Assembly: GCA_002786025.1 (NCBI GenBank)
Contig: NHNW01000022.1
Coordinates: forward strand, 62,001-126,000
Length of the DNA stretch: 64,000 nucleotides
Direction of reading: 5' to 3'
Origin: Zasmidium citrigriseum
Taxonomy: Eukaryota > Ascomycota > Dothideomycetes > Mycosphaerellales > Mycosphaerellaceae
The notes beneath the pieces are model-generated. The model did no database searches, was not told the DNA's origin, and saw nothing but the letters and a program-made list of their open reading frames with translations. Both the position numbers and the translations under genes were made by a program. Positions within the stretch are counted from its first letter, which is position 1; the number at the start of each line of letters is the position of its first letter. Positions 1 to 64,000 of the stretch are shown here, piece after piece.

Positions 1-1176
1 GTGCCGCGATTTCTCCACGTTGCTCGATTGACTCCCAATCCATTCCCCCGTTTGAATCGTGCGCGCTTGGAAGATTAGTTGCGCTGCTACCATAGAAACC
101 GACTCCGAGACCTGTTTCGCCGTTCCAAGCCCAATGCGGGCTGTGCACGTTTCCACCATCATGTCGCTGCTGCTGCTGCCCGGTTTCGAGTGGAAAGCCT
201 GGAGAAGGGCTCTCACCGCTCGGCCGCCTGCTGTGCTGTAGCGCGTGCTGCTCCAAGGGACTTAGCGGATGGCCTCCGTCAGGATGCCAGGGCTCTTGAG
301 CCACGAATCCACTTGATAAGCCAGCGCCAGGGGATGTCGCATGATCTGATGAGGGGAGCGTGTGCGTGTGGTTCACGACGACTTTCGGTTGCGCGGGTCT
401 GGCAAACTCGAAGGCCGGCCCGTACGCCACAGGTGGAAAGCTTGCTGGTGCTGTGGTAGGGATGTTGGGAGCGTTGATGTCTGGCCTTGGAGAATGAAAG
501 CTGGAACTGAGCACCGATGTAGGCGATGCGGGACCCGGATCGAACGGGCTGTGAACATGGCTTGGTGGACGCCGATTGTACTCGGCGAAGACATTCTCGC
601 TCATGTGCATGATATTGCCATTGTGGAGGCCGCTCGCGTTGCGATGATGGCCATGGTTGTAGATGGGGTGATGTTGTCGCGGATCGAGCCTCAGACTCCG
701 GAGTGCGCTGAGAAGATCTTGTGCTTGAAGCTTGTCGGGGAGTGGTGGAACGGTCTTGATGTGCGAGTCTTTCAAGAGTCGGTACATTACTAGCAGCCCG
801 GCCGAGAGCTGCTCTTGTTGCTCCTCCAGGTATTCAACATATTCTCTGGGATATGGTACAGTGTAGTGCCAATCGCTGGAAGAGTGTTAGCATGGTGAGA
901 CGACGCTGTATTCGAGAATGCTCACCTGAAGTAACAGGCACTGTGGCTCTCTTTACATCGTTGACACGGATTGCCTCCATCACACGTCCGCTTCTTCGCA
1001 CGACATCTAACGCAAGCCTACACCGAAGGTCAGCAAATGTCTCGAACACATCAAGATGGCTTCAGGCCCTCGCTTCTTACCTTCTCCGCTCTCCCACGCA
1101 ACGTCTTGCGCACCTTGTCCGATTGCCCTTCGTGTTCAGCCATCTCCCGTCTGGGCGCATTTGCGGTCGACGACAT
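1..1176 (-). CDS. Zn(II)2Cys6 fungal transcription factor, 3' end beyond window
   Basis: Three exons can be read: 1176-1081, 1017-926 and 875-1, the last running off the window. Introns are 63 and 50 nt with GTAAGA and GTGAGC donors. After about 32 residues the spliced protein has a classic binuclear zinc cluster, CVRCRAKKRTCDGG followed by NPCQRCKESHSAC, spaced C-x2-C-x6-C-x5-C-x2-C-x6-C. Directly after it comes a helical stretch (EYVEYLEEQQEQLSAGL) that could be a linker or dimerisation coil. The rest of the visible protein is Pro/Ser/His/Gln-rich and looks disordered. Each intron falls at an edge of the zinc cluster, so the cluster is one 92-nt exon. The start ATG at 1176 is the first Met that keeps the basic N-terminus; a longer upstream ORF reading is possible. 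Such proteins are nuclear DNA-binding regulators; the target pathway cannot be told from this part. Confidence 0.85.
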
Positions 1177-2561
1177 CTGTTGTTGGCTTGCTCGTTCGCA
1201 AGAACGTCGTTTGTAACGAAGGATCAGTAAAATCAAAGAAGCCAGTAATGAATGGCCGACACCATCCGCTATCGTCGGGCAAGCCATCATGCCATACATG
1301 CCGCCTGTCGCTTATTTCAACGAAGTTTCCCATCTCGCGGGCGTGTCGCATTCAGAGGTTGGCGTTGAGGGTATTTGAGCGAAGACACGTCGGGGCCGAC
1401 CAATGTCTTGAACTCGACCCCGAGACGTCAAATCAGCTCAGTCCGATTCTCCCATACGTCGGACTGCCCTTTAGATCAAGGTTTCCGTCGGGTAAGCTTG
1501 CAGGCAGAAGGCCCCTGGTCTTGTACCCTTTCGAGGTGCAAGACGAGGCGAGATCTATCGCATTCACGCAAGATCACGGCTGGAATGACCCATATTTGAT
1601 CTAGCACGCGCTCGCACGTGTTGCCCTGCGTCGGACCCGTGTCCATCAACCCTGCCACCCCTCGTGCCCCAACTGCGATTGGTGGACGAAAAGCACACGG
1701 AGAGTTCGGGGTACTCGGACATTGTTTCGACCAGTGATGATGGACGCTTGGTCTCGCTCGCGAGTGTTGAGCCGGACGGAAGAAGGTTCAATAATTGGAC
1801 ATTGCATATCTGCCCGGTGCTGCGTTCCCAAGTCCATCTCATTCAGATCGGCCGAGATCCAGAGGCAGAGTCGTCGAAGTTCGTTATCGCGGCTTCGAGC
1901 CCGACATGTTCTATGCGGTCCGTAGTTCGCCGTGGCTGTTGCACGGCAAAGCACTTGGCACACTTCCCTCTTCATTGCTGGCCTCACTCTGGACTCGACG
2001 TTCCTCGGTATCCAGCTCCCTTGTGTCTTAATTGCTGTCTTCACTCGGTGTTTCGTGTTTCTCAGAACCCAGCTCACTTGTGTCTTCATTGCTGATTTCA
2101 CTCGGGGCCTCGGTTTCTTTAGGACCTGGCTCACTTGTGTCTTCATTGCTAACTTCACTCTGGGCTTCGTCTTCCTTAGGATCCGGATCGCTTGCGTCTT
2201 CACCGGGGAGGAAAGCTAGCCATCTTGTACCATATGTTCCTTCGCTTTCCTGAGTCTCCCACCAGAGCTCCGCAATCAAACATATGACTTGGTCTTCGCT
2301 ACGCTGCTTGGCGTACTGGAGGGGAGCGAAGAGTCTCGCAATTGTCTGGAAGATCGTCGCAGCGTCTTTCTAGATTCGTTGGTCAACTCTCTGTCGTATG
2401 AGCTCTCGTTCGAACGCAAAAGTTCCTGTGGTTGCAATAGCTGGATTGTAAAATCGATCAGCTTTACTCGCATACACACCTACGGTTTCGATGTGATGTG
2501 GCGCAAGCTGTGGATACGGATATTGAAGACCCTGAGAATCGGGATTCGTTGGATGTCCTTG
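1177..2561. other. Intergenic region with decayed or read-through coding-like tail
   Basis: No complete gene is supported here. The part from 1177 to about 1970 shows only short shadow-like ORFs. From 2561 down to 2031 on the minus strand the frame of the upstream acetyltransferase stays open apart from two TAG codons (2564-2562 and 2372-2370), and ends at a TAA (2030-2028) inside a 57-bp tandem repeat. This tail is discussed as a finding. Confidence 0.5.
1976..2203 (-). repeat. 57-bp minisatellite, four diverged copies
   Basis: Four consecutive 57-nt units are visible from the conserved spacing of ATGAAGACACAAG-like starts on the minus strand. In one minus frame each unit reads as 19 residues of the form MKTQ-x-RVK-x-A. 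In another it reads as an acidic Glu/Pro/Ser repeat ending in SN. Because several frames are open, the array itself is not evidence for a particular protein. Copies differ at many positions. Confidence 0.8.
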
Positions 2562-3285
2562 CTACAGGCGCAACTCTAGTACTGTGGCTGGCCAGTCTTT
2601 CTCCTCGTGTTTCCAGACCAGGCCAAGTGGTCTGAAGCCTCTGGCTTCGTAGTATCTACGGATAGTGAGCTATACGATGCCGATTGTTAGGAAAGGGCAG
2701 GACTCACTTCACCAATTTCCCACCATTGCCATTCCAACAGTCAAGACAGATTCTCTTCAACCCCATTGACAGAGCCTCCTTCTTAATATGTTCCAACAGG
2801 GCGTTTCCTGCGCCGTTGCTCCATTTAGGTACCCTTCGATCGGTCACCAGATGCGAGATGAAGAGGAACGGATCTTCGTCATCCTGCTCGGGCAAGAGCT
2901 CCCTCGCGTAGTCAACCGATTTGCCATCCACAAAGGTCGATGCCACTCGCAAGCGGCGGAAGTCCTTCGGGTCGGATGGCTCTGGGGGAGAGACGAGATC
3001 TTCAAGCTCCGAATTTATACTTTCCAGTGGGATGTGAACTTCAGCAACGAATGCTTTGGTCCATAAGCGCTCGAAGGGCTGTCCTCTGTTGGCCTCCTCG
3101 CTCCAGGAAACGATCTGTCGGAAGCCTTCTTGGGTCCTCTCGTCCGTTCCCAAGGGCTCCAAGCCCCATTGTTCTTCATTTCCCATACTTGCAAGCCATT
3201 CGAGCTGGGAGTCGACGAATTCCAGGATACGCTTCCCGTCTTCGAGGGCATTAGATGCTGGCCGAATGTGGAACGTAGGGGTCAT
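2562..3285 (-). CDS. GNAT-family N-acetyltransferase-like protein
   Basis: Two exons, 3285-2708 and 2655-2562, are separated by a 52-nt intron (GTGAGT donor; CGTAG acceptor). The splice joins GNGGKLVK to YYEARGFRPLG, which is the typical end of a GNAT fold: the beta-strand and the Y-x-x-x-GF motif before the last strand. Splicing gives a protein of about 223 aa. Upstream, the stretch around residues 135-170 (FLFISHLVTDRR, then a GAGNALLEHIKKEA helix) fits the acetyl-CoA binding region of the family, although a textbook R/Q-x-x-G-x-G/A loop is only approximate. The substrate is unknown. The stop TAG is followed by a long open stretch in the same frame (see findings). Related Dothideomycete proteins are usually annotated only as N-acetyltransferase domain proteins. 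Confidence 0.75.
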
Positions 3286-3655
3286 CCTGGTAACGATTCT
3301 CCTGGTCGTTGAGCCAGTCTGAACCAGCGAGACAGGCTTTTATGGTCTTCTGCGCTCATGATGATGAACGATGATGGATGCATGATAGATGCAGTGGTCG
3401 AAGTTTGTTGGGTGCGGTCGACGTTGAAGGCACCGCCGAGAGATGACTCAGCGGAAAGCATCAACGGCGCCGACTTTCACCTCTTCCTCTCCTCTCTCAA
3501 CCACAATCATCACATCATTTTCTTACTAGCAGAAACCCATTGCATTTCCATGTAGATTGGAATCGCCGATCGTCTCCAGGGCTTTCTCCGCGCGCTGTGT
3601 TGCTCAAGATCGACGTGTTGCCACTCCTTTACATGCTATGCTCGAGACGACAGTC

Positions 3656-4345
3656 ATGTCGGCCTCTACAGTCCCTTGCCAACTGCTCGACCTTCCAGCA
3701 GAACTGCGCCTGCAAGTACTTGAGAATCTGTTCGAGAACTGGAAAGACCACTGGAACTGCGACCAGCCAGAGCCGGGCGGCGGCTCATTTGAGAAGCACG
3801 GTGTGATGCGGCTACGCGCGAATCGTAACGAAGGACTTGTGCCTTCATGGCGGTACCCTCGGCCTGGTATACTGCTCGCTTGCAAGCAACTTCGACAAGA
3901 AGCCACAGACGTCTTGTACGAGAAGACTCTTTTTTTCCATCACATGAACCGGCCGAGCGGCGGTTTTCGCTGTGATGGCTTCTTCCTGGATGGACCCGTA
4001 CAAAACCTTGTCCTTCATGTCCGAGCCTATTATACACGGGAGTTGGAGAATGCGATTGGTCGAATGAAGGTCGTTCTGGAGACTGTGCCCGAAAACAGAA
4101 AGTATATGGCTGTTGGAGTGTGGCTCTATGCATTCAACAATTATGAGCGCATGAGACGTGATAGGACGTTCCCGGCCGAGGACTGTGATCAGGCATGGCT
4201 GGCTGTCAGCGTGTTTTTGAGGCTGGAGCTTGGATGTAGAGCGAGATTCACGCTCGACAGGAGCTGGGAGCGGGCGTTGGGGCCTGCTAGACTTGAGCAG
4301 CTGAGGCAGAAGGCGGACGTAAGTACGTATGTGAAGTCCCGATGA
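3656..4345 (+). CDS. F-box-like domain protein (LPAELR type)
   Basis: The protein begins with a short F-box-like motif (QLLDLPAELRLQVLENLF), followed about 50 residues later by a LLACKQLRQEATDVLYEKT element. This pair is typical of the many small Dothideomycete proteins annotated as F-box or 2EXR domain. The open frame extends up to 3557, but the Met at 3656 sits just before the F-box and is the best start; a Met at 3638 is also possible. At 4319 there is a perfect GTAAGT donor. Splicing to the CTAG at 4367-4370 (52-nt intron) would replace the last nine residues with 26 others and end at 4451, inside a 99-bp tandem repeat. Both ends are plausible. F-box proteins recruit substrates to SCF ubiquitin ligases; the substrate here is unknown. 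Nothing recognisable lies in 3286-3655. Confidence 0.65.
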   Translation: MSASTVPCQLLDLPAELRLQVLENLFENWKDHWNCDQPEPGGGSFEKHGVMRLRANRNEGLVPSWRYPRPGILLACKQLRQEATDVLYEKTLFFHHMNRPSGGFRCDGFFLDGPVQNLVLHVRAYYTRELENAIGRMKVVLETVPENRKYMAVGVWLYAFNNYERMRRDRTFPAEDCDQAWLAVSVFLRLELGCRARFTLDRSWERALGPARLEQLRQKADVSTYVKSR

Positions 4346-4397
4346 ACAGGATCCGAGCATGAGACGCTAGATGTCCTCATGGCGAGCAGTACGTTCG

Positions 4398-4710
4398 GTG
4401 TCTCGCTCAAGCTGGCGGATAAGCTCTCTCCGCGAGAACACGCGAGTTTAGGCCACTAGAGGGCTTATCAGACTCTGAGCCCTTCTCGAGAGAGTTGGGG
4501 ATCGCTCAAACTAGAGGATGGGCTCTCTCCGCGAGAGCACGCCAGTCTAGGCTACCAGAGGGCTTGTTAGACTCTTTGGCCTTCTCGTGAAAGTTGGGGA
4601 TCGCTAGGACTGAGAGATTCGCTCTTTCTCTACGAAAGCACGCGTCTCTAGGCTATCAGAGGGCTTGCTGGACTCTTAATCCTTCACGAGAAATTTGGAG
4701 ATTGCTGGAG
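4398..4710 (+). repeat. 99-bp tandem repeat, three copies plus a partial fourth
   Basis: Units start near 4398, 4497, 4596 and 4695, giving a regular 99-nt period. Each carries the same succession of blocks: gggatcgctc, ctctctccgcgag, agcacgc, ctagaggg, cttctcg. Copies two and three are the most alike and the last one degrades after about 15 nt. The array lies between the F-box-like gene and the AsnRS promoter and overlaps the alternative 3' exon of the former. Confidence 0.85.
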
Positions 4711-5100
4711 GCGTATCCCAGCGGAAGACCGAGTGTATGCTTTCGAAAAGACTGGCATGTGATAGCACGTGAAAGGTAGTGTGAGGCGAATGAAAATACA
4801 CTTGCGATATATGTCCATATGCTTTTCCGATTGCACCTCGATTCGTTCATGCTTGCACCTTTATGTTTCTTTCGGCGAAGTGTTCCAAGGCAGAACCATT
4901 TATAGTTCGACCATTGCTGTCGCGAAACGCCAAGAGAAATTGGCGGGGTTGGGGTCGGAGGAGTCACGAACTTATGACTGAACTTCTTGCTTGCTTCCAG
5001 CCATTGACTGCCACAACTTTTTCTGAGTCTCCTCACGAGACCACCGACTTGGGAGTGACCACTCGACCTACCCAAAACACCAACCAACTGACTCTCAATC

Positions 5101-6831
5101 ATGGCGGACACCGACAAGAAAACCATTTACATCGACGAGGAGGTGGGACAAGACACGCCCGAGACTGAAGGCTCCGAGTCCAAGCCCTTCAAGACGCTGC
5201 AATTCGCATACCTGCAGAATGGCGACTCAACATATCTGGTCAAGAGGAAGGAGGGCGACGAGGAAGTCGCAACCTACAAGCCCGCCGCGAAAGCAGCCAT
5301 GAAGAAGGCCGTCAGTTACGCCGACCAGCAGCGAAAGAAGGCCAGCAAGGAGAAGGAGCTGGCGATAAGACAGCAGAAAGAGGAAGAAGAGCGACAGAAG
5401 GTGTTCGAGGAGGCCAAGAAGATTGTCATCAAGGAGGACTCGAGCCTGCCCAAGGCGGTCAAGATCCATCTTGGTGAGACGAGGCCTGAGGTGGTCAAGC
5501 TGGGCAGCGGTGAGCGGTCCAAGGAGGTCGACTACAGCAGCGGCAACAGGGGCACGAGAGTGCGGGTTATGGGAAGAGTGCACCGCGAGCGCAAGCAGAA
5601 GGATGTGCTTTTCGTGACGCTGCGAGACGGCCATGGCTACATGCAATGCGTCCTGACGGGCAACCTGACCAAGACCTACGACGCCCTAACCCTCACGCGA
5701 GAGTCGAGTATGATGATCACCGGCGAGATGTGGGAGGTGCCACCAGGTGCCCATGCCCCCAACAACCGCGAGCTGCATGCCGACTACTTCGAGATGGTGG
5801 GCAAGGCCCCAGGAGGCGACGACGCCATCACCAACGTCGTTCAGGCCAAGGGTGACCCCCAGACCCTGCTCGACCGGAGACATCTCGTCCTGCGTGGCGA
5901 GACATCCGCCTCGGTCATGTTCGTCCGCGATGCCGTCGAGCACGCCTTCAACGTCAAATACCACGAACTGGGCTACGTCAAAGTCTCGCCCCCAGCGCTC
6001 GTGCAAACCCAAGTCGAAGGCGGCAGCACTCTCTTCGACTTCAACTACTACGGCGAAAAGGCCTACCTGACCCAATCCTCCCAACTCTACCTCGAAACCG
6101 CCATCCCCTTCGCCGGCAACGTCTACTGCATCGAAAAGTCCTTCCGCGCCGAGAAATCCCTGACCCGCCGCCATCTCTCCGAATACACCCACATCGAGGC
6201 CGAACTCGACTTCATCACCTTCGACGACCTCCTCGACCACCTGGAAGACATCATCTGCGGCGTGCTAGAAATCGTCCTCGGCAACCCGCGCATCGCCGCC
6301 ATGCTCCAAGACCTCAACCCGGACTTCAAAATGCCCGAACGCCCCTTCAAGCGCATGAAGTACGCCGACGCGATCGAATGGCTCAAGGAACACGACATCC
6401 CCAACGAAGAAGGCAACCCACACGCTTTCGGCGACGACATCGCCGAAGCCGCCGAGCGTCGCATGACGGACATCATCAACCGACCCATCTTCCTCACGCA
6501 CTTCCCCGTCGAAATCAAGGCCTTCTATATGCAAAAGGACAAGAACGACAAGCGCGTCACTGAGTCTGTGGATTGTCTCATGCCGGGTGTGGGTGAAATT
6601 GTGGGTGGGTCGATGCGTATGGATGATTACGATGAGCTTATGGCGGCGTACAAGCGCGAGGGAATGGACCCTAGCCCGTACTACTGGTACACCGACCAGC
6701 GTCGGTATGGTACGTCGCCGCACGGTGGATATGGTCTGGGTCTGGAGCGGTTCTTGGCTTGGTTGTGTAAGCAGCATACCGTGAGAGATACTTGCCTCTA
6801 CCCGCGGTACATGGGTCGTTGCAAGCCATAG
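5101..6831 (+). CDS. DED81: Asparaginyl-tRNA synthetase, cytoplasmic
   Basis: This single-exon gene encodes 576 aa. It charges tRNA-Asn with asparagine in the cytosol. Residues 70-115 form a Lys/Glu-rich coiled coil typical of the eukaryotic N-terminal extension. Around residues 155-240 lies the OB-fold anticodon-binding domain (TRVRVMGRVHRERKQKDVLF). The class II core follows. The text PALVQTQVEGGSTLF and YLTQSSQLYLETAIP separates AsnRS from the closely related AspRS. Motif 2 is FRAEKSLTRRHLSEYTH, and motif 3 is GYGLGLERFLAWL near the C-terminus. The length is close to yeast Ded81 (about 550 aa). The ATG at 5101 follows a tcaatc context and is preceded by a leader with no competing in-frame start. 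The gene is essential in yeast. Confidence 0.96.
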   Translation: MADTDKKTIYIDEEVGQDTPETEGSESKPFKTLQFAYLQNGDSTYLVKRKEGDEEVATYKPAAKAAMKKAVSYADQQRKKASKEKELAIRQQKEEEERQKVFEEAKKIVIKEDSSLPKAVKIHLGETRPEVVKLGSGERSKEVDYSSGNRGTRVRVMGRVHRERKQKDVLFVTLRDGHGYMQCVLTGNLTKTYDALTLTRESSMMITGEMWEVPPGAHAPNNRELHADYFEMVGKAPGGDDAITNVVQAKGDPQTLLDRRHLVLRGETSASVMFVRDAVEHAFNVKYHELGYVKVSPPALVQTQVEGGSTLFDFNYYGEKAYLTQSSQLYLETAIPFAGNVYCIEKSFRAEKSLTRRHLSEYTHIEAELDFITFDDLLDHLEDIICGVLEIVLGNPRIAAMLQDLNPDFKMPERPFKRMKYADAIEWLKEHDIPNEEGNPHAFGDDIAEAAERRMTDIINRPIFLTHFPVEIKAFYMQKDKNDKRVTESVDCLMPGVGEIVGGSMRMDDYDELMAAYKREGMDPSPYYWYTDQRRYGTSPHGGYGLGLERFLAWLCKQHTVRDTCLYPRYMGRCKP

Positions 6832-7104
6832 AGCGAATATCCCTGGCTACGTGTATGGGAAACGAGGGCGTGAAAGGACGATAGAGCAGGAGAGCTGGAA
6901 GGAAGCGTTCGAACGGCGCATGATGCAGCAATGCAAACGACGCCTGGCTTGTGTGGTATGATACAACAATAAAGGAGGCGCAGCTCAAGACAAGGAAAAC
7001 CGTTAGCTATAGACACGCAATGCTTTCCAGGCCACTGTGATCAGCCCACGAAAATTCGACCCTTCCTTTAGCACCATACAATGACATCTCTCGCCTTTGC
7101 TTGT

Positions 7105-8823
7105 TTAGTAGTGTATCGCCTTGCCGTACGTCGCCATGGCAGCCTCCTTGAACGCCTCCGCAAGCGTCGGGTGCGCATGGCTCGTCCGTCCAACGTCCTC
7201 CGTGCTGGCACCATACTCCAACGCAAGCGTGCCCTCCGCAATCATCTCTCCAGCATTAGGACCCACAATGTGAATACCCAATATCCTGTCCGTCTCGGCG
7301 TCCGCAAGGAACTTCACAAGACCATCGGTGTCCAGGTTCGTCTTGGCTCTGCTGTTGGCGCTGAAGGGGAACGTGCCGACCTTGTACTTGACGCCCTGCT
7401 CTTTGAGCTCGGCTTCGTTCTGGCCGACCCAAGCGACTTCCGGGTGGGTGTACATGACGGAGGGGATGGCGTTGTAGTTGACGTGGCCGTAGTTCTTGGT
7501 GATGAATTCGATGGCTGCGACGGCTTCTTCTTCGGCTTTGTGGGCGAGCATGGGGCCGAAGGTGCAGTCGCCGATCACGCGGATGTGTGGGATCTTGGTG
7601 CGGTATTCGGAGTCGATGACCAGGCGGCCGCGGTTGTCGGTTTCGAGGCCAATGTTCTCGAGGCCCAGGCCTTGGGTGTAGGGGCGGCGGCCGATGGCGA
7701 CGAGGACGACATCGGCGTCGAGCTGAGTGTCTAGTCAGTATCCTCCTGAATCTCCCAGTCTTGATCCTTCACTCACAGTCTGCGCCTTTCCACCCTTGGC
7801 AGCCTCAACGTCGAGCTTGACCGTCTCGCCGCTGTCATCACCCTGGGTGACCTTGGTGTTGAGCATGAACTTCATGCCCTGCTTCGCCAGCGTCTTCTGA
7901 ATGTTCTTGCTGATCTCCGCATCCATGCCAGGACCACCGATCTGGCCCAAGAACTCCACAACCGTGACCTCCGAGCCCAGTCTGCTCCACACACTGCCCA
8001 TCTCCAGACCAATGATACCGCCACCAATGACCACCATCTTCTTCGGCACCTGCTTCAGCGCAATAGCACCAGTAGACGTAATGACCTTCTTCTCATCAAT
8101 CGTCAAGCCAGGGAAAGGCGTGCTCTCCGATCCAGTCGCGATGAGGATGTTCTTGCCTCGCACGCTCGTCTCACCACCCTCAGTAAGGTTGACCGCAACT
8201 GTGTGCTCATCCGCAAAGCTTCCCGTGCCCTTGAAGTATTCCACATTGTTCTTCTTGAAGAGGTACTCAATGCCCTTGGTCAAACCGTTCACGGACGTCT
8301 CCTTCGCCTTCATCATCTGTTCGAGGTTGAGCTTCACATCGCCGACTTCGATGCCGCGGTTCTTGGTGTCGTGGAGGATCTGGTGGTAGAGGTGCGAGTT
8401 GTTGAGGAGGGATTTTGAGGGGATGCAGCCGACGTTGAGACAGGTGCCGCCGAGGGCGCCGCGCTTTTCTATGCAGGCGACCTGTGTTCATGCCTCCATT
8501 AGCTGGTATTCTGAAGCTCTTTCTGGTTGATATGCGCACCTTGAGGCCTTCCTGGCCAGCTTTGATTGCGGCGACATAGCCCGCAACGCCACCACCGATG
8601 ATTACAAGATCCTTCTCCTCTGCGGTGCCAATTAGCTCATGTATCCTCTACTCTTGCTCGCAATGTCCATACCAGCAGGCGTAGCATATCCTCTCCGTTG
8701 TGATAACCGCTGAGATAGCAGGGATGTGGAAGGCGAAGCAACGAAGAAAGAGGACTGGGATGGAGTGGTAGCTCGGAGAGCCGCACTGCGCGCAGTGACG
8801 CGCGGTATCACAGCCTTGAACAT
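7105..8823 (-). CDS. LPD1: Dihydrolipoamide dehydrogenase (E3), mitochondrial
   Basis: Four exons (8823-8673, 8619-8540, 8481-7777, 7722-7105) encode 517 aa; introns are 53, 58 and 54 nt. It reoxidises dihydrolipoamide in the pyruvate, 2-oxoglutarate and branched-chain dehydrogenase complexes and in glycine cleavage, using FAD and NAD+ in the mitochondrial matrix. The N-terminus is Arg/Ser-rich and ends in RRGYATPA, a presequence. The FAD loop [12 protein letters not shown] and the redox disulfide [15 protein letters not shown] follow. The NAD site ([16 protein letters not shown]) and the catalytic His region [15 protein letters not shown] are intact. The second exon is only 80 nt long and carries the FAD loop. 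The ATG at 8823 is chosen because it heads the presequence; the longer upstream frame is not conserved-looking. Confidence 0.96.
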
Positions 8824-9104
8824 GACCGCGGCGGTAGATAAGGGAGGAGAGGGGGTGTCGTGAGTGTCGTGGTGGTGGTGAGAGGAATTGGATGAGGTTT
8901 GGTTTGTCCTGCCATCAAAGGCAAAGGGTACTGGCGGCTTTCCCGCAAAGCCGCCGAAGGAGCGCCACCGCAGACAGCCACTTTTGTATATCGTCAGCAT
9001 CAATGATGATGAGAGGAACCTTCTGAATTGAATCACATGCTCATTTCCATGACAGTACCTAAAGCTTGGGTATCTAACGCCATACCATGCTTCTAATAGT
9101 CACT

Positions 9105-11408
9105 TCATTGCGACGCCCGCCTCACAGACCTCCCACGCTGATTTGAAGCACCCTCGCCAGCATCGCTCTCCGAATCCGAAAGATTTCGTTCCTCGATCAT
9201 GATCCCGCTGCTGCCACGACTGCTTGGCCGGCCTTCGCTTGTCAGAGATTGCCTCCTCTCTTCCGGCGTAAGAGGTCTCAAGCCGTAGGTTGAGATCGGT
9301 GCCACTGCAGTTGGCTCCGCCTCAGCGACAACCAGCGGCGTGGAATGCTTGGCCAACTCGTTGATCGTCTCCATCTCGTAGTGAGCTTCTGGGCTGCTGG
9401 TCGCTGCCTCAGCCAGCTCGACATCATCGTTCTGAACTTGGGCTACTCTGATCTCACCCAGCCAGCGAAAGAGGAGTCGTTGTTTGATGGCTGCCCAGGC
9501 TCCGAGCTCTGATCTTTGGTCATCGGGGGCGAGGGCACTGTACAGCCTCTTATTGATCGTCCTCTCCGGCGCGAACCATCTCCTGAGTAGTCGCCATTTG
9601 ATACGATTCCAGAAGCCTTCCGGCTCCACGGACTCCAAGGCGCCAGTGCTTGTCCAGAACTGAGGGTAGTCTTCTTCCAGATCGTTGAAGAGCGACTCAT
9701 AAAGCCCGCGTTGGAAAGGCGTCTGTCGGCTTCGCTGCAGGCTGTGCTTCACACAGTACCAGAGAAACAGGACAAAGATCATCAGAACCACCGCAGCCAC
9801 AAAGTACCAGCCGATGCTCGGATTATCCGCGAAAGCATCCACGTTCATGCCAAAGAGGCCCACGATGAATGTCAGCGGCAGGAATATGAACGTGATCCAG
9901 CTCAGACGCCACATGGAAAGGCCAAGCTGCAATGACTGTCTCGAGTCGCGAATCCCAACAGATTTGTACATCAGATCGCTAAGATTGTTCGTCGGCTGAA
10001 CCAGGTCTTCGGAAACGTTGTGCGAAAGCCTCTCGTACTCAGCAGGTGTTGAAGCCATCCAATCCACTTCTACTCCATTCACTTCATCGTCGGCGTCGGC
10101 GAGTTCACGCATATTGATTTGCATCTCTCTGACTAGATCCGCGTGAATCCACATGACTTTGTCGACTTTCAGCCATGCTGCTTGGTTCGTCCAGAGCTCG
10201 GGGGCTCGAGATTCGTCGGCAGGGTTCTCGTAGATCTTATCCTCAAGCATGCTAATGTGGTCTTCCGCGACACTCAGAAACTGGTCCCAAACCACTCCCA
10301 ACCCATGGAAGATGTCCACAAGTATGAAGTTCGTACATTGGGCAGCAAGTCTGGAGTCGTTCAGGACGTCTTCCTTGCGCAGATAGAATGACAGCCGTCG
10401 CCATCGTTTTTCAAAATCGTTCCTTGGCTGGACTAGGCAATCTTCCAGTAGCATGGATGCGGAGGTTTCAAAGATGATGACGGTGTTGGAGTTATCGAGA
10501 TACTCCAGAAGAACTTTGCTCTCATCTCGCTGTGGACCGCGGCCGGCCGTGCCATTTGCCATATGCTTGTACGGATTCTTGATGTCGATGTCCGGGGAGA
10601 TGTGTTGAGGAGGGCCAAGATTCCGTTGGATATAGACAGACATCCGTTGCACCGATACGTCGTAGCCATATGGGTTGCTGCTGTCTTCATACGAGTTGAG
10701 ATGCATCATCTTGGCGTCGACTGGCTTCGCTCCAAAGGCAGTGTTTCGCTTTCGTTTCTGAGGCGATTCGGTAGGATAAGGCTTCAGATAGTCCAGTCCA
10801 AATGCAGTCCGAGAGACATTTCGCCATGGATCAGTCTGCCCTCTCCATGACCGCCCATTCAGGAACGGCTTGCCACCACGCTGGCGAGGCTTCTCGTATC
10901 TGGCCCATTTCGAGAAACCAGGCATACCCACGAGTTCATTGGGGTGATTGATGTTGAACTTCTTGAGAAGAAAGAGCGTTGCCCATGTCGCATTCTGTAC
11001 GTGGATCACTCTCAGAGCAGCTCCATGCACACGTTTGCTGTCCGAATAGAAATGGCGAAGCTCGGAAAGTGTTTGAAATTCCTGAGCAGCGACAGCGACA
11101 TGGCGCTTTCCACCTTGCGCTGGATTGGCATCGTTGCTGATGTAGTCCACGATCAGGACTCTACCATTCTGAAAGCAGTGACCGTCCCATTTGATTCGCC
11201 ATTCCGGGTCTGGGTTATGGAACTTCGACCATGCCTCGCTATGGTGATAGTTGGGCTTCCAATGAGGATGGAAGTGGTGTTCGGTTTGCACTCGTGGCAG
11301 TGATGGCCGTTTGCCCTCGGCATTTGACTTTGTACTTTTCTTGCTGCTTTTCTGGCTTGATGTTCTGGAGACGGCGATTTCGGGTAGCTGTGGAGATTCC
11401 TCCATCAT
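9105..11408 (-). CDS. CorA-type Mg2+ transporter-like membrane protein
   Basis: A single-exon gene of 767 aa. Near residue 519 it has the signature GMN tripeptide at the end of a first transmembrane helix (FLPLTFIVGLFGMN). A short loop follows, then a second helix (WYFVAAVVLMIFVLFLW). This two-helix, GMN arrangement defines the CorA/Mrs2/Alr superfamily of divalent cation channels. The large N-terminal part (residues 1-480) is the cytosolic funnel domain; it contains an acidic/helical region just before the membrane. The C-terminal 200 residues are charged and Ser-rich, longer than in yeast Alr1. The N-terminus is disordered and Ser/Lys-rich. The conserved GMN supports magnesium transport, but fungal paralogues of this form are often of unknown ion preference. 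Probable location is the plasma membrane. Confidence 0.85.
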   Translation of the reverse strand: MMEESPQLPEIAVSRTSSQKSSKKSTKSNAEGKRPSLPRVQTEHHFHPHWKPNYHHSEAWSKFHNPDPEWRIKWDGHCFQNGRVLIVDYISNDANPAQGGKRHVAVAAQEFQTLSELRHFYSDSKRVHGAALRVIHVQNATWATLFLLKKFNINHPNELVGMPGFSKWARYEKPRQRGGKPFLNGRSWRGQTDPWRNVSRTAFGLDYLKPYPTESPQKRKRNTAFGAKPVDAKMMHLNSYEDSSNPYGYDVSVQRMSVYIQRNLGPPQHISPDIDIKNPYKHMANGTAGRGPQRDESKVLLEYLDNSNTVIIFETSASMLLEDCLVQPRNDFEKRWRRLSFYLRKEDVLNDSRLAAQCTNFILVDIFHGLGVVWDQFLSVAEDHISMLEDKIYENPADESRAPELWTNQAAWLKVDKVMWIHADLVREMQINMRELADADDEVNGVEVDWMASTPAEYERLSHNVSEDLVQPTNNLSDLMYKSVGIRDSRQSLQLGLSMWRLSWITFIFLPLTFIVGLFGMNVDAFADNPSIGWYFVAAVVLMIFVLFLWYCVKHSLQRSRQTPFQRGLYESLFNDLEEDYPQFWTSTGALESVEPEGFWNRIKWRLLRRWFAPERTINKRLYSALAPDDQRSELGAWAAIKQRLLFRWLGEIRVAQVQNDDVELAEAATSSPEAHYEMETINELAKHSTPLVVAEAEPTAVAPISTYGLRPLTPEERRQSLTSEGRPSSRGSSGIMIEERNLSDSESDAGEGASNQRGRSVRRASQ

Positions 11409-11826
11409 TCGAAGTCGGCTGCCTCGACAGCTTCTTCATCAATTTTACAGACTGGACATCGCGAGGGTATATCAGTATCTGCTGTCAAGTGTGAATCAGC
11501 TCGTCAGCCGTGTGAGGCTATGTTTGTGCAGGCAACGAAGGAGGAGCAGATGACCAGCCGCACAGGTGTGGATTGCTGAAGGATGCAGACGCCGATCGAC
11601 CAGGTTGCACCAAGCCAAGCCACAGGGGAGATGGTGTGTACACCATGTCTCCGCCCCCAACTACTTCGACTCATCGACTCTCTGATGCAGGAGTGCCTGG
11701 GTCGCAGATGAGATTGTTGACAACGAGAAAGCAGATGCCTGTTTCCGATGCTCAGATGTCGTATGTCTACTTCGTCAGCTCTGACCAATCAATGCGATCG
11801 GCCTTCTATGTCTAGAAGTCATCAAG
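11409..11826. other. Intergenic region, no gene seen
   Basis: This stretch holds the 5' leader and promoter of the CorA-like gene and the 3' end region of the RRT8/EI24-like gene, both on the minus strand. Only short unrelated ORFs are present and I see no repeat or RNA gene. Confidence 0.6.
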
Positions 11827-12675
11827 TTAAGGCTCATCCGTATATGCCTGATTCAGTGGCTGTCGTTCCTCGTCTGTTTGCTGCTGCTTTTGTTCTATTC
11901 GTACCGCCCACAAGGCACTGCCAACTGCGGTCGTGAGGAGGAAGATCATCGAGAGCGGCGGGACCAGCTCCAACACCATGTACATCGTGCCAAACCACAT
12001 GTACTCCCATCGACGTCTCTTGGTCTTGATGAAGTCGTTCCTCTGCTTCTTGCTGAATTGCTTGAGCTGAAAGTACCTCCAGTTGATGAGTGGTCCAGCT
12101 CGGTAGCCCGTCAAGACGAGGAACAGAGGCACGCCGACGAATGGAACGAAATTAAGCGGTAGCAAGATGGCCATCTCGAAGATTTGGCGGAAGGAGAAGG
12201 GCGCATACACTCCGCCCTTGTCTCGTGGTCCAAGGCGCTTGTAGGGATCGCTCTCGTTGATGTCTTCGGACACAGGGCGCCGGCTTTTGACGAGATCCTC
12301 GTATCCTTCAGCCACCAGTACCGCATCGAAGATGTCCACTTGCGTGTGATCCACAAACATGCCCTCGAAGACCACCTGGACGATGAGCATGCCTGTTCCG
12401 AGGATGAAAAAAGTGCCGTTGACCCATGCGGAGCCCTTATAGTGGAAGAGTGCCAGAAATGCCACGACAGGTAGGTACAGCGTGAGGAAGAGTAATACCA
12501 ACACGCATACTGAAAGTAGCGTCAAGGGTATGAGGCGGCCTTTGAGCAGTGGATGTAGGAACCGGTGGGTGGCGAAGTACCACATGCCCTTGATGGGATA
12601 GAAGGGAGCCGGGGAGAAGTTGGCGCGTATGAACTGGTTCATGGCTCGCCGCCATGGGCCTTCTTCTGAAGCCAT
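11827..12675 (-). CDS. Multi-pass membrane protein, RRT8/EI24-like
   Basis: A single-exon gene of 282 aa with at least four hydrophobic segments. Two are back to back near residues 45-75 and 80-115 (LIPLTLLSVCVLVLLFL), one is near 165-190 (AILLPLNFVPFVGVPLFLVLTGY), and one is near 230-260 (LVPPLSMIFLLTTAVGSAL). The GYRAGPLINWRYFQLK block after the third segment matches what I know of the fungal outer-spore-wall/lipid-droplet proteins Rrt8, Lds1 and Lds2, which belong to the EI24 fold. In yeast these act in lipid droplets and spore-wall assembly; the role in a filamentous fungus is inferred. The C-terminus is Gln/Glu-rich and cytosolic-looking. The gene is divergent from PPM1 with 317 nt between the two starts. 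Confidence 0.65.
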   Translation of the reverse strand: MASEEGPWRRAMNQFIRANFSPAPFYPIKGMWYFATHRFLHPLLKGRLIPLTLLSVCVLVLLFLTLYLPVVAFLALFHYKGSAWVNGTFFILGTGMLIVQVVFEGMFVDHTQVDIFDAVLVAEGYEDLVKSRRPVSEDINESDPYKRLGPRDKGGVYAPFSFRQIFEMAILLPLNFVPFVGVPLFLVLTGYRAGPLINWRYFQLKQFSKKQRNDFIKTKRRRWEYMWFGTMYMVLELVPPLSMIFLLTTAVGSALWAVRIEQKQQQTDEERQPLNQAYTDEP

Positions 12676-12992
12676 GTCGTGATCCAGTCGTTTGTTATCG
12701 TCCAGGTGTTCGTGTTTGGTTGCTGGGTCGTGGCTTCGCGAGTCTTGTCAGATGTTCAACAGCGGTATCTCACGCAGTCTCCGCTTCCAGGAGTGCCAGC
12801 ACGCAATCCAACGATAGAAGAGAAGATGGATGAGAAGGAGAAGAAGATGATAGTTGCTGCCTCCAAGTTTCTGTGGTTCACATGCAAGCTCGGCTGCACC
12901 TGCCACGCTCCCAAAGCACAGACCAATCCAACGTCATCCGCCCCCAAACTCAGAGCTCGACCTCATCGCCTGCGCCACAACCATCCTCCACA
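12676..12992. promoter_or_regulatory. Shared divergent promoter region, RRT8-like and PPM1
   Basis: The starts of two divergent genes lie 317 nt apart, so both promoters must be here or overlap. I see no clear TATA box and no repeat. Just before the PPM1 start the sequence is pyrimidine- and CA-rich (ccatcctccacaatg), a usual fungal leader. Confidence 0.5.
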
Positions 12993-14093
12993 ATGTCAAC
13001 CATCCCGAACCTCAACACCCTCCGCACAGGACGTCGGGGTCCGCGGCTCCGTGCTCGCCGTGGAGGAGGAGGCCCAGACAATGTCGGCGAGACAGCGACT
13101 TTTGGCGACGAAGACCTCGAAGCCGGCAGGGACAGAGTCATCCAGCAGACCGATCACGATGCCAGCAGCAGTCGGATGAGCGCGGTGTCACTGGGCTATC
13201 TTGAGGATCCATATGCAAAGGCTTTTTTTCCAGCGGGACAGGAAGTGCCGAAGAGATATCCGATCATCAATCGAGGGACTTATGTACGGACGAAGGCGAT
13301 TGATAGACTGGTGATACGATTTCTGGAGACGAATCCGAAGGAGCGGAAACAGATCATTTCGCTAGGTGCTGGATCAGATACGAGGTTCTTCAGGCTGTGT
13401 GCTGGGAAGTACAAAGTACGATACCATGAGCTGGATTTCGAGTCGAATGTGGCGCCGAAGCGGGCGGCCATCAGGGCGTCGGAGCACTTGTCGAGAATGA
13501 CGCTGGCGCAAGATGATGGGTCAACATATCAGCTTCATGCAATTGATCTGCGAGACCTGACGCATCGCTCGCCGCCAATTTTGCCGGAACTCGAGACCGA
13601 AACGCCGACATTGATTCTCAGCGAGTGTTGTCTTTGCTACTTGCCACCTGATACGGCGAGTAGCGTGATACAGTACTTCCACATGAACATCCCCGGTTCG
13701 CTGGCGATGATCTTGTACGAACCAATCCGGCCTTTTGATTCCTTTGGAAGAACGATGGTATCGAATCTGGCTTCGCGAGGCATCGAGCTGCGGACGCTGA
13801 AGCGATACTATTCACTAGATGCACAGAGGCAGCGGCTTCGGCTATCAGGCTTCAAGGGCGGCCAGGGAGCAAGAGATGTCTATCAACTATGGGAGACTGA
13901 TGACTGGGTGAGCAAAGACGAACGAGAACGGATTGAAAAGCTCGAATGGCTGGACGAGATTGAGGAGTGGAAATTGCTGGCAAGCCATTATTGCGTTGCA
14001 TGGGGTTGGAGAGGCGACCCATTTGGAGAAGCATGGAAACATATTGAAGGTGGTGGAACTCCCGCAGAACAGCAAGATGAAGATATGGGATAA
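12993..14093 (+). CDS. PPM1: Leucine carboxyl methyltransferase 1 (PP2A methylase)
   Basis: A single-exon gene of 366 aa. The enzyme methylates the C-terminal leucine of the PP2A catalytic subunit with S-adenosylmethionine and so controls holoenzyme assembly. Diagnostic features in order are a YLEDPYAKAFF motif, RTKAIDRLVIRFL, the SAM loop IISLGAGSDTRFFRL, the strand-end acidic residue in YHELDFESN, LSECCLCYLPP, and YEPIRPFDSFGRTM. All are characteristic of LCMT1. Yeast Ppm1 is 328 aa; the extra length is an Arg/Gly-rich N-terminal stretch. The open frame begins at 12873, but the ATG at 12993 (context cacaATGtc) is preferred because the upstream 40 residues are low-complexity and lie in the shared promoter. 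Confidence 0.93.
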   Translation: MSTIPNLNTLRTGRRGPRLRARRGGGGPDNVGETATFGDEDLEAGRDRVIQQTDHDASSSRMSAVSLGYLEDPYAKAFFPAGQEVPKRYPIINRGTYVRTKAIDRLVIRFLETNPKERKQIISLGAGSDTRFFRLCAGKYKVRYHELDFESNVAPKRAAIRASEHLSRMTLAQDDGSTYQLHAIDLRDLTHRSPPILPELETETPTLILSECCLCYLPPDTASSVIQYFHMNIPGSLAMILYEPIRPFDSFGRTMVSNLASRGIELRTLKRYYSLDAQRQRLRLSGFKGGQGARDVYQLWETDDWVSKDERERIEKLEWLDEIEEWKLLASHYCVAWGWRGDPFGEAWKHIEGGGTPAEQQDEDMG

Positions 14094-14168
14094 AATTTCA
14101 TGATATTGCAAGAACGCTTCGCTACACACCGCTTCATCAAAACATCAATCGCACCCGGCCGCAAGAAC

Positions 14169-14973
14169 TCAGTAATCCTCCAACTCGCAATCCATGTGGT
14201 CCGGGTCGTCATGATAATGCTGCTTCATCTCCACGTATCTTCCACTTCGCAGCTTGACGGCATAAGACGCCTCCTCGTCGGCCTTCTCATCAGAGTCCGA
14301 ATCCTCCGGAGCGTAGCCGACGCAATAGTGTGCATATATGTCCACACTTTCGTCCATTTCGTCATCTGAAGGTGGTTCCTCGCCATCTGTGAACTCCGCC
14401 TCAGGCTCCTCCTCGCTCTTCTCCTCATCATCCGAATCGATCACGATTACCACCCTCCTCCGCCGCTTGACAAGCGCGACCGCGATGGTGTCTTCATCCT
14501 CCGATTCCTCCCGGTCGGTATATGTGTCGTCCATCACCTCGCCATCAGGACCGCCATCATCGGTATCATCCTCATCATCGTGCTCCTCTCCATCCGAGTT
14601 CTGGTCATCATCATCGCTGCTGTGATCGCTGTTGGCATCATCTTCTTCTAACGCAGCTGCAATCGCTCTTCGTCTCTGGTATTTGGCCCACGCTTTTCGG
14701 ATTCTTGGGTAGTCTTCATCATAATCCTCCCTCTTGTCAACGTCTTTGAGGGTATCATAGGCTTCGTCGATCTACTCAAACATCAGCAACATTCTTGGAA
14801 AGAGACTCTGCATCACATACCGCGGCCATGGCCACCAAGCCGACACCCTTCATGCCCGTCTTCTTCCATGATCGGGCCAATCTGCGGTAAGACTTTCGGA
14901 TCTCAGAGTCGGTCGCTTCGGGACTACACCCCAAGGTCAGGTAGTAGTCTGGGATGCGAGGTCGGAGCGCCAT
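14169..14973 (-). CDS. J-domain-like protein lacking the HPD motif, acidic C-terminus
   Basis: Two exons (14973-14821 and 14771-14169; 49-nt intron with GTATGT donor) encode 251 aa. Residues 8-70 read like a J domain: PDYYLTLGCSPEATDSEIRKSY is helix I/II, and IDEAYDTLKDVDKREDYDED fits helix III and its end. Where helix II should be followed by HPDK there is WKKTGMKGVGL, so the tripeptide that triggers Hsp70 ATPase is absent. A strongly acidic Asp/Glu/Ser tract follows, interrupted by a basic KRRRRVVIVIDSDDEE segment. The C-terminus carries SGRYVEMKQHYHDDPDHMDC, which is shared with the next gene. The protein may be nuclear given the basic run, but this is inference. I cannot name a function. 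Confidence 0.8.
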
Positions 14974-16032
14974 GATGGTCGAAGTCGGATGTCGAGACGA
15001 GATGATATGAAACAAGGTCAAGAGTCGTCGCAGGAGATCTGTGTGTTTAGGTGCACAGGCTTCGGTTCTTGAAATCAGGTGCAGAGGGTTTCGTGCTCGA
15101 GGTTCTGGTGGCAAGCGCGGGTCGGGTGTTTCTGTATTGTGGGAAGTGTGAAAATGCAAGCGCACGCTCTTGGATTTGGGGGATGCGGAATATATGCTTC
15201 TGAAAGCGTCGGCAGGGAAATTTACGGTCATCAAGAAAACAATTGAGCGTGTGGACTGCAAGAGTAGCTAGTAAGCACATCGCGCTTACCTTCACTTGCA
15301 CGGGAGGCAGTGGCGCTAGCGTCACATGCTTCCCGACTTCCTCGTGCACACGCATACGCACGAGACTGCTAGAAATCGTGAATTCATCGATATACGAACT
15401 GGAACATGCTTCGCCCAGACTCATCATGGTAGCGTGATCGTGCCTTTATCTCAGACTCTCCCTTCCCTTAGGAGAATGTTGCTAGAGTCGAGATCTAGCA
15501 TGGATCTTCAGGACCTCTTCGGGATCTGAAGGATCTGGCCGGGATCTTGGGAATGTCCCAAGGACCTGGGACATCCTAATGAGGTTCCGGGGTTTCGGCA
15601 CTTTGATTCCATTTGACCGGTCCAGGACTGCTCGCATGTGATGACACACACCATTCAGGAAACTTTCATGGCACGAAGCCAATTCAAAGACTCGATACAT
15701 GCTACTACAACAGCAGCTAGATGTGATTCGGTCTTTATTCGATCAAAAGCAATCTCGTATTCTCCTTCCGATGTATAGTCACGATGTATGCCCAGGATAC
15801 TGGGTGGCAGAAACGATTCAAAGACCATGTGAGACACTGGATAATTCGACAACCCAAAACTTCGCTTTCGCTTGCGTATCGTACTATCATGCTATGCTCA
15901 TCCATTCAGTGAGCAAGTACACAGCGAAAGACGACATCGTGCTTCTCTCCCGCATGTGCAGACACGCCCGCACAAAGAGCCCGCTCAACCAACAATCATG
16001 CTGCCACAGGACAACATCAGACAACAGCTCCC
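14974..16032. other. Intergenic region, no gene seen; GGATCT-rich inverted repeat at about 15490-15580
   Basis: The 1.06-kb spacer lies between the J-like gene start and the end of the lysine-rich gene. ORFs here are scattered and have no recognisable domain. Around 15490-15580 the hexamer GGATCT recurs several times, followed by an imperfect palindrome (gggaatgtccc, spacer, gggacatcc) that could form a hairpin. Confidence 0.5.
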
Positions 16033-16685
16033 TCAAGCCTTTGCGTAAGAGTGACTCTTGTTCTTGTCCAGGACACACGTCTGGTGATGAGGATCGGTCT
16101 CCCAGTGCAGGTTCTGCTCGACCCAAGTTCCGTTCTTCAGCAGGACCTCGTAGCGGCCTCCCTCCTCGTCAAGGTCGCCGTAATCGTACTTCTTCTCCTT
16201 TTCCCAAGCGTAGGCACCCTCTTCGTCATCTTCGTCATCCTCGCTGCCGTTGTGCTCGTAGTCGTCATCTTCACTGTCGTCATCCTTGAAGCGAACGGGC
16301 CGCATGCCTTCCTCATCTTGGTAGTTGAAGGAGTTGTCGTTGGCAACGAAGGGGTCGTCGTCAGACTGTTGCAAGTTAGCATGTACTTTGATTAGAGCGA
16401 TTTCGATCTCCATACCTTCTTGATGGCTGCGTTCCTCGCTGGCATCTTTCTCGGAGCAGCAGGGATCTTTGCAACAGCGGGCAGCATTTGCGCCTCTGGA
16501 GTACTTGGTGGCTGTGTGTGCTTCGACTTCGTTGCGGCTGACTTGCTTGACTTCTTCTGGGCAGGCTTCTTTGCGCTCGACTTCTTCGTGGTTTGCTTCT
16601 TCTTCAGCACCTTGGCCTTGGACTTGATAGCCGGCGTCTTCTTTGGCGCAGAGACCTTGGCAGCCATCTTCTTCGTAGGAGCCAT
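16033..16685 (-). CDS. Lysine-rich protein with acidic middle and shared C-terminal motif
   Basis: Two exons (16685-16416 and 16365-16033) joined across a 50-nt intron with a GCTAAC branch site encode 200 aa. Residues 1-90 are Lys/Ala/Pro/Ser-rich, like a histone-tail or linker-histone-type disordered region. The middle is acidic (FKDDDSEDDDYEHNGSEDDED). The C-terminus reads LLKNGTWVEQNLHWETDPHH followed by TCVLDK. That end aligns with the neighbouring J-like protein at the pattern L-K/R-S/N-G-x-Y/W-V-E-x3-H-x3-DP-x-H-x2-C-x-L. The two genes lie in the same orientation, so they may derive from a local duplication or domain shuffling. A nuclear, chromatin- or RNA-binding role is possible but not shown. 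Confidence 0.75.
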
Positions 16686-17600
16686 AATGCTCACAGGGCT
16701 TTCGTCGTCGAAAGTCGTCGATCGCTGCTGTTCTTCTCTCTTCCTGCGGTGCAAGTCTCTCAATATCCAAAGATCTCAGAAGAAGAGCAAAGTCTGCAAG
16801 GTAGATGTAGGCCGCCATCCAAAACCTCACCTGGCTTCAATTCACTCATCGTTGCTATTGTCCTCATCGGCCAAAATCCTGGTCTTGGCAGGAGGTGAGG
16901 TTTTCATTCACTCTTGACGCCATGCTAGCTCCAGCTCTGGCTTTCGCGGGGAGATGGCTAGGCATCGTCCGAGTTGTGGTTGCGAATGGTTGCGAACGGT
17001 GGTGGAGTGCGAGAGAATGTCGCATTCTGCGTCGACCTGATCTGACTCGGCTTGACTCGGCTTGACTCGTCTTGACTCAATCTGGGAGAGGATGTAGATT
17101 CGCCGTCTTGATCTTTCTAATAAGAAGAGGTTTCTGTATTGTTCATTCCACGTTAACCAAAGCTCATGTCGCGATATCGGCATCTTAGAATGATGCTGGA
17201 GGTATCTTGTCTTGCTGCCTAGTGAGCAGGAAGGGGGACGCTGATCGAAATGGCAGAGTGGGTTGATGTGGCCATCGTGGTGACAGACGTTTGGATGAGA
17301 TCTTGTTGTCCCTCTAGAGCGATGGACGTAGTCTGCATTTGTGTGCCACCTGTCTTTGTGTTCACATGTGTTCCCACGCTTCTGTGAAAGGTGAGCGAAG
17401 AGGTGAGGCGAGCATTGATTCAGTCGCGTGTCTCGCGGATCGCCCACCCGCGAGTTCCGCCGTCTCATCCGCGAGATTCGCACTCGCGTATTGCTCGCGG
17501 GTCGCGAGTCGCGGATGGAAAGTGAGGTGAAGTCAACATCATCAAGACTTGAAATGGTTCATACCTCAGCAACATCCAAAATCATCACCTCTCACTCGCA
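16686..17600. other. Intergenic region with TGACTC repeats and CGCGAG-rich block
   Basis: No gene is supported. A 191-aa minus ORF (17483-16908) has low-complexity His/Arg-rich composition and no domain. Notable are four 10-bp units with TGACTC at 17041-17080, and a cluster of CGCGAG/CTCGCG words at about 17425-17516. Confidence 0.5.
17041..17080. repeat. Four 10-bp units with a TGACTC core
   Basis: The unit cTTGACTCGG repeats four times with minor changes; the last unit forms a full TGACTCA, the core recognised by Gcn4/CPC1- and AP-1-type bZIP factors. It lies about 360 nt upstream of the lysine-rich gene start at 16685, so a regulatory role is possible but untested. Confidence 0.5.
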
Positions 17601-19848
17601 TCACACCCTCTCCTTCCCCTCTGCCGCCTTCTCACCCTCCGTCTCCCCCTCAACAAAAGCCATCTCCTGCGCACTCCAAAGCTCCGAATAAATCCCATCA
17701 CTATCCACCAACCTCTCATGCGTCCCCTGCTCCGCCACCGCTCCATCCTTCAACACAATAATCAAATCCGAATCATAAATCGTCCTAAGTCGATGCGCAA
17801 TAAAAACACTCGTCCTCCCTTTCTCCTTCAAAATCCCATTGATATTATGCAGAAGCGTCTGCTCAGTATGCGTATCCAGCGCAGACGTCGCTTCATCAAA
17901 GAACAGGAGTGGCGGGTCTTTGAGGATGAGACGAGAGACCGCGAGACGTTGTTTCTCGCCGCCGGAGATCATCATACCGCGCTCGCCGACCATGGTTTTG
18001 TAGCCGTCGGGAAGGTTTTGGATGATTTCGTGGATGCGGGCGCGTTTGGCGGCGGCGATGACGGCGTCTTGGGTGGAGGAGATTTGGCCGTAGCGGATGT
18101 TGTGTTCGATTGTGTCGTTGAAGAGGGGGGTGTCTTGGGGGACTACGCCGATGCTTTTGCGGAGGGATTCGAGGCTGATTTCGCGGATGTCTTGTCCGTC
18201 GATGGTGATGCGGCCGTTTTGCGGGTCGTAGAATCGGAATAGTAGGCGGAGGATGGTTGATTTGCCGCAGCCGCTGGGGCCTACGATAGCAACTTTCTTG
18301 CCGGCTGGGATCGTGAGGTTGAGATTCTGGAGGATTGGTCGATCTGGGCGGTATCCGAAGCTCACGTTCTCAAACTTGATTTCACCTCCCTTATTCAAGA
18401 TGAGGTCCTTCGCGTTCGGCGGCTCCTTGATCTGCACATTGACCTTCTGCAAGTTGAAGAGAGTCTCCATATCCAGCAGACTTTGTCTGAGCTCGCGGTA
18501 CACGCTGCCAAGGAAGTTCAATGGCACGGACAGCTGGAACACAAGCTGGTTGATCATAACCAGATCACCGACTGTCAAGTTTCCTGTGGCAACGCCTTGA
18601 GCTCCCATGTACATCATGGCTGTCAGAGCGCTAGAGAAGATGAGATTCTGGCCGGTATTCAAGTACGCCAAAGAAGTGGCAACCTTAATGCTCGCATCCT
18701 GGTAGTTCTTGAGTGCGCCATCGTATCGTTTCGCTTCGTACGCTTCGTTGTTAAAGTATTTCACGGCTTCGTAGTTGATCAGACTGTCCACTGCCACAGT
18801 AGCACCCTTATTGTCAGCCGCGTTGGCCTGCTTTCGGAATTTCGTTCTCCATGCCGTCGTTGCGATGGTGAACCAGGAGTACGCGGCCATCGTGGTAGCA
18901 GTCAGTACTGCAAACTTCCAGCCGAACTGGTATGTGAGAATGCCGCAGACCAAGCTAATTTCCAGCGCCGTTGGGATGATGTGAAAGACCATGCTTGTTA
19001 GCAAGAAGCTGATACCTTTGGTACCCCTGTCGATTGCTCGTGTGAGACCGCCCGTCTGTCTGGAGAGATGGAAGTTGAGATCTAGATTCAGGAGGTGGTG
19101 GAAGACATTGCCTGCCACCTTGCGGATGGCGCTTTGGGAGACGCTGGCGAAGACGGCGTTGCGGAACTCCTGGAACACGGTTGCTCCAATTCTGGTGGCG
19201 CCGTCTATCAACTCGTCAGATGTGAAAGCTCGTAGATTCGAAACAGGATACTTACATGCGAATATGGCAGCACCGGCTACGCTCGCCGCAGTCCCTCCAA
19301 CTGTCGCGAAATCTATATTCATGGAATCGACAATGTTCTTGAAGTAAAACGGTACTTGTACATTGAGGACCTACATACACTATCAACACCGAATAATCTT
19401 GAAAGTTAGGAAAACAGCCCACCTTTGCGCCTACGAGCAGTCCAACACTTAGACCAACCCTGAACTTGGTATTGAAGTCGTTCTTGGGCCATAGATACTG
19501 AGACATATCCTTGATGATAGCCCAGTCTGCTTTCCTCTGCTCTTTATTCGAGACGGTCTGCTCTGCAAGCAATGGATCATTCTTCGTGGCTGGCTTCGCA
19601 GGATCCTTGTTCTTGACCACATTCTCTGGTCCAACCTTCTCTTCTGCGGGTTGCTTCGTCTCCTCTTCCTTTTGGAGTGTTCTCGCCCTCGCGTCGTCTT
19701 TCCTATGTCGTGGAGTCGTCGCGAAGATGCGGTTTGCGTGCCATGCTGATCGTAGTTGCAGGGCAATCGCGGGTCTAGATGGCGTTGTGCGGTGCTGGAG
19801 GAGACATGGGCGGACCGCTGCTCGGAGGCAGGTCCTGCTGGCCAACAT
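17601..19848 (-). CDS. ATM1: Mitochondrial ABC transporter, Fe/S cluster export
   Basis: Three exons (19848-19423, 19370-19256, 19204-17601; introns 52 and 51 nt) encode 714 aa. The second splice produces [14 protein letters not shown], matching the ATM1/ABCB7 family and removing a 17-residue insert that an unspliced reading would have. It exports a glutathione-linked sulfur compound from the matrix for cytosolic iron-sulfur protein assembly. Visible parts are an Arg-rich mitochondrial presequence, a charged linker at residues 45-110, a six-helix transmembrane domain (about 125-440), Walker [10 protein letters not shown], the signature [11 protein letters not shown], Walker [13 protein letters not shown] and the H-loop AHRL. 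All catalytic motifs are intact. It diverges from the FAD monooxygenase gene with 703 nt between starts. Confidence 0.96.
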
Positions 19849-20551
19849 GGCGCCTTGTGCTCGCCGCTACCAGCGTGAAATGGTGGGAGATATCATGTGC
19901 GCAGGCCCCTTTTCCACAGTCGATACTCAACGATACCATCAAGGTCGGCGAGATGAAGCTGAACTCCCACCTGCCACGGCGGGCACGCGCGATATGGAGC
20001 TCGGCATTCGACACCGACGCTTGGGCCAGAATGAGAACAGAGCCCTTCAACGTCACTCCTTCGACTTTCAATCGAGTTCAACTTCGAAGTACCTCGTAGT
20101 TCTCGGCCATCAACATCAACGTCCAATGCGTGACTACTGGCTTGCCTGATTCCTTCTATTGCTCCTCAGCATGTGTCTCGTGGTTGCGTTGGCCACGTGC
20201 GACTGACGGAGTCTATCTCGGACGATTGGCAGCTTCGTCGCCTCGAGCGAATACACCTGAAAGCGAATCGACACCACTGACAGCAACATGCCCAGGGACC
20301 GTGTCTCGTAGTGGGGACTTTCCGTCGATGCAAGGCCAATAGATGTCGAAAGATGAGGCCAGTGGCACAGCATGGCTCTTTATACGCCACCTTTCGCACT
20401 TCGGAGCCCATTTCGGAGACCATTTCGGACGGACCAGATGGCCTCAAAGAAATGCATATGATGAAGGTCTTCAGCAATGATTTATTCAGGTGACCTTCTT
20501 CTGCAGTGTAGACATCTCAATTTCCATCTCGACTTAGTATACTTCCTCGCC
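19849..20551. promoter_or_regulatory. Divergent intergenic region, ATM1 and FAD monooxygenase
   Basis: A 703-nt spacer between two divergent starts. It contains only short ORFs on both strands without domains. I see no repeat or RNA gene. The tract just before 20552 is pyrimidine-rich, consistent with a leader. Confidence 0.5.
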
Positions 20552-21940
20552 ATGTCTCTCAAAGTCGGCAACCACCACGCCAATGGTGGCCCAGATCCTA
20601 ACAAGCCCGTCGACGTAGCCATTATAGGCGGCGGCATCGCAGGTCTCATCCTTGCGATTGGCCTTCAGCGATACCCTCACATCAATGTCCAAGTCTACGA
20701 ATCCGCTCACAAGTTTGGCGAGGTCGGAGCCGGAGTCGTCTTGAGCCCCAACGCCCAGCGAGCCATGAAGTTGATCGATCCCCGGATCCTGGAAGGCTAC
20801 GAGCGACGAGCGGCATTTGACGACAGCCCGCCAGACGAGAATGGCTTGTACCCATGGACGACTTTGTACAAAGGCCAAGAGCCAGACCTCGACGAGTTCG
20901 TCATCTCATTCAAGCACAAGACCAAAGGATCAACCATCCATCGAGCTCACTTCCTGGACGAGCTGGTCAAGCTACTGGAGCCGGAGAGAGCACACTTCCA
21001 TAAACGACTAGACTACATCTACGAGACAGACAGCAACCAGATGCCCATCGGCCTGCACTTCGTCGACGGATCCACCGCCTCAGCAGACGTCGTTGTCGGC
21101 GCAGACGGCGTGCACTCCGCTGTACGCAAACACGTCCTCGGCCCAGAGAACCCGACTGCCCACGCCTTCTTCACAGGCTCGGTTCAGTACCGCGCCACCG
21201 TCCCCATCGAACACGCCGAAGCCAAGCTCGGCAAACTCGACCAAAGAATCGCCCAACTCTGCGGCGAGAACGGAAGCGTCTTCGGCATGCCACTTTCAAA
21301 CCACACGCTGTACTACATCGGAGTCACAGTATTCGATCTACACGCTCCGTGGAACGAGGAGAAGTGGGTTGTAGACGCCAACATCGATGATGTGAAAGCC
21401 CAGTTCAAGGGATGGCATGAGTACGCCCGCAAGACGGTCGAACTACTTCCCGACGATGGCTCAACGATGGCGTGGTCGATCTGGGAAATGCCACCAGCTT
21501 CGACGTATTACAAGGACAGAGTTGTCCTCGTCGGCGACGCAGCCCACGCATCGACACCTTTCCAAGGCGCCGGTGCGGGTCAAGGCGTGGAAGATGTCCT
21601 CATCCTCGAAAAGCTCCTGGGCAAATACCTCGACCCGAAAGTACGCAGCCCTGCCATGCCCACGGCCGCATCAACCGTGCCATCGCTACTACAAGCATAC
21701 GACACAGTGCGTCGCTTCCGCAGCCAGAAAGTTGTCACGACGAGTCGCGAGAATGGACGTATGCTTTCGTGTCTCGACCCCGAGGCTGGCAAGACGGCAG
21801 AGAGTCTCCGGAATGCTATGAAGGGGAGACAGGAGTGGATTTGGGATCTTGATCAGGAGCGTTCGGTGAAGGACGCTTTTATGATGTTTGACGAGATTAA
21901 AGATGCGGCGGAGCGAAGGATGGGACAGGGGAAGAAGTAG
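20552..21940 (+). CDS. FAD-dependent monooxygenase, salicylate hydroxylase-like
   Basis: A single-exon gene of 462 aa of the class A flavoprotein aromatic hydroxylases (PHBH fold). It has the dinucleotide-binding loop VAIIGGGIAGLILAIGL near residue 20, the DG motif GADGVHSAVRKH near residue 190, and the GD motif VGDAAHASTPFQGAGAGQG near residue 330. These are the three fingerprints of NAD(P)H-dependent hydroxylases acting on phenolic acids. In fungi the nearest characterised relatives hydroxylate salicylate or related benzoates; the exact substrate is not shown by the sequence. No signal peptide is present, so the enzyme is likely cytosolic. The open frame extends upstream to 20477, but the ATG at 20552 (gccATGtc) immediately precedes the conserved fold. 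Confidence 0.9.
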   Translation: MSLKVGNHHANGGPDPNKPVDVAIIGGGIAGLILAIGLQRYPHINVQVYESAHKFGEVGAGVVLSPNAQRAMKLIDPRILEGYERRAAFDDSPPDENGLYPWTTLYKGQEPDLDEFVISFKHKTKGSTIHRAHFLDELVKLLEPERAHFHKRLDYIYETDSNQMPIGLHFVDGSTASADVVVGADGVHSAVRKHVLGPENPTAHAFFTGSVQYRATVPIEHAEAKLGKLDQRIAQLCGENGSVFGMPLSNHTLYYIGVTVFDLHAPWNEEKWVVDANIDDVKAQFKGWHEYARKTVELLPDDGSTMAWSIWEMPPASTYYKDRVVLVGDAAHASTPFQGAGAGQGVEDVLILEKLLGKYLDPKVRSPAMPTAASTVPSLLQAYDTVRRFRSQKVVTTSRENGRMLSCLDPEAGKTAESLRNAMKGRQEWIWDLDQERSVKDAFMMFDEIKDAAERRMGQGKK

Positions 21941-21996
21941 ATCGCACAGCTGCACTGTTGTACCGTACTGTTTGTCATGACCGCCACTGAAAGGCT

Positions 21997-23049
21997 CTAT
22001 AGAGACCCATCANCCCACAAAACCTCTCTGACACCCCCATCCTCCCCCCTCACAACCGTAATCCTCCGCTTCCCTCCTCTCCCCTGCCCCATCCACAGCA
22101 CCTCCAAACCCTTACAAGCCCGAAAAACCGCCGGCACAACCTCTCCCTTCAACCTCTCCAACTCCCGCTCCCTCTCCTCCCTCAACATCTTCCCTGCAGG
22201 CCCGCGATACGCATTCCCACACCTCGGGCCCCCGAAACGAATACCCAGAAACCCCACAGTCGGCAGCGACAAGGACTTCAAGTGCGTGAAGGCAGCCAGG
22301 GCGGGTAGCATATCGTAGATCGATGTCGCGTAGTGGCCACACGGCATGGCGAGGTCTTCGATCTCTGGGGCGAGAGCGGAGATTGCGTGGAGGAGTGAGG
22401 GCCTCCAAGTGGTTTTGCATTCGAGGGCTTTGATCGAGGGACCTAGAAGTCGAATCGTATCGATCGGGTCGTGCCGGGGCGATTCGAGAATGTGGTTATC
22501 GACGTGGGGACAGGCGAAGATGAGAAAAGAGAATCTGCAGGGGATGGCCAGCGTCTTAACAGTCTCAAACTTTGGAGAAAATTTCTGGAACACGGATGCC
22601 ATCAGTTCGAGATTGGAGTCCGAGATGCTCGCGTGTCGGAAGTCGAGGATTTCGAGTCTTTGCATGGTTTGGAGGAGAGACGCTAGCTTTTCGAATAACT
22701 CCTCGTCGGGGACTGGGTCGTCCGCGCGGTGCCCTATGTAGATGTCGATACTAAAGCGCTTGGTGTGTCGAGTGACGGAATCGCAGGTCTCCATTTCTGA
22801 TAGAGTGTCTCGAGCGTCTTTCCACGTCGTTGGATGTTGGTTCTGCCTGCGGAGGTTGATGCTGTGAAATACAAGGGGGGCTGCCAGTGCTCGAAGTCGT
22901 CTGCAGCCCATTGAGAAGGCTTTCAAGCTGGGGAGGCATTCGGGCCGGTCGTGTAATGGGACTCCTTCTTGCTCTACGTCGAGCATCTGGCAAATGAGGA
23001 CAAGGACGTCATTATTGAGGTCTAGGATTGAGGGAGTGTGGCCTGGCAT
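21997..23049 (-). CDS. F-box-like protein, tandem paralogue 1
   Basis: A single-exon gene of about 350 aa (367 if the Met at 23100 is used). The N-terminus has an F-box-like helix pair (PSILDLNNDVLVLICQMLD), then a ACK/GCRRLRALAAPLVFHS element and a leucine-rich C-terminal part. It aligns over its whole length with the next gene, including RCGNAYRGPAGK versus RCGNSYRGPGGA and LEVLWMG versus LEDLWMG near the end. Start choice: the Met at 23049 places the conserved upstream element at a similar distance to that in the paralogue. The codon at 22013 contains an N, so one residue near the C-terminus is undefined. Substrate-recognition role in SCF is inferred. Confidence 0.75.
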   Translation of the reverse strand: MPGHTPSILDLNNDVLVLICQMLDVEQEGVPLHDRPECLPSLKAFSMGCRRLRALAAPLVFHSINLRRQNQHPTTWKDARDTLSEMETCDSVTRHTKRFSIDIYIGHRADDPVPDEELFEKLASLLQTMQRLEILDFRHASISDSNLELMASVFQKFSPKFETVKTLAIPCRFSFLIFACPHVDNHILESPRHDPIDTIRLLGPSIKALECKTTWRPSLLHAISALAPEIEDLAMPCGHYATSIYDMLPALAAFTHLKSLSLPTVGFLGIRFGGPRCGNAYRGPAGKMLREERERELERLKGEVVPAVFRACKGLEVLWMGQGRGGKRRITVVRGEDGGVREVLWXDGSL

Positions 23050-23100
23050 TGTGAGTCGATCGATGGCGAAATGTCGCTGGTCCTGCGGAGGAGGTCGCAA

Positions 23101-23457
23101 GGTCGATTTGAGGTGCTGTCCTGAAGTTTGAGGTTGACTGGAGCTCGAGCTGTGCCTCGAAGGATGCCGGTGAAGTGGGTAGTACCAAAATCGGAATTAG
23201 CTGCGTGGCTCATAGCGGAAAGTCTGCTGCGGATCACATGCCTTAGATTGGTCGCGCTATTTGATACTGTTGTTGCCTTCGACAGTCCAGGACGAGCTAT
23301 CGCCATTCTAGACTGAGCTCTATGACTGAATCTCGTCTTGATTCCTGCCTTCGTCACTCTCGTAGCCTTGTATCAGCAGCGCTTGCGACTGCACTCGCTG
23401 GGTATCCTGATGTCTCAATTCTCCAAACCTCGCTCTGTTGTTCGATCCCTTGCAATC
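23101..23457. other. Spacer between F-box paralogues with duplicated upstream element
   Basis: It holds the promoter of the first paralogue. At 23228-23241 there is a 14-bp word, TGCGGATCACATGC, found again upstream of the second paralogue at 24900-24913, with flanking similarity over about 30 nt. No gene is present. Confidence 0.55.
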
Positions 23458-24738
23458 CTAGCCACGTTCCATCGACGGCGTCATCTGTGCAGAGTCCCAC
23501 TTGATCTCCTGCACACTCCCATCCTTTCCTCGAATGCACGTCGCGTATCCACGCCATCCGCCGCCCATCCACAGATCCTCCAATGCCTTGCACTTTCCAA
23601 ACATCGCCTGGGCGACCTTCTGGCTCAGGCGCACTTCATCCGCCTTGACCCTCTCCAGAAGCTGTGCACCGCCAGGCCCACGGTAAGAATTCCCACAGCG
23701 GGAAGGGTGGAAACCAACGCCCAGGTTTTCGAGAGGCGAGAGCTCGAGGATCTTCAGATTAGAAAAGGTGGAGAGCACGGGAGTAAAGTCGAAAATGGGG
23801 TGTTCACGAGCCCAGCGAGATCCGCTGTTGTGCATCGTGAGAGAGTGGAGGTCCGGGGTGAGCTCGTGGACTTTGGCGAGGAGGTCGGGGGTCCAGACGG
23901 TGCGGCATTCGAGGTGCTTAAGAGATGGGGTGTTCCGTATAGCAGCAAGAATGGTGTCCGCGGCGTCGTCCCTTGAAGTCTGGAGGTCGAGGTACGTGAT
24001 GTTCGGACATTTCCGTACGAGCGCGGTCAGGCGAGACGGTATTGAGAGCCACTTGACCGAAGCGAGCGTGGCGAGGGACTTTTGGAGCACAGTGGCCATG
24101 ATATCGGTGTGATCATCTGGGACATCCATCCGAGTAAAGCTGACTTTCTCCAACTTCTGCATGCTTTGCAGAAGTGCTGCTAGCTTGATGAAGAGCGCCT
24201 CGGCTGGGTAGGGCTCGACCGCCGGAATGCCGCTCCTGTAGAACAGAGATATGAAGACGCGCATGCAGAAGCGCTTGGTATGCCGCTTGGCCAATTCAGA
24301 CCGCTCCATCGAGATTAGGGCACTGCGGACAATACTCCAGTCCTTCCCGTACTGCTCGAGCTTAACGCTGTGGAACACAAGGGGTGCCGCCAGCTCTCGG
24401 AGCCGCTTGCAACATGTCGAGAAAGCTTTCACGCTGCTGAGCTTAGATCGAGATTTACGAGGTCGCGCTGGCGCCTCCTCAATGTCTGAGTCGAGTGTGT
24501 GACAGATGAGGAGAAGGACGTCGTTGTTGAGGTCTAAGATGGAGGGGTCGCGTTTCGCCTTTGCGATTTCAGGAGTTGCCGATTCGGATTTCGAGATGTT
24601 GTTGTTGAGGTCGAATATGGACGGATCACGGTCCGCCATTGCGACTTCAGGAGTTGCCGGTTCAGATTCGGAGATGTCGAGAGGTGAAGTGTTCGGGTTG
24701 GCTGTCTCGAGGCGCTCTCGATCGGCCGAGGAAGCCAT
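23458..24738 (-). CDS. F-box-like protein, tandem paralogue 2 with internal duplication
   Basis: A single-exon gene of about 426 aa from the Met at 24738 (464 aa from 24852). It is the paralogue of the preceding gene in the same orientation. The F-box-like segment reads DPSILDLNNDVLLLICHTLD and is followed by CCKRLRELAAPLVFHS. Just before it a 26-residue unit (ISESEPATPEVAMADRDPSI and the next six residues) is repeated as ISKSESATPEIAKAKRDPSI plus six residues. These correspond to two adjacent 78-bp blocks at 24675-24598 and 24597-24520. The first block ends in DLNNN where the true F-box has DLNND, so the duplication copied the beginning of the box. The C-terminal half looks like degenerate leucine-rich repeats (DLHSLTMHNS, NLKILELSPLENLG). 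Confidence 0.75.
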   Translation of the reverse strand: MASSADRERLETANPNTSPLDISESEPATPEVAMADRDPSIFDLNNNISKSESATPEIAKAKRDPSILDLNNDVLLLICHTLDSDIEEAPARPRKSRSKLSSVKAFSTCCKRLRELAAPLVFHSVKLEQYGKDWSIVRSALISMERSELAKRHTKRFCMRVFISLFYRSGIPAVEPYPAEALFIKLAALLQSMQKLEKVSFTRMDVPDDHTDIMATVLQKSLATLASVKWLSIPSRLTALVRKCPNITYLDLQTSRDDAADTILAAIRNTPSLKHLECRTVWTPDLLAKVHELTPDLHSLTMHNSGSRWAREHPIFDFTPVLSTFSNLKILELSPLENLGVGFHPSRCGNSYRGPGGAQLLERVKADEVRLSQKVAQAMFGKCKALEDLWMGGGWRGYATCIRGKDGSVQEIKWDSAQMTPSMERG

Positions 24739-25027
24739 CGCGACAGTGAGTGGTTGGTACGTCGACGTTCGGCCGAAGAAGGTGGAACAGCCAAGTATCG
24801 GAGGTGTTGTGATGATGGTGTCGTGAAGCTGTCGTGCGACTGCCGCCTTCAATGAGTGACGTGCGGCGGAGCTAAGCTAGCTACTAGCCGAAAGCTTGTT
24901 GCGGATCACATGCGTCAGAAGAGATCATTCACCAGAAGACCAAATAGCCGCGGCGCCGGGACGGCTGGGAGAAAAACAGAATATCTGATACAATGTCTCT
25001 ATGCTCTAAATCGTAACATGCGACTGC

Positions 25028-26303
25028 TCAAAGCTCGTCGTGGCGTGGCGCTGGTCGCCCAGAGTCTTTGTGGAGGTCCACTCCCTTCTTCTTCCTCCAC
25101 TTCTCCCACGTCTCCCAGAATTCCTTCTCCATGCCTTTGTCCATCTGATCAGGCAGGATGACAACGTATTCGATGTGTAGTGCGCCGTACTCTGGTCCTT
25201 CTTCGTGTCTCCAGACGGGCATACCTTCGCCTTCGATGACTTCAACTGTGCCGGGCTGAACGACCTGGCCTCGTTTCCGAGAGAGCTGAACGACGTGTCC
25301 GTCCAGATGTGTGAGGTTTCGTGTCCAATCGCCCATCCATGCTTCCCGGAGTGAGAGCACTTCGCGCCAGAAAAGATTCTGATCCTTCCGTCTAAAGAAC
25401 GTTCCGTCCGTCTTATCCTTGTCCTCTTTCGAAAGCTCAGGCTCTTGCTCGACGAGATGCACCACGAGATCACCCGCAATCCAATCCGGGTTCTCATCTC
25501 CCTCATTCTCGTAGTTAATCCGCACCCCTCTCGGCATGCCCTTCTGAATGTCGATATCATACGACTCCTCTGCCCTGAGCACCCTCTCGCCATTGCACTT
25601 CTTACACTTGTGCTTGATAATGCTTCCCCGCCCCCCACAATGATCACACTGCATCTGCATCTGCTGGAAAATCCCCGGCGCAAGCATCTGCTTCTGAATC
25701 ACCATTCCCTGCCCATTACACTTATGACACCGATCCCTCTCTCCATCCTCCGCCCCCGACCCCTCACACTTATCACAAATCACCTGCTTATTGATCTTAA
25801 ACTCATGGACGGCACCAGTATAAAAGTCCTTCAACGGAAACGCCACCTTAACTTCCATGTTCGGCCCTTTGCGCTGTCCACCCCCGAAATGTCCACCACC
25901 GCCGAAGAACTGGCTGAAGAGATCGAAGGGGTTCCGTGCGCCTCCTCCACCTTGTCCGCGCTCTTTATGCTGCTTGACGCCCTCGTGGCCGTACTGGTCG
26001 TAGATCTTGCGCATCTGGTCGTCGGAGAGGACTTCGAAGGCTTCGGAGATTTCGACGAAGCGCTGCGCGGCTTTGTCATCGTCGGGGTTCTTGTCTGGGT
26101 GGTACTTTTTGGAGAGGCGCCGGTAGGCTTTTTTGAGGTCGCGTTCTGAGGCATCGCGGTCGAGTTCGAGGACCTGTTTCAAAATTTGATTAGAGATGTT
26201 GTGAACTTGTTGATGGAGGTTGGCGCACTTTGTAGAAGTCCTCGGCGGCGAGTGCGATCAGAGGTAATAGGCACAGCAGTGCCAGGGTAGAGAAGAAAAG
26301 CAT
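25028..26303 (-). CDS. SCJ1: ER-lumenal DnaJ co-chaperone, SCJ1/ERdj3 type
   Basis: Two exons (26303-26229 and 26173-25028; 55-nt intron with a GTGCGC donor) encode 406 aa. The 25-residue first exon is a signal peptide (LLCLLPLIALAAEDFYK, preceded by a few residues). The J domain follows with an intact HPDK (KKYHPDKNPDDDKAA), then a Gly/Phe-rich linker with GGGGHFGGGQRKG. Next are four CxxCxGxG zinc-finger repeats (CDKCEGSG, CHKCNGQG, CDHCGGRG, CKKCNGER) and the substrate-binding beta domains. The last four residues are HDEL, the fungal ER-retrieval signal. Together these define a lumenal type I Hsp40 that stimulates Kar2/BiP in folding and ERAD. The intron splits the J domain after FYK. Confidence 0.93.
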
Positions 26304-26776
26304 CGTGAGTCGTTATCGCGTGCCGCCGAGCATGGGATTGTCGAGGGTCGAAGGGTTGAGAAATCTATAATCTAGGCGATCATCTCGTTTGGTTCAGAGT
26401 GACAGCCGGTTGTGGTTGTCGTGTTCAATTGGCGACAGTGGTGTAAGGATAGTTGGTGAAGGAATGAAGACGAATCCATTTCTCTCGCGCATGTGCTTCG
26501 AAGGACCGAGCTCCTGACGCAACAGCTGGCCAAATCGCTAGCGCCGCCCTGTAAGGAGATCGAAAGCTTAACCTGTCAGCCTCGCCTGCGACAACCATGT
26601 GCACCATCAAAGAAGATGAAGACAACATGATCGAGAGAATGTGATGGTATTGCAAAGGTTGAGATGTGAGAGAAAGAGTTCGATCAGCGCACTAGCCGCT
26701 TATATCAGGCCATCATGGTGCCATTCCTCACGAGCTACACTATCAACAGCTATCACACGCAAGCACCAGCCCGTGT
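26304..26776. other. Intergenic region, no gene seen
   Basis: The spacer contains the SCJ1 promoter and the downstream region of the P450 gene. A short minus ORF (26655-26425) has no domain. No repeat or RNA gene is visible. Confidence 0.55.
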
Positions 26777-28567
26777 TCACTTCCTCAATCGAATCATAAA
26801 CTTAGCTGCTCGAGGTGGTGCGCTGGCTCCTTTGATCTCCATGTTCGGAGGACGTGGCCCCGGCAGCTTAACATCGTAGTTCATCACGATATGAGCGAGC
26901 ATGAGCTTCATCTCTTGGGAGGCGAAGAAGCGGCCTAATATCAAGTCAGTCGTCTCCTGTTTCCAGCCGATTACGATTAACATACCTGGACATGCATGCC
27001 GGCCGTGACCGAACGACATGAACTGCTCGCCCGTGGTGACGATGGCTTGATTCCTCTTCTCCAGTACTTGTCCCTTCTCGTCCAAGGCATCCCTGTTGTT
27101 GGCGAAGCGGAAAGCGTCGTATTCGTCGGGGTTGGGATAGTAAGTAGGGTCGCGGTGGATGGCAACGTTCGGAGCGCCGACACGTACGCCCTTGGGAATG
27201 TGGATGCCGTTTCCAAGGTCGACGCCGTCATCTTTGACAACCTGTGTGCTGTTAGCAAGCTCATACAGAGCGGCAGGAGTAACGCATACCTCTCTCATGA
27301 CGCCAATCATAGTCAATGTTGACACCCGCATAGACTCCTTGATGGTGCTGTCGATTCGAACCAGATCGTTAACGGCCGCCTTGGTCCACTTTCCACCATG
27401 TTCTGTGAGCACTCTGGTAACTTCCTCTCGCAGACCTTCTGCGAACTCTTCGGCTCGGGGAGAGCTGTACAGGTCCAGCAAGGCGCTGGTAATGCTGATG
27501 CTCGTGGTGTGGATGGCGACCATATTCAAGCGAACCAGTCTGCGACAGATCTTGTCAGGGTTCAGCTCTGCAGGGTCCCCTGAGTTGATCGCATTCTCAA
27601 TGATCCAGTGCAAGGCATCACTCTGCAAAGTGTTAGTCCTGGTGCAGGTTGACTAGTTCTTATGCAGACTTACCCCCTTGCCCTTCTCAGTGCCGTCTTG
27701 CATCGCTTGGAGCCGACGCTTGATTTCGGGGATCGCAATCTTCTTGCAAATAGCCAGATGTCGTCGGTTCCAACTGACCAGTGGCGGCGCGAAGATGGGA
27801 CGCATCCACGCTGGCATGAGATTGACCACGCCAGCGATGGCGAAGACACCCTGGGAATAGAGCCTGGTATGATCCAAGTACTCTTCGTTGCGGCCTACGA
27901 GCTTCAATCAGCCAGACTCAGGTCAAGAAAATACCATATACTTACAGAGATCAATACCGCTGAACACACGATTGGCAGCCCTGCTGATAATCTTCATGCA
28001 CGATGGCAAAGCAGGCACCGTGATCCAGTCGCCGCTCTGGGGAGCGTTCCATTGCGCGTGAAAGCCTTGCTCCAACTCCGAGTGGATATCTTCTGTGAAC
28101 ATATGAAGTTGGCGTGTCAACTGATGCCGAATGACATCCAAATGAATCCCACTCCCAGCGATATCATCATCACCAGTCCAGTAAGATGCCACCGTCTCCT
28201 TGAGAACCCGTCTGAGGTCCACTTCATCGTCGGATTTCGAAAGAAGCTCTCGGACTTTCGTGGGTGGAATGATCACAAACGCCTTCGTTGAGAATTGCGG
28301 AAGCGTGAAGAGCTTGTTGTCTTTCGAAAATCTTTGGTAGCCCTCCAAAAGCATGTCTTTGCTGTGCGTGATCGATGAGATGCCCGCGCGATATTTGGCG
28401 AACCATTTCGATTTCAAGCCCACCCATGGCTGCGTTTGTGAGAAACGTGAATGTCCGGAGAGGCTGGTGATGAAAGCGGCCAGGATGGAGTATGCGATGT
28501 AAAGGCCTACGATGGCGCCGAGGACCGTCCCAGGTGAGAGGTGTGTGGTGTTCACTTCGAACTTCAT
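26777..28567 (-). CDS. Cytochrome P450 monooxygenase
   Basis: Five exons (28567-27946, 27894-27674, 27622-27290, 27241-26986, 26934-26777), with introns of 48-51 nt, encode 529 aa. The N-terminus has one membrane anchor (TVLGAIVGLYIAYSILAAF). The K-helix E-x-x-R is present (STIKESMRVS). The haem loop is FMSFGHGRHACPGRFFASQE and is only complete after splicing intron 4. The P-E-Y-D-A-F-R-F block after YYPNP is also normal. This pattern (GRHACPGRFFA, HRDPTYYPNP) is common in fungal secondary-metabolism P450s such as the CYP68/CYP503-like ent-kaurene oxidase group, but I see no synthase gene next to it. The Met at 28567 is preferred over 28639 because it directly precedes the anchor. Confidence 0.92.
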
Positions 28568-29245
28568 GTTGAATGTGTTGACCAGAATTGCCTGGTTTTC
28601 GCTAAAGGTGAGAGGTGAGCGACCGGTTTTGTTGCTCAAGTGTCGTAGGATTCAGCCCTTATAGGCGTGCAACTCCGTGAGCCAGGGACCTTCTGAAACC
28701 CTACAATGGCTGGAAGTAGGATAACGTGCGAGAGCTGTCTGCGAGACCAATGAGATGATTATGGTCAGGCGTACCGCTGTCACAACAGGGAGTGTGGGCA
28801 TACATAAGCACAGTGGCTGATGATTGACAAGGAAGCTGTGCAAACCTCGGCATGAAAGCTGTCCGACACTATGTTGTTTCTCCTCATGTCGTCGCACTCG
28901 CACCTTCATCAATTGATCAATGAATACATATCGGGATAGCGCAGCGCGAGGGTTACCGATTTGAGACACGCACCGGACTTTTATGTAGAAGGCGCGAGGC
29001 TCGGAAAGTGTCACATTGATGCCACTTCATGCCAGCCCTAACAAATCAACAGTCTCTCGGGACCAAGACTGCAGGCGCGAATCTGACCGTTTGGCACACA
29101 TTCAATTGCTGACTGGATTTCGTGCTAATAGAAGTACAAGTACATGTTATGCTCGTCGTCTAGGGCATTCCCTGATCGTCATTGCTTTCGGGATCGTTCT
29201 CGGCTTCGTATGCTGCCGGCTTGCCGGCTCATGTGTTGATTCCCA
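28568..29245. other. Intergenic region, no gene seen
   Basis: The spacer holds the P450 promoter. A 120-aa minus ORF (29014-28652) is Ser/His/Arg-rich with no domain and is probably chance. Confidence 0.5.
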
Positions 29246-29514
29246 TCAAAGGGTGTCTTCTTCATCAGGGGGTGGCCCAGCTACAAGATCTCATCAGTAA
29301 ACTTGACCCGGGCTTCCCTGCAATCCGCCTACAAATGAGGGAAGTGCAATGCGTAAGACTCACCGGCTCCGCCCTTCTGGCGACGACACTTCTTCTGTAG
29401 CTTCTTCAACTGCACGCGAGAGCTTTGCGGCAGTTGTTGGGTCGGGATGGTAGGGTTGTAGAAGCGCGTTTCGGCTTGGATGAACTTGACGTGGATTGCG
29501 TGGTCTGTAGGCAT
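29246..29514 (-). CDS. Possible small gene, 61 aa, basic protein
   Basis: A two-exon model (29514-29364 and 29280-29246) with a strong GTGAGT donor, a TACTGATGAG branch region and a TTGTAG acceptor gives 61 aa. The sequence is basic and helical in the middle (VQLKKLQKKCRRQKGGAG) and ends in PPPDEEDTL. An 83-nt intron is longer than its neighbours. No family is recognised. The coding evidence is only the coherent splice signals and composition, so this could also be part of an untranslated transcript. Confidence 0.35.
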
Positions 29515-29867
29515 TGGTTGATGAAGAAGAGAGGGAGAGGGCGATGGCGATAAGGTGGGATGATTCACCCAGAAGCACGGACCCCCAGCCGGACTGTGAT
29601 GGCCAGAAGCGCCGACGCCGATGAGCAACAACACCGCCGGATGATGACATCCCTTGCCAGAACATACCATCACAACATTCCATCAAACTCGAACCCATGA
29701 ACACGTCCAGCATGTGCTATGAAACCCTTACGGCCGCAGCAGCTTGCAAGCTACCCCCTTGACCATCGTGACACCCATCACATCCATAGCCCTCGGATCG
29801 CCCGGCGACGCCACTGAATGATGCTGGAACAAGAGATATACGACATTACGAGCTCCCTGGTGAAGCC
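29515..29867. other. Intergenic region, no gene seen
   Basis: Short overlapping minus ORFs in this stretch have no recognisable domain. It lies between the possible small gene and the 3' end of the HET pseudogene. Confidence 0.5.
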
Positions 29868-31987
29868 TCATGCCTCGCAAGCTGCTGGCGGTAAGAGCCT
29901 TGAGCGGCTCATGAATTCGACCAAAGACGACCGTGGTTTTCTCCCTCTTATGACAGCTTGTCGTAGCGTTATGTCTTCGAAAACATCGTCAACGCTGGCT
30001 AAATGTCCCTTCTCGGCCGCTTCCAGGACCAATTCGCCACTCATTGCGCCTTCGAATTGTCAGCTGCGTTCTTCTTGGATTTGATGGAGAAAGCACTCTT
30101 ACCGTCTAGATATGCACTGCCTTTCAACTCATAGCAGCATTCGGTGTTCGCTTCTACCGGCTTCTTCACACATAGCAACAAGGGACTGGAAGCCACGACG
30201 CAGATCCAGTCACCAACATCAGCCTCACCGAATAACAGACCATGTCGCCCTTGCGCCGTTACAAAGAACGGATTGATATTCGCCAACGTATCCAACATTT
30301 GCCAGTGGGCAAACATCGGCGTCGAATCACCCTGCTGCGAGAAGCACATCATCGGATTCTCGAGGATCCTTCGCTACAGCTGAATATCGTCCGGCGTACA
30401 TCTGCGAACTTTTTCGTCCATGACCGAGTCTCCGCATGCTGTGCGGATCAAGTCTTCGATGCTGATTTCGGAGTAGGCAGGACCATGGCCATGCTCCTTC
30501 TTCATGGCTGACTGGTAGAACTTCTTTGGTTACAAAATCGTCTTCATTGTAATCCTCCGCATGGCATTATCTTCTGGCTCATACCTTTTAACAGCAATGA
30601 TTCTGTCAACGATCATTCCAGAAATCGCAAGAACTCTCGGCGATGGCTGCGAGATCTTGAACTCCGCCCCGGCTGAAGGCCAGTAATGCTCTCTCTCGGC
30701 ATTCAACAGAGGGGGCAAGCTCTTCTCATCGTATCCAGTACCAAAGACACCGTGATCATGCGCACTGCGCAACGATGTCCTCAGGTCCGGAACCCATGAT
30801 GGCAGTCCAGCAGCTCCTCGTCCGGCTAGGAGAAGCAAATTGAACGAACGCCGATGCAGCACATATCGAAAAGCGAAATCTACGAAGACATCTTCCGCCT
30901 TCCTATTATAATCCGGCTGGATCCCAATGTCTGCCGGCAGCAAACCCAGAATCCCGTAGACGAGGTCTCTTTGATCTGTGGCATTCGCACGAAAGAACTG
31001 GTTCAGCTGCGTCGCGGTCAGCTCGTTCTCAGGCTCTTGAGCTTTTATTAACGTCGCTGTGGCCAGAGTGATCGCGTTGGCCTCATCACACATCATCGGA
31101 AAGTCGTCGATAACAGCCTGGCTCAGCCCTTGAGACGCCAACATCCTAACACCGGGCTCCTGGATTCTCCGAGCATATACCAGCAACGGCGCTGTGAAGA
31201 ACAGAGGATCGTCAAATGGACCCACGGTATGCGGACCGCAATGCAGAGTCTTGGACCTGGCCAGCACAATCTCTTGCGTCACCCAGCGTCTGCTCCAGTA
31301 CCGGTTTCGAAATATGCCTCCCAAGGCTTTCCAAGCGGTGACAGATCTGAACTCCTTCGGCACATAGACATCGTCGCCTCCGGGATGAGGATTATCGAGG
31401 TAGTCATCCGATCTCATCAGGACGTACTCCAAATGCCTGAATCCAAGAGCTGTCTGTGGTGTCTCCAAGCCGAACCAGACTCGTACATTCGAAGCAGATG
31501 AGTAGATTTCTCGCATTAGGGCGACTTGCTGTCCTTTCTCGATGTCGTCGGCCTGGTTGATACAGATGGCATCTATCCATATCCGGAGCGGCTTTCCATT
31601 GGCATCGTCTCGGAACTGGCGTAAAGCTGCTTCTAAATTGGTGGAGACTTGTCTCTGGCGGCCGCATAGCTCAATTGCGTTGGTGATGCTCGCTGGGCCC
31701 CAGCAGTACGACAGAGCCTCGAATAAGGGATTTTCCAGCAGAGAGACTGTATCAAGTGTGACTTTCACGCCGGCTGTAGAAGTCGCGGTAGGCCAGATGG
31801 TTGCGAGCCGGATCTCTTTGCGCCCTTCGTCGAGGAGACGATAAATAGTGGAAGAGCGAAGGCCAGCATCTCCCTTGTCATTGTCCAGATTGAATCTTCG
31901 ATCAGCGCAGCCTGTGACTGAATTTTCATGTTGCAGGCCGAGATGGCCCAGCATTCTTTCCCCCTGGTGTATAAGTTTCAGTTTCAA
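29868..31987 (-). pseudogene. HET-domain (heterokaryon incompatibility) gene with two in-frame stops
   Basis: The main frame (31987-30530) encodes 485 residues with a clear HET domain at about residues 85-180. It includes FEALSYCWG, then PLRIWIDAICINQADDIEKG and MREIYSSASNVRVWFGLE. Later come RYWSRRWVTQEIVLAR and RDLVYGILGLLP, all typical of the family. The frame is then cut by a TAA (30532-30530), continues open for 50 codons, meets a TAG at 30378-30376 and continues to 30103. A GTAAGA donor there joins by a 53-nt intron to a last exon (30049-29868). The joined tail has GRHGLLFGEADVGDWICVV and AYLDGAMSGELV, which correspond to the conserved C-terminal region of HET proteins. Both stops could arise from CAA or CAG by C-to-T change. 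HET genes control self/non-self recognition on hyphal fusion. Confidence 0.7.
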
Positions 31988-32310
31988 GCGAGCACTTTCG
32001 ACGCCTCAAGCTCCAAACCTGGATATCAGAAAAGTAGCCCGCGGACCAAAACCCGCGGAATTGTCAGGTGTTCATCGCTTCGCACACTTCCTAATAATAT
32101 CGTGCATAGGGACTAATACGTTTGTGGAAAAGATGGCGTTCTGGATGCAGCCTCAGGCGCTCTCAGCCTTGGCTGCCTCGTACAACAACAGCAATCGATG
32201 TCAATGTCATATGGCAATATCTAGCGTATCTAAGGAGCGTTATTTCAAGCCTTTCAACAATCTTGTGGAAACACAACCCCAAATTTCACGACCGCCGAAG
32301 CCATGACCCT
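31988..32310. other. Intergenic region, no gene seen
   Basis: The spacer separates the HET locus 5' end from the 3' end of the secreted protein gene. Short plus ORFs here have no domain. Confidence 0.5.
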
Positions 32311-33727
32311 TCAGTTCCATTGAACGACGGCCATGTTTTGAAACGTCGTGCAACTGATCCACGAGACAAGAGTCTTCGCAGCACTCGTACCATAGTAGTC
32401 CCAGTGCATCTGAATGAAGTCGACGAAGGGGTACTTCTGGGTGTTGTTGCCGTAGCTGCAGGCTGAGTCCAGGGTAGGCGTGAAGAGAGTCGCTGGGGCT
32501 GAATATGGACTACGGAGTATCCGCGTGAGTAGACTGTGTTACCTCCGATAGACATCGATACTTACCCTGTAATAGCTCCAGTGGTGGAGTACATGATCTC
32601 TTTTGAGTAGCCCGGGGCACCTTGGAAGGTGATCACGTAGGTCTGAAAACGGTCGACGTAGCGAACGTCTTGACCCCAGACGCCGAGCTGGTGATGCTGT
32701 CAGATGCAAAGTCAAACCTGAGTGAAACAGAGTCACTTACGCCTGGACGGGAAACGTTCGCCACATTGCCATAAGCATCATTGTTGTACCTCAACGGCGC
32801 GTTTCTGACCCAACCAGCAGCAGCACCATGCCAGTAATCGAACGTCGTCTTGTCAGTGCGAGAAGCCCAAGGAGCTCGAGCGAGCTTCCATCCGGTAGAG
32901 TCACCTTCCCACAGGTAGAAGTGTGTATTGGCTTCGCTGCCTCGTCCGCTCGTCAACGCGGCACTACCATAGCCAGCTTCGCCCTTCGTAATGTTGAACA
33001 AAACAGGAGCCGTACGAACAGCAGGGACGTTCTGCTTCAACACATCGTTGAGGTAATCGGCGTTGACTGGGAAGTTCATCTCGAACATGGTGTTGTAAGT
33101 GTAGGCGCCTTCATTAGGGTGGACTGGCCACACGTTCAAAAGCCCGGTGTCGTTGCCTGGAATCGGGATTGGGGCGACGTGGGGAGCAGGTGCGAAGCAG
33201 GTCGGGTTATCGCATTCGACGTCCGCGGATGGAATCCAGCTGATGAGACCTGCACCTCCATCACCGTGCCAGAAGTCGGGCTGATTTGGGAGATGGTTGG
33301 GGCCGATGTCTAATGCAGATGAGTAAGAGCTCGAATAAAAGTCACGACGAAGGAGTAGGCCGGCAGCTTACCATTGTAGTCTCCAATGATAATCAAGTTC
33401 GAGGGATTGTTGGCATCAATGGCAGCGTAACCTGTATGAGCAGACGGGAAGTAACAATCCGAGTCGAGGGCATCTGTGTCTGTCAGTACTTCCATGAAGA
33501 ACATGACTCTAAGGATATGTATTACTGGTGTAGCACTTGGAACCATCAGAAATGGAGAAGAGACTCTGATTCCATTTCTGCACATAGCCACCAGCACCAG
33601 CATCTGAGATGAAGTTGCCGAAGCGAGTGTCCGTTGCTCGAGGCAGAATCGTTGAAAGAGTGCCCGAGGGGGGCGTAACAGCCAACACTTGGTGAGCGAA
33701 TAGAGAAGCTAAAATGATAGAAGCCAT
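32311..33727 (-). CDS. Secreted protein of unknown family
   Basis: Five exons (33727-33526, 33473-33372, 33309-32741, 32687-32566, 32509-32311; introns 52-62 nt) encode 397 aa. The first 16 residues are a signal peptide (MASIILASLFAHQVLA). The mature part is rich in Trp, Tyr, Asn, Gly and Pro, with cysteine-bearing stretches (DGSKCYTNALDSDCYF; VECDNPTCF) that could form disulfides. Short blocks such as IIIGDYNDIGPNHLPNQPDF, THFYLWEGDSTGWKLARAPW and QTYVITFQGAPGYSKEIMYS have the feel of a beta-propeller or concanavalin-like carbohydrate-active fold. I do not recognise a catalytic signature, so no enzymatic function is claimed. The C-terminus ends in TTFQNMAVVQWN. The exon phases agree at every junction. 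Confidence 0.75.
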
Positions 33728-35453
33728 GTCGATTGTTGCGTTGTCGTTTTTCTTGGAGTTCGAGGAGGTTGATGATCGATCTCCCAATGGAACGACATCG
33801 CGATATTTGTACCGTATTGTGGCTCGATTTCTTCGCCGAGGAGTTCTTGCTGTACACACAACACTCGGTCCTTAGGAGCATTTTTTGCATGAGCGGCTGT
33901 GTGGTATGTGGTCCATGTCGGGCCATTTTGAATGTGTTGCATGGACCTAGTCCACAAGAAATAGCTTCAAGCCGCTTCGCTCAATCAGGACCGTATGTTT
34001 GACGAGTCCTGCGATGCTGTATGTCCATCATTGGCCGATTACGCTGCCGGTGCTGGACTTGCGTTTGCGCTAGTTCGCACGGAAAGCTAGGAAATGGACA
34101 TATTGGGTCCGGTCTGGCGGATGTTGCATGCAACAATACTCTCCGTCACTCCATAGCGTTGCCAGCGAGTGTCGGCTCCACGTGGTGTCAACGAGTATTT
34201 CCATTTGACTTGCGAGAATGCATACACACCGACCATCTGGCTGACGTCCGGTGATGATAGAGCAATGATCGACTCGCGAGCACGGCCAAAACAGTGTCCG
34301 TACTGCCGGCCCATATGTGGAGGAGGTTGATACCAACGAAAGGCGTACTCTCCCTCAGAAGGTTACAACAGTATGAGACCCCGAATGCAGGTCTGGAACA
34401 AGTGGAAGGTCAGAGGTCGTCCCCGCAAACAGGCCAGTGACACATATTCGACTTGGAGTGGAGTCGTGCGAATTACGGAGTTCAAACCAGGTTCACTGCC
34501 AGACAGAGCAACAGACTCCAAGCAAAGAGGGAGTGAACTTGCATTAAGCAGCTTCCCGAACAGAATTAGGCCGTCTTGTCTCCATGGTCCGGGACGGAAC
34601 GTCGCCTTGCGATCCGTGGTGATCTACCGTCAGCGTGTTCACTCCACATATGACCGGTCTTATGTGGTATGGAAACCAACATGCTGTCTGGTTCTTTGGT
34701 GCCGGCACCCGGTAAGTAAAGGGCGAGATGCTTCTTTCCGTGTGTTGAGGTCCTCTGGCCAAGGCTCATGGCATGGTTTCACGGAGAAGCAGGAAGTCGG
34801 CTCCTCAAGCTGGTCCGGAATATTCACTTGAGTTCCGTTCACGTGGGCTGGATATGCACAGCTCCAGGGACTCTTTCGTTCTGATTGGCGACTTACTCCA
34901 CTCTGCATCTGCTGCGAGACTGGTCATGCCGATCGTCCTGTCCTGCTGTGTTCTCGAGGAGGGTGGCGCTGAGCTTCAAAGGCATGGTGGCCGGGTGTGT
35001 CGGCATCGAGAGTATCCTTCTGAGTAGCGAAGCGCTGCAGGAGAGCGTTTAATAAGTACTGCCGTGTCGACAAGAGGACGAGGTTGGATGATGGGAGGTC
35101 TAATTTAAATTGCTCCCCGCGGAACAACGGTTTCACGGGCCCCCATGGGGCAGAAAATGTGGGGAAGGATGGATCTTGGTCAGGAGAACGGATGACGTTG
35201 GCCAATAACGGCGGCAGTCAAAGGTTACCTTCATGCTCTCACCCAGCTCTGAAACCATCGCAATACCTGGAAGGCCTGCTGTGCAATTCCATAACAAGCA
35301 GGGAAAGTGTCAACGCTGCTCCAAATTTCCCGCTCACACCTCTCCTGCCTTGCCGGCCGTCTTCAAAATGGCACAGTTGCTCGCCAGGGCTCTCGCGTGG
35401 GGACAGGTCCCTCTCGCACCAACATCGGTAGCGTTAATCACTTTCTCGACACC
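33728..35453. other. 1.7-kb intergenic region, no gene seen
   Basis: The spacer lies between divergent starts of the secreted protein (minus) and the GH28 gene (plus). A 152-aa plus ORF at 34373-34831 has an RGRPRK string but no conserved domain and its composition is not coding-like. A GCGGGG word on the minus strand at 35115-35120 matches the degenerate CreA consensus SYGGRG, which is weak evidence for carbon-catabolite control of the GH28 gene. Confidence 0.45.
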
Positions 35454-37036
35454 ATGCAATTTAGAGACATCCTCATCCTTGTCCAGGCATTGACAGCCTT
35501 TGAGTCGGCTTCGGCGTTGGCCACCGGGACGGCAACTCCAGCATCGACTTTCGATGGCGTAGCAGCTACCTGCGAGACCGACCGTCCGGATCCTTACGTT
35601 TGCGAGTGTCTCGGCCTGAATGGCTGCTGGGAGCCGTCAGAGCCTGGTGATGGAGGTCCATACATGCACGATGGCAACTGGCCGAAGAGATCGAAGACTT
35701 GCAAAGTCAAGCCATGCAATGATCCCAACGGAGACGATGCCCCAGAGATCTTGAAGGCCTTCGCAGACTGCAAGGAAGATGGCCACGTTATTTTCGAGGT
35801 ATGACTTGAACGACTTCTTACTCATTGCATATTGCTTACACTCTTTTGCTTGGCAGAACACCACCTACTACATCGGCACCGTAATGAACACCACTGGACT
35901 GAAGGACGTCGATGTTGAGGTACAGGGAACCCTGCTCTGGAACACGGACATTGACTACTGGCTGGCCAACTCACTTCCTATCGGATTCCAGAACCAGACA
36001 TCTGCTTGGCATCTTGGTGGCGAGAACATGCATTTCTACGGCCATGGATACGGCACCCTCAATGGAAATGGCCAGGCCTGGTACGACTTCAATCAAGGTG
36101 TTTCTAATCGCCATGGACGCCCACACGCAATTCTAATTACAGGTTCGAAGAACAGCGTTGTTGAAGGGTTGCGTTTCATCAAGTCTCAGGTGCGTATTCG
36201 AATGACCGTAAACTTGGCCAGCGTCAATACTGACCTGCACCAAGATGTGGACTATGACCGTTGCTCGTTCCGAGAAGATGCTGCTCCAGGATATCTATGT
36301 GAACAACACTTCTGACAATGAGAACTCTAACGTCAACACGGATGGTGTCGACACTGTATATGCCAACAACATTACTTTCCTCAGGTGGACGGTGGACAAC
36401 GGTGACGACTGCATTTCGATGAAGCAAAACAGCACCAACATCTACATTGCCGACTGTGACTTCTATAATGGACAGTCTCTGGCAATGGGCAGCATTGGAC
36501 AGTACCCTGGCCAGATCGAGATCATGGAGAATATCACCGCCGAGAACATCAGATGCACCAACACTGGCTACGGAGGGCGAGTCAAGACGTGGACCGGTGT
36601 GACGAAAGGCACGCCACCAAATGGAGGAGGCGGCGGTCTTGGCCATGCGAAGAACATCACATTCCGAGACTTCACCATGAACAGCGTCAACCTTGCCTGG
36701 GCCATCTCGCAATGCACATCCTACAACGGCCAGCGAGGAGACTGCGATACTTCCAAATTCCAGGTATGCTATCTTGGACATCGTGGCGGAACAAGCTAAC
36801 AAGAGACTTAGATCATCGACATGAACTGGGGCAACGCCAACGGAACGCTTAAGGGCGACCGTGTAGCCACACTTCAGTGCTCAGGAGCAGCACCTTGTAC
36901 CGACATCAACCTGTTCGACAATACGCTGCTGGCCCTCGACCAAAATATTCCCGCTTATTCATACTTGTGTGAAGCTGTGGAGGACACTCAAGGATTCAAC
37001 TGCACAGGAGCATGCAATGGGCAATGTCCTAGGTAA
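35454..37036 (+). CDS. Secreted GH28 pectin-degrading hydrolase (exo-acting type)
   Basis: Four exons (35454-35798, 35857-36189, 36245-36763, 36812-37036; introns 58, 55 and 48 nt), all joined in phase 0, encode 473 aa. It starts with a signal peptide (ILILVQALTAFESASA region). The right-handed beta-helix has the GH28 motifs NTDGVDT and DNGDDCISMK, which supply the catalytic aspartates, and a basic RVKTW that replaces RIK. The usual G-H-G block is NGQSLAMGSIGQYPG, so the histidine is missing; similar GSIGQYP text occurs in exo-rhamnogalacturonan/rhamnosidase-like members. Many N-x-S/T sites are present. Six or more cysteines lie near the N- and C-terminus. It likely trims pectin side chains or ends outside the cell; exact specificity is open. 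Confidence 0.88.
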
Positions 37037-37597
37037 AAGCTGTATAGCGCAAAGGAGTGCAAGCAGCGCACCACGAGCGTGAAAGACTCGCTCAGATTGC
37101 TATTGTAAAGGAGAATGAAAAGCATATTGTCAGGCCTTCGATCGGCATTCGCCTAGCGCCTTTCAAGCTCTCTTCGGCTCGTACAAACACCACCTTCACA
37201 CCCGAGCGCCGCGATTGTACTTTTGGATTTGCTGACAAGTAGCCTGGATTGCAGTTCGTTCGCTTCAGCACCTAGCCAATGGAGACGATGTTGCTAAATT
37301 TTCGAGATGTTGAGTGCGCGGTCCATTCACTTGCCGGTGACGTCTTCATGTGACGCCGCGCTAGCGGTGGCGGGGGGTGATGCGAACGCCGTCCGTGCGC
37401 CTTAAAAGCTCGCTCTTCGCCCAGCTGCTTCCCCCGCGCCTCAAACAACCGACAGCCGCAAACACCACCACCTTCGCCCGCCGCCCTTCCACGCCGAACA
37501 CGACCGACTTCCCCGACGATACCTCCTTAAACGACGCTCGCCTTCCTCGATGACGCCGTTCTCCATAACCTGCTACACTCCATCCCGCGACTGAAAG
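37037..37597. other. Spacer upstream of RNA module A
   Basis: No gene is seen. A CTTAAAAGCTCG promoter-like element lies at 37401-37412, about 270 nt upstream of the first conserved block of module A. The equivalent positions of modules C and D have TATAAAGC and CTTAAAGCTCG. Confidence 0.45.
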
Positions 37598-37920
37598 CAT
37601 GCGCACAGATGACAGTCGTGGCGAACAGCGGTACGCTTCTCCTCTGAGTGTGGAGTTGTTGTTGGACTTAAGCATTAGCTCGGCGGACCAGATCAGTCAT
37701 CGCGCGTCAAGGCGTGCAAGCGCCGAGTTACTGTGCGCTTGCACACATAGCCTGAGACGTCGTCTTGGCCCTGGAATCACCTTGCTGCAAAGCCTTGGAG
37801 GCCGTGCTCTGGCTCGTCTTGAACACGCACCACCTCGGCCGGTCCTGAAACTGGTCATGATGTGCCGCATCTCTAGGAGTCGGAAAAAACGCTCATGATC
37901 GGTGAACCCGGAGCACAGCA
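37598..37920 (+). ncRNA. Structured RNA module, copy A (3'-truncated)
   Basis: This is one of four diverged copies. Shared blocks in order are GTTGGACTTAAGCATTAG, CGGCGGACC, GGAATCACCTTG, GGCCGGTCCTGAAA, GTGCCGCA and GAACCCGGAG. Helix 1 pairs 37852-37860 with 37893-37901 (TGGTCATGA with TCATGATCG, all nine pairs allowing G-U). Helix 2 pairs GTGC 37804-37807 with GCAC 37827-37830, nested in GGCC/GGCC. It lacks the intron-like 3' block found in the others and ends near a 19-bp direct repeat. No consistent reading frame is kept between copies. The G-U pairs favour plus-strand transcription. I recognise no known RNA family. Confidence 0.55.
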
Positions 37921-37959
37921 ACTACACGGAAGAGACTCGAGGCCGAGAGGAACACTTCT

Positions 37960-38002
37960 CACCCATCCGATCTTCATCGCGGGCACCCATCCGATCTTCA
38001 TC
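37960..38002 (+). repeat. Two 19-bp direct repeats at the module A/B junction
   Basis: The word CACCCATCCGATCTTCATC occurs at 37960-37978 and again at 37984-38002. It sits between the truncated end of module A and the start of module B, and could mark the breakpoint of the duplication that placed the two copies in tandem. Confidence 0.7.
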
Positions 38003-38012
38003 TGGATCTCAT

Positions 38013-38550
38013 CAAGCGCTACACACCTCCACACCACGGCCGAAAACATACGCACAGATGCCGGCCGTGGTGGCCCGTGGTACGACAATCATCTGTGGGT
38101 CCAGTTGTCGTTGGACTTAAGCATTAGGCAAGGCGGACCAGCGGGCATCGCGCGGAGAGGCGTACACTGTGAGAACTCTTTCCACGCGAAAAGATGGTAA
38201 CGGCCTGTGTACGGATGCCTGAGACGTCGTCTTGTCCGCTGGAATCACCTTGTCGCAGCTCCAAGGATGCCCTGATACTTGCTTCTCGGCGATATCAGGT
38301 ACCACCTCGGCGCGGTCCTGAAATCGATCATACCGTGCCGCACACTTCAATGGGTGGGAGAACACGTATGATCGGTGAACCCGGAGCAGCGCAAGTTCGA
38401 GCAGGAGATTGAGTAAGTTGCTTCTCTATGCATCTATCCTGCCGTTTTCTCCCCGTCTTCGGTGTGGGGCCGCCGTTATGTGCCCCCCGATGCTGACAGT
38501 TTGTAGGCCATCAGAATTCTGGCTTTTATCGCTGGGGTCTGGAGGCCAGT
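38013..38550 (+). ncRNA. Structured RNA module, copy B
   Basis: The conserved block GTCGTTGGACTTAAGCATTAG is followed by the same order of blocks as copy A. Helix 1 is CGATCATAC (38325-38333) with GTATGATCG (38366-38374), a perfect nine pairs. Helix 2 is CCTGAT (38271-38276) with ATCAGG (38294-38299). Both differ in sequence from the other copies yet still pair. After GAACCCGGAG an intron-like segment runs from a GTAAGT donor at 38413 to TTGTAG at 38506. It holds a GGGGC/GCCCC hairpin (38466-38470 with 38482-38486) and a GCTGAC branch site. The exon-like sequence resumes with GCCATCAG and ends near CTGGAGGCC. No ORF of note is maintained. Confidence 0.6.
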
Positions 38551-38982
38551 TGCATTTCGTACAGTCGTTTGACCTACTTTGACGGAGCGTGCCAACAGTG
38601 CTCAAAGGCTGTTGGGCTTTCAAGGAGAAATCAGATATAAGATCTCTGGAACGCTGCAGTGCTATGCTTGGGAGGACGTTCTGTCGAAGGAGTTGCAAGA
38701 CATTATACCATGGTCTCAAAAAGAAGCGACTGGAAAATTAAAAAGCGGATTAAAGGATGGGAAAGGGAAATTCGTGAATGGTTCTTTCATACTCTAGTCC
38801 ATACAGCAATCTACGAAGCCTTTTTCGGCAGTATCGACCCCCGCCTATACAGCCTGAAAACGCCAATGATCTATTACGCAACGCCTCACTGCCATTTCAC
38901 AGACTCTCCATCAGTCAATGCGCAGAAAAAGAAGGAGCACTGGTCTCTGCCGGTCATTAGCCATACCGCAGATACTGGCAAC

Positions 38983-39955
38983 TCACCAGCCGTTGCGGCT
39001 CTGCATGGCGGCCCAGCGAGTAGCCTGCACAACCTGCTTGAGCTTCTTGTGAACCATGATGCGGTGTTCCATCGCCTGAGCCGCGCCAGCTCCACGGATC
39101 TCCTTCTGCTTCTTCAGAAACTCATCAAGCTCGCCGTCAAAGCGCTGAACGAGTCTAGCCATTCCGTCCTTGATGACATCCTTCGCAGCGTGGCTCATCT
39201 TGGCGATGTCAGTGCACACCCAGTGGAACTTCTCAGCCAGCTTGATGGTGGTAGCGTGGCTGTCGACGGTCTCGGGGTTGTTCTTCCTCGCTTCACGAGT
39301 CTCGAGAATGGTGAGGAAGCCAGTGAGATCAGCTTCCTCGAGCTCGAGACTGTAGGAGAACTTCGAGTCTTTGAAGGCGGAGTTCTCCTTGTTGCAGAGC
39401 TTTTTGAGGTCATTGATGCGAGCCAGCGCTGCTTTGAGCATGGCCTTGTCGTCGAGATGTGGGATTGCACTGTAGTAGCAGTCGTCAGGAGAGGCGGCCT
39501 TGAGGATATTCCGTGCGCCATTCTGTTGGAACCTGAGCCAAGCGGTGGACTCTCCCTGTGCAGCTTGTGGTCGCTTCCGGGGGCGAGACTCAGACTCAGA
39601 CTCAGACTCGACGGTCTTGGTGTTTTCGAGGCGCGCGCGCCTGTGATTTCTCTCGCGCTTGTTGGACTTTGGCTTGGAAGCGCCAGTCTCAAGGGCATTC
39701 GAGGGGCCTTCGGTTGATGGCTTCGCCTTGTCGCGCTTGTCCTCATTCTGGTCGCTGGAGTTCACTGCAAGAGTATTAAGAGTAGAGCGTTAAATCAGGA
39801 CTGGTGTTGATTGACTCACCAGTGGCTCTTGAGATGGCAGCGCCAGCCATCGTTCTCTTGGCGAGCTCAGCTCTCTTGTTGCGCTCCTCAGCATCCTGGT
39901 TGAGGAACATCTGGCCGGGCAACATGTCCTCGGGGGATGTGGCTGATGGTGCCAT
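38983..39955 (-). CDS. Lysine-rich protein of unknown function, paralogue 1
   Basis: Two exons (39955-39820 and 39764-38983; 55-nt intron, GTGAGT donor) encode 305 aa. Residues 1-45 contain MLPGQMFLNQDAEERNKR; residues 45-115 are Lys/Arg/Ser-rich and disordered (SESESESRPRKRPQAA), including a likely nuclear signal. A helical domain follows, with LKAALARINDLKKLCNKEN, EEADLTGFLTILETREARK, and KDVIKDGMARLVQRFDGELDE. It resembles the gene at 41662-42718 in architecture and in the last helices, so the two are paralogues. Its promoter faces RNA module C on the opposite strand (TATA-like box of the module 162 nt from this start). I do not recognise the domain. Confidence 0.8.
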
Positions 39956-40231
39956 ATCTGCGAAATGTGTGCGATGGACCGAACTTGCAAGGTGGGCGTC
40001 CGCAGGGCTATTTGAGTGTCGGCAAGCGTCGTGCGGCGGGTAGGCGGGCGGCGGGCGGCTCAAGCCCGTGCAAACAGAGGGCGAGTGAATCGGCGCTGGT
40101 GGACCGTGCACCAGTGTATAAAGCTGCGTCTTTCCCCGCCGCTCCCTCTTCCTCTCCATCATCTTTTCCAAATTTTCAATCCACCAGATGGCCTCGACAC
40201 CTTGCCAAAATCAAGCCACACCTCGAGCGCT
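39956..40231. promoter_or_regulatory. Divergent promoter, lysine-rich gene and RNA module C
   Basis: The TATAAA at 40117-40122 on the plus strand lies in a GTGTATAAAGCTGCGTCTTT context followed by a C/T-rich tract, like a pol II core promoter. The minus gene starts at 39955. The same arrangement recurs at 42718-42914 for the second pair. Confidence 0.5.
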
Positions 40232-41015
40232 AGGCTCCACACCACGACAAAAGAAATGCGTACAGGTGTCAGTCGCGGTGGCCAGCGGTACGACTTCTCC
40301 TCTGTGCGTCGAGTCGTCGTTGGACTTAAGCAAGAGACTCGGCGGACCAGGCCAGCTATCGCATGTAAGGGCGTGTATCGAGTCCTAAGCGTTGGTCTCA
40401 TACACACATAGCCTGAGAAGTCGCCATAGCGCTGGAATCACCGGGTCGCAGCACCAAGGATGCCCTGGAACTCACCTCTGCGTCAGCTACTGGCCGAGTC
40501 CAGGCACCACCTCGGGGCGGTCCTGAAAGTGGCCATGCGTGCCGCACACTTAAATGGGTGGGAGTAACATGCATGGCCGTTGAACCCGGAGAAGCGCAAA
40601 GAGGATTCACAAAGACTGGCGAGTATCTTTCTACTGCTCTTCCTCTGCCCTAACACCCATCAATCTTCACCCCTCCGCTGGCATCCTCATTTTCGTCATC
40701 CCCGCTCTGCCTTTGTATCCTCGAGTCTTCCCTCTCCAGACCATTTTACTACCACCGGTGTGAGGGCCGCCGTTATGCGCCCCCAAGGCTGACATTCTGT
40801 AGGCCATCAGGATGTAGCACAAGTGCTGGGTTCTGGAGGCTTGCAAAGGCGATCGCATAAGTCTTTGTTTGAAGAGAAGCAAGATTTCAGAATGTAGCAG
40901 GTGTGCACTGCCCACCGCAAGAAGCAAATGTCGATGAGTGTTAGAGCTGTGAAAGAGGAGGTGAGGTGAGTGACTCGCGTCGGGGACCCACTTAATTTAA
41001 GCCTTGGCACCAATG
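40232..41015 (+). ncRNA. Structured RNA module, copy C
   Basis: The first conserved block (GTCGTTGGACTTAAGCA) is at about 40317. Helix 1 is TGGCCATGC (40530-40538) with GCATGGCCG (40571-40579), nine pairs with one U-G. Helix 2 is CCTGG (40464-40468) with CCAGG (40500-40504). The intron-like part runs from GTATCT at 40623 to TGTAG at 40802, 180 nt, longer than in B and D. It has the hairpin GGGC/GCCC (40764-40767 with 40779-40782) and the GGCTGACATTCTGTAG end. A tail shared with copy D (GAGGTGAGGTGAG, GACCCACTT, CTTGGCACCAAT) extends to about 41015. Distinct short ORFs occur in different frames in each copy, so a coding role is unlikely. Confidence 0.6.
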
Positions 41016-41661
41016 GGATACTTCAAGCGCCAGAGCGAACACCGTTTCTCCTGCCCGTGTTCGTGTTTGTACAAAAGTGCTTGTACCACGTTCCACGCTC
41101 CCAAGACCCTTTCGAGGGGCGTGCTTCTCTTCAAAACGCCCAGTACGCATCCCGCCACCTCACGTGCAGCTACTCACTCATTTATTAGTAGAAGCTTGGA
41201 TCGATGAGTCGCTGTGCATCTTGACGATTCTGTACATAAGAGAAGGCGATACTCTTAAAAATTGTAAAGGTAAACGCTTATATCAAGTTCCATTGCAAGT
41301 TTTGAGACCCTCTGCTATTCATTCAAACTCGCAAGTTGAGTGTGTGTACTTCTCACTGTCAACATGACCGATCCGGTCATGCGAGGAGTTCTAAAAGCGG
41401 GAACAAGTTTCTAGATTACTTCATTCATATTTCGCAAGAAGACAGATTAAGCTCAAGAAGACGAGAAGAGTCTGGTTTTCAAACTTTTGATGGATTCGCT
41501 CTACATGCTATTGTCGTACAAGCCAACATCTAATATGGGCCAATGACAATGTGTAGCCCCAAACGCCGTAATGCGCCAATGATATCTGCAATGCAGTCAT
41601 TTCCGTGCAGGCTCGACAATAGAAACAAACAGTACGCATCGTGTTGAAGTGAATTCGCCAC
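41016..41661. other. Spacer, no gene seen
   Basis: The stretch lies between module C and the 3' end of the second lysine-rich gene. It is AT-richer than its surroundings, with short ORFs only. Confidence 0.5.
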
Positions 41662-42718
41662 TCAGGAAAAAGACTCGCCCGGCACGTACCTGCCCTTGCG
41701 ACCCTGGGCCACGGCTTTGCATCCAGCCTCGATGAGGCCCTTCAGCCAGATGTACGCATCGACTTCGGCTTCAGCCTTCTCCTGCTCTTCTTGCGTCTCA
41801 GCATTCTGAGGATCTAGGAGCTGAAGCTTCTTGTCGAAGCCGTCGATCATCTTGGCCATTTCTGCTTCGACGATGCGATGACGGTCGTAGGGTCCGAGCG
41901 TCATGAGTGCCTTGGCTGGTTCGCGGAAATGCGTGAGGGGCTTGTAGAGGGAGACACCAGCGCCGACACGGCCTGGCTGACGCATTCGAGCCTCGCGACC
42001 GATGAGACCGTCCAGGAACCATTTCAGCTCCTCGCTCTCTGCGTCAAGAGTCTTGATGTAGTTCGAGTTGTTGAACTCGTTCTTGGTATTGAGTACATTG
42101 TAGACTTGTTGAATTGTACTCTGTTCGTTCTGTACGGCGGTCTTGGTGTAATCGGAGAGACTGGAGTTGTAGTAGCCGTTCGGCTTCGCCTTGACTATGT
42201 GCTGGCGCGCTCCAGCGGCCTTGTGGCTGAGCGACGGACGCTTGAGCGGTCTCGTCTCGGACTCGTTGGTGTTCGCAGGATCTTCTTCAGTCTCCAAGGG
42301 GTCGGAGGACTTCTTGGAAGGTGCCTGAGTCTTCTTCGACGGTGCTTGAGCCTTCTTAGACGATGCTTGAGCCTTCTTCTTGGGTTGGCCGAATGGAGTG
42401 GTGGCCGAGTCTTGATTGTCGGCCTGGGTCTCAGTAGTCTCGAGGTTGCTGGTCGCGGACGGAGTGGCATTGCTCTGTGCCTTGCGCTTGAGAGGCCGTG
42501 AAATTTCCGACGGCTTGGTCGAGGTATGGGCAGTTGGGAAGGCGGGTTGGGGTTTTTGCGAGGCCATGTTGCGGTCGAGGCCGATGATTTTGCCTAGGAA
42601 TGGTGTAAGTGAAAGGCTAAAGGCATCATAATTTAGTATACTTACGGCCCTTCTTGGGTTCGGTCTGCTTGGGAGTATTCGAGGCCATCGTACGGTCCTG
42701 TTCGGCTGAGCTCCGCAT
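41662..42718 (-). CDS. Lysine-rich protein of unknown function, paralogue 2
   Basis: Two exons (42718-42646 and 42593-41662; 52-nt intron, GTAAGT donor) encode 334 aa; a second in-frame Met at 42688 would give 324 aa. Residues 50-130 contain a run of near-repeats of KAQASSKKAQAPSKKTQAP type, and RPLKRPSLSHKAAGA as a probable nuclear signal. The C-terminal helical domain includes KWFLDGLIGREARMRQPGR, HRIVEAEMAKMIDGFDKKLQ and EVDAYIWLKGLIEAGCK. The order of disordered Lys-rich region, KRP motif and helical domain is the same as in paralogue 1 (38983-39955). RNA module D starts divergently upstream. Function unknown; nuclear location is inferred. Confidence 0.8.
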
Positions 42719-43099
42719 GACTGCAAGCGGAGTGACTAGGAGAGGAGGGCCCGGCGTATTTAAGGGCGGGACCGGAGAGGACGGCGGGTGAACCCGACGC
42801 AGTGTGGGACTTGACTTCCAGATTTGGAAGCTGCGCTGGTTAATTTCTGTGCTGGTTAATATTCGACTGGTGAGTGACCAGCCAAGCCCCGCAGCCGCAC
42901 AGTCGCACGTCTACTTAAAGCTCGCCGCGCACCGCCATTTCTTTCTGATTCTTGCCTCGTCGCACCCATCTTTTTCCATCCACTCCAGACCTGCATGGTC
43001 CTGCAACACAACAGCTCATCCACACCTCGGTCGTCTGATGATGCACCTCCGTCGACGCCACTCCTCCGCCAGCAGCAACCCAAGCATCTTTGCAGGTGC
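42719..43099. promoter_or_regulatory. Divergent promoter, paralogue 2 and RNA module D
   Basis: CTTAAAGCTCGCC lies at 42914 on the plus strand, 196 nt from the minus start, then a pyrimidine-rich leader with TTTCTTTCTGATTCTTGCC. This repeats the layout of module C and matches the CTTAAAAGCTCG of module A. Confidence 0.45.
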
Positions 43100-43738
43100 T
43101 GGTTCCCTCCGCCGCTGTGGTACGCGCTCTGCTGCAATGGGAGTGTCGTTGGACTCAAGCACTAGACTCGGCAGACCATGAAGTCACGGTGTAGGTGTGT
43201 AGGTTGTACCTACACGCGAGCCTTGCCGCCCACCTAATGGAATCACCTTGTCGCGACGCCTCGAAGGCCGTGCTTGACACGCACCATCTTGGCCGGTCCT
43301 GAAGTCGGCGTGGGTGCCCGAGGAGGGATAACGTCCATGTCCGTACGAACCGGGAGGAGTGGCCGACGCCAGCGCACATCTATGCGTTGATCCTGATAAG
43401 TATCCCTCACCTGCCTACACCATCACGTTCTCCATCACCACCGGTGTGAGGGCCGCCGTCATGCGCCCTCCAGGCTGACATTCTGTAGGCCATCAGAATC
43501 CGGCAACTTCTGCTGGGTGCTGGAGGCCTCCAACCCCGACTCGAGTCTTTGTTCAAACAGGCGCAAACATTCCGCTCAAAGAAGCGCACGACAAAGAGAA
43601 GTCCCTAGCATCTTCGAGGATGCCTCAGAGTGTGCGGCGTCTCCCAATGTTGTGATGGGGCAGGATGTCAGAGTTGTGAAAGACGAGGTGAGGTGAGGTC
43701 TCGCGGACGAGACCCACTTTCGAAGTCTTGGCACCAAT
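43100..43738 (+). ncRNA. Structured RNA module, copy D
   Basis: The opening block is GTCGTTGGACTCAAGCACTAG. Helix 1 is TCGGCGTGG (43305-43313) with CCATGTCCG (43335-43343), eight of nine pairs. Helix 2 is GTGC (43270-43273) with GCAC (43281-43284), enclosed by GGCC/GGCC. The intron-like segment starts at GTATCC 43400 and ends at TGTAG 43488. Its hairpin is GAGGGC/GCCCTC (43448-43453 with 43465-43470), extended by an A-U pair that is G-C in copy B. The text ACCACCGGTGTGAGGGCC is nearly identical to copy C. A tail shared with C ends in CTTGGCACCAAT at about 43738. Confidence 0.6.
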
Positions 43739-44047
43739 CAGCGCTTCACGATCAACGATTTACACAGCAACAACGACGAGGTGACATTCAGCAAGTAAGG
43801 ACAATGTGCACATAAGCTCATCAATCGACTCAAACCATCTATACTTTCTCTAATCGCACACTGTCGCTCATAATGCCGTTAAGCCCAGTCCAAGCCAGCC
43901 CACCCATAAAGCAAAAACTCTCTGGGTATGTACACATTCCTGTTCCCTACTCGCTCAAAATGAATGCAGAAAGAACGCCATAATGCACCAGTCCCTAATC
44001 ATACCACGTAGAAAAAGAAAGTCGAGTGCCTGATCTCACTCACTCAC
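43739..44047. other. Spacer, no gene seen
   Basis: This is the region between module D and the 3' end of the histidine kinase gene. Only short ORFs are present. Confidence 0.5.
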
Positions 44048-47000
44048 TCACTCCCCATTCGCCGGCCTCTCCCTCTCCCGACTCCTCGAAGCCCCAAAAC
44101 TACTATTTCCCCTCGCAAGCCCCGGCCTCGCCCCACTCGCCCGCGAAGGCTTCTCCTGCAACTCCTTGATCTGCTGCTGCACAGCCTGCATCTGCGCCTG
44201 CATATTGACCTGCGCCTGTGGCTTCTTCGCCATCTCCTCAGGCGAAAGGTGGATTTCCGTATTCCGCTGCGCGCTCTTCGGCCGCTCGGGGACGGAGGTC
44301 GGTGGGTGGAGGTTCTCTTCCTGGTGGCCGTTCTCCGCGGAGACGACGTTGTTGACGAGGTTGTTTGCTTCTTGTTGGAGGTTGGGGATTGTCTTTGCGG
44401 GTTGGTGGAGGTAGGATTCGAGCATTTGTTTCAGGGTGTCCGCGCGGACGGGTTTGGCGAGGTAGTTGTTCATGCCTGCTTCGAGGCATTTCTCGCGGTC
44501 GCCGCGGATGGCGCTGGCTGTCATTGCTATGACGAGGATATCGCGGACTCGGGGGTCTTCGTGCTTGCGGATCTCTCGTGTGGCGTTGTAGCCGTCTAGC
44601 ACGGGCATTTGGACGTCCATGAGCACCAAGTGGAATGGATGGCCGTCGTTGCTTGCTCTCGTTAGTGCGTCGACCGCTTGCTGTCCGTCGCCGTATGCCT
44701 CGCAGTTGAACCCGAGCTTCTTGACAAAGTTGATAGCGATCTTTTGGTTGATCGGGTTGTCCTAAAAATCAAGTCAGCCATGATCAACACATCTCCATAT
44801 GTAAGACTTACCTCTGCAATGCAAACCTTCAACTGGTCCCGCGGAATGCCTTGCAAGCTCATAATCGCACGAGCGCCAGGGCCATCGTCTTCTGCCGGAG
44901 GTGTAAAGATAGCCATAGGATCAGCCTCTCTACCGTGAGGCGTGCCGCCATTCTGCTCTCCCATATCGCCCTGCTTGACCTTCTTGAAGGGCAAGCTAAA
45001 TGATACTGTCGTGCCCACGCCGGGCTTGCTCTGAAGCCGGATTTGTCCATGCATGACATTCTCAAGAATGGCCTTGCAGATGGACAGTCCCAACCCAGTA
45101 CCACCGTAGCTACGAGCAGTGCTGGAGTCTGCCTGTGAGAATGGCAAGAAGAGCTTCTTCTGTTGTTCTTCCGAGATACCAATGCCAGTGTCGGTGACGG
45201 ACACGGTAACCTTGATGCTGTCCGCATCTTCAGAATCGACCTTGGCTTGCACTGTGACCTTGCCCTTCGCCGTGAACTTGTACGCATTCGACAGAAGGTT
45301 CATCAGCACCTGGTGAAGTCGAACCGGATCGCCCATCACAACCAAGTTGGGATCAAGCTGGAGATCCTGAATAGTCTCCAGATTTCTCTCAATGTTGGTG
45401 TAAGACAGAGCTCTCACAACCTCGCTGATCGTCTCCGTCAGCGACAACGGAACGGAAAACACCTGCATCTTGCCAGCTTCCAGCTTGCTGAAGTCCAAGA
45501 TGTCGTTGATAACCGAGAGTAGAGTGTCGGCACAAACCCTAATTGAGTCGGCATGTTCTTCTTGCTCCTTGTTCAGCGGTGTGGCCTTTAGCATCTCAGA
45601 CATGCCAATGACACCATTCAGAGGCGTTCGCAATTCGTGAGAAACGTTGGCCAGGAACATCGATTTCGCTTTGGCGGCTTCGTCCTTGAGTCGCACCATT
45701 TCCATGGCTTTCGCCTCGGCTGCCTTGGCTTTCTTCTCTGCCTCGCGGGCTTGTGCAAGTGCTTGCTTTTGGACTTCCAGCATCGAGGTGTTGCTTGCTT
45801 GGACTTTCTCTGAGCGCTTGAAGAGTAAGGCGTTAGCTATTGAGATTGCGATCTGGTTCACCAAAAGCTTGAGCAGAGTGACGGTCCTCTCCGTGAACGT
45901 ATTGGGTGGCGCCTGGCAGTACAAGCTTCCTAGCAAGACCTTGTCGCCGTGCAGGATGGGTATGGATATCATTGAGGCACCATCAGGGTTCTTCTCAAGC
46001 CAAGAGTCGGGCACGTTGGAGAAGCGTTCGTCGTCGAGCACCTGCCGAAGGAAGACCTGCTCCTTGAAGCGGAGCACGTAGCGAGTCACTTGCTTGGCGA
46101 CTTGATCCTCGACCTCATCCAGTGGAATACCTTCCTCAGGAGCGTCGATGTTATCTGGAGTTCCCACGGACGCTACACACCATTCGCCTTGATCGCTCTC
46201 AACGACAAGTCCAACGAGATCTGCTCCAGTTGAATCGACAATGATAGTCGTCAGTTTGGAAAGCAAGCGCTCGACGTTGAGCTCTGAGGACAGCAGCTGC
46301 GAAGACTCCAGTATCCCGGCAAGATCGATCATATCCAATCCCACGGCCGAAGAAAGGGCAGCTGGTCCTTCCTTATGATGCGGAGCTGCAGCAGTCTGTG
46401 GATCGAGCCACTCAACAGTCCTGTCCGCCGGCGTCTGAGCAGCTTGGTGGCTGGCGATCTTCTCGAGTTTGTAGGCGTACGATGGGCCACCGACCACGTC
46501 CAGATTGGTTTGTGTTCCGGCGTCAACTGTGGAGAGGCTTCTGCTTCCAAAGAGCAGGAATTCAGATCTCTCCTGAAGATGATCCGCCTTTCCATATGCG
46601 CCGATCCGTCTGTAGGCCGAGATGGCATCGAGCAACAGCCCGCGTGCTGGTCGAGCAGCACCTCTCCGAACCATCCAGTCTGCGTAGAGCTCCAGACTGA
46701 GCGCTTCGTCCAGGGTATTGGACCGCAACACAGCGTGGTTCACAGCCTTCTCGAAATGGCCAAGGACCTCTCCGTACCTCCTCTCGGCGTCAGCAATCTC
46801 AGCATCCATCAGCTGGAGGTACACCACGTAGTTGACATCGTTGGCACCGGCAACCACTTCGCAGCGCGCTCGATAGCTGTAGACTCGGTCAAGGAGCTTC
46901 TGGCGTTCTGGACTATCCGGCTCGTCTCGGAGGCAAGCCAAAATCGACATGGCGAGGATGAAGTAGGTGGCATAGTGATATCGCGAGCTCAAGAGACCGT

Positions 47001-50000
47001 CCGTCATTGGCAACAACTCCTCGGCGTATTCCTTGGCCTCTTTGAAGTGTCCAAAGTAATACATGGTCATCAGCTTGTGGCAGCGATATATGCTCAGCGG
47101 CCGCTCGGGGGCGGACGCCGTGGTTTTGATGAACTCCTCATAAGCATCACTCGAATGTGAGTTGTCGGTGAGAACGTCCCTGGCAGACTTGACATACGTC
47201 TTTCCAGCGAACGCGCGGGTCATCTGCCTCACGCCCATCAAGAAAACACCACCTCGGAGGTTCTGCTGCCAATCTGGAAATTCGTCGCCTGTAGCTTCGA
47301 TGAAAGCTTGGATCTCGCCCATGTTCTCAGATGCCCAGAGCCGGTATGAAGCCATGATGCCCAGGTTCAGCAAATGCAAGATTTTGTCTCCCGCGCTTGA
47401 TGCTGCCTCAAGTCCACGAGACAGTGAGTAGAAAATTTGGTTCATATCGCGGTGAAGGTGGCCGAGGAAGATACTGTAGAGTGTCAGGGTGCGACCAGTG
47501 GTATAGTACTCCTGTTCGTAGGCATCGATCACAGCAAGAGCATGCTCTGCGAGCTCAACACCTGCTTGGACCATGCTGAAGCGCCACACACAGATTGCTG
47601 CGAGATTAACGAAGCCGAGACCTGCCTGTGGAAACACGCCTCGTTCAAGATAGACCTTGGTGATGAGAAGGGTGGCCTGGTAGTAAAGCAGATGGTCCGT
47701 CCAGTAAGCGCTGCTTTGCGTCTCGGTCAGCAAGGCCCCCAATGTGGCCATCGTCTTGTCAGGAGTTCTATTGCGAGCCTGTTCGAAGTCGGGTGGGTTG
47801 AGTTGTAGAAGCGGGTACACACGTTGGAACTCTTCGTCGCATTCTTCCCAGGTAGTGTCAGGCATGATGATTCCCATGTCAGACAGAGCTGATTTGAGGA
47901 CGCTGAAGGCAGCGCTGCTGTCACCTCTCTGGGCGTGCATCCTTGAGAGAATGATCGAAGCTGGTGTCTAGCTCAAAGTTAGCATCCCGTACGATAATTG
48001 TCAATGCTCGGGTCTTGCGGCCTAAGCCTAGGGCATGAATCTCGTGCGAATGATTGAGGATTTCGACCCCTAACATACCTTGTCCGTGCAATCCACTGCC
48101 CGCTCAAAGACTTCGTCCAACAGCTCAGAGGCCTTGTCGTACTGTCCGTCGTACCAATAGGCCTCTGCTGTTCTGGTCTTGAGCGTCAGAGTCTCCGAGT
48201 AGCTTGCATCAGGTCCGTCCGTCCAAGGATCTTCTGGAAGGAGGTCCAAACAAGTCTGAAAGTAGAAGAGTCCGGACTTGTTCGCACCGCTCTCTCGCGC
48301 AAGCTCTGCAGCTTGGTACAGCAACTCGCGAAATGGGGTTTTGCGAGTCGCGCGTTTCTTGACGACTTCCAAGCCCTCGCAAACGTGTCTCGCCTGCTCA
48401 AACAGAACAGAGTTGCGCTGATTGATCGGATCGTACGGCTCATGTTTCATCATCGAGCAAGAAACCACGTAGTGCATTTCCGCCGGCTCGTACGGGTTGT
48501 CTGTGATCAAAGACTCAGCTGCTTGGACGTATCGGTCGTGGCTGAATTTGAAGCGATCTTCGTCATCTGTGGACATGATAATGAAGCTGTTGAGGGCAAT
48601 TTGGAGCCCTGCAACCGCATCCTGTGAGATCGGAGGGATGAGTGGCTGTGGGGAAAGCTTCGAGCAGGCGCAGCTCATTACTCTCTTGATGGTGGAGAAT
48701 CTGAAGGAGTTTCCGATCACCGCGCCCCAGGCGAGCACCGTCTGAGCATCTTGAGGTAGTTCTCTGATTCGCTTGAGGATGAAGTCTGTCGTTGAGAGGG
48801 GACTCTTCGAACTGAATTCTTCGAACAGCTTGTCCAAGGAGAACTCCCATTTGCAACTAACATATAACGTTAGCAACTGTCCTCGCGAAGATGTAGTGGC
48901 ATGTGACTTACCAACGCCAGCAGTAGTATATGCACTTCTTCCTGTACGCCGTCTCCAGCATTTCCTTAACGTGAAACGGAACGCCCTGTGTCGTCTGCTG
49001 GACAACAGCAACAAGAGGGGTGCAATAATCAGCGTCAGAGACACGGTGTAGAGTCTCCGCGACGAACTGTGCTGTCTCGTCGTCGCTGAAAGGCCCAACC
49101 TCAACCTTGGTGGCATGCTCGAGGAGTCGCCTCATCGCCGGTGTGAGCATGTGTTCCTCCCTGTATGTCAGAATCATGACGATGGGTATGCGGGACTTAG
49201 AAATGGCTGCGATCAACTCCAAGCTCTCCGGATCTGCAAATTGGAGGTCATCAAGGCATATCGATATCATCTTTTGCACGGCTAGCAGCCGCAGGACGTC
49301 AAGGAAGATGTGCATGAACCGGGATGACTTAGAACCCCCTCCAGCTCGTAGCCACTCTTGTGTTGAGGCTGCTGAGCATTTCTTTCGCTCGTTTGGGGTT
49401 GGATTGAGCATCGGGCCAGCGTTTGCGGAGCTCAGCTTGCCATTCGTTGTAGGCGAGAGCAGCCAGGGCGGCAAATCCAGAAATCCGTGGAGAAGCGGCC
49501 AGAATGGTCTGACAAAACTACGAATGTTGTCGTGGAATGGAGTGTTGACGTCGTTTTCTGCAATGCATGTTAGCTTCAATGCTTGGAAATCTCAATGAGC
49601 AATGTCCGCCTACCCGAGAAGATCTGTCGGAAAAGCGAGGACATGATCCGAACCACTGGATCGAAAGGTGAGGTCCGGACAGCGTCCCATTTTGCAGACG
49701 TGAAGTACCCATGCTTGCGAGCGGATGCTTGGATACTCTGAACAAGGCTGCTCTTACCACAGCCTGCCGGGCCTGAGATGCTGATGAGTTCTGTCTTTCC
49801 TCTCTTCTTCAACCTGTGGGCCGTCCTCAGCAAATTACTGGGCTCGCTGCTATTGGTCTGGAAGCTCGATGTAGTTCTGTATAGGCTGTCCTGAGTGGTG
49901 TTGTTGTGAGATGAGCCGCGACTGTCGACCGAGGGGTTTGTTTCCAGAGGTCTGGTCTCCAAGTCCCCATTGATCGAAGTCATCGACGACGCGACGCTGC

Positions 50001-51519
50001 CCGCTCGGCCTTGTCGTTCCTGTGATGGCGTTTTCCTTCTTGATAGCTGCAATGGAGGTGCTAGCTCGGGGATAGAATTTAGGCGGCCTTCGTCGCGGCC
50101 GCGCTCCCGATCCGTTGACGACGTGCTGTCGCTGAGAACGTCCTCGATACCTCCAAGCGTGTCTCGTTCACCACCGGATATGACGCTGGAGCCGCTGCTT
50201 ATGCTGTACAAAGCTTTGCGTCCAAGGACTGGACCATTCCTGGCTGCGCGTTCGGCTGCGAACTCTATGACATCGATGACCTGCTTTCGCTGCTCTTTGC
50301 GGCCTACTAGCTGCGTAGGAAGTGTGAAGAAACAGCTGAGGTCGGTCTTCGCTATCTCGAAGTTTGCGAGTGCTGTTTGATCTCCGTTGGTCAAGATTGA
50401 CCTCAACTCGATCAGATCATGCTTCACGCCGCCGACACTGTTATAACGATCGTCCATCGACCTGTTCGTCATCCTCGCGATGACCTTGGCAAGTGGTTCG
50501 GGACAATCGGAGCGCCAGGAAGAGACCGATGGTATCCGTCGAGACAACACATTTTGCATGATTTCGAGAGGCGAATGTCCTTCAAAAGGCCGCTGCCCTG
50601 TCAACATTGTGTAAAACAAGATTCCCAACGAATAGATGTCCGTTCGTGCATCAGGCTCCGCGGGAAGGCGTCCTGTCTGCTCTGGCGCAATGAACTGTAA
50701 TCTGTTCTCTACACCACGCTCGGACATAACAGCAGACCAATTTGCGCTTGTAAGGCCATGTTCGAAACTCCTTATTCCGCTTCCGAAATTCACCATCCGC
50801 ACCGTATTCTGTTCTCTGTTGTAGTGGAAGGCATCTCCGCGAATCTCGCCATGTATCGACTGATGTTCGTGGTGGATGAACTCGAGACACTCCGCAGCCC
50901 CGATCGCGAAGTTCAGGAACTCCAACAGAGCGATGCATTGCTCGCTTCGTGGAGCCTGAGGACTATCCGAACTGCCCATGTAAAAGTTGCTTCCAAAGTC
51001 GACCAGCTCCCTCAGATAGTTGCGTCCTGGAGCTTCGACCACGACCAGGGCTGCCGGTACATCGCCAGGTTGACGAGCCGGCAGACGGAAGAAGTCGAGG
51101 GGCCTCACGAAATGTGCCTTGTCGCCAGATTTCTGAAACAACGATTGGCACATCTTATATTCCCTCTCGAGTCGCAGTATCTGTCTGGACATTCGCCCCA
51201 CAACCCAAACATCCCTCTCCTTCTCTTCATCGTTCGAGACATCGTAGTCGGATCGTGTTCGGATACTCGAAGGTCGGGAGCCAGAAGCAGAGGAGGCACT
51301 GGTCTTACGTCCGTTGACGCCTGCTTTCACCTTCCGTCGGCCAAAGAAGTGCCAGTCATCGTAGGAACTGTGGAAGGGTGGGATCTTGTCAAGGAACTCG
51401 TAACCCGGCACGTCCTCTTTGAGGCGCTCGAACATGCGCTTGAAGGGCGCAGCTGCATTCTCATCTTGCAGCGATAGGGGCGAGGGCACGAACGGGGCGG
51501 CAGTGAATTCGGTGGACAT
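44048..51519 (-). CDS. Hybrid histidine kinase with N-terminal pseudokinase and AAA-type module (class X)
   Basis: Five exons (51519-49614, 49557-48912, 48856-48079, 47967-44812, 44761-44048; introns 56, 55, 111 and 50 nt) encode 2399 aa. Residues about 30-390 are a protein-kinase-like domain. It has IHGEIRGDAF instead of an HRD loop and NFGSG instead of DFG, with an intact APEQTG. Residues 575-800 are a P-loop ATPase (ISGPAGCGKSSLVQS; ICLDDLQFADPESLEL), then a helical TPR-like region to about 1600. GAF is at 1670-1820, and HisKA with FLANVSHELRTPLNG is near 1885. The ATPase domain has MNLLSNAYKFT, DTGIGIS and GGTGLGLSI. The receiver has the phospho-acceptor in LVLMDVQMPVLDGY near 2210. This layout is the fungal Mak1/2/3-like, two-component stress sensor class. 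Confidence 0.93.
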
Positions 51520-52654
51520 GGTGGTGGTTTGGGCCGGACGCCTCGCGCATGCCCGGGAGTGCGCGGGGCGCTACTTCATCGCCAGATGTGTCTCCCCCAG
51601 AGGATTCCAGAGACTCGGCAATCTGTAGACGATCCTTAATCCTTATGCGACTGTATTCTTGGTGAGAACGAGCGTGGTGGTGGTTGCCGGCAAGGACGCG
51701 GGACCGCGGAGTCGATGATTGCTGGCTATGTAGCTAGCTGTGTCTAGCTTATGATGAGTCGCGGTGGCACACTCAGGAACAAGGCTTGGTGGGAGGACAA
51801 GGCAGCTGTCGGGGGCGTTGTTTGTGGTCTGGGTATTGTTTTGGTGTGTCGTTTCCAGGCGTGCCTGCGAGTGTGAAGCCGACGGAATGTTGTCGGGTGC
51901 GAGCTCACTGATCGCGGTTGCTTACGAACCATTAGTCGGCATGGATGATTGATCGCATGCAGGGTCGTTCTGGGGGCCGCATTTAACAAGCATCCTCTGT
52001 TACACTATCTAGAACACAAGACTCCAGTATTTAAATCATCTATATAGAACGATTGCCTATGTCTTGGAAGGTCTTCCCCGAACGCTAGATGTGAGGCCTG
52101 GCAAGCGGTCTCAAGGGTATATTGCACTTCTGACGACGACTGTTATGGCGAGGGAAGATTGTAGGAATAGACGGTAGGTAGTTAGACGTTCCTCCTTGCA
52201 TCATGAAAGACTAGATATTGGAGTCGAACACGTCTGTTTGATCGTGAGCCTTTGGATCATCTCTTGACATTTGATGTTGTTTCTGTAGAGCAGTAGGAAC
52301 ATTCCCAAAGGCCTTTTCGTGTTGTGTTTGATATGTTGGAAGATGGTGAGTAACCAAGGAAAGGGCGCTCGTTATCATATGATGCTCAAATTAGCCCCGG
52401 GAGCTCCCTTCGACCACGCGAGAGCTTGCCGTGTCGACATGGAAGCACAGTGGACACAGCACTGAGTGCCTGGCTTGCCATTGTTGCACCACCACCGCCG
52501 CCAACACCGCTCACCGGACTCACCGCCGCCGCCACGTTACCTCCTGAAGCTTGCTCCTGGTCTAGAGCAACAGCCAAACACATCCGCCACCAATGACGCA
52601 TACTGCCGGCCTTCTCTCTGGTTGCTTGCATTCTTGATTCTACCTCGCCGGGAC
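51520..52654. promoter_or_regulatory. 1.1-kb divergent intergenic region, histidine kinase and ANK/DIL gene
   Basis: The spacer contains both promoters. Short ORFs here are low-complexity. No repeat, RNA gene or clear TATA box stands out. The 200 nt before 52655 are rich in CCACCGCC-type words. Confidence 0.5.
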
Positions 52655-55141
52655 ATGGATCCTGAGGAGAGGGATGTTGGGGAGCAGCGCGAGGGCTCCT
52701 TCGAGGACCAGGACAGCGACGATGACTACTCGAGAAAGCCCCGCGACCTGCCCGCCGACCTCCCTCGCACCCTCGACGACCGCAAGAACTTCACGAGCTA
52801 CAACCAGGAGACCGAGTACTACGATGCCTGGCAGGGTGAGCAATTGCTGGATGTTACATGAGCTGGGGCATATGTTGATTGGTACATAGGGCAATCACAG
52901 TTTCTCACGGCCCCTACCATTGCGAAGCCGCTGAACTTCAATCTTTCTCTGAACGAGCCCGATGACGATGCATTTGCACGAGACTACGGCAATGACGATG
53001 CACGAGTGGCTCAGATGATGGCTGCCCAAGCCAGTAGACCTGGCGACGCTGGGGAGGCGCAAGAGGACGAGATCCTGAACGACGACAAGCGAACGCGGGA
53101 GCAAAAGACGGCCGAATTGCAAGAACTTCTTTTCTTGGCTGCGAGCAATGGCGATGCACAGAGGGTACAGCGGCTGGTCCGAGGCCATGCATCAAACCTT
53201 GTTGAGATCGATGGCGTCGACGGCGAAGGAACGCCTCCTCTGGTCTATGCGAGTTGCTTTGGGCACAAAGATGTCGTTCTGGCACTGCTCAATGCCGGGG
53301 CTACGGTTGACAACCAGGATCGGAATCAATGGACTGCCCTCATGTGGGCGATGACTAACAGTCACAAGGAAATTGCCAAGATCTTGCTGGACCATGGTGC
53401 TTCAACGGATGTGAAGTCTTCGAGCGGTAGGACGGCCCTGGACTTTGTGCCGCCCAACAGCGAGATGTCCGAATTTCTTCAGCATAGCGGCTACAGTATA
53501 GGCAGTGTGGGTGTGACAGACGACTTCTACAGTTCGGGATTTTCGCAGGACCGGTTTGAAGAAGAATTGGCTGAGAGTGAAATGCGGCGAAGAATGATGA
53601 TGGAGAGTGCTATCAATCTGGAAGTCGACCTTGGAAACCTAGGGCTCGATGAACAGCCCGAGTCTCCGGAAGATTTCGAGGATGGCCAAGACTTTGTTTG
53701 GGACCGATGTCTGAACGATCAGATGTTTGTCTTCATGGAGAACGACATCGAACGGATATTGGACGTGGTAATTACGAAAATGACACCGCAACGGACACCT
53801 TCGCAAAAACCAGTACCAGCCAACATCGTTTTTCTTGGAGCTCGATATGCGCACTACCATGCGAACAGGGAGCTCCTGACGGAATGGCTCGAGTCTGCTC
53901 AAGACAAGATATATGCCGTGGTCGATCGCTATCAGTGGGACATGACAATCCTTGCCTTTTGGATATCGAATGCGACATTACTATTATACTACCTGAAAAA
54001 GGACACTGGATTGACTGAAGTCACGACGCAGTTCCAGGCGCAGATGGCGGAGTTGATTCATGAGATATACATCTTGATCATTCGGGACGCAGAAAGGAGA
54101 ATGGACAAAGTCCTCGATGCTGCTGTGCTGGATCACGAGACGATCCCTGGGTTTGAGGACATCACATTTCAAAACGAATGGAAGTTCCTGAAGAGCAAGT
54201 CAAAAGTGAAGCCGGATCCTGTGGAGAAGCGTATGCGACCGCCCTCGCCAAAACGCAAGGCCCAACCATCGCCGAGAAACATCACCTCATTACTTTCGTC
54301 TACGCTGTTTGTACTCGATCTGTACGACGTGCATTCTGTGATCACCGCTCAGATTCTATCTCAGCTCTACTACTGGCTCAGCGCTGAGATCTTCAACCGG
54401 ATAATGTCGAACAAGAGATATTTGGCCAGGACAAAAGCCATGCAGATTCGCATGAACATTTCTACACTCGAAGACTGGGCTCGGACGAACAATCGGCAAC
54501 CTGAGCACTACGAGAACGGAGGTATGAGCGCGAGCGGAGAGGCAACGGTTGATTCTGCGAGGAAGCATCTGGCACCAGTAGTCCAACTATTACAATGGCT
54601 GCAGTGCTTTTCTTCGCTAGGAGAGGATCGTGCGGCCATGGAGACGACGATACAACAACTACCTGCGCTCTCAACAAAGCAGTTGCTTCATGCTGTGAAG
54701 CACTACCGGGCCGAAGTGGGCGAAAAGACCCTCACACGACCTGCTTTGAGACACATTCAGGAGGTCAAAAGCAGACCAAAGCCTCTCCAAACAGAGCCGC
54801 AATCTGCAAGCGCAGGTGCCTCCGATGCGCCAGCAACGCCTGGAGCAGCGAATGGCAAGGCGACTCCCCAACCTCCGAACACTCCGCAGCTTGACGAGGA
54901 CGATCATGTGCCAGAGACCAACCTTTTGAATCCTGCGTTGCTTCTACCGTTCCATCTGCCCACTTCGACGGATATGCTGGTCAGTTACGGAGCTGGCTTC
55001 GGTGGTGTGAACAAGGAGCGAGAAAGACGATACACCCCCTCAGTACCACCTGAGTTCTTGACCAAACTGGACCCGGCAGGAAGACAGCCGGGCAATGTCT
55101 ACGAGAACGCACATCTAAGTGAAGGGAATGAAAGCTCGTGA
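52655..55141 (+). CDS. Ankyrin-repeat and dilute (DIL) domain protein
   Basis: Two exons (52655-52835 and 52890-55141; 54-nt intron, GTGAGC donor) encode 810 aa. The N-terminus is acidic. Residues about 135-240 form ankyrin repeats, e.g. GTPPLVYASCFGHKDVVLAL and WTALMWAMTNSHKEIAKILL, plus SSGRTALDFVPP. The middle (about 320-640) has the helical dilute-type region, including MTILAFWISNATLLLYYLKK and LSQLYYWLSAEIFNRIMSNK, the latter being the conserved core of DIL domains from class V myosins. The C-terminus is Pro/Ala-rich. In yeasts and filamentous fungi single genes combine ANK and DIL; they are linked to vesicle or polarity functions, but the role here is inferred from domains only. Confidence 0.88.
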
Positions 55142-55336
55142 CGAGGATGTTGATGGCGCGAAACGAGCGACGTCGGAGCGGTAGGAGCCGGCCGACCTTC
55201 AATCTCCGCCGCCTATCGATAGCTACTGACACATTGGAATCTCAACCATTGATGCGGGGCACGCCTTTTTTCTCCAGAGTCATACACCCTCCGCGCTGAA
55301 GACAATACCACGATTGACTATCGTCCGTAGGCCACA

Positions 55337-56485
55337 ATGGAGGCACCAATTCTATCTCCAGAATCCGTCGAGGACAAACTAAGCCAGGCCGTGAAATTCA
55401 TACCAGCGGACAAGATAGACGAGACGTTCAAGTCAGACAGCATAGGTAGGCTCAGTCACGCGACTGAACATTCAGGTGAAACAAAATCTGTACTGACTCT
55501 CAAAGACCTCATCAACAAACCTCTCGGCTCTCGAATCCTCTCCTTCTCCGACGAATGGTTCGCTGCCGCTGAGAACCTCACAACACCCACTCCTCCGATT
55601 CGCAAACCTGGAGTCTTCACGTACGCAGGAGCATGGTACGATGGCTGGGAAACACGGCGTCACAATCCAGAGCCCTTCGACTGGGTAGTGATCCGTTTGG
55701 GCGTTTCGTCAGGAAAGGTCAAGGGGTTCGAGATCGACACAGCATTCTTCAATGGCAACCAGGCCCCTGAAGTTGCTGTTCAGGGATGCTTTGTGAGCGA
55801 TGACCGGGAAGAGGAGGTCAAGAAGAAGGAATTTGGAGAGTGGGAGACTATACTGCCAAAGCAAGAGTGCGGACCAAGTCAGAGACATGGCTGGCTGCTG
55901 CCGAAGATGACGGACAAGGCATACACACACGTGCGGCTGCAGATGTTCCCGGACGGAGGCATTGCAAGATTCAGGCTCTTTGGTGAAGCCCTGCCCGTCC
56001 TGCCACAGGACGTAAACGAAGTGTTCGACCTGGCAGCTACGGTGAACGGCGGCGTGGCTGTCAAATGCTCGGACCAGCACTTCGGTACCAAAGACAACCT
56101 TCTCCTACCCGGCCGCGGCGTAGATATGGGCGATGGCTGGGAAACCAAACGCTCACGAGGAGTCCACATCGACTGGGTGATCATCAAGCTCGGCACACCA
56201 GGTATCATCGACAAGCTTGTCGTCGACACTGCGCATTTCCGAGGCAACTTCCCACAGAAAGTGCAAATCTTTGCTGCTGGGAAGGCGGACAAGGCACCTG
56301 AGCATGAGGATCATGAGGCGTGGGTGGAGGTGCTGAGTCCGCAGAAGACGGGCCCGGATCAGGAGCATGAGTATGCTGGGGACGTGCTTAAGGATGTGCA
56401 GGGAAAGACGTATGGGTTTGTGAAGTTGGTCATCATTCCTGATGGTGGTGTGAAGAGAGTGAGGGTGTTTGGGAGGAGAGCATAG
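55337..56485 (+). CDS. alc: Allantoicase
   Basis: The gene encodes allantoate amidinohydrolase, which splits allantoate to ureidoglycolate and urea in purine catabolism. It has two tandem copies of the allantoicase fold: SFSDEWFAAAENL, then AGAWYDGWETRRHN, IDTAFFNGNQAPE and ECGPSQRHGW in the first; GRGVDMGDGWETKRSRG, VVDTAHFRGNFP and DGGVKRVRVFG in the second. The frame is continuous for 382 aa. However, 55446-55505 looks like a 60-nt intron (GTAGGC donor, CTGACTCTCAAAG end). Removing it joins DSI to DLINKPLGSRIL, which matches the family spacing, so the mature protein is probably 362 aa (exons 55337-55445 and 55506-56485). Confidence 0.93.
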   Translation: MEAPILSPESVEDKLSQAVKFIPADKIDETFKSDSIGRLSHATEHSGETKSVLTLKDLINKPLGSRILSFSDEWFAAAENLTTPTPPIRKPGVFTYAGAWYDGWETRRHNPEPFDWVVIRLGVSSGKVKGFEIDTAFFNGNQAPEVAVQGCFVSDDREEEVKKKEFGEWETILPKQECGPSQRHGWLLPKMTDKAYTHVRLQMFPDGGIARFRLFGEALPVLPQDVNEVFDLAATVNGGVAVKCSDQHFGTKDNLLLPGRGVDMGDGWETKRSRGVHIDWVIIKLGTPGIIDKLVVDTAHFRGNFPQKVQIFAAGKADKAPEHEDHEAWVEVLSPQKTGPDQEHEYAGDVLKDVQGKTYGFVKLVIIPDGGVKRVRVFGRRA

Positions 56486-56663
56486 TAGGCAGGTCAGACA
56501 AGAAAGTGACTTGATTGAACATTCACGCATTTGATTAAGCCTCAATCAATTGCTATCGATAAGCCCGCCAAGCCGCTAGGAAATTCTCGAGACCCTTGAC
56601 TTCTCGACTTCAACTTCATCTGCTCTCCATCCCACCACACTTCCACACCTCACCACCGCCGCG

Positions 56664-57809
56664 ATGCCCAAATCCGCCCGCAAAGCCAGCAATGGCATCA
56701 CCAAACCCGACCCCTACGCCGGCGCCGCCGCACGAAAAGGCAAATCCGCCCAAGCGAACAACATTTTCCGCATGAACACAGACATCGGCCAGCACATCCT
56801 CAAAAACCCCGGCGTCGCCCAAGCAATCGTCGACAAAGCCGACGTCAAGCAGTCAGACATCGTCCTCGAAGTCGGTCCCGGAACCGGCAACCTCACCACG
56901 CGCATCCTCGAAAAAGCCAAGAAAGTCATCGCCGTAGAGCAAGATCCCCGCATGGCGGCCGAACTCACGAAGCGCTTCCAAGGGACACCCGCGGCGAAGA
57001 GATTGGAATTGATATTAGGGGATGTGATCAAGATGCCGGAGTTGCCGTATTTCGATATCTGTATCTCGAATACGCCGTATCAGATTTCGTCGCCGTTGAC
57101 GTTTAAGTTGCTTGCGACGGCGCCTTCGCCGCGGACGTGTGTGCTGATGTTTCAGCGGGAGTTTGCGATGAGGCTTTTTGCGAGGCCGGGGGATAAGCTT
57201 TATTCGCGATTGTCGGTCAATTGTCAGATGTGGGCGAAGGTGGACCATGTGATGAAGGTGGGCAGGAATAATTTCAACCCGCCGCCACAGGTCGAGAGTA
57301 ATGTTGTGAGGATATCGCCCAAGACGCCGAGACCGCAGATCAGCTATGATGAGTGGGATGGATTATTGCGGGTGTGTTTTGTGAGGAAGAACAGGGTGTT
57401 GAGGAGTGGGTTTCTGGGCACGGCGAGTGTGATGGCGATGCTGGAGTCGAATTATCGGACGTACTGTGCGCAGAACGAGATTCCGCTGGACGATGGGCCA
57501 CTGGAGGATGGAGAGGGAATGGATGTGGATGAGGAGGTGCAGGAAGATGAAGGACTGATGAACATGGATGAGGACGAGGAGGACATCCCGGACTTCTTCA
57601 AGGAGGAGAGGGATAAACAGGCGAAGAAGATGCTGGACAATCCGGATCGCAAGAAGAAGGGCAAGGTTGCGGAGTTGGTGAGGAGCAAGGTCAAGAAGGT
57701 GCTTGAGGTCGACACGGAGCTTGCGGAGAGAAGAGCGAGGATGTGTGATGAGGGGGATTTCCTGAAACTGCTTTATGCTTTCAATCAGGAAGGTATTCAC
57801 TTCGCTTGA
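56664..57809 (+). CDS. DIM1: 18S rRNA dimethyladenosine transferase
   Basis: A single-exon gene of 381 aa in the KsgA/Dim1 family. The enzyme dimethylates two adjacent adenosines near the 3' end of 18S rRNA and is needed for pre-rRNA processing in the nucleolus. Visible motifs are [12 protein letters not shown], the SAM loop [14 protein letters not shown], the acidic end of the next strand in [10 protein letters not shown], and motif [15 protein letters not shown], where the family has N-L/T-P-Y. The C-terminal domain has [14 protein letters not shown]. An acidic insert (residues about 285-320, [20 protein letters not shown]) is longer than in yeast Dim1 (318 aa). Basic residues dominate the first 30 positions. 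Confidence 0.95.
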
Positions 57810-58549
57810 GGGAAGATTGACTTTGGTAGCGAGGCGTTTGGAGGGAAAAGAATGCTTAATGATACCCATTTGAAGAGCCTACAACACCGGTCCCATGATG
57901 CCATGTCAAAGTTGACGACTCGACCCGGATTTCAACTGACCTTCCAGTCCACGGCCGAATCGATGCAACACTATCCTTGATCTTTTCTGAAAAATGTCTC
58001 GAGGTCAAGCGCACCAAGCACTCTCGGAATTCCACCACAAAGGGACAGACCTCATCACGCAACTACGTGCGCTGACATACTACGACCATGGCCACACGAG
58101 AGACCTAATCGATCCAGAAGTATGAGCTGATACTCCCCTCTGGCCGTTTTAGGGAGTATGGACTTGTCATCTCACTCATTGCAAGTACGGTGGAGTCCCC
58201 GGATCTCTACTCTGCTGGCGTCCTGACTTTACTCTACTCTTCATCTATGGCCTTACTTCTGGCTTCACCTAAATGATAGACTGCTCGAAGCTCCGGTCTC
58301 TGATAAAACGGGCGCGACGAGATTAAACTGAAAAAACTACGACCAACATCGACATGTATTTTGGACGGCGGAGACTGGCCCTGTCTCGTCGAGAACGTTC
58401 CTGGAGAGTCGCTTCGTCGGGCGCTTGACTAGCTCAATCACAAGCCCTTCATTCATCAGTCCAATCGTTTCGACCATCAGTCAGGGGGCATCCACGTCGT
58501 ACAGGCTTACACCGGTCACCACGGATGACGACCTATCTAGAATTCCTCG

Positions 58550-59110
58550 TAGGTCTCCTGACAGGCTCTGTCGCTTGTGAACGCCTCGCCACACCCAGTT
58601 GCAGTCTCTCGATTCATCAGCCCTCTCATATCGACTCTTGCTTCAGACCCTCCCATGCTGAATGAACATACACCAGCTTCTCATGGACGCCGAGTCAGTC
58701 AAAGACCTGTTCTTAGGCTCGTTCCACTGTGACGAAGCTGGGGATCCTCTTGCCAGACTACCAGTCGACTCACCGACAGATCAGCCCCGTCGTCTCAGTT
58801 CTTCGTTCAGGAGCCCCTATCTCGGAGGCGCATGCACCAATTTCTCACGGACCACGTGCATCTCTAGACTCTCGAGGGGCCTTCTCATGAGCTCGATCCC
58901 TCATGAAAGGGGTTGAGATCGTCCGAACTGGCCATCGGCCTGCCTTTTGACCGGCTCTGGATTCGTCGGTCCTGCCGTCTCGGTTCTTCGTAAGAGGGTG
59001 CCCGTCTCGAGCCAGCAGCACGAGTCTCTCACTGATGATTACATATCGTCCAGCTGTTGAAGACCTTCTCACAGGCTCAGTCCCTGACGGGAAAGGTAGA
59101 GATGCCTGGT
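58550..59110 (+). repeat. Diverged tandem repeat, about 155-185 bp, four copies
   Basis: The word CTGACAGGCTCTGTCGC-like recurs near 58556, 58708, 58882 and 59066, as CAGGCTC/TAGGCTCG/GAGCTCGATCCC variants. It is followed in at least two copies by CGTCTCAGTTCTTCGT or CGTCTCGGTTCTTCGT. The spacing between copies is not constant, so the array has indels. No protein is encoded. Confidence 0.55.
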
Positions 59111-59756
59111 CGAAACATCAGCCAGGGCATTGACCAGCCCTCAAGTTATCGGCCCATCAGCGTCAGAGGGGATCTGTTTGAAGCTCATACAAGCTCTGGC
59201 TCCTTTCTGCCCTTCTTCTGCTCTCGACAAGATCGCACCCGCCGCCGCCATAGCGCTCTATGGACAACATGAGCTGCATCGTCTACCAACTGTCGAATCC
59301 GGCCCGTACATCAATTGAACTTGCACTCATTCGAGAATGGCGTCGTAGAGGAAGACATGCATTGCCCGTGCTTTTCAGTCTAGCTAATGCCGTCAGTGAA
59401 GGAGCAAATGAAGAACGATTAATGTACAGGTGAGAGAATGGAATATGGAAAAGGTAAAGTCACAGGCGAGGAAGACCGTAAGGGATTGGATTTTATCGAC
59501 CCTGCCCCTGCTGGCTTCACCTGTCCCTTTCTTTGGTCAATCACGTTGCCGCTTCACTTCCGTCCCGATTCCCTCGTTGCCAAACTTCCTTCAAAAGCAA
59601 GTGAAGTATGAACTGACTGGCAGAATATGCGACTAAATGATGGCAGCACTAAGCAACTGGTGATGGGAGAAGTAAGCGACTAATTGATGGGAGAACTAAC
59701 CGACTAACTAGTCGACGCATTGGCTGCTCACTTACTCCTACTCTCGGTCCCCCCAT

Positions 59757-59955
59757 TAGTTTTCCTCCTGTTTTCCTATCACTTTTCCCATTAGTCCTCC
59801 CATTAGTCCTCCTATTAGCCCTCCCAATAGCCCTCCAGTCAATTCTCCTATTAGTTCTCCCATTAGTTCTCCCATTACTTCTCCTATTACTTCTCCTATC
59901 ACTTCTTCCATCACTTCTCCCGTCACTTCTCCCATCACTTCTCTCATTAGTGGGT
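59757..59955 (-). repeat. 12-bp minisatellite (TTCTCCCATTAG type)
   Basis: About sixteen units of TTCTCCCATTAG and variants (CCTCCTATTAGC, TTCTCCTATCAC) follow each other. On the minus strand they stay in frame as 4-residue units GEVM, GEVI, GELM, GGLI within a 102-codon ORF. The region just upstream (59665-59715) carries the complement, GATGGGAGAA...TAACCGACTAA, so the two arms could pair as an inverted repeat. Confidence 0.8.
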
Positions 59956-60118
59956 CGCTCATTTTTTCTATTAATCGTGCCTTCCTAAACTGGCACCATG
60001 TGACGCCAAGACTTCGCGCCTGCCTGCCTGCCACAAACGCCGTCCACCTTCTTGCGCTTTCCACCTCGCACTTTCAACATCCTCACCCGCAGCCACCACC
60101 GCCAACGACAACAACACC

Positions 60119-61442
60119 ATGGCCGCTCCTGCGGGAGATGCACGTTGCATCCCCTGCCAATATCTGAACAAGCCCTACGTAAGTGCCTTTCTCCATCTGC
60201 CACTCCCCTGGCTAATCCCAACAACAGTGCGAGACCGCCACCACCAACGCCGCGTGCACTCGCTGCGCAGCTGCAGGCTGGTGCTGCCTACCTGCAGGAA
60301 CCGACACCAGCCCTGGAAGGTTAGTTTCTCTCCTAGCGGCAATTCCCCCCCTTGAGTATGACTTACCGTCCTGGAGCGTGGCGTTGAGGATGGTTCTGGG
60401 ACTGCCTCCACCTGGCAGCGAGCACCTCGAGCGCGCCTATGCTCCGCGTGCCTTTCCCCCACAAACCATTCCTATCCCCGCCAGAGCTAGAGCGACCGTG
60501 GCACCAATGGGCCCGTCAGGCGCAGATAGTGGTCGCCGCTTCGAGGGGATCGCTGGAAATCTCTCCGCGACGAGCACAGAGCCTCCAATCCCAAGCGACG
60601 TCCAAGAGACGCTCAAGAACGAGGCGAAGAAGATGTTCGACGACATAACTTACACGCCTCCCAACATAACTACCATGTCGCTGAGGGACCGGGCATACCT
60701 ATACCTGGTCCTTTCTCATTTCTGTCACAGGGAACATGAGCAGCAACTCCAAGCCCATACGACTGACCAACAGGCCGGCAACAAGAGAAAGCGTGAGCCG
60801 TCGCCAAATGCCGACAGCAGCTACAGCAACACGCAAGCCTTCACCCTGTCCGTCATGCCATCCCGCAAGGTGCAGAAGACGTCAAGCGAAGACACGCAAG
60901 ACCTCAATCAGCCCTCGACCAACAACCAGAGCACCACTCTCGCCAAAATCATCCAGACCGCCTCAATGACGGCTGCTGCTGCACCACTTGGCGAACAGCA
61001 GAATCCAATCGAGATCGACTCCAACGCCCCGGAGAGTTCAGACGACTCCGACGACTCATCAGACAGCTCAGATGACGACGACGAAGTCTCCCAGGCTGGT
61101 GGTCAGCAAGCTCCAATTCAAATCGACTCAGACACAGAAGATGACGATGTGCAGATTGTCGAGGTGCGTGGTCGTGGCTATCAGGCAGGCACTGCACGTC
61201 CTAGTGTTGGAGCTGCCTCAAACGACTCCGGACACCTCACCATCCCCGACGACGAAGAGCAAGATGGCCTCAAATGGTACATCAAGGACCAGGGGAAGCA
61301 ATTGCAGGAATTAATCAACCAGCGGGTCAGACAGGATTGGTTGGAGCGCCCTGATCGGCTGAGAGAGAGAGACCGAGAGAATGCCCGTCGCGCAGGCGAC
61401 TTCTGGCGGCCATGGATGGAGGGCATGAATAGCGGCCATTAG
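60119..61442 (+). CDS. Unknown protein with cysteine cluster and SIM-like motifs
   Basis: Three exons (60119-60178, 60228-60319, 60389-61442; introns 49 and 69 nt) encode 401 aa. The first 50 residues carry seven cysteines: RCIPCQYLNKPYC, then AACTRCAAAGWCC. The spacing C-x2-C-x7-C-x8-C-x2-C-x5-C is like a Zn2Cys6 cluster but not canonical, and it lacks the usual basic residues after the second Cys. The middle has NKRKREPSPNADSS, a likely nuclear signal. Residues about 225-300 contain PIEIDSNAPESSDDSDDSSD and PIQIDSDTEDDDVQIVEV, hydrophobic strips beside acidic/Ser runs, as in SUMO-interacting motifs. The C-terminus is basic and Trp-containing. After the stop, GTATGT at 61445 and TCAGCAG at 61500 suggest a 3'UTR intron. 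Confidence 0.7.
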
Positions 61443-61679
61443 CAAGGTATGTCTCCACGCGCGGGCGAACTTTCAGTCCTCGACTAACCTTCTCAGCAGC
61501 TTGATGCATCGCAATACGACGGAGAGCAGAGCGAAAGTGACACTTAAGGTCTTGTCTACCAGGATCAATCGAATTCAGCATGCGCATGGCAAGGAGTAGA
61601 ACCCGATGATAGCGAGTATCGCAGAACGGACCTCGAGGTCTAATTGTAAATACTGCAAATGAAGCATTGGGTCTACTCA

Positions 61680-63374
61680 TCAAACCTCTTCCTCAAACTT
61701 CCTCACCAAAAGCCCCGTCTTCTTCAGCTCCGCCTTGACTTGTTTGACCGTCCACTCGCCCCTGTGGAACATACCCGCACCCAATGCAGCATCCACGTTC
61801 GTCTTCTCAAACACCTCCGCAAAGTGATCCGCATTGCCAGCTCCACTCGATGCGATGACGGGGATCTTGACGGAAGCCTTCGCCATCCGAATCAACTCCA
61901 AATCGAAACCTGAGTTCGTGCCGTCTTTGTCGATGCAGTTGAGCAGGATCTCGCCGGCGCCCATGGCTTCGACTGCTGTGAGCAGTTGTACAACGTCGAG
62001 ATCCCGAGTCTCGCGACCGCCTTTGATCGTACAGGCGTACCAGCAGTACTTCTCGCCGTTAGGGCCAGGGAATGCGGTTTCGATGGTGTGGTGAGCGGTG
62101 GCGTCTGGTGATGAAACATAGACTCGTTTGGGGTCGACTGACACTACGACTGCTTGAGCGCCGTAAGCTTCGCTAATAGTCTCAATAGCAGTCTTGCCTG
62201 TCAGCGTCTTGTTTGACGCGAAGTATTGCTCTGCGGCTGTGACCGCGTCTGAGCCGATTGAGACTTTGTCGGCGCCGGATTTGAAGTAGAGCGTTGCGAC
62301 TTCGAGGGCTGGTGCTGTGCGGCCTGTTTCTGGGTCTGTGGTGTCGCGGATACCGCCGCCGATTGTCAGGGGTACGAAGACGGTGGCAGAGGCTTGACGA
62401 AGGACTTCGAGCATGGGGAGGTCTTTCAGGGGCGTGTCGCGGAAGGAGGTGATGTTGAGGAAAGTGACTTCATCGGCGCCTTGTTCGTAGTACTGCTGGG
62501 CTTTTTGAACTGGTTTGCCAAGGTTTCGTACTGCATTGTCTGACTTCTCGCGAACATCGTATTGATCGCCTTTGGTGACGACGAGGTCGCCTTGGTCGTT
62601 TGTTCGGACGTCAAGGCAGGCGATGATACGTCTCGTGAGGCCGTCTTTCATTGAGCTCTGGTCCAGGTCTGCGGGCAAGGCTTCAATCTTCTTGCCTTCA
62701 AGGAAGGCTTTCAGTACACGCTGACCGGCGGCACCGCTCTTCTCGGGGTGGAACTGCGTAGCGAGCACGTTGTCTTTCGCAATGGCTCCGACAAATTCCT
62801 CTTTGCCGTAACGAGCAGTCGCCACCTTCCAACCGTCCTTCTCAAACTGGCCTTCCCGGTATGGAACGGCATATGAATGGACATAGTAGTACTTGCTGTC
62901 TGGACGAAGGCCGTAAACACTCTCAGATCCACTAGCGTTGGCGGAGTTCCAGCCAATGTGTGGTACACTCTTGTCGTCGTCGAGGAAGCGCTCAAGACGG
63001 CCCTTGATGACACCAAGACCAGGAACATTTGGATTCTCTGCTGAGCCCTCGAACAGCGCTTGCAGACCGACGCAGATTCCCATGAAGGGTTTGCCGGATT
63101 GGATGTGTTTTCGGACTGGTTCGACGTAGCCCGCGTTGGCGAATTGAGTGAGACAATGGCCGAAGTGGCCGACGCCCGGTAAAATCAGTTTCTATATAAC
63201 AGCCTGTCAGCTATCAGCCTACAATCATCAAACGTATCTATATGTACGTACCTCAGCCTTCTCAACGTCTGAAGGAGTGGTGATCCATTCCACTTGCCAG
63301 CCGAGCTTCTCAATTGCATTGACAAGCGACCGGATGTTGCCGGCCGCATAGTCGAGGAGATGAACGATAGGCAT
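61680..63374 (-). CDS. HIS7: Imidazole glycerol phosphate synthase (glutaminase-cyclase fusion)
   Basis: Two exons (63374-63252 and 63191-61680; 60-nt intron with GTACGT donor) encode 544 aa, close to yeast His7 (552). It performs step five/six of histidine biosynthesis, making IGP and AICAR from PRFAR and glutamine. The N-terminal glutaminase half has [11 protein letters not shown] (oxyanion region), the nucleophile in [10 protein letters not shown] and the His/Glu pair in QFHPEKS. The C-terminal HisF barrel has [25 protein letters not shown] and [11 protein letters not shown]. The two halves are fused, as in all fungi. The start is 213 nt from the divergent IMP3 start. Confidence 0.96.
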
Positions 63375-63452
63375 CTTCCCTTTTATTTTTACTGATTTCT
63401 GACAATGTCGAGGTGATTCAGATCGAAATGTGTTTGCAATAAGTTCAGACAG

Positions 63453-63458
63453 TGACTC
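63453..63458. promoter_or_regulatory. TGACTC(T) candidate Gcn4/CPC1 site
   Basis: The hexamer TGACTC, flanked as GTGACTCT, lies 79 nt upstream of the HIS7 start in the region shared with IMP3. The consensus for general amino-acid control is RTGACTCWY; this site fits except for the last base. HIS7 genes are known targets of this system in yeast; use here is inferred. Confidence 0.4.
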
Positions 63459-63587
63459 TTTGAGACTCTAGTTACTTTTGGGACTAGCGTGCGGGTCGCT
63501 CCGCTGACGATCTGAAATCTCAAGGCACCGCACCTCAATCCACACATCTTCCATCTTCACTTCCCACTCTTCCCCACTGTCGCCAAC

Positions 63588-64000
63588 ATGGTGCGCAAAC
63601 TCAAGCATCATGAGCAGAAGCTCCTGCGAAAAGTCGACTTCGTCAACTACCCCTCCGACGACCAACACCGCGCCGCAGCCGTCATCCGACGATACTCGGT
63701 CTCGAATCCAGCCGACTACTCTTCATACAACCGCCTGGCGGGGAAGCTGAGGCACTTGGCACATCGCATCGCACTTCTACCACCCGAGTCGCCTTTCCGG
63801 CGGAAGCAGGAGGATTTGTTGTTGGAGAAGCTTCACGACATGGGCTTGCTGGGCATTGGTGGTGAGGGCAAGGGCAAGCTGAGCGACGTTGAGAGGAAGA
63901 TTACTGTCTCTGCCTTTTGCAGGAGGAGACTCGGAGTCGTGATGACTCGTCTGAGGATGGCGGAGACGGTCAGCGCGGCCAACAAGTTCGTCGAGCAGGG
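63588..64000 (+). CDS. IMP3: U3 snoRNP protein Imp3, 3' end beyond window
   Basis: The visible 137 codons match the Imp3 family strongly from the start: MVRKLKHHEQKLLRKVDF, YNRLAGKLRHLAHRIALLPP, and VSAFCRRRLGVVMTRLRMAE. Imp3 is an S4-like RNA-binding protein of the U3 snoRNP that helps the U3/pre-rRNA duplex in small-subunit processing in the nucleolus. The S4 RNA-binding motif begins at LGVVMTRLRMAET and runs off the window. No intron is seen in the visible part. The ATG at 63588 (accATGg-like context, aacATGgtg) gives the conserved first residues. Confidence 0.95.
   Translation, partial: MVRKLKHHEQKLLRKVDFVNYPSDDQHRAAAVIRRYSVSNPADYSSYNRLAGKLRHLAHRIALLPPESPFRRKQEDLLLEKLHDMGLLGIGGEGKGKLSDVERKITVSAFCRRRLGVVMTRLRMAETVSAANKFVEQ

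Follow-up and report, generated by a model that had tools for sequence, protein, structure and literature searches.

Four sequences, A to D, in the window (the whole 64,000-nt stretch of DNA analysed here) are probably modules of structured, noncoding RNA genes on the plus strand and part of a genome-wide family, a probability that we attach to this statement jointly with the whole explanation proposed below. The family has a conserved fold, a strand bias, a shared ending and tandem modules. The earlier note had described a structured plus-strand RNA with compensatory base changes, and our tests agree with this and support it; its coordinates, its block order and its helices 1 and 2 proved to be real. 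Its count of four copies was an undercount, as the 3′ element is present at 12 genomic places. That note also lacked helix 3, the 3′ domain and the intron signals in it, the spread of the family through the genome, and the paralogous ORFan genes interleaved with the modules.

Modules A to D and the favoured strand

Module A extends from 37585 to 37918, B from 38034 to 38391, C from 40242 to 40596 and D from 43069 to 43361, all on the plus strand. B, C and D continue into a 3′ domain, A does not have its own and continues straight into B, and a further tail is common to C and D (40939–41014 and 43666–43738, plus strand). The modules were said to have no common reading frame, and indeed at least one stop is found in each plus frame of each of them, the longest open stretch in these frames being 103 codons, in A. 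Decay of a protein-coding sequence was rejected on account of these stops and of the 12 hairpin elements described below, which are 37–44 nt long and differ by 1 and 2 nt. G-U pairs are in excess of A-C pairs and therefore the plus strand is favoured, as had been claimed: seven helices together contain 14 G-U and 4 A-C pairs, helix 1 contains 10 and none, and the stem of the 3′ hairpin 14 and none.

Helices of the modules

Helix 1, which stands on a kink-turn-like base, is located on the plus strand at 37841–37908 in A, 38314–38381 in B, 40519–40586 in C and 43295–43351 in D. Using fixed anchors, 35 of the 36 cells of its 9 pairs were paired across A–D, compared with 8/36 to 16/33 cells in the control in which one strand was slid by 1–3 nt. 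At least four positions had been reported to change on both sides, and 4 of the 12 extended pairs do so in a count that omits one bulged base in A and one in B. In addition, all four copies scored 10–14 for helix 1, and none of 66 distinct unrelated inserts from outside this genome that share the flanking words exceeded 7. For the six common pairs of helix 3 (plus strand; A 37714–37744, 10 bp; B 38162–38212; C 40373–40405; D 43197–43215), all 24 cells were paired, versus 2–15 of 24 after sliding, and pair 6 occurs as four different pair types.

When the seven type I helices, picked by eye in the very sequences that were then scored, were pooled, 178 of 189 cells were paired (20,000 shuffles: mean 156.8, maximum 173) and 19 pairs were changed on both sides (shuffles: mean 9.1, maximum 18); because every copy is a paralogue from one genome (44.4 Mb, dothideomycete), shuffles that ignore relatedness overstate the significance of these and of the following values. 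The support from A–D did not go beyond chance for H5 (P = 0.25) and H6 (P = 0.74), and the loop-loop helix Hb was weak in these copies (27/32 cells, P = 0.13). Six alignments made automatically with MAFFT gave no significant result: column shuffles did as well as the best covarying helix in 166/300, 38/300, 244/300, 166/300, 298/300 and 5/60 cases, which we attribute to indels that displace the helices relative to one another. Folding energies of the single sequences were mixed, with z = −0.25, −2.10, −3.42 and +1.98 for A, B, C and D, respectively.

The base of helix 1 has GGU-CCU-GA / GA-ACC in all four window copies, which we take to be kink-turn-like after comparison by eye with the consensus of a C stem, a 3-nt bulge, tandem G.A pairs and an NC stem. 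In the modules at C4, conservation of this kink-turn is not clear. The loops and junctions of the modules seem to be conserved, whereas the stems drift.

The 3′ domain and the genome-wide family

The 3′ domain comprises an intron hairpin, a branch site and an exon hairpin, and is located on the plus strand at 38455–38550 for B, 40750–40845 for C and 43436–43533 for D. The exon hairpin occupies 38506–38546 in B, where it reads GGCCATCAG..CTGGAGGC, 40802–40840 in C and 43488–43527 in D (plus strand). When the 44.4-Mb genome was searched for the hairpin GGCCAUCAG-stem-CUGGAGGC, the 12 places were found, and the reversed control gave none. Although the sequence of the inner stem differs from copy to copy, with double changes in 5 of its 6 pairs, 68 of 70 cells are paired; none of 20,000 shuffles was as good, and in a fixed-rule slide control 56/60 cells were paired in register versus 19–35 when slid. 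The addition of further copies had been proposed as a check, and with the inner stem of the 12-place hairpin the covariation became stronger. The nine other places, which had been chosen beforehand by the hairpin pattern, were all scored at E 3e-20 to 7e-6 by the R2 covariance model, for which the window copies had served as input.

Modules are also found outside the window. At C4, three tandem modules, assigned like A–D to type I, lie ahead of the same 3′ ending, and the C96a and C114 loci have two further module types before it, so that three types are seen in total. Tandem modules accompany this ending at C96a, C114b, C114c, C114d and C4, and by eye at C114a; at C96b and C117 no modules of the described size were found.

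Putative terminal intron

The exon hairpin is preceded by signals of an intron. The putative intron of B, GTAAGT .. GCTGAC .. TAG, extends from 38413 to 38506, that of D from a weak GTATCC (43400–43488), and that of C from a weak GTATCC (40715–40802) or a weak GTATCT (40623–40802), all on the plus strand. In B, the first G of the exon hairpin is the G of the AG. A branch-like CTRAY is located 12–15 nt before the AG at 11 of the 12 places, and a donor-like site 65–94 nt upstream at 10 of them (two of these, in C and D, are weak), the donor pattern having taken in strings previously seen upstream. C114d has no donor within the 260 nt scanned, and at C59, where the hairpin sits inside an open frame, neither a branch site nor a donor was found. 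In C and D, a 45-nt sequence, GTGTGA..TAG, had been considered as the whole intron, and this was dropped because the donors 65–94 nt upstream fit 10 of the 12 places.

In fission yeasts and Aspergillus, the spliceosome is known to form the 3′ end of telomerase RNA (PMC4299874), and the 3′ domain could be a device of this kind, in which the 5′ splice site is cut, the hairpin blocks the second step and the modules are released as mature RNA. The precedent, the intron signals just behind the modules, the exon stem that begins directly at the 3′ splice site, and ATAAGT at the D donor, which resembles the Aspergillus AUA(A/C)GU site, all speak for this. However, 8 of the 12 places have ordinary-looking GT donors, and the exon hairpin, together with the tail in C and D, is conserved past the AG, where a discarded piece would not need conservation. 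We therefore regard this explanation as unlikely and favour a terminal intron that is probably removed by ordinary splicing.

The same signals bear on the idea that the copies are remains of a SINE-like mobile element whose body is structured and whose 3′ end is common. Several copies do share their 3′ end, and C59 could be a retroposed copy, but the copies are few (12) and clustered, lie on one strand within each cluster, and are deeply diverged with intact stems and, in most, kept intron signals; they also have no Rfam match. A mobile origin is thus very improbable.

Interleaved genes and promoter-like sites

Two ORFan genes on the minus strand are interleaved with the modules. Gene 1 (38983–39955, 305 aa, predicted intron 39765–39819) is divergent from C and convergent to B, and gene 2 (41662–42688, predicted intron 42594–42645), a paralogue of gene 1 with 26% identity over 156 aa, is divergent from D and convergent to C. 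No homologue of gene 1 was found at E ≤ 1e-3 among 2014 candidates scored; fungal allantoicases of 63–85% identity were among the 120 best listed from the same database, and therefore this absence is not simply a lack of fungi. The AlphaFold prediction for the exon 2 frame of gene 1 was poor (mean pLDDT 55.8, 2 sequences). On C96, the RNA genes again lie among paralogous coiled-coil, cysteine-rich genes, and the cysteine-rich domain of one neighbour gave no match among the 3 candidates compared.

Candidate promoter sites on the plus strand are a TATA-like CTTAAAAGCTCG upstream of A (37401–37412), TATAAA upstream of C (40117–40122) and a TATA-like CTTAAAGCTCG upstream of D (42914–42924), those of A and D being identified by eye. 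Strict TATAWA is present before C only among the window genes, and in just 2 of the 12 gene regions scanned. These sites had been placed 200–270 nt upstream, which does not hold: counted from the module starts of the earlier note, the distances are approximately 197 (A), 115 (C) and 186 nt (D).

This arrangement, and the gene neighbourhood on C96, would suit RNAs with a cis effect on the genes between them, for example by transcription from a divergent promoter region shared by gene 1 and C or by gene 2 and D. A, however, is without a divergent partner of this gene family, of which just two members were found, and a promoter effect does not need selection on the detailed fold of the RNA, so that we give cis action little credence.

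Proposed mechanism and significance

In the explanation that we prefer, the probable transcripts of the window are A and B together with a 3′ domain, C with its 3′ domain, and D with its 3′ domain. Each would comprise one or more large folded modules, a short terminal intron that is probably lost, and a final exon with the almost invariant hairpin. This hairpin may be the common handle for one shared protein for processing, stability or localisation. Protein-binding surfaces may be offered by the modules, often in several copies. We tentatively suggest that the RNAs act as ribonucleoprotein scaffolds, a role that is possible rather than probable.

Beyond the classical classes, few large structured RNAs that covary clearly are known from the nuclear genomes of eukaryotes. 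The family might represent, with a chance that we put somewhat below even, a new class of eukaryotic RNA gene of kilobase scale, which combines exchangeable tandem folded modules with an almost invariant spliced 3′ hairpin and expands with lineage-specific, possibly partner proteins, making up a fast-evolving RNA-protein system without known relative. Several module types with one 3′ hairpin are a natural experiment that separates the role of the ending from that of the modules, and the two ORFan paralogues of the window are direct candidate partners. Moreover, paralogues inside one genome can expose fast-evolving RNA families, which scans based on cross-species alignments may miss.

Comparison with known RNAs

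The modules had been matched to no known RNA class, and the suggested Rfam comparison agreed, with no match among 4227 families. At the curated threshold of Rfam 15, there were 0 matches in the window and 0 in nine related loci; below threshold, the best E was 0.62 in the region, with E up to 5 admitted, and 0.38 in six loci. Fungal RNAs of the telomerase RNA, RNase P or MRP, and U3 classes are fast-evolving and can go undetected by Rfam models, so that a known class in divergent form has to be considered. For telomerase RNA, such divergence is also described in PMC6115765. Against this stand the absence of threshold matches, the weak best E value in the region, a multi-gene, multi-module layout, and the absence of any 8-mer of the CCCTAA repeat from the three window genes, where CCCTAA is assumed and may not be the repeat of this genome; a known class in disguise is accordingly the least probable of the explanations considered. 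The template scan of 12 regions, with CCCTAA assumed, found one CTAACCCT, in the C4 tail. Telomerase RNA itself was rejected, as no template was found and the family is multi-copy.

Pattern scans of IMG/VR and GTDB gave no matches or matches judged to be chance, and two pattern matches lay in near-identical contigs of the phage collection without the rest of the motif. GOLLD, ROOL and OLE are not known to have tandem modules that end in a common spliced 3′ hairpin. These large ornate RNAs resemble the genes of A–D in being long, elaborately folded and noncoding, and differ from the fungal family in being bacterial or phage RNAs (PMC12286853).

Among fungi, 15 and 17 structured RNA candidates have been published (PMC5640933 and PMC8216456), likewise structured elements in intergenic regions, introns and UTRs, and for one of them, an AU-rich hairpin, 8 of 12 examples come from a single species. 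In the passages compared, no long tandem-module RNA was found among these candidates; the words ‘tandem’ and ‘paralog’ are absent from PMC8216456, as are ‘tandem’ and ‘multiple copies’ from PMC5640933. Fungal telomerase RNA is likewise structured and has an intron close behind it at the 3′ end (PMC4299874), the intron being putative in our case, whereas the present family has many genes, a conserved exon hairpin beyond the intron, and window genes lacking an 8-mer of the assumed telomere repeat. The Drosophila roX RNAs are animal RNAs, and their likeness to the fungal family is one of description, but they are likewise noncoding, recognised via focal and repeated structural elements, and subject to fast turnover (PMC4719309).

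Fold of the four modules

The four related plus-strand stretches, A (window 37585..37918), B (38034..38391), C (40242..40596) and D (43069..43361), keep a fixed order of blocks, as the earlier note had claimed, and its proposal that helix 1 (H1) is formed by differing sequences held: with fixed anchors 35/36 cells (one base pair in one copy) were formed, compared with 8/36-16/33 after sliding one strand. The closing-helix score of H1 was 10-14 in 4/4 copies and ≤7 in 66 distinct unrelated inserts with the same flanking words. Helix 3 (H3), an addition to the helices listed earlier, was paired in 24/24 cells (2-15 after sliding), with A-U, C-G, U-A and G-C as the sixth pair in A-D.

Seven helices, selected by eye within the very sequences tested, together had 178/189 cells paired and double-sided changes at 19 pairs, the maxima of 20,000 shuffles being 173 and 18; the shuffle figures are a guide only, because paralogues are not independent. 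For single helices, shuffle P was 0.001 (H1), 0.002 (H3), 0.004 (Ha, for which the strands in D were picked from D itself and share bases with the end of Hb) and 0.045 (H2), the last in line with the covariation claimed for helix 2. The values for the loop-loop helix Hb, H5 and H6 were 0.13, 0.25 and 0.74, so these three are not established from the four copies A-D alone. Taken alone, six automatic alignments were not set apart from column shuffles, which did equally well in 166/300, 38/300, 244/300, 166/300, 298/300 and 5/60 cases, and the folding-energy z-scores of A-D were -0.25, -2.10, -3.42 and +1.98. G-U exceeded A-C by 14 to 4 over the seven helices and by 10 to 0 in H1, an excess that fits the plus strand, as had been suggested.

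No Rfam family reached threshold anywhere in the 64-kb window, which agrees with the earlier statement that the RNA matches no known class. No description of such a family was found in the open-access literature searched, which included passages of two surveys of fungal structured RNAs.

A 3′ hairpin recurring in the genome

Every module except A continues into a 3′ domain whose conservation reaches 94% over 63 nt (C versus D), in the order intron-side hairpin, GCTGAC, TAG, and then GCCAUCAG..CUGGAGGC. When the 44.4-Mb assembly (148 contigs) was searched with the hairpin pattern GGCCATCAGN{14,40}CTGGAGGC, 12 places were found (three on C64, within the window at C64:62001-126000; four on contig C114; two on C96; and one each on C4, C59 and C117), and the reversed control gave 0. 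The inner stem of 5-6 bp between the constant arms, with three bases unpaired to either side of it (in B, one side has four), varies strongly in its letters, for example CUUGUC/GACAAG, CUCGC/GCGAG and CUGGCG/CGCUGG. Even so, 68/70 cells were paired, a number reached by 0/20,000 shuffles, with double changes at 5/6 pairs; one fixed rule for all 12 copies paired 56/60 cells versus 19-35 when slid. Scored with a covariance model built from the three 3′ domains of the window, all nine places outside it, which the pattern had already picked, gave E values of 3e-20 to 7e-6. The family census covers this one fungal genome.

Modules at the other places

Three tandem modules resembling those of the window (type I) lie on C4, with GGTACG and CGTTGGAC blocks; two matches to the module covariance model had E values of 7e-6 and 0.03. 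There H4 is formed with other letters (ACGGC/GCCGU), as is H5 in one module by eye (CCAGUUUGA/UCAAACUGG). The tail of this RNA gene also holds an isolated telomere-repeat-like 8-mer, CTAACCCT, at L155:3894-3901 (-).

A second module type occurs in tandem at C96a, C114b and C114c, and by eye at C114a; a third is found at C114d. Repeat spacing at C96a, C114b, C114c and C114d was 313-661 nt in most pairs, and in ten second-type modules the variable segment gave folding z of -6.2 to +1.1 (7/10 at ≤ -2.2). C96b and C117 had no repeats of module size, and a single TACCCA was the one second-type word found there. Upstream of the C96b hairpin (L170:5660-5753) a repeat of about 31 nt, unlike the other modules, stands three times in tandem. 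The scan of C59 for modules used two covariance models only. In DNA searches the copies found with a C4 module, and those found with a C96a module, all lay in the cluster of the query; B matched A and C, and D matched only itself. The modules thus change quickly, and the ending is kept.

Neighbouring genes and possible role

Two ORFan genes with predicted introns, gene 1 (window 38983-39955, -) and gene 2 (41662-42688, -), alternate with the RNA genes and are paralogues (26% over 156 aa). Gene 1 had no homologue in the protein database, though related fungi are present there. The allantoicase at 55337-56485, which marks the window as fungal, has among the named relatives near the top of its list Oleoguttula (80%), Friedmanniomyces (76%) and Elasticomyces (72%), genera of the Dothideomycetes. 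The cluster is flanked by a HET-domain gene (30530-31987, -) and a protein-kinase plus P-loop ATPase gene (49576-51519, -), kinds linked to fungal self/non-self responses. The C96 RNA genes sit among four paralogous proteins (L169:5739-7223(+), L169:7972-9501(-), L170:4123-4926(-) and L170:6214-8130(-)), mostly coiled-coil by eye and ending in a cysteine-rich, C-x5-C-x4-C-x3-H-like stretch, a spacing that may indicate RNA binding; Pfam gave no confident CCCH match for it.

By eye, loops, junctions and the 3′ hairpin are conserved and stems drift, the pattern shown by RNAs that proteins recognise at fixed positions. We therefore favour, without great confidence, a role of these RNAs as RNP scaffolds carrying a common 3′ handle; cis action, in which the RNAs would act where they are encoded, is one rival to this role.

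Putative splice signals and promoters

An AG precedes the exon hairpin in 12/12 copies, and 11/12 have a branch-like CTRAY 12-15 nt ahead of that AG. A donor-like GT occurs 65-94 nt upstream in 10/12, or 8/12 if the weak GTATCC of C and D is excluded, a generous count because the pattern included strings seen beforehand; C114d had no donor within the 260 nt scanned. Judged from these motifs, a terminal intron probably precedes the exon hairpin. Spliceosomal 3′-end formation, by which splicing signals would serve to make the RNA end, is another rival to the scaffold role.

At C59 neither branch site nor donor was found, and the hairpin lies inside an open frame. This copy (L157:1501-1539; C59:280436) stands directly behind ..SHWAGWGHSQARKR, without intron signals; the hairpin may be used there in a coding or 3′ UTR context, or the copy may be retroposed.

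The promoter-like strings claimed upstream of A, C and D stood in part: C has TATAAA, A and D have TATA-like strings by eye, and strict TATAWA was present in just 2/12 gene regions scanned. The promoter signals are weaker than the splice signals.

ATAAGT at window 43396-43401, the putative donor of D, coincides with the non-canonical donor AUA(A/C)GU of Aspergillus telomerase RNA (PMC4299874).
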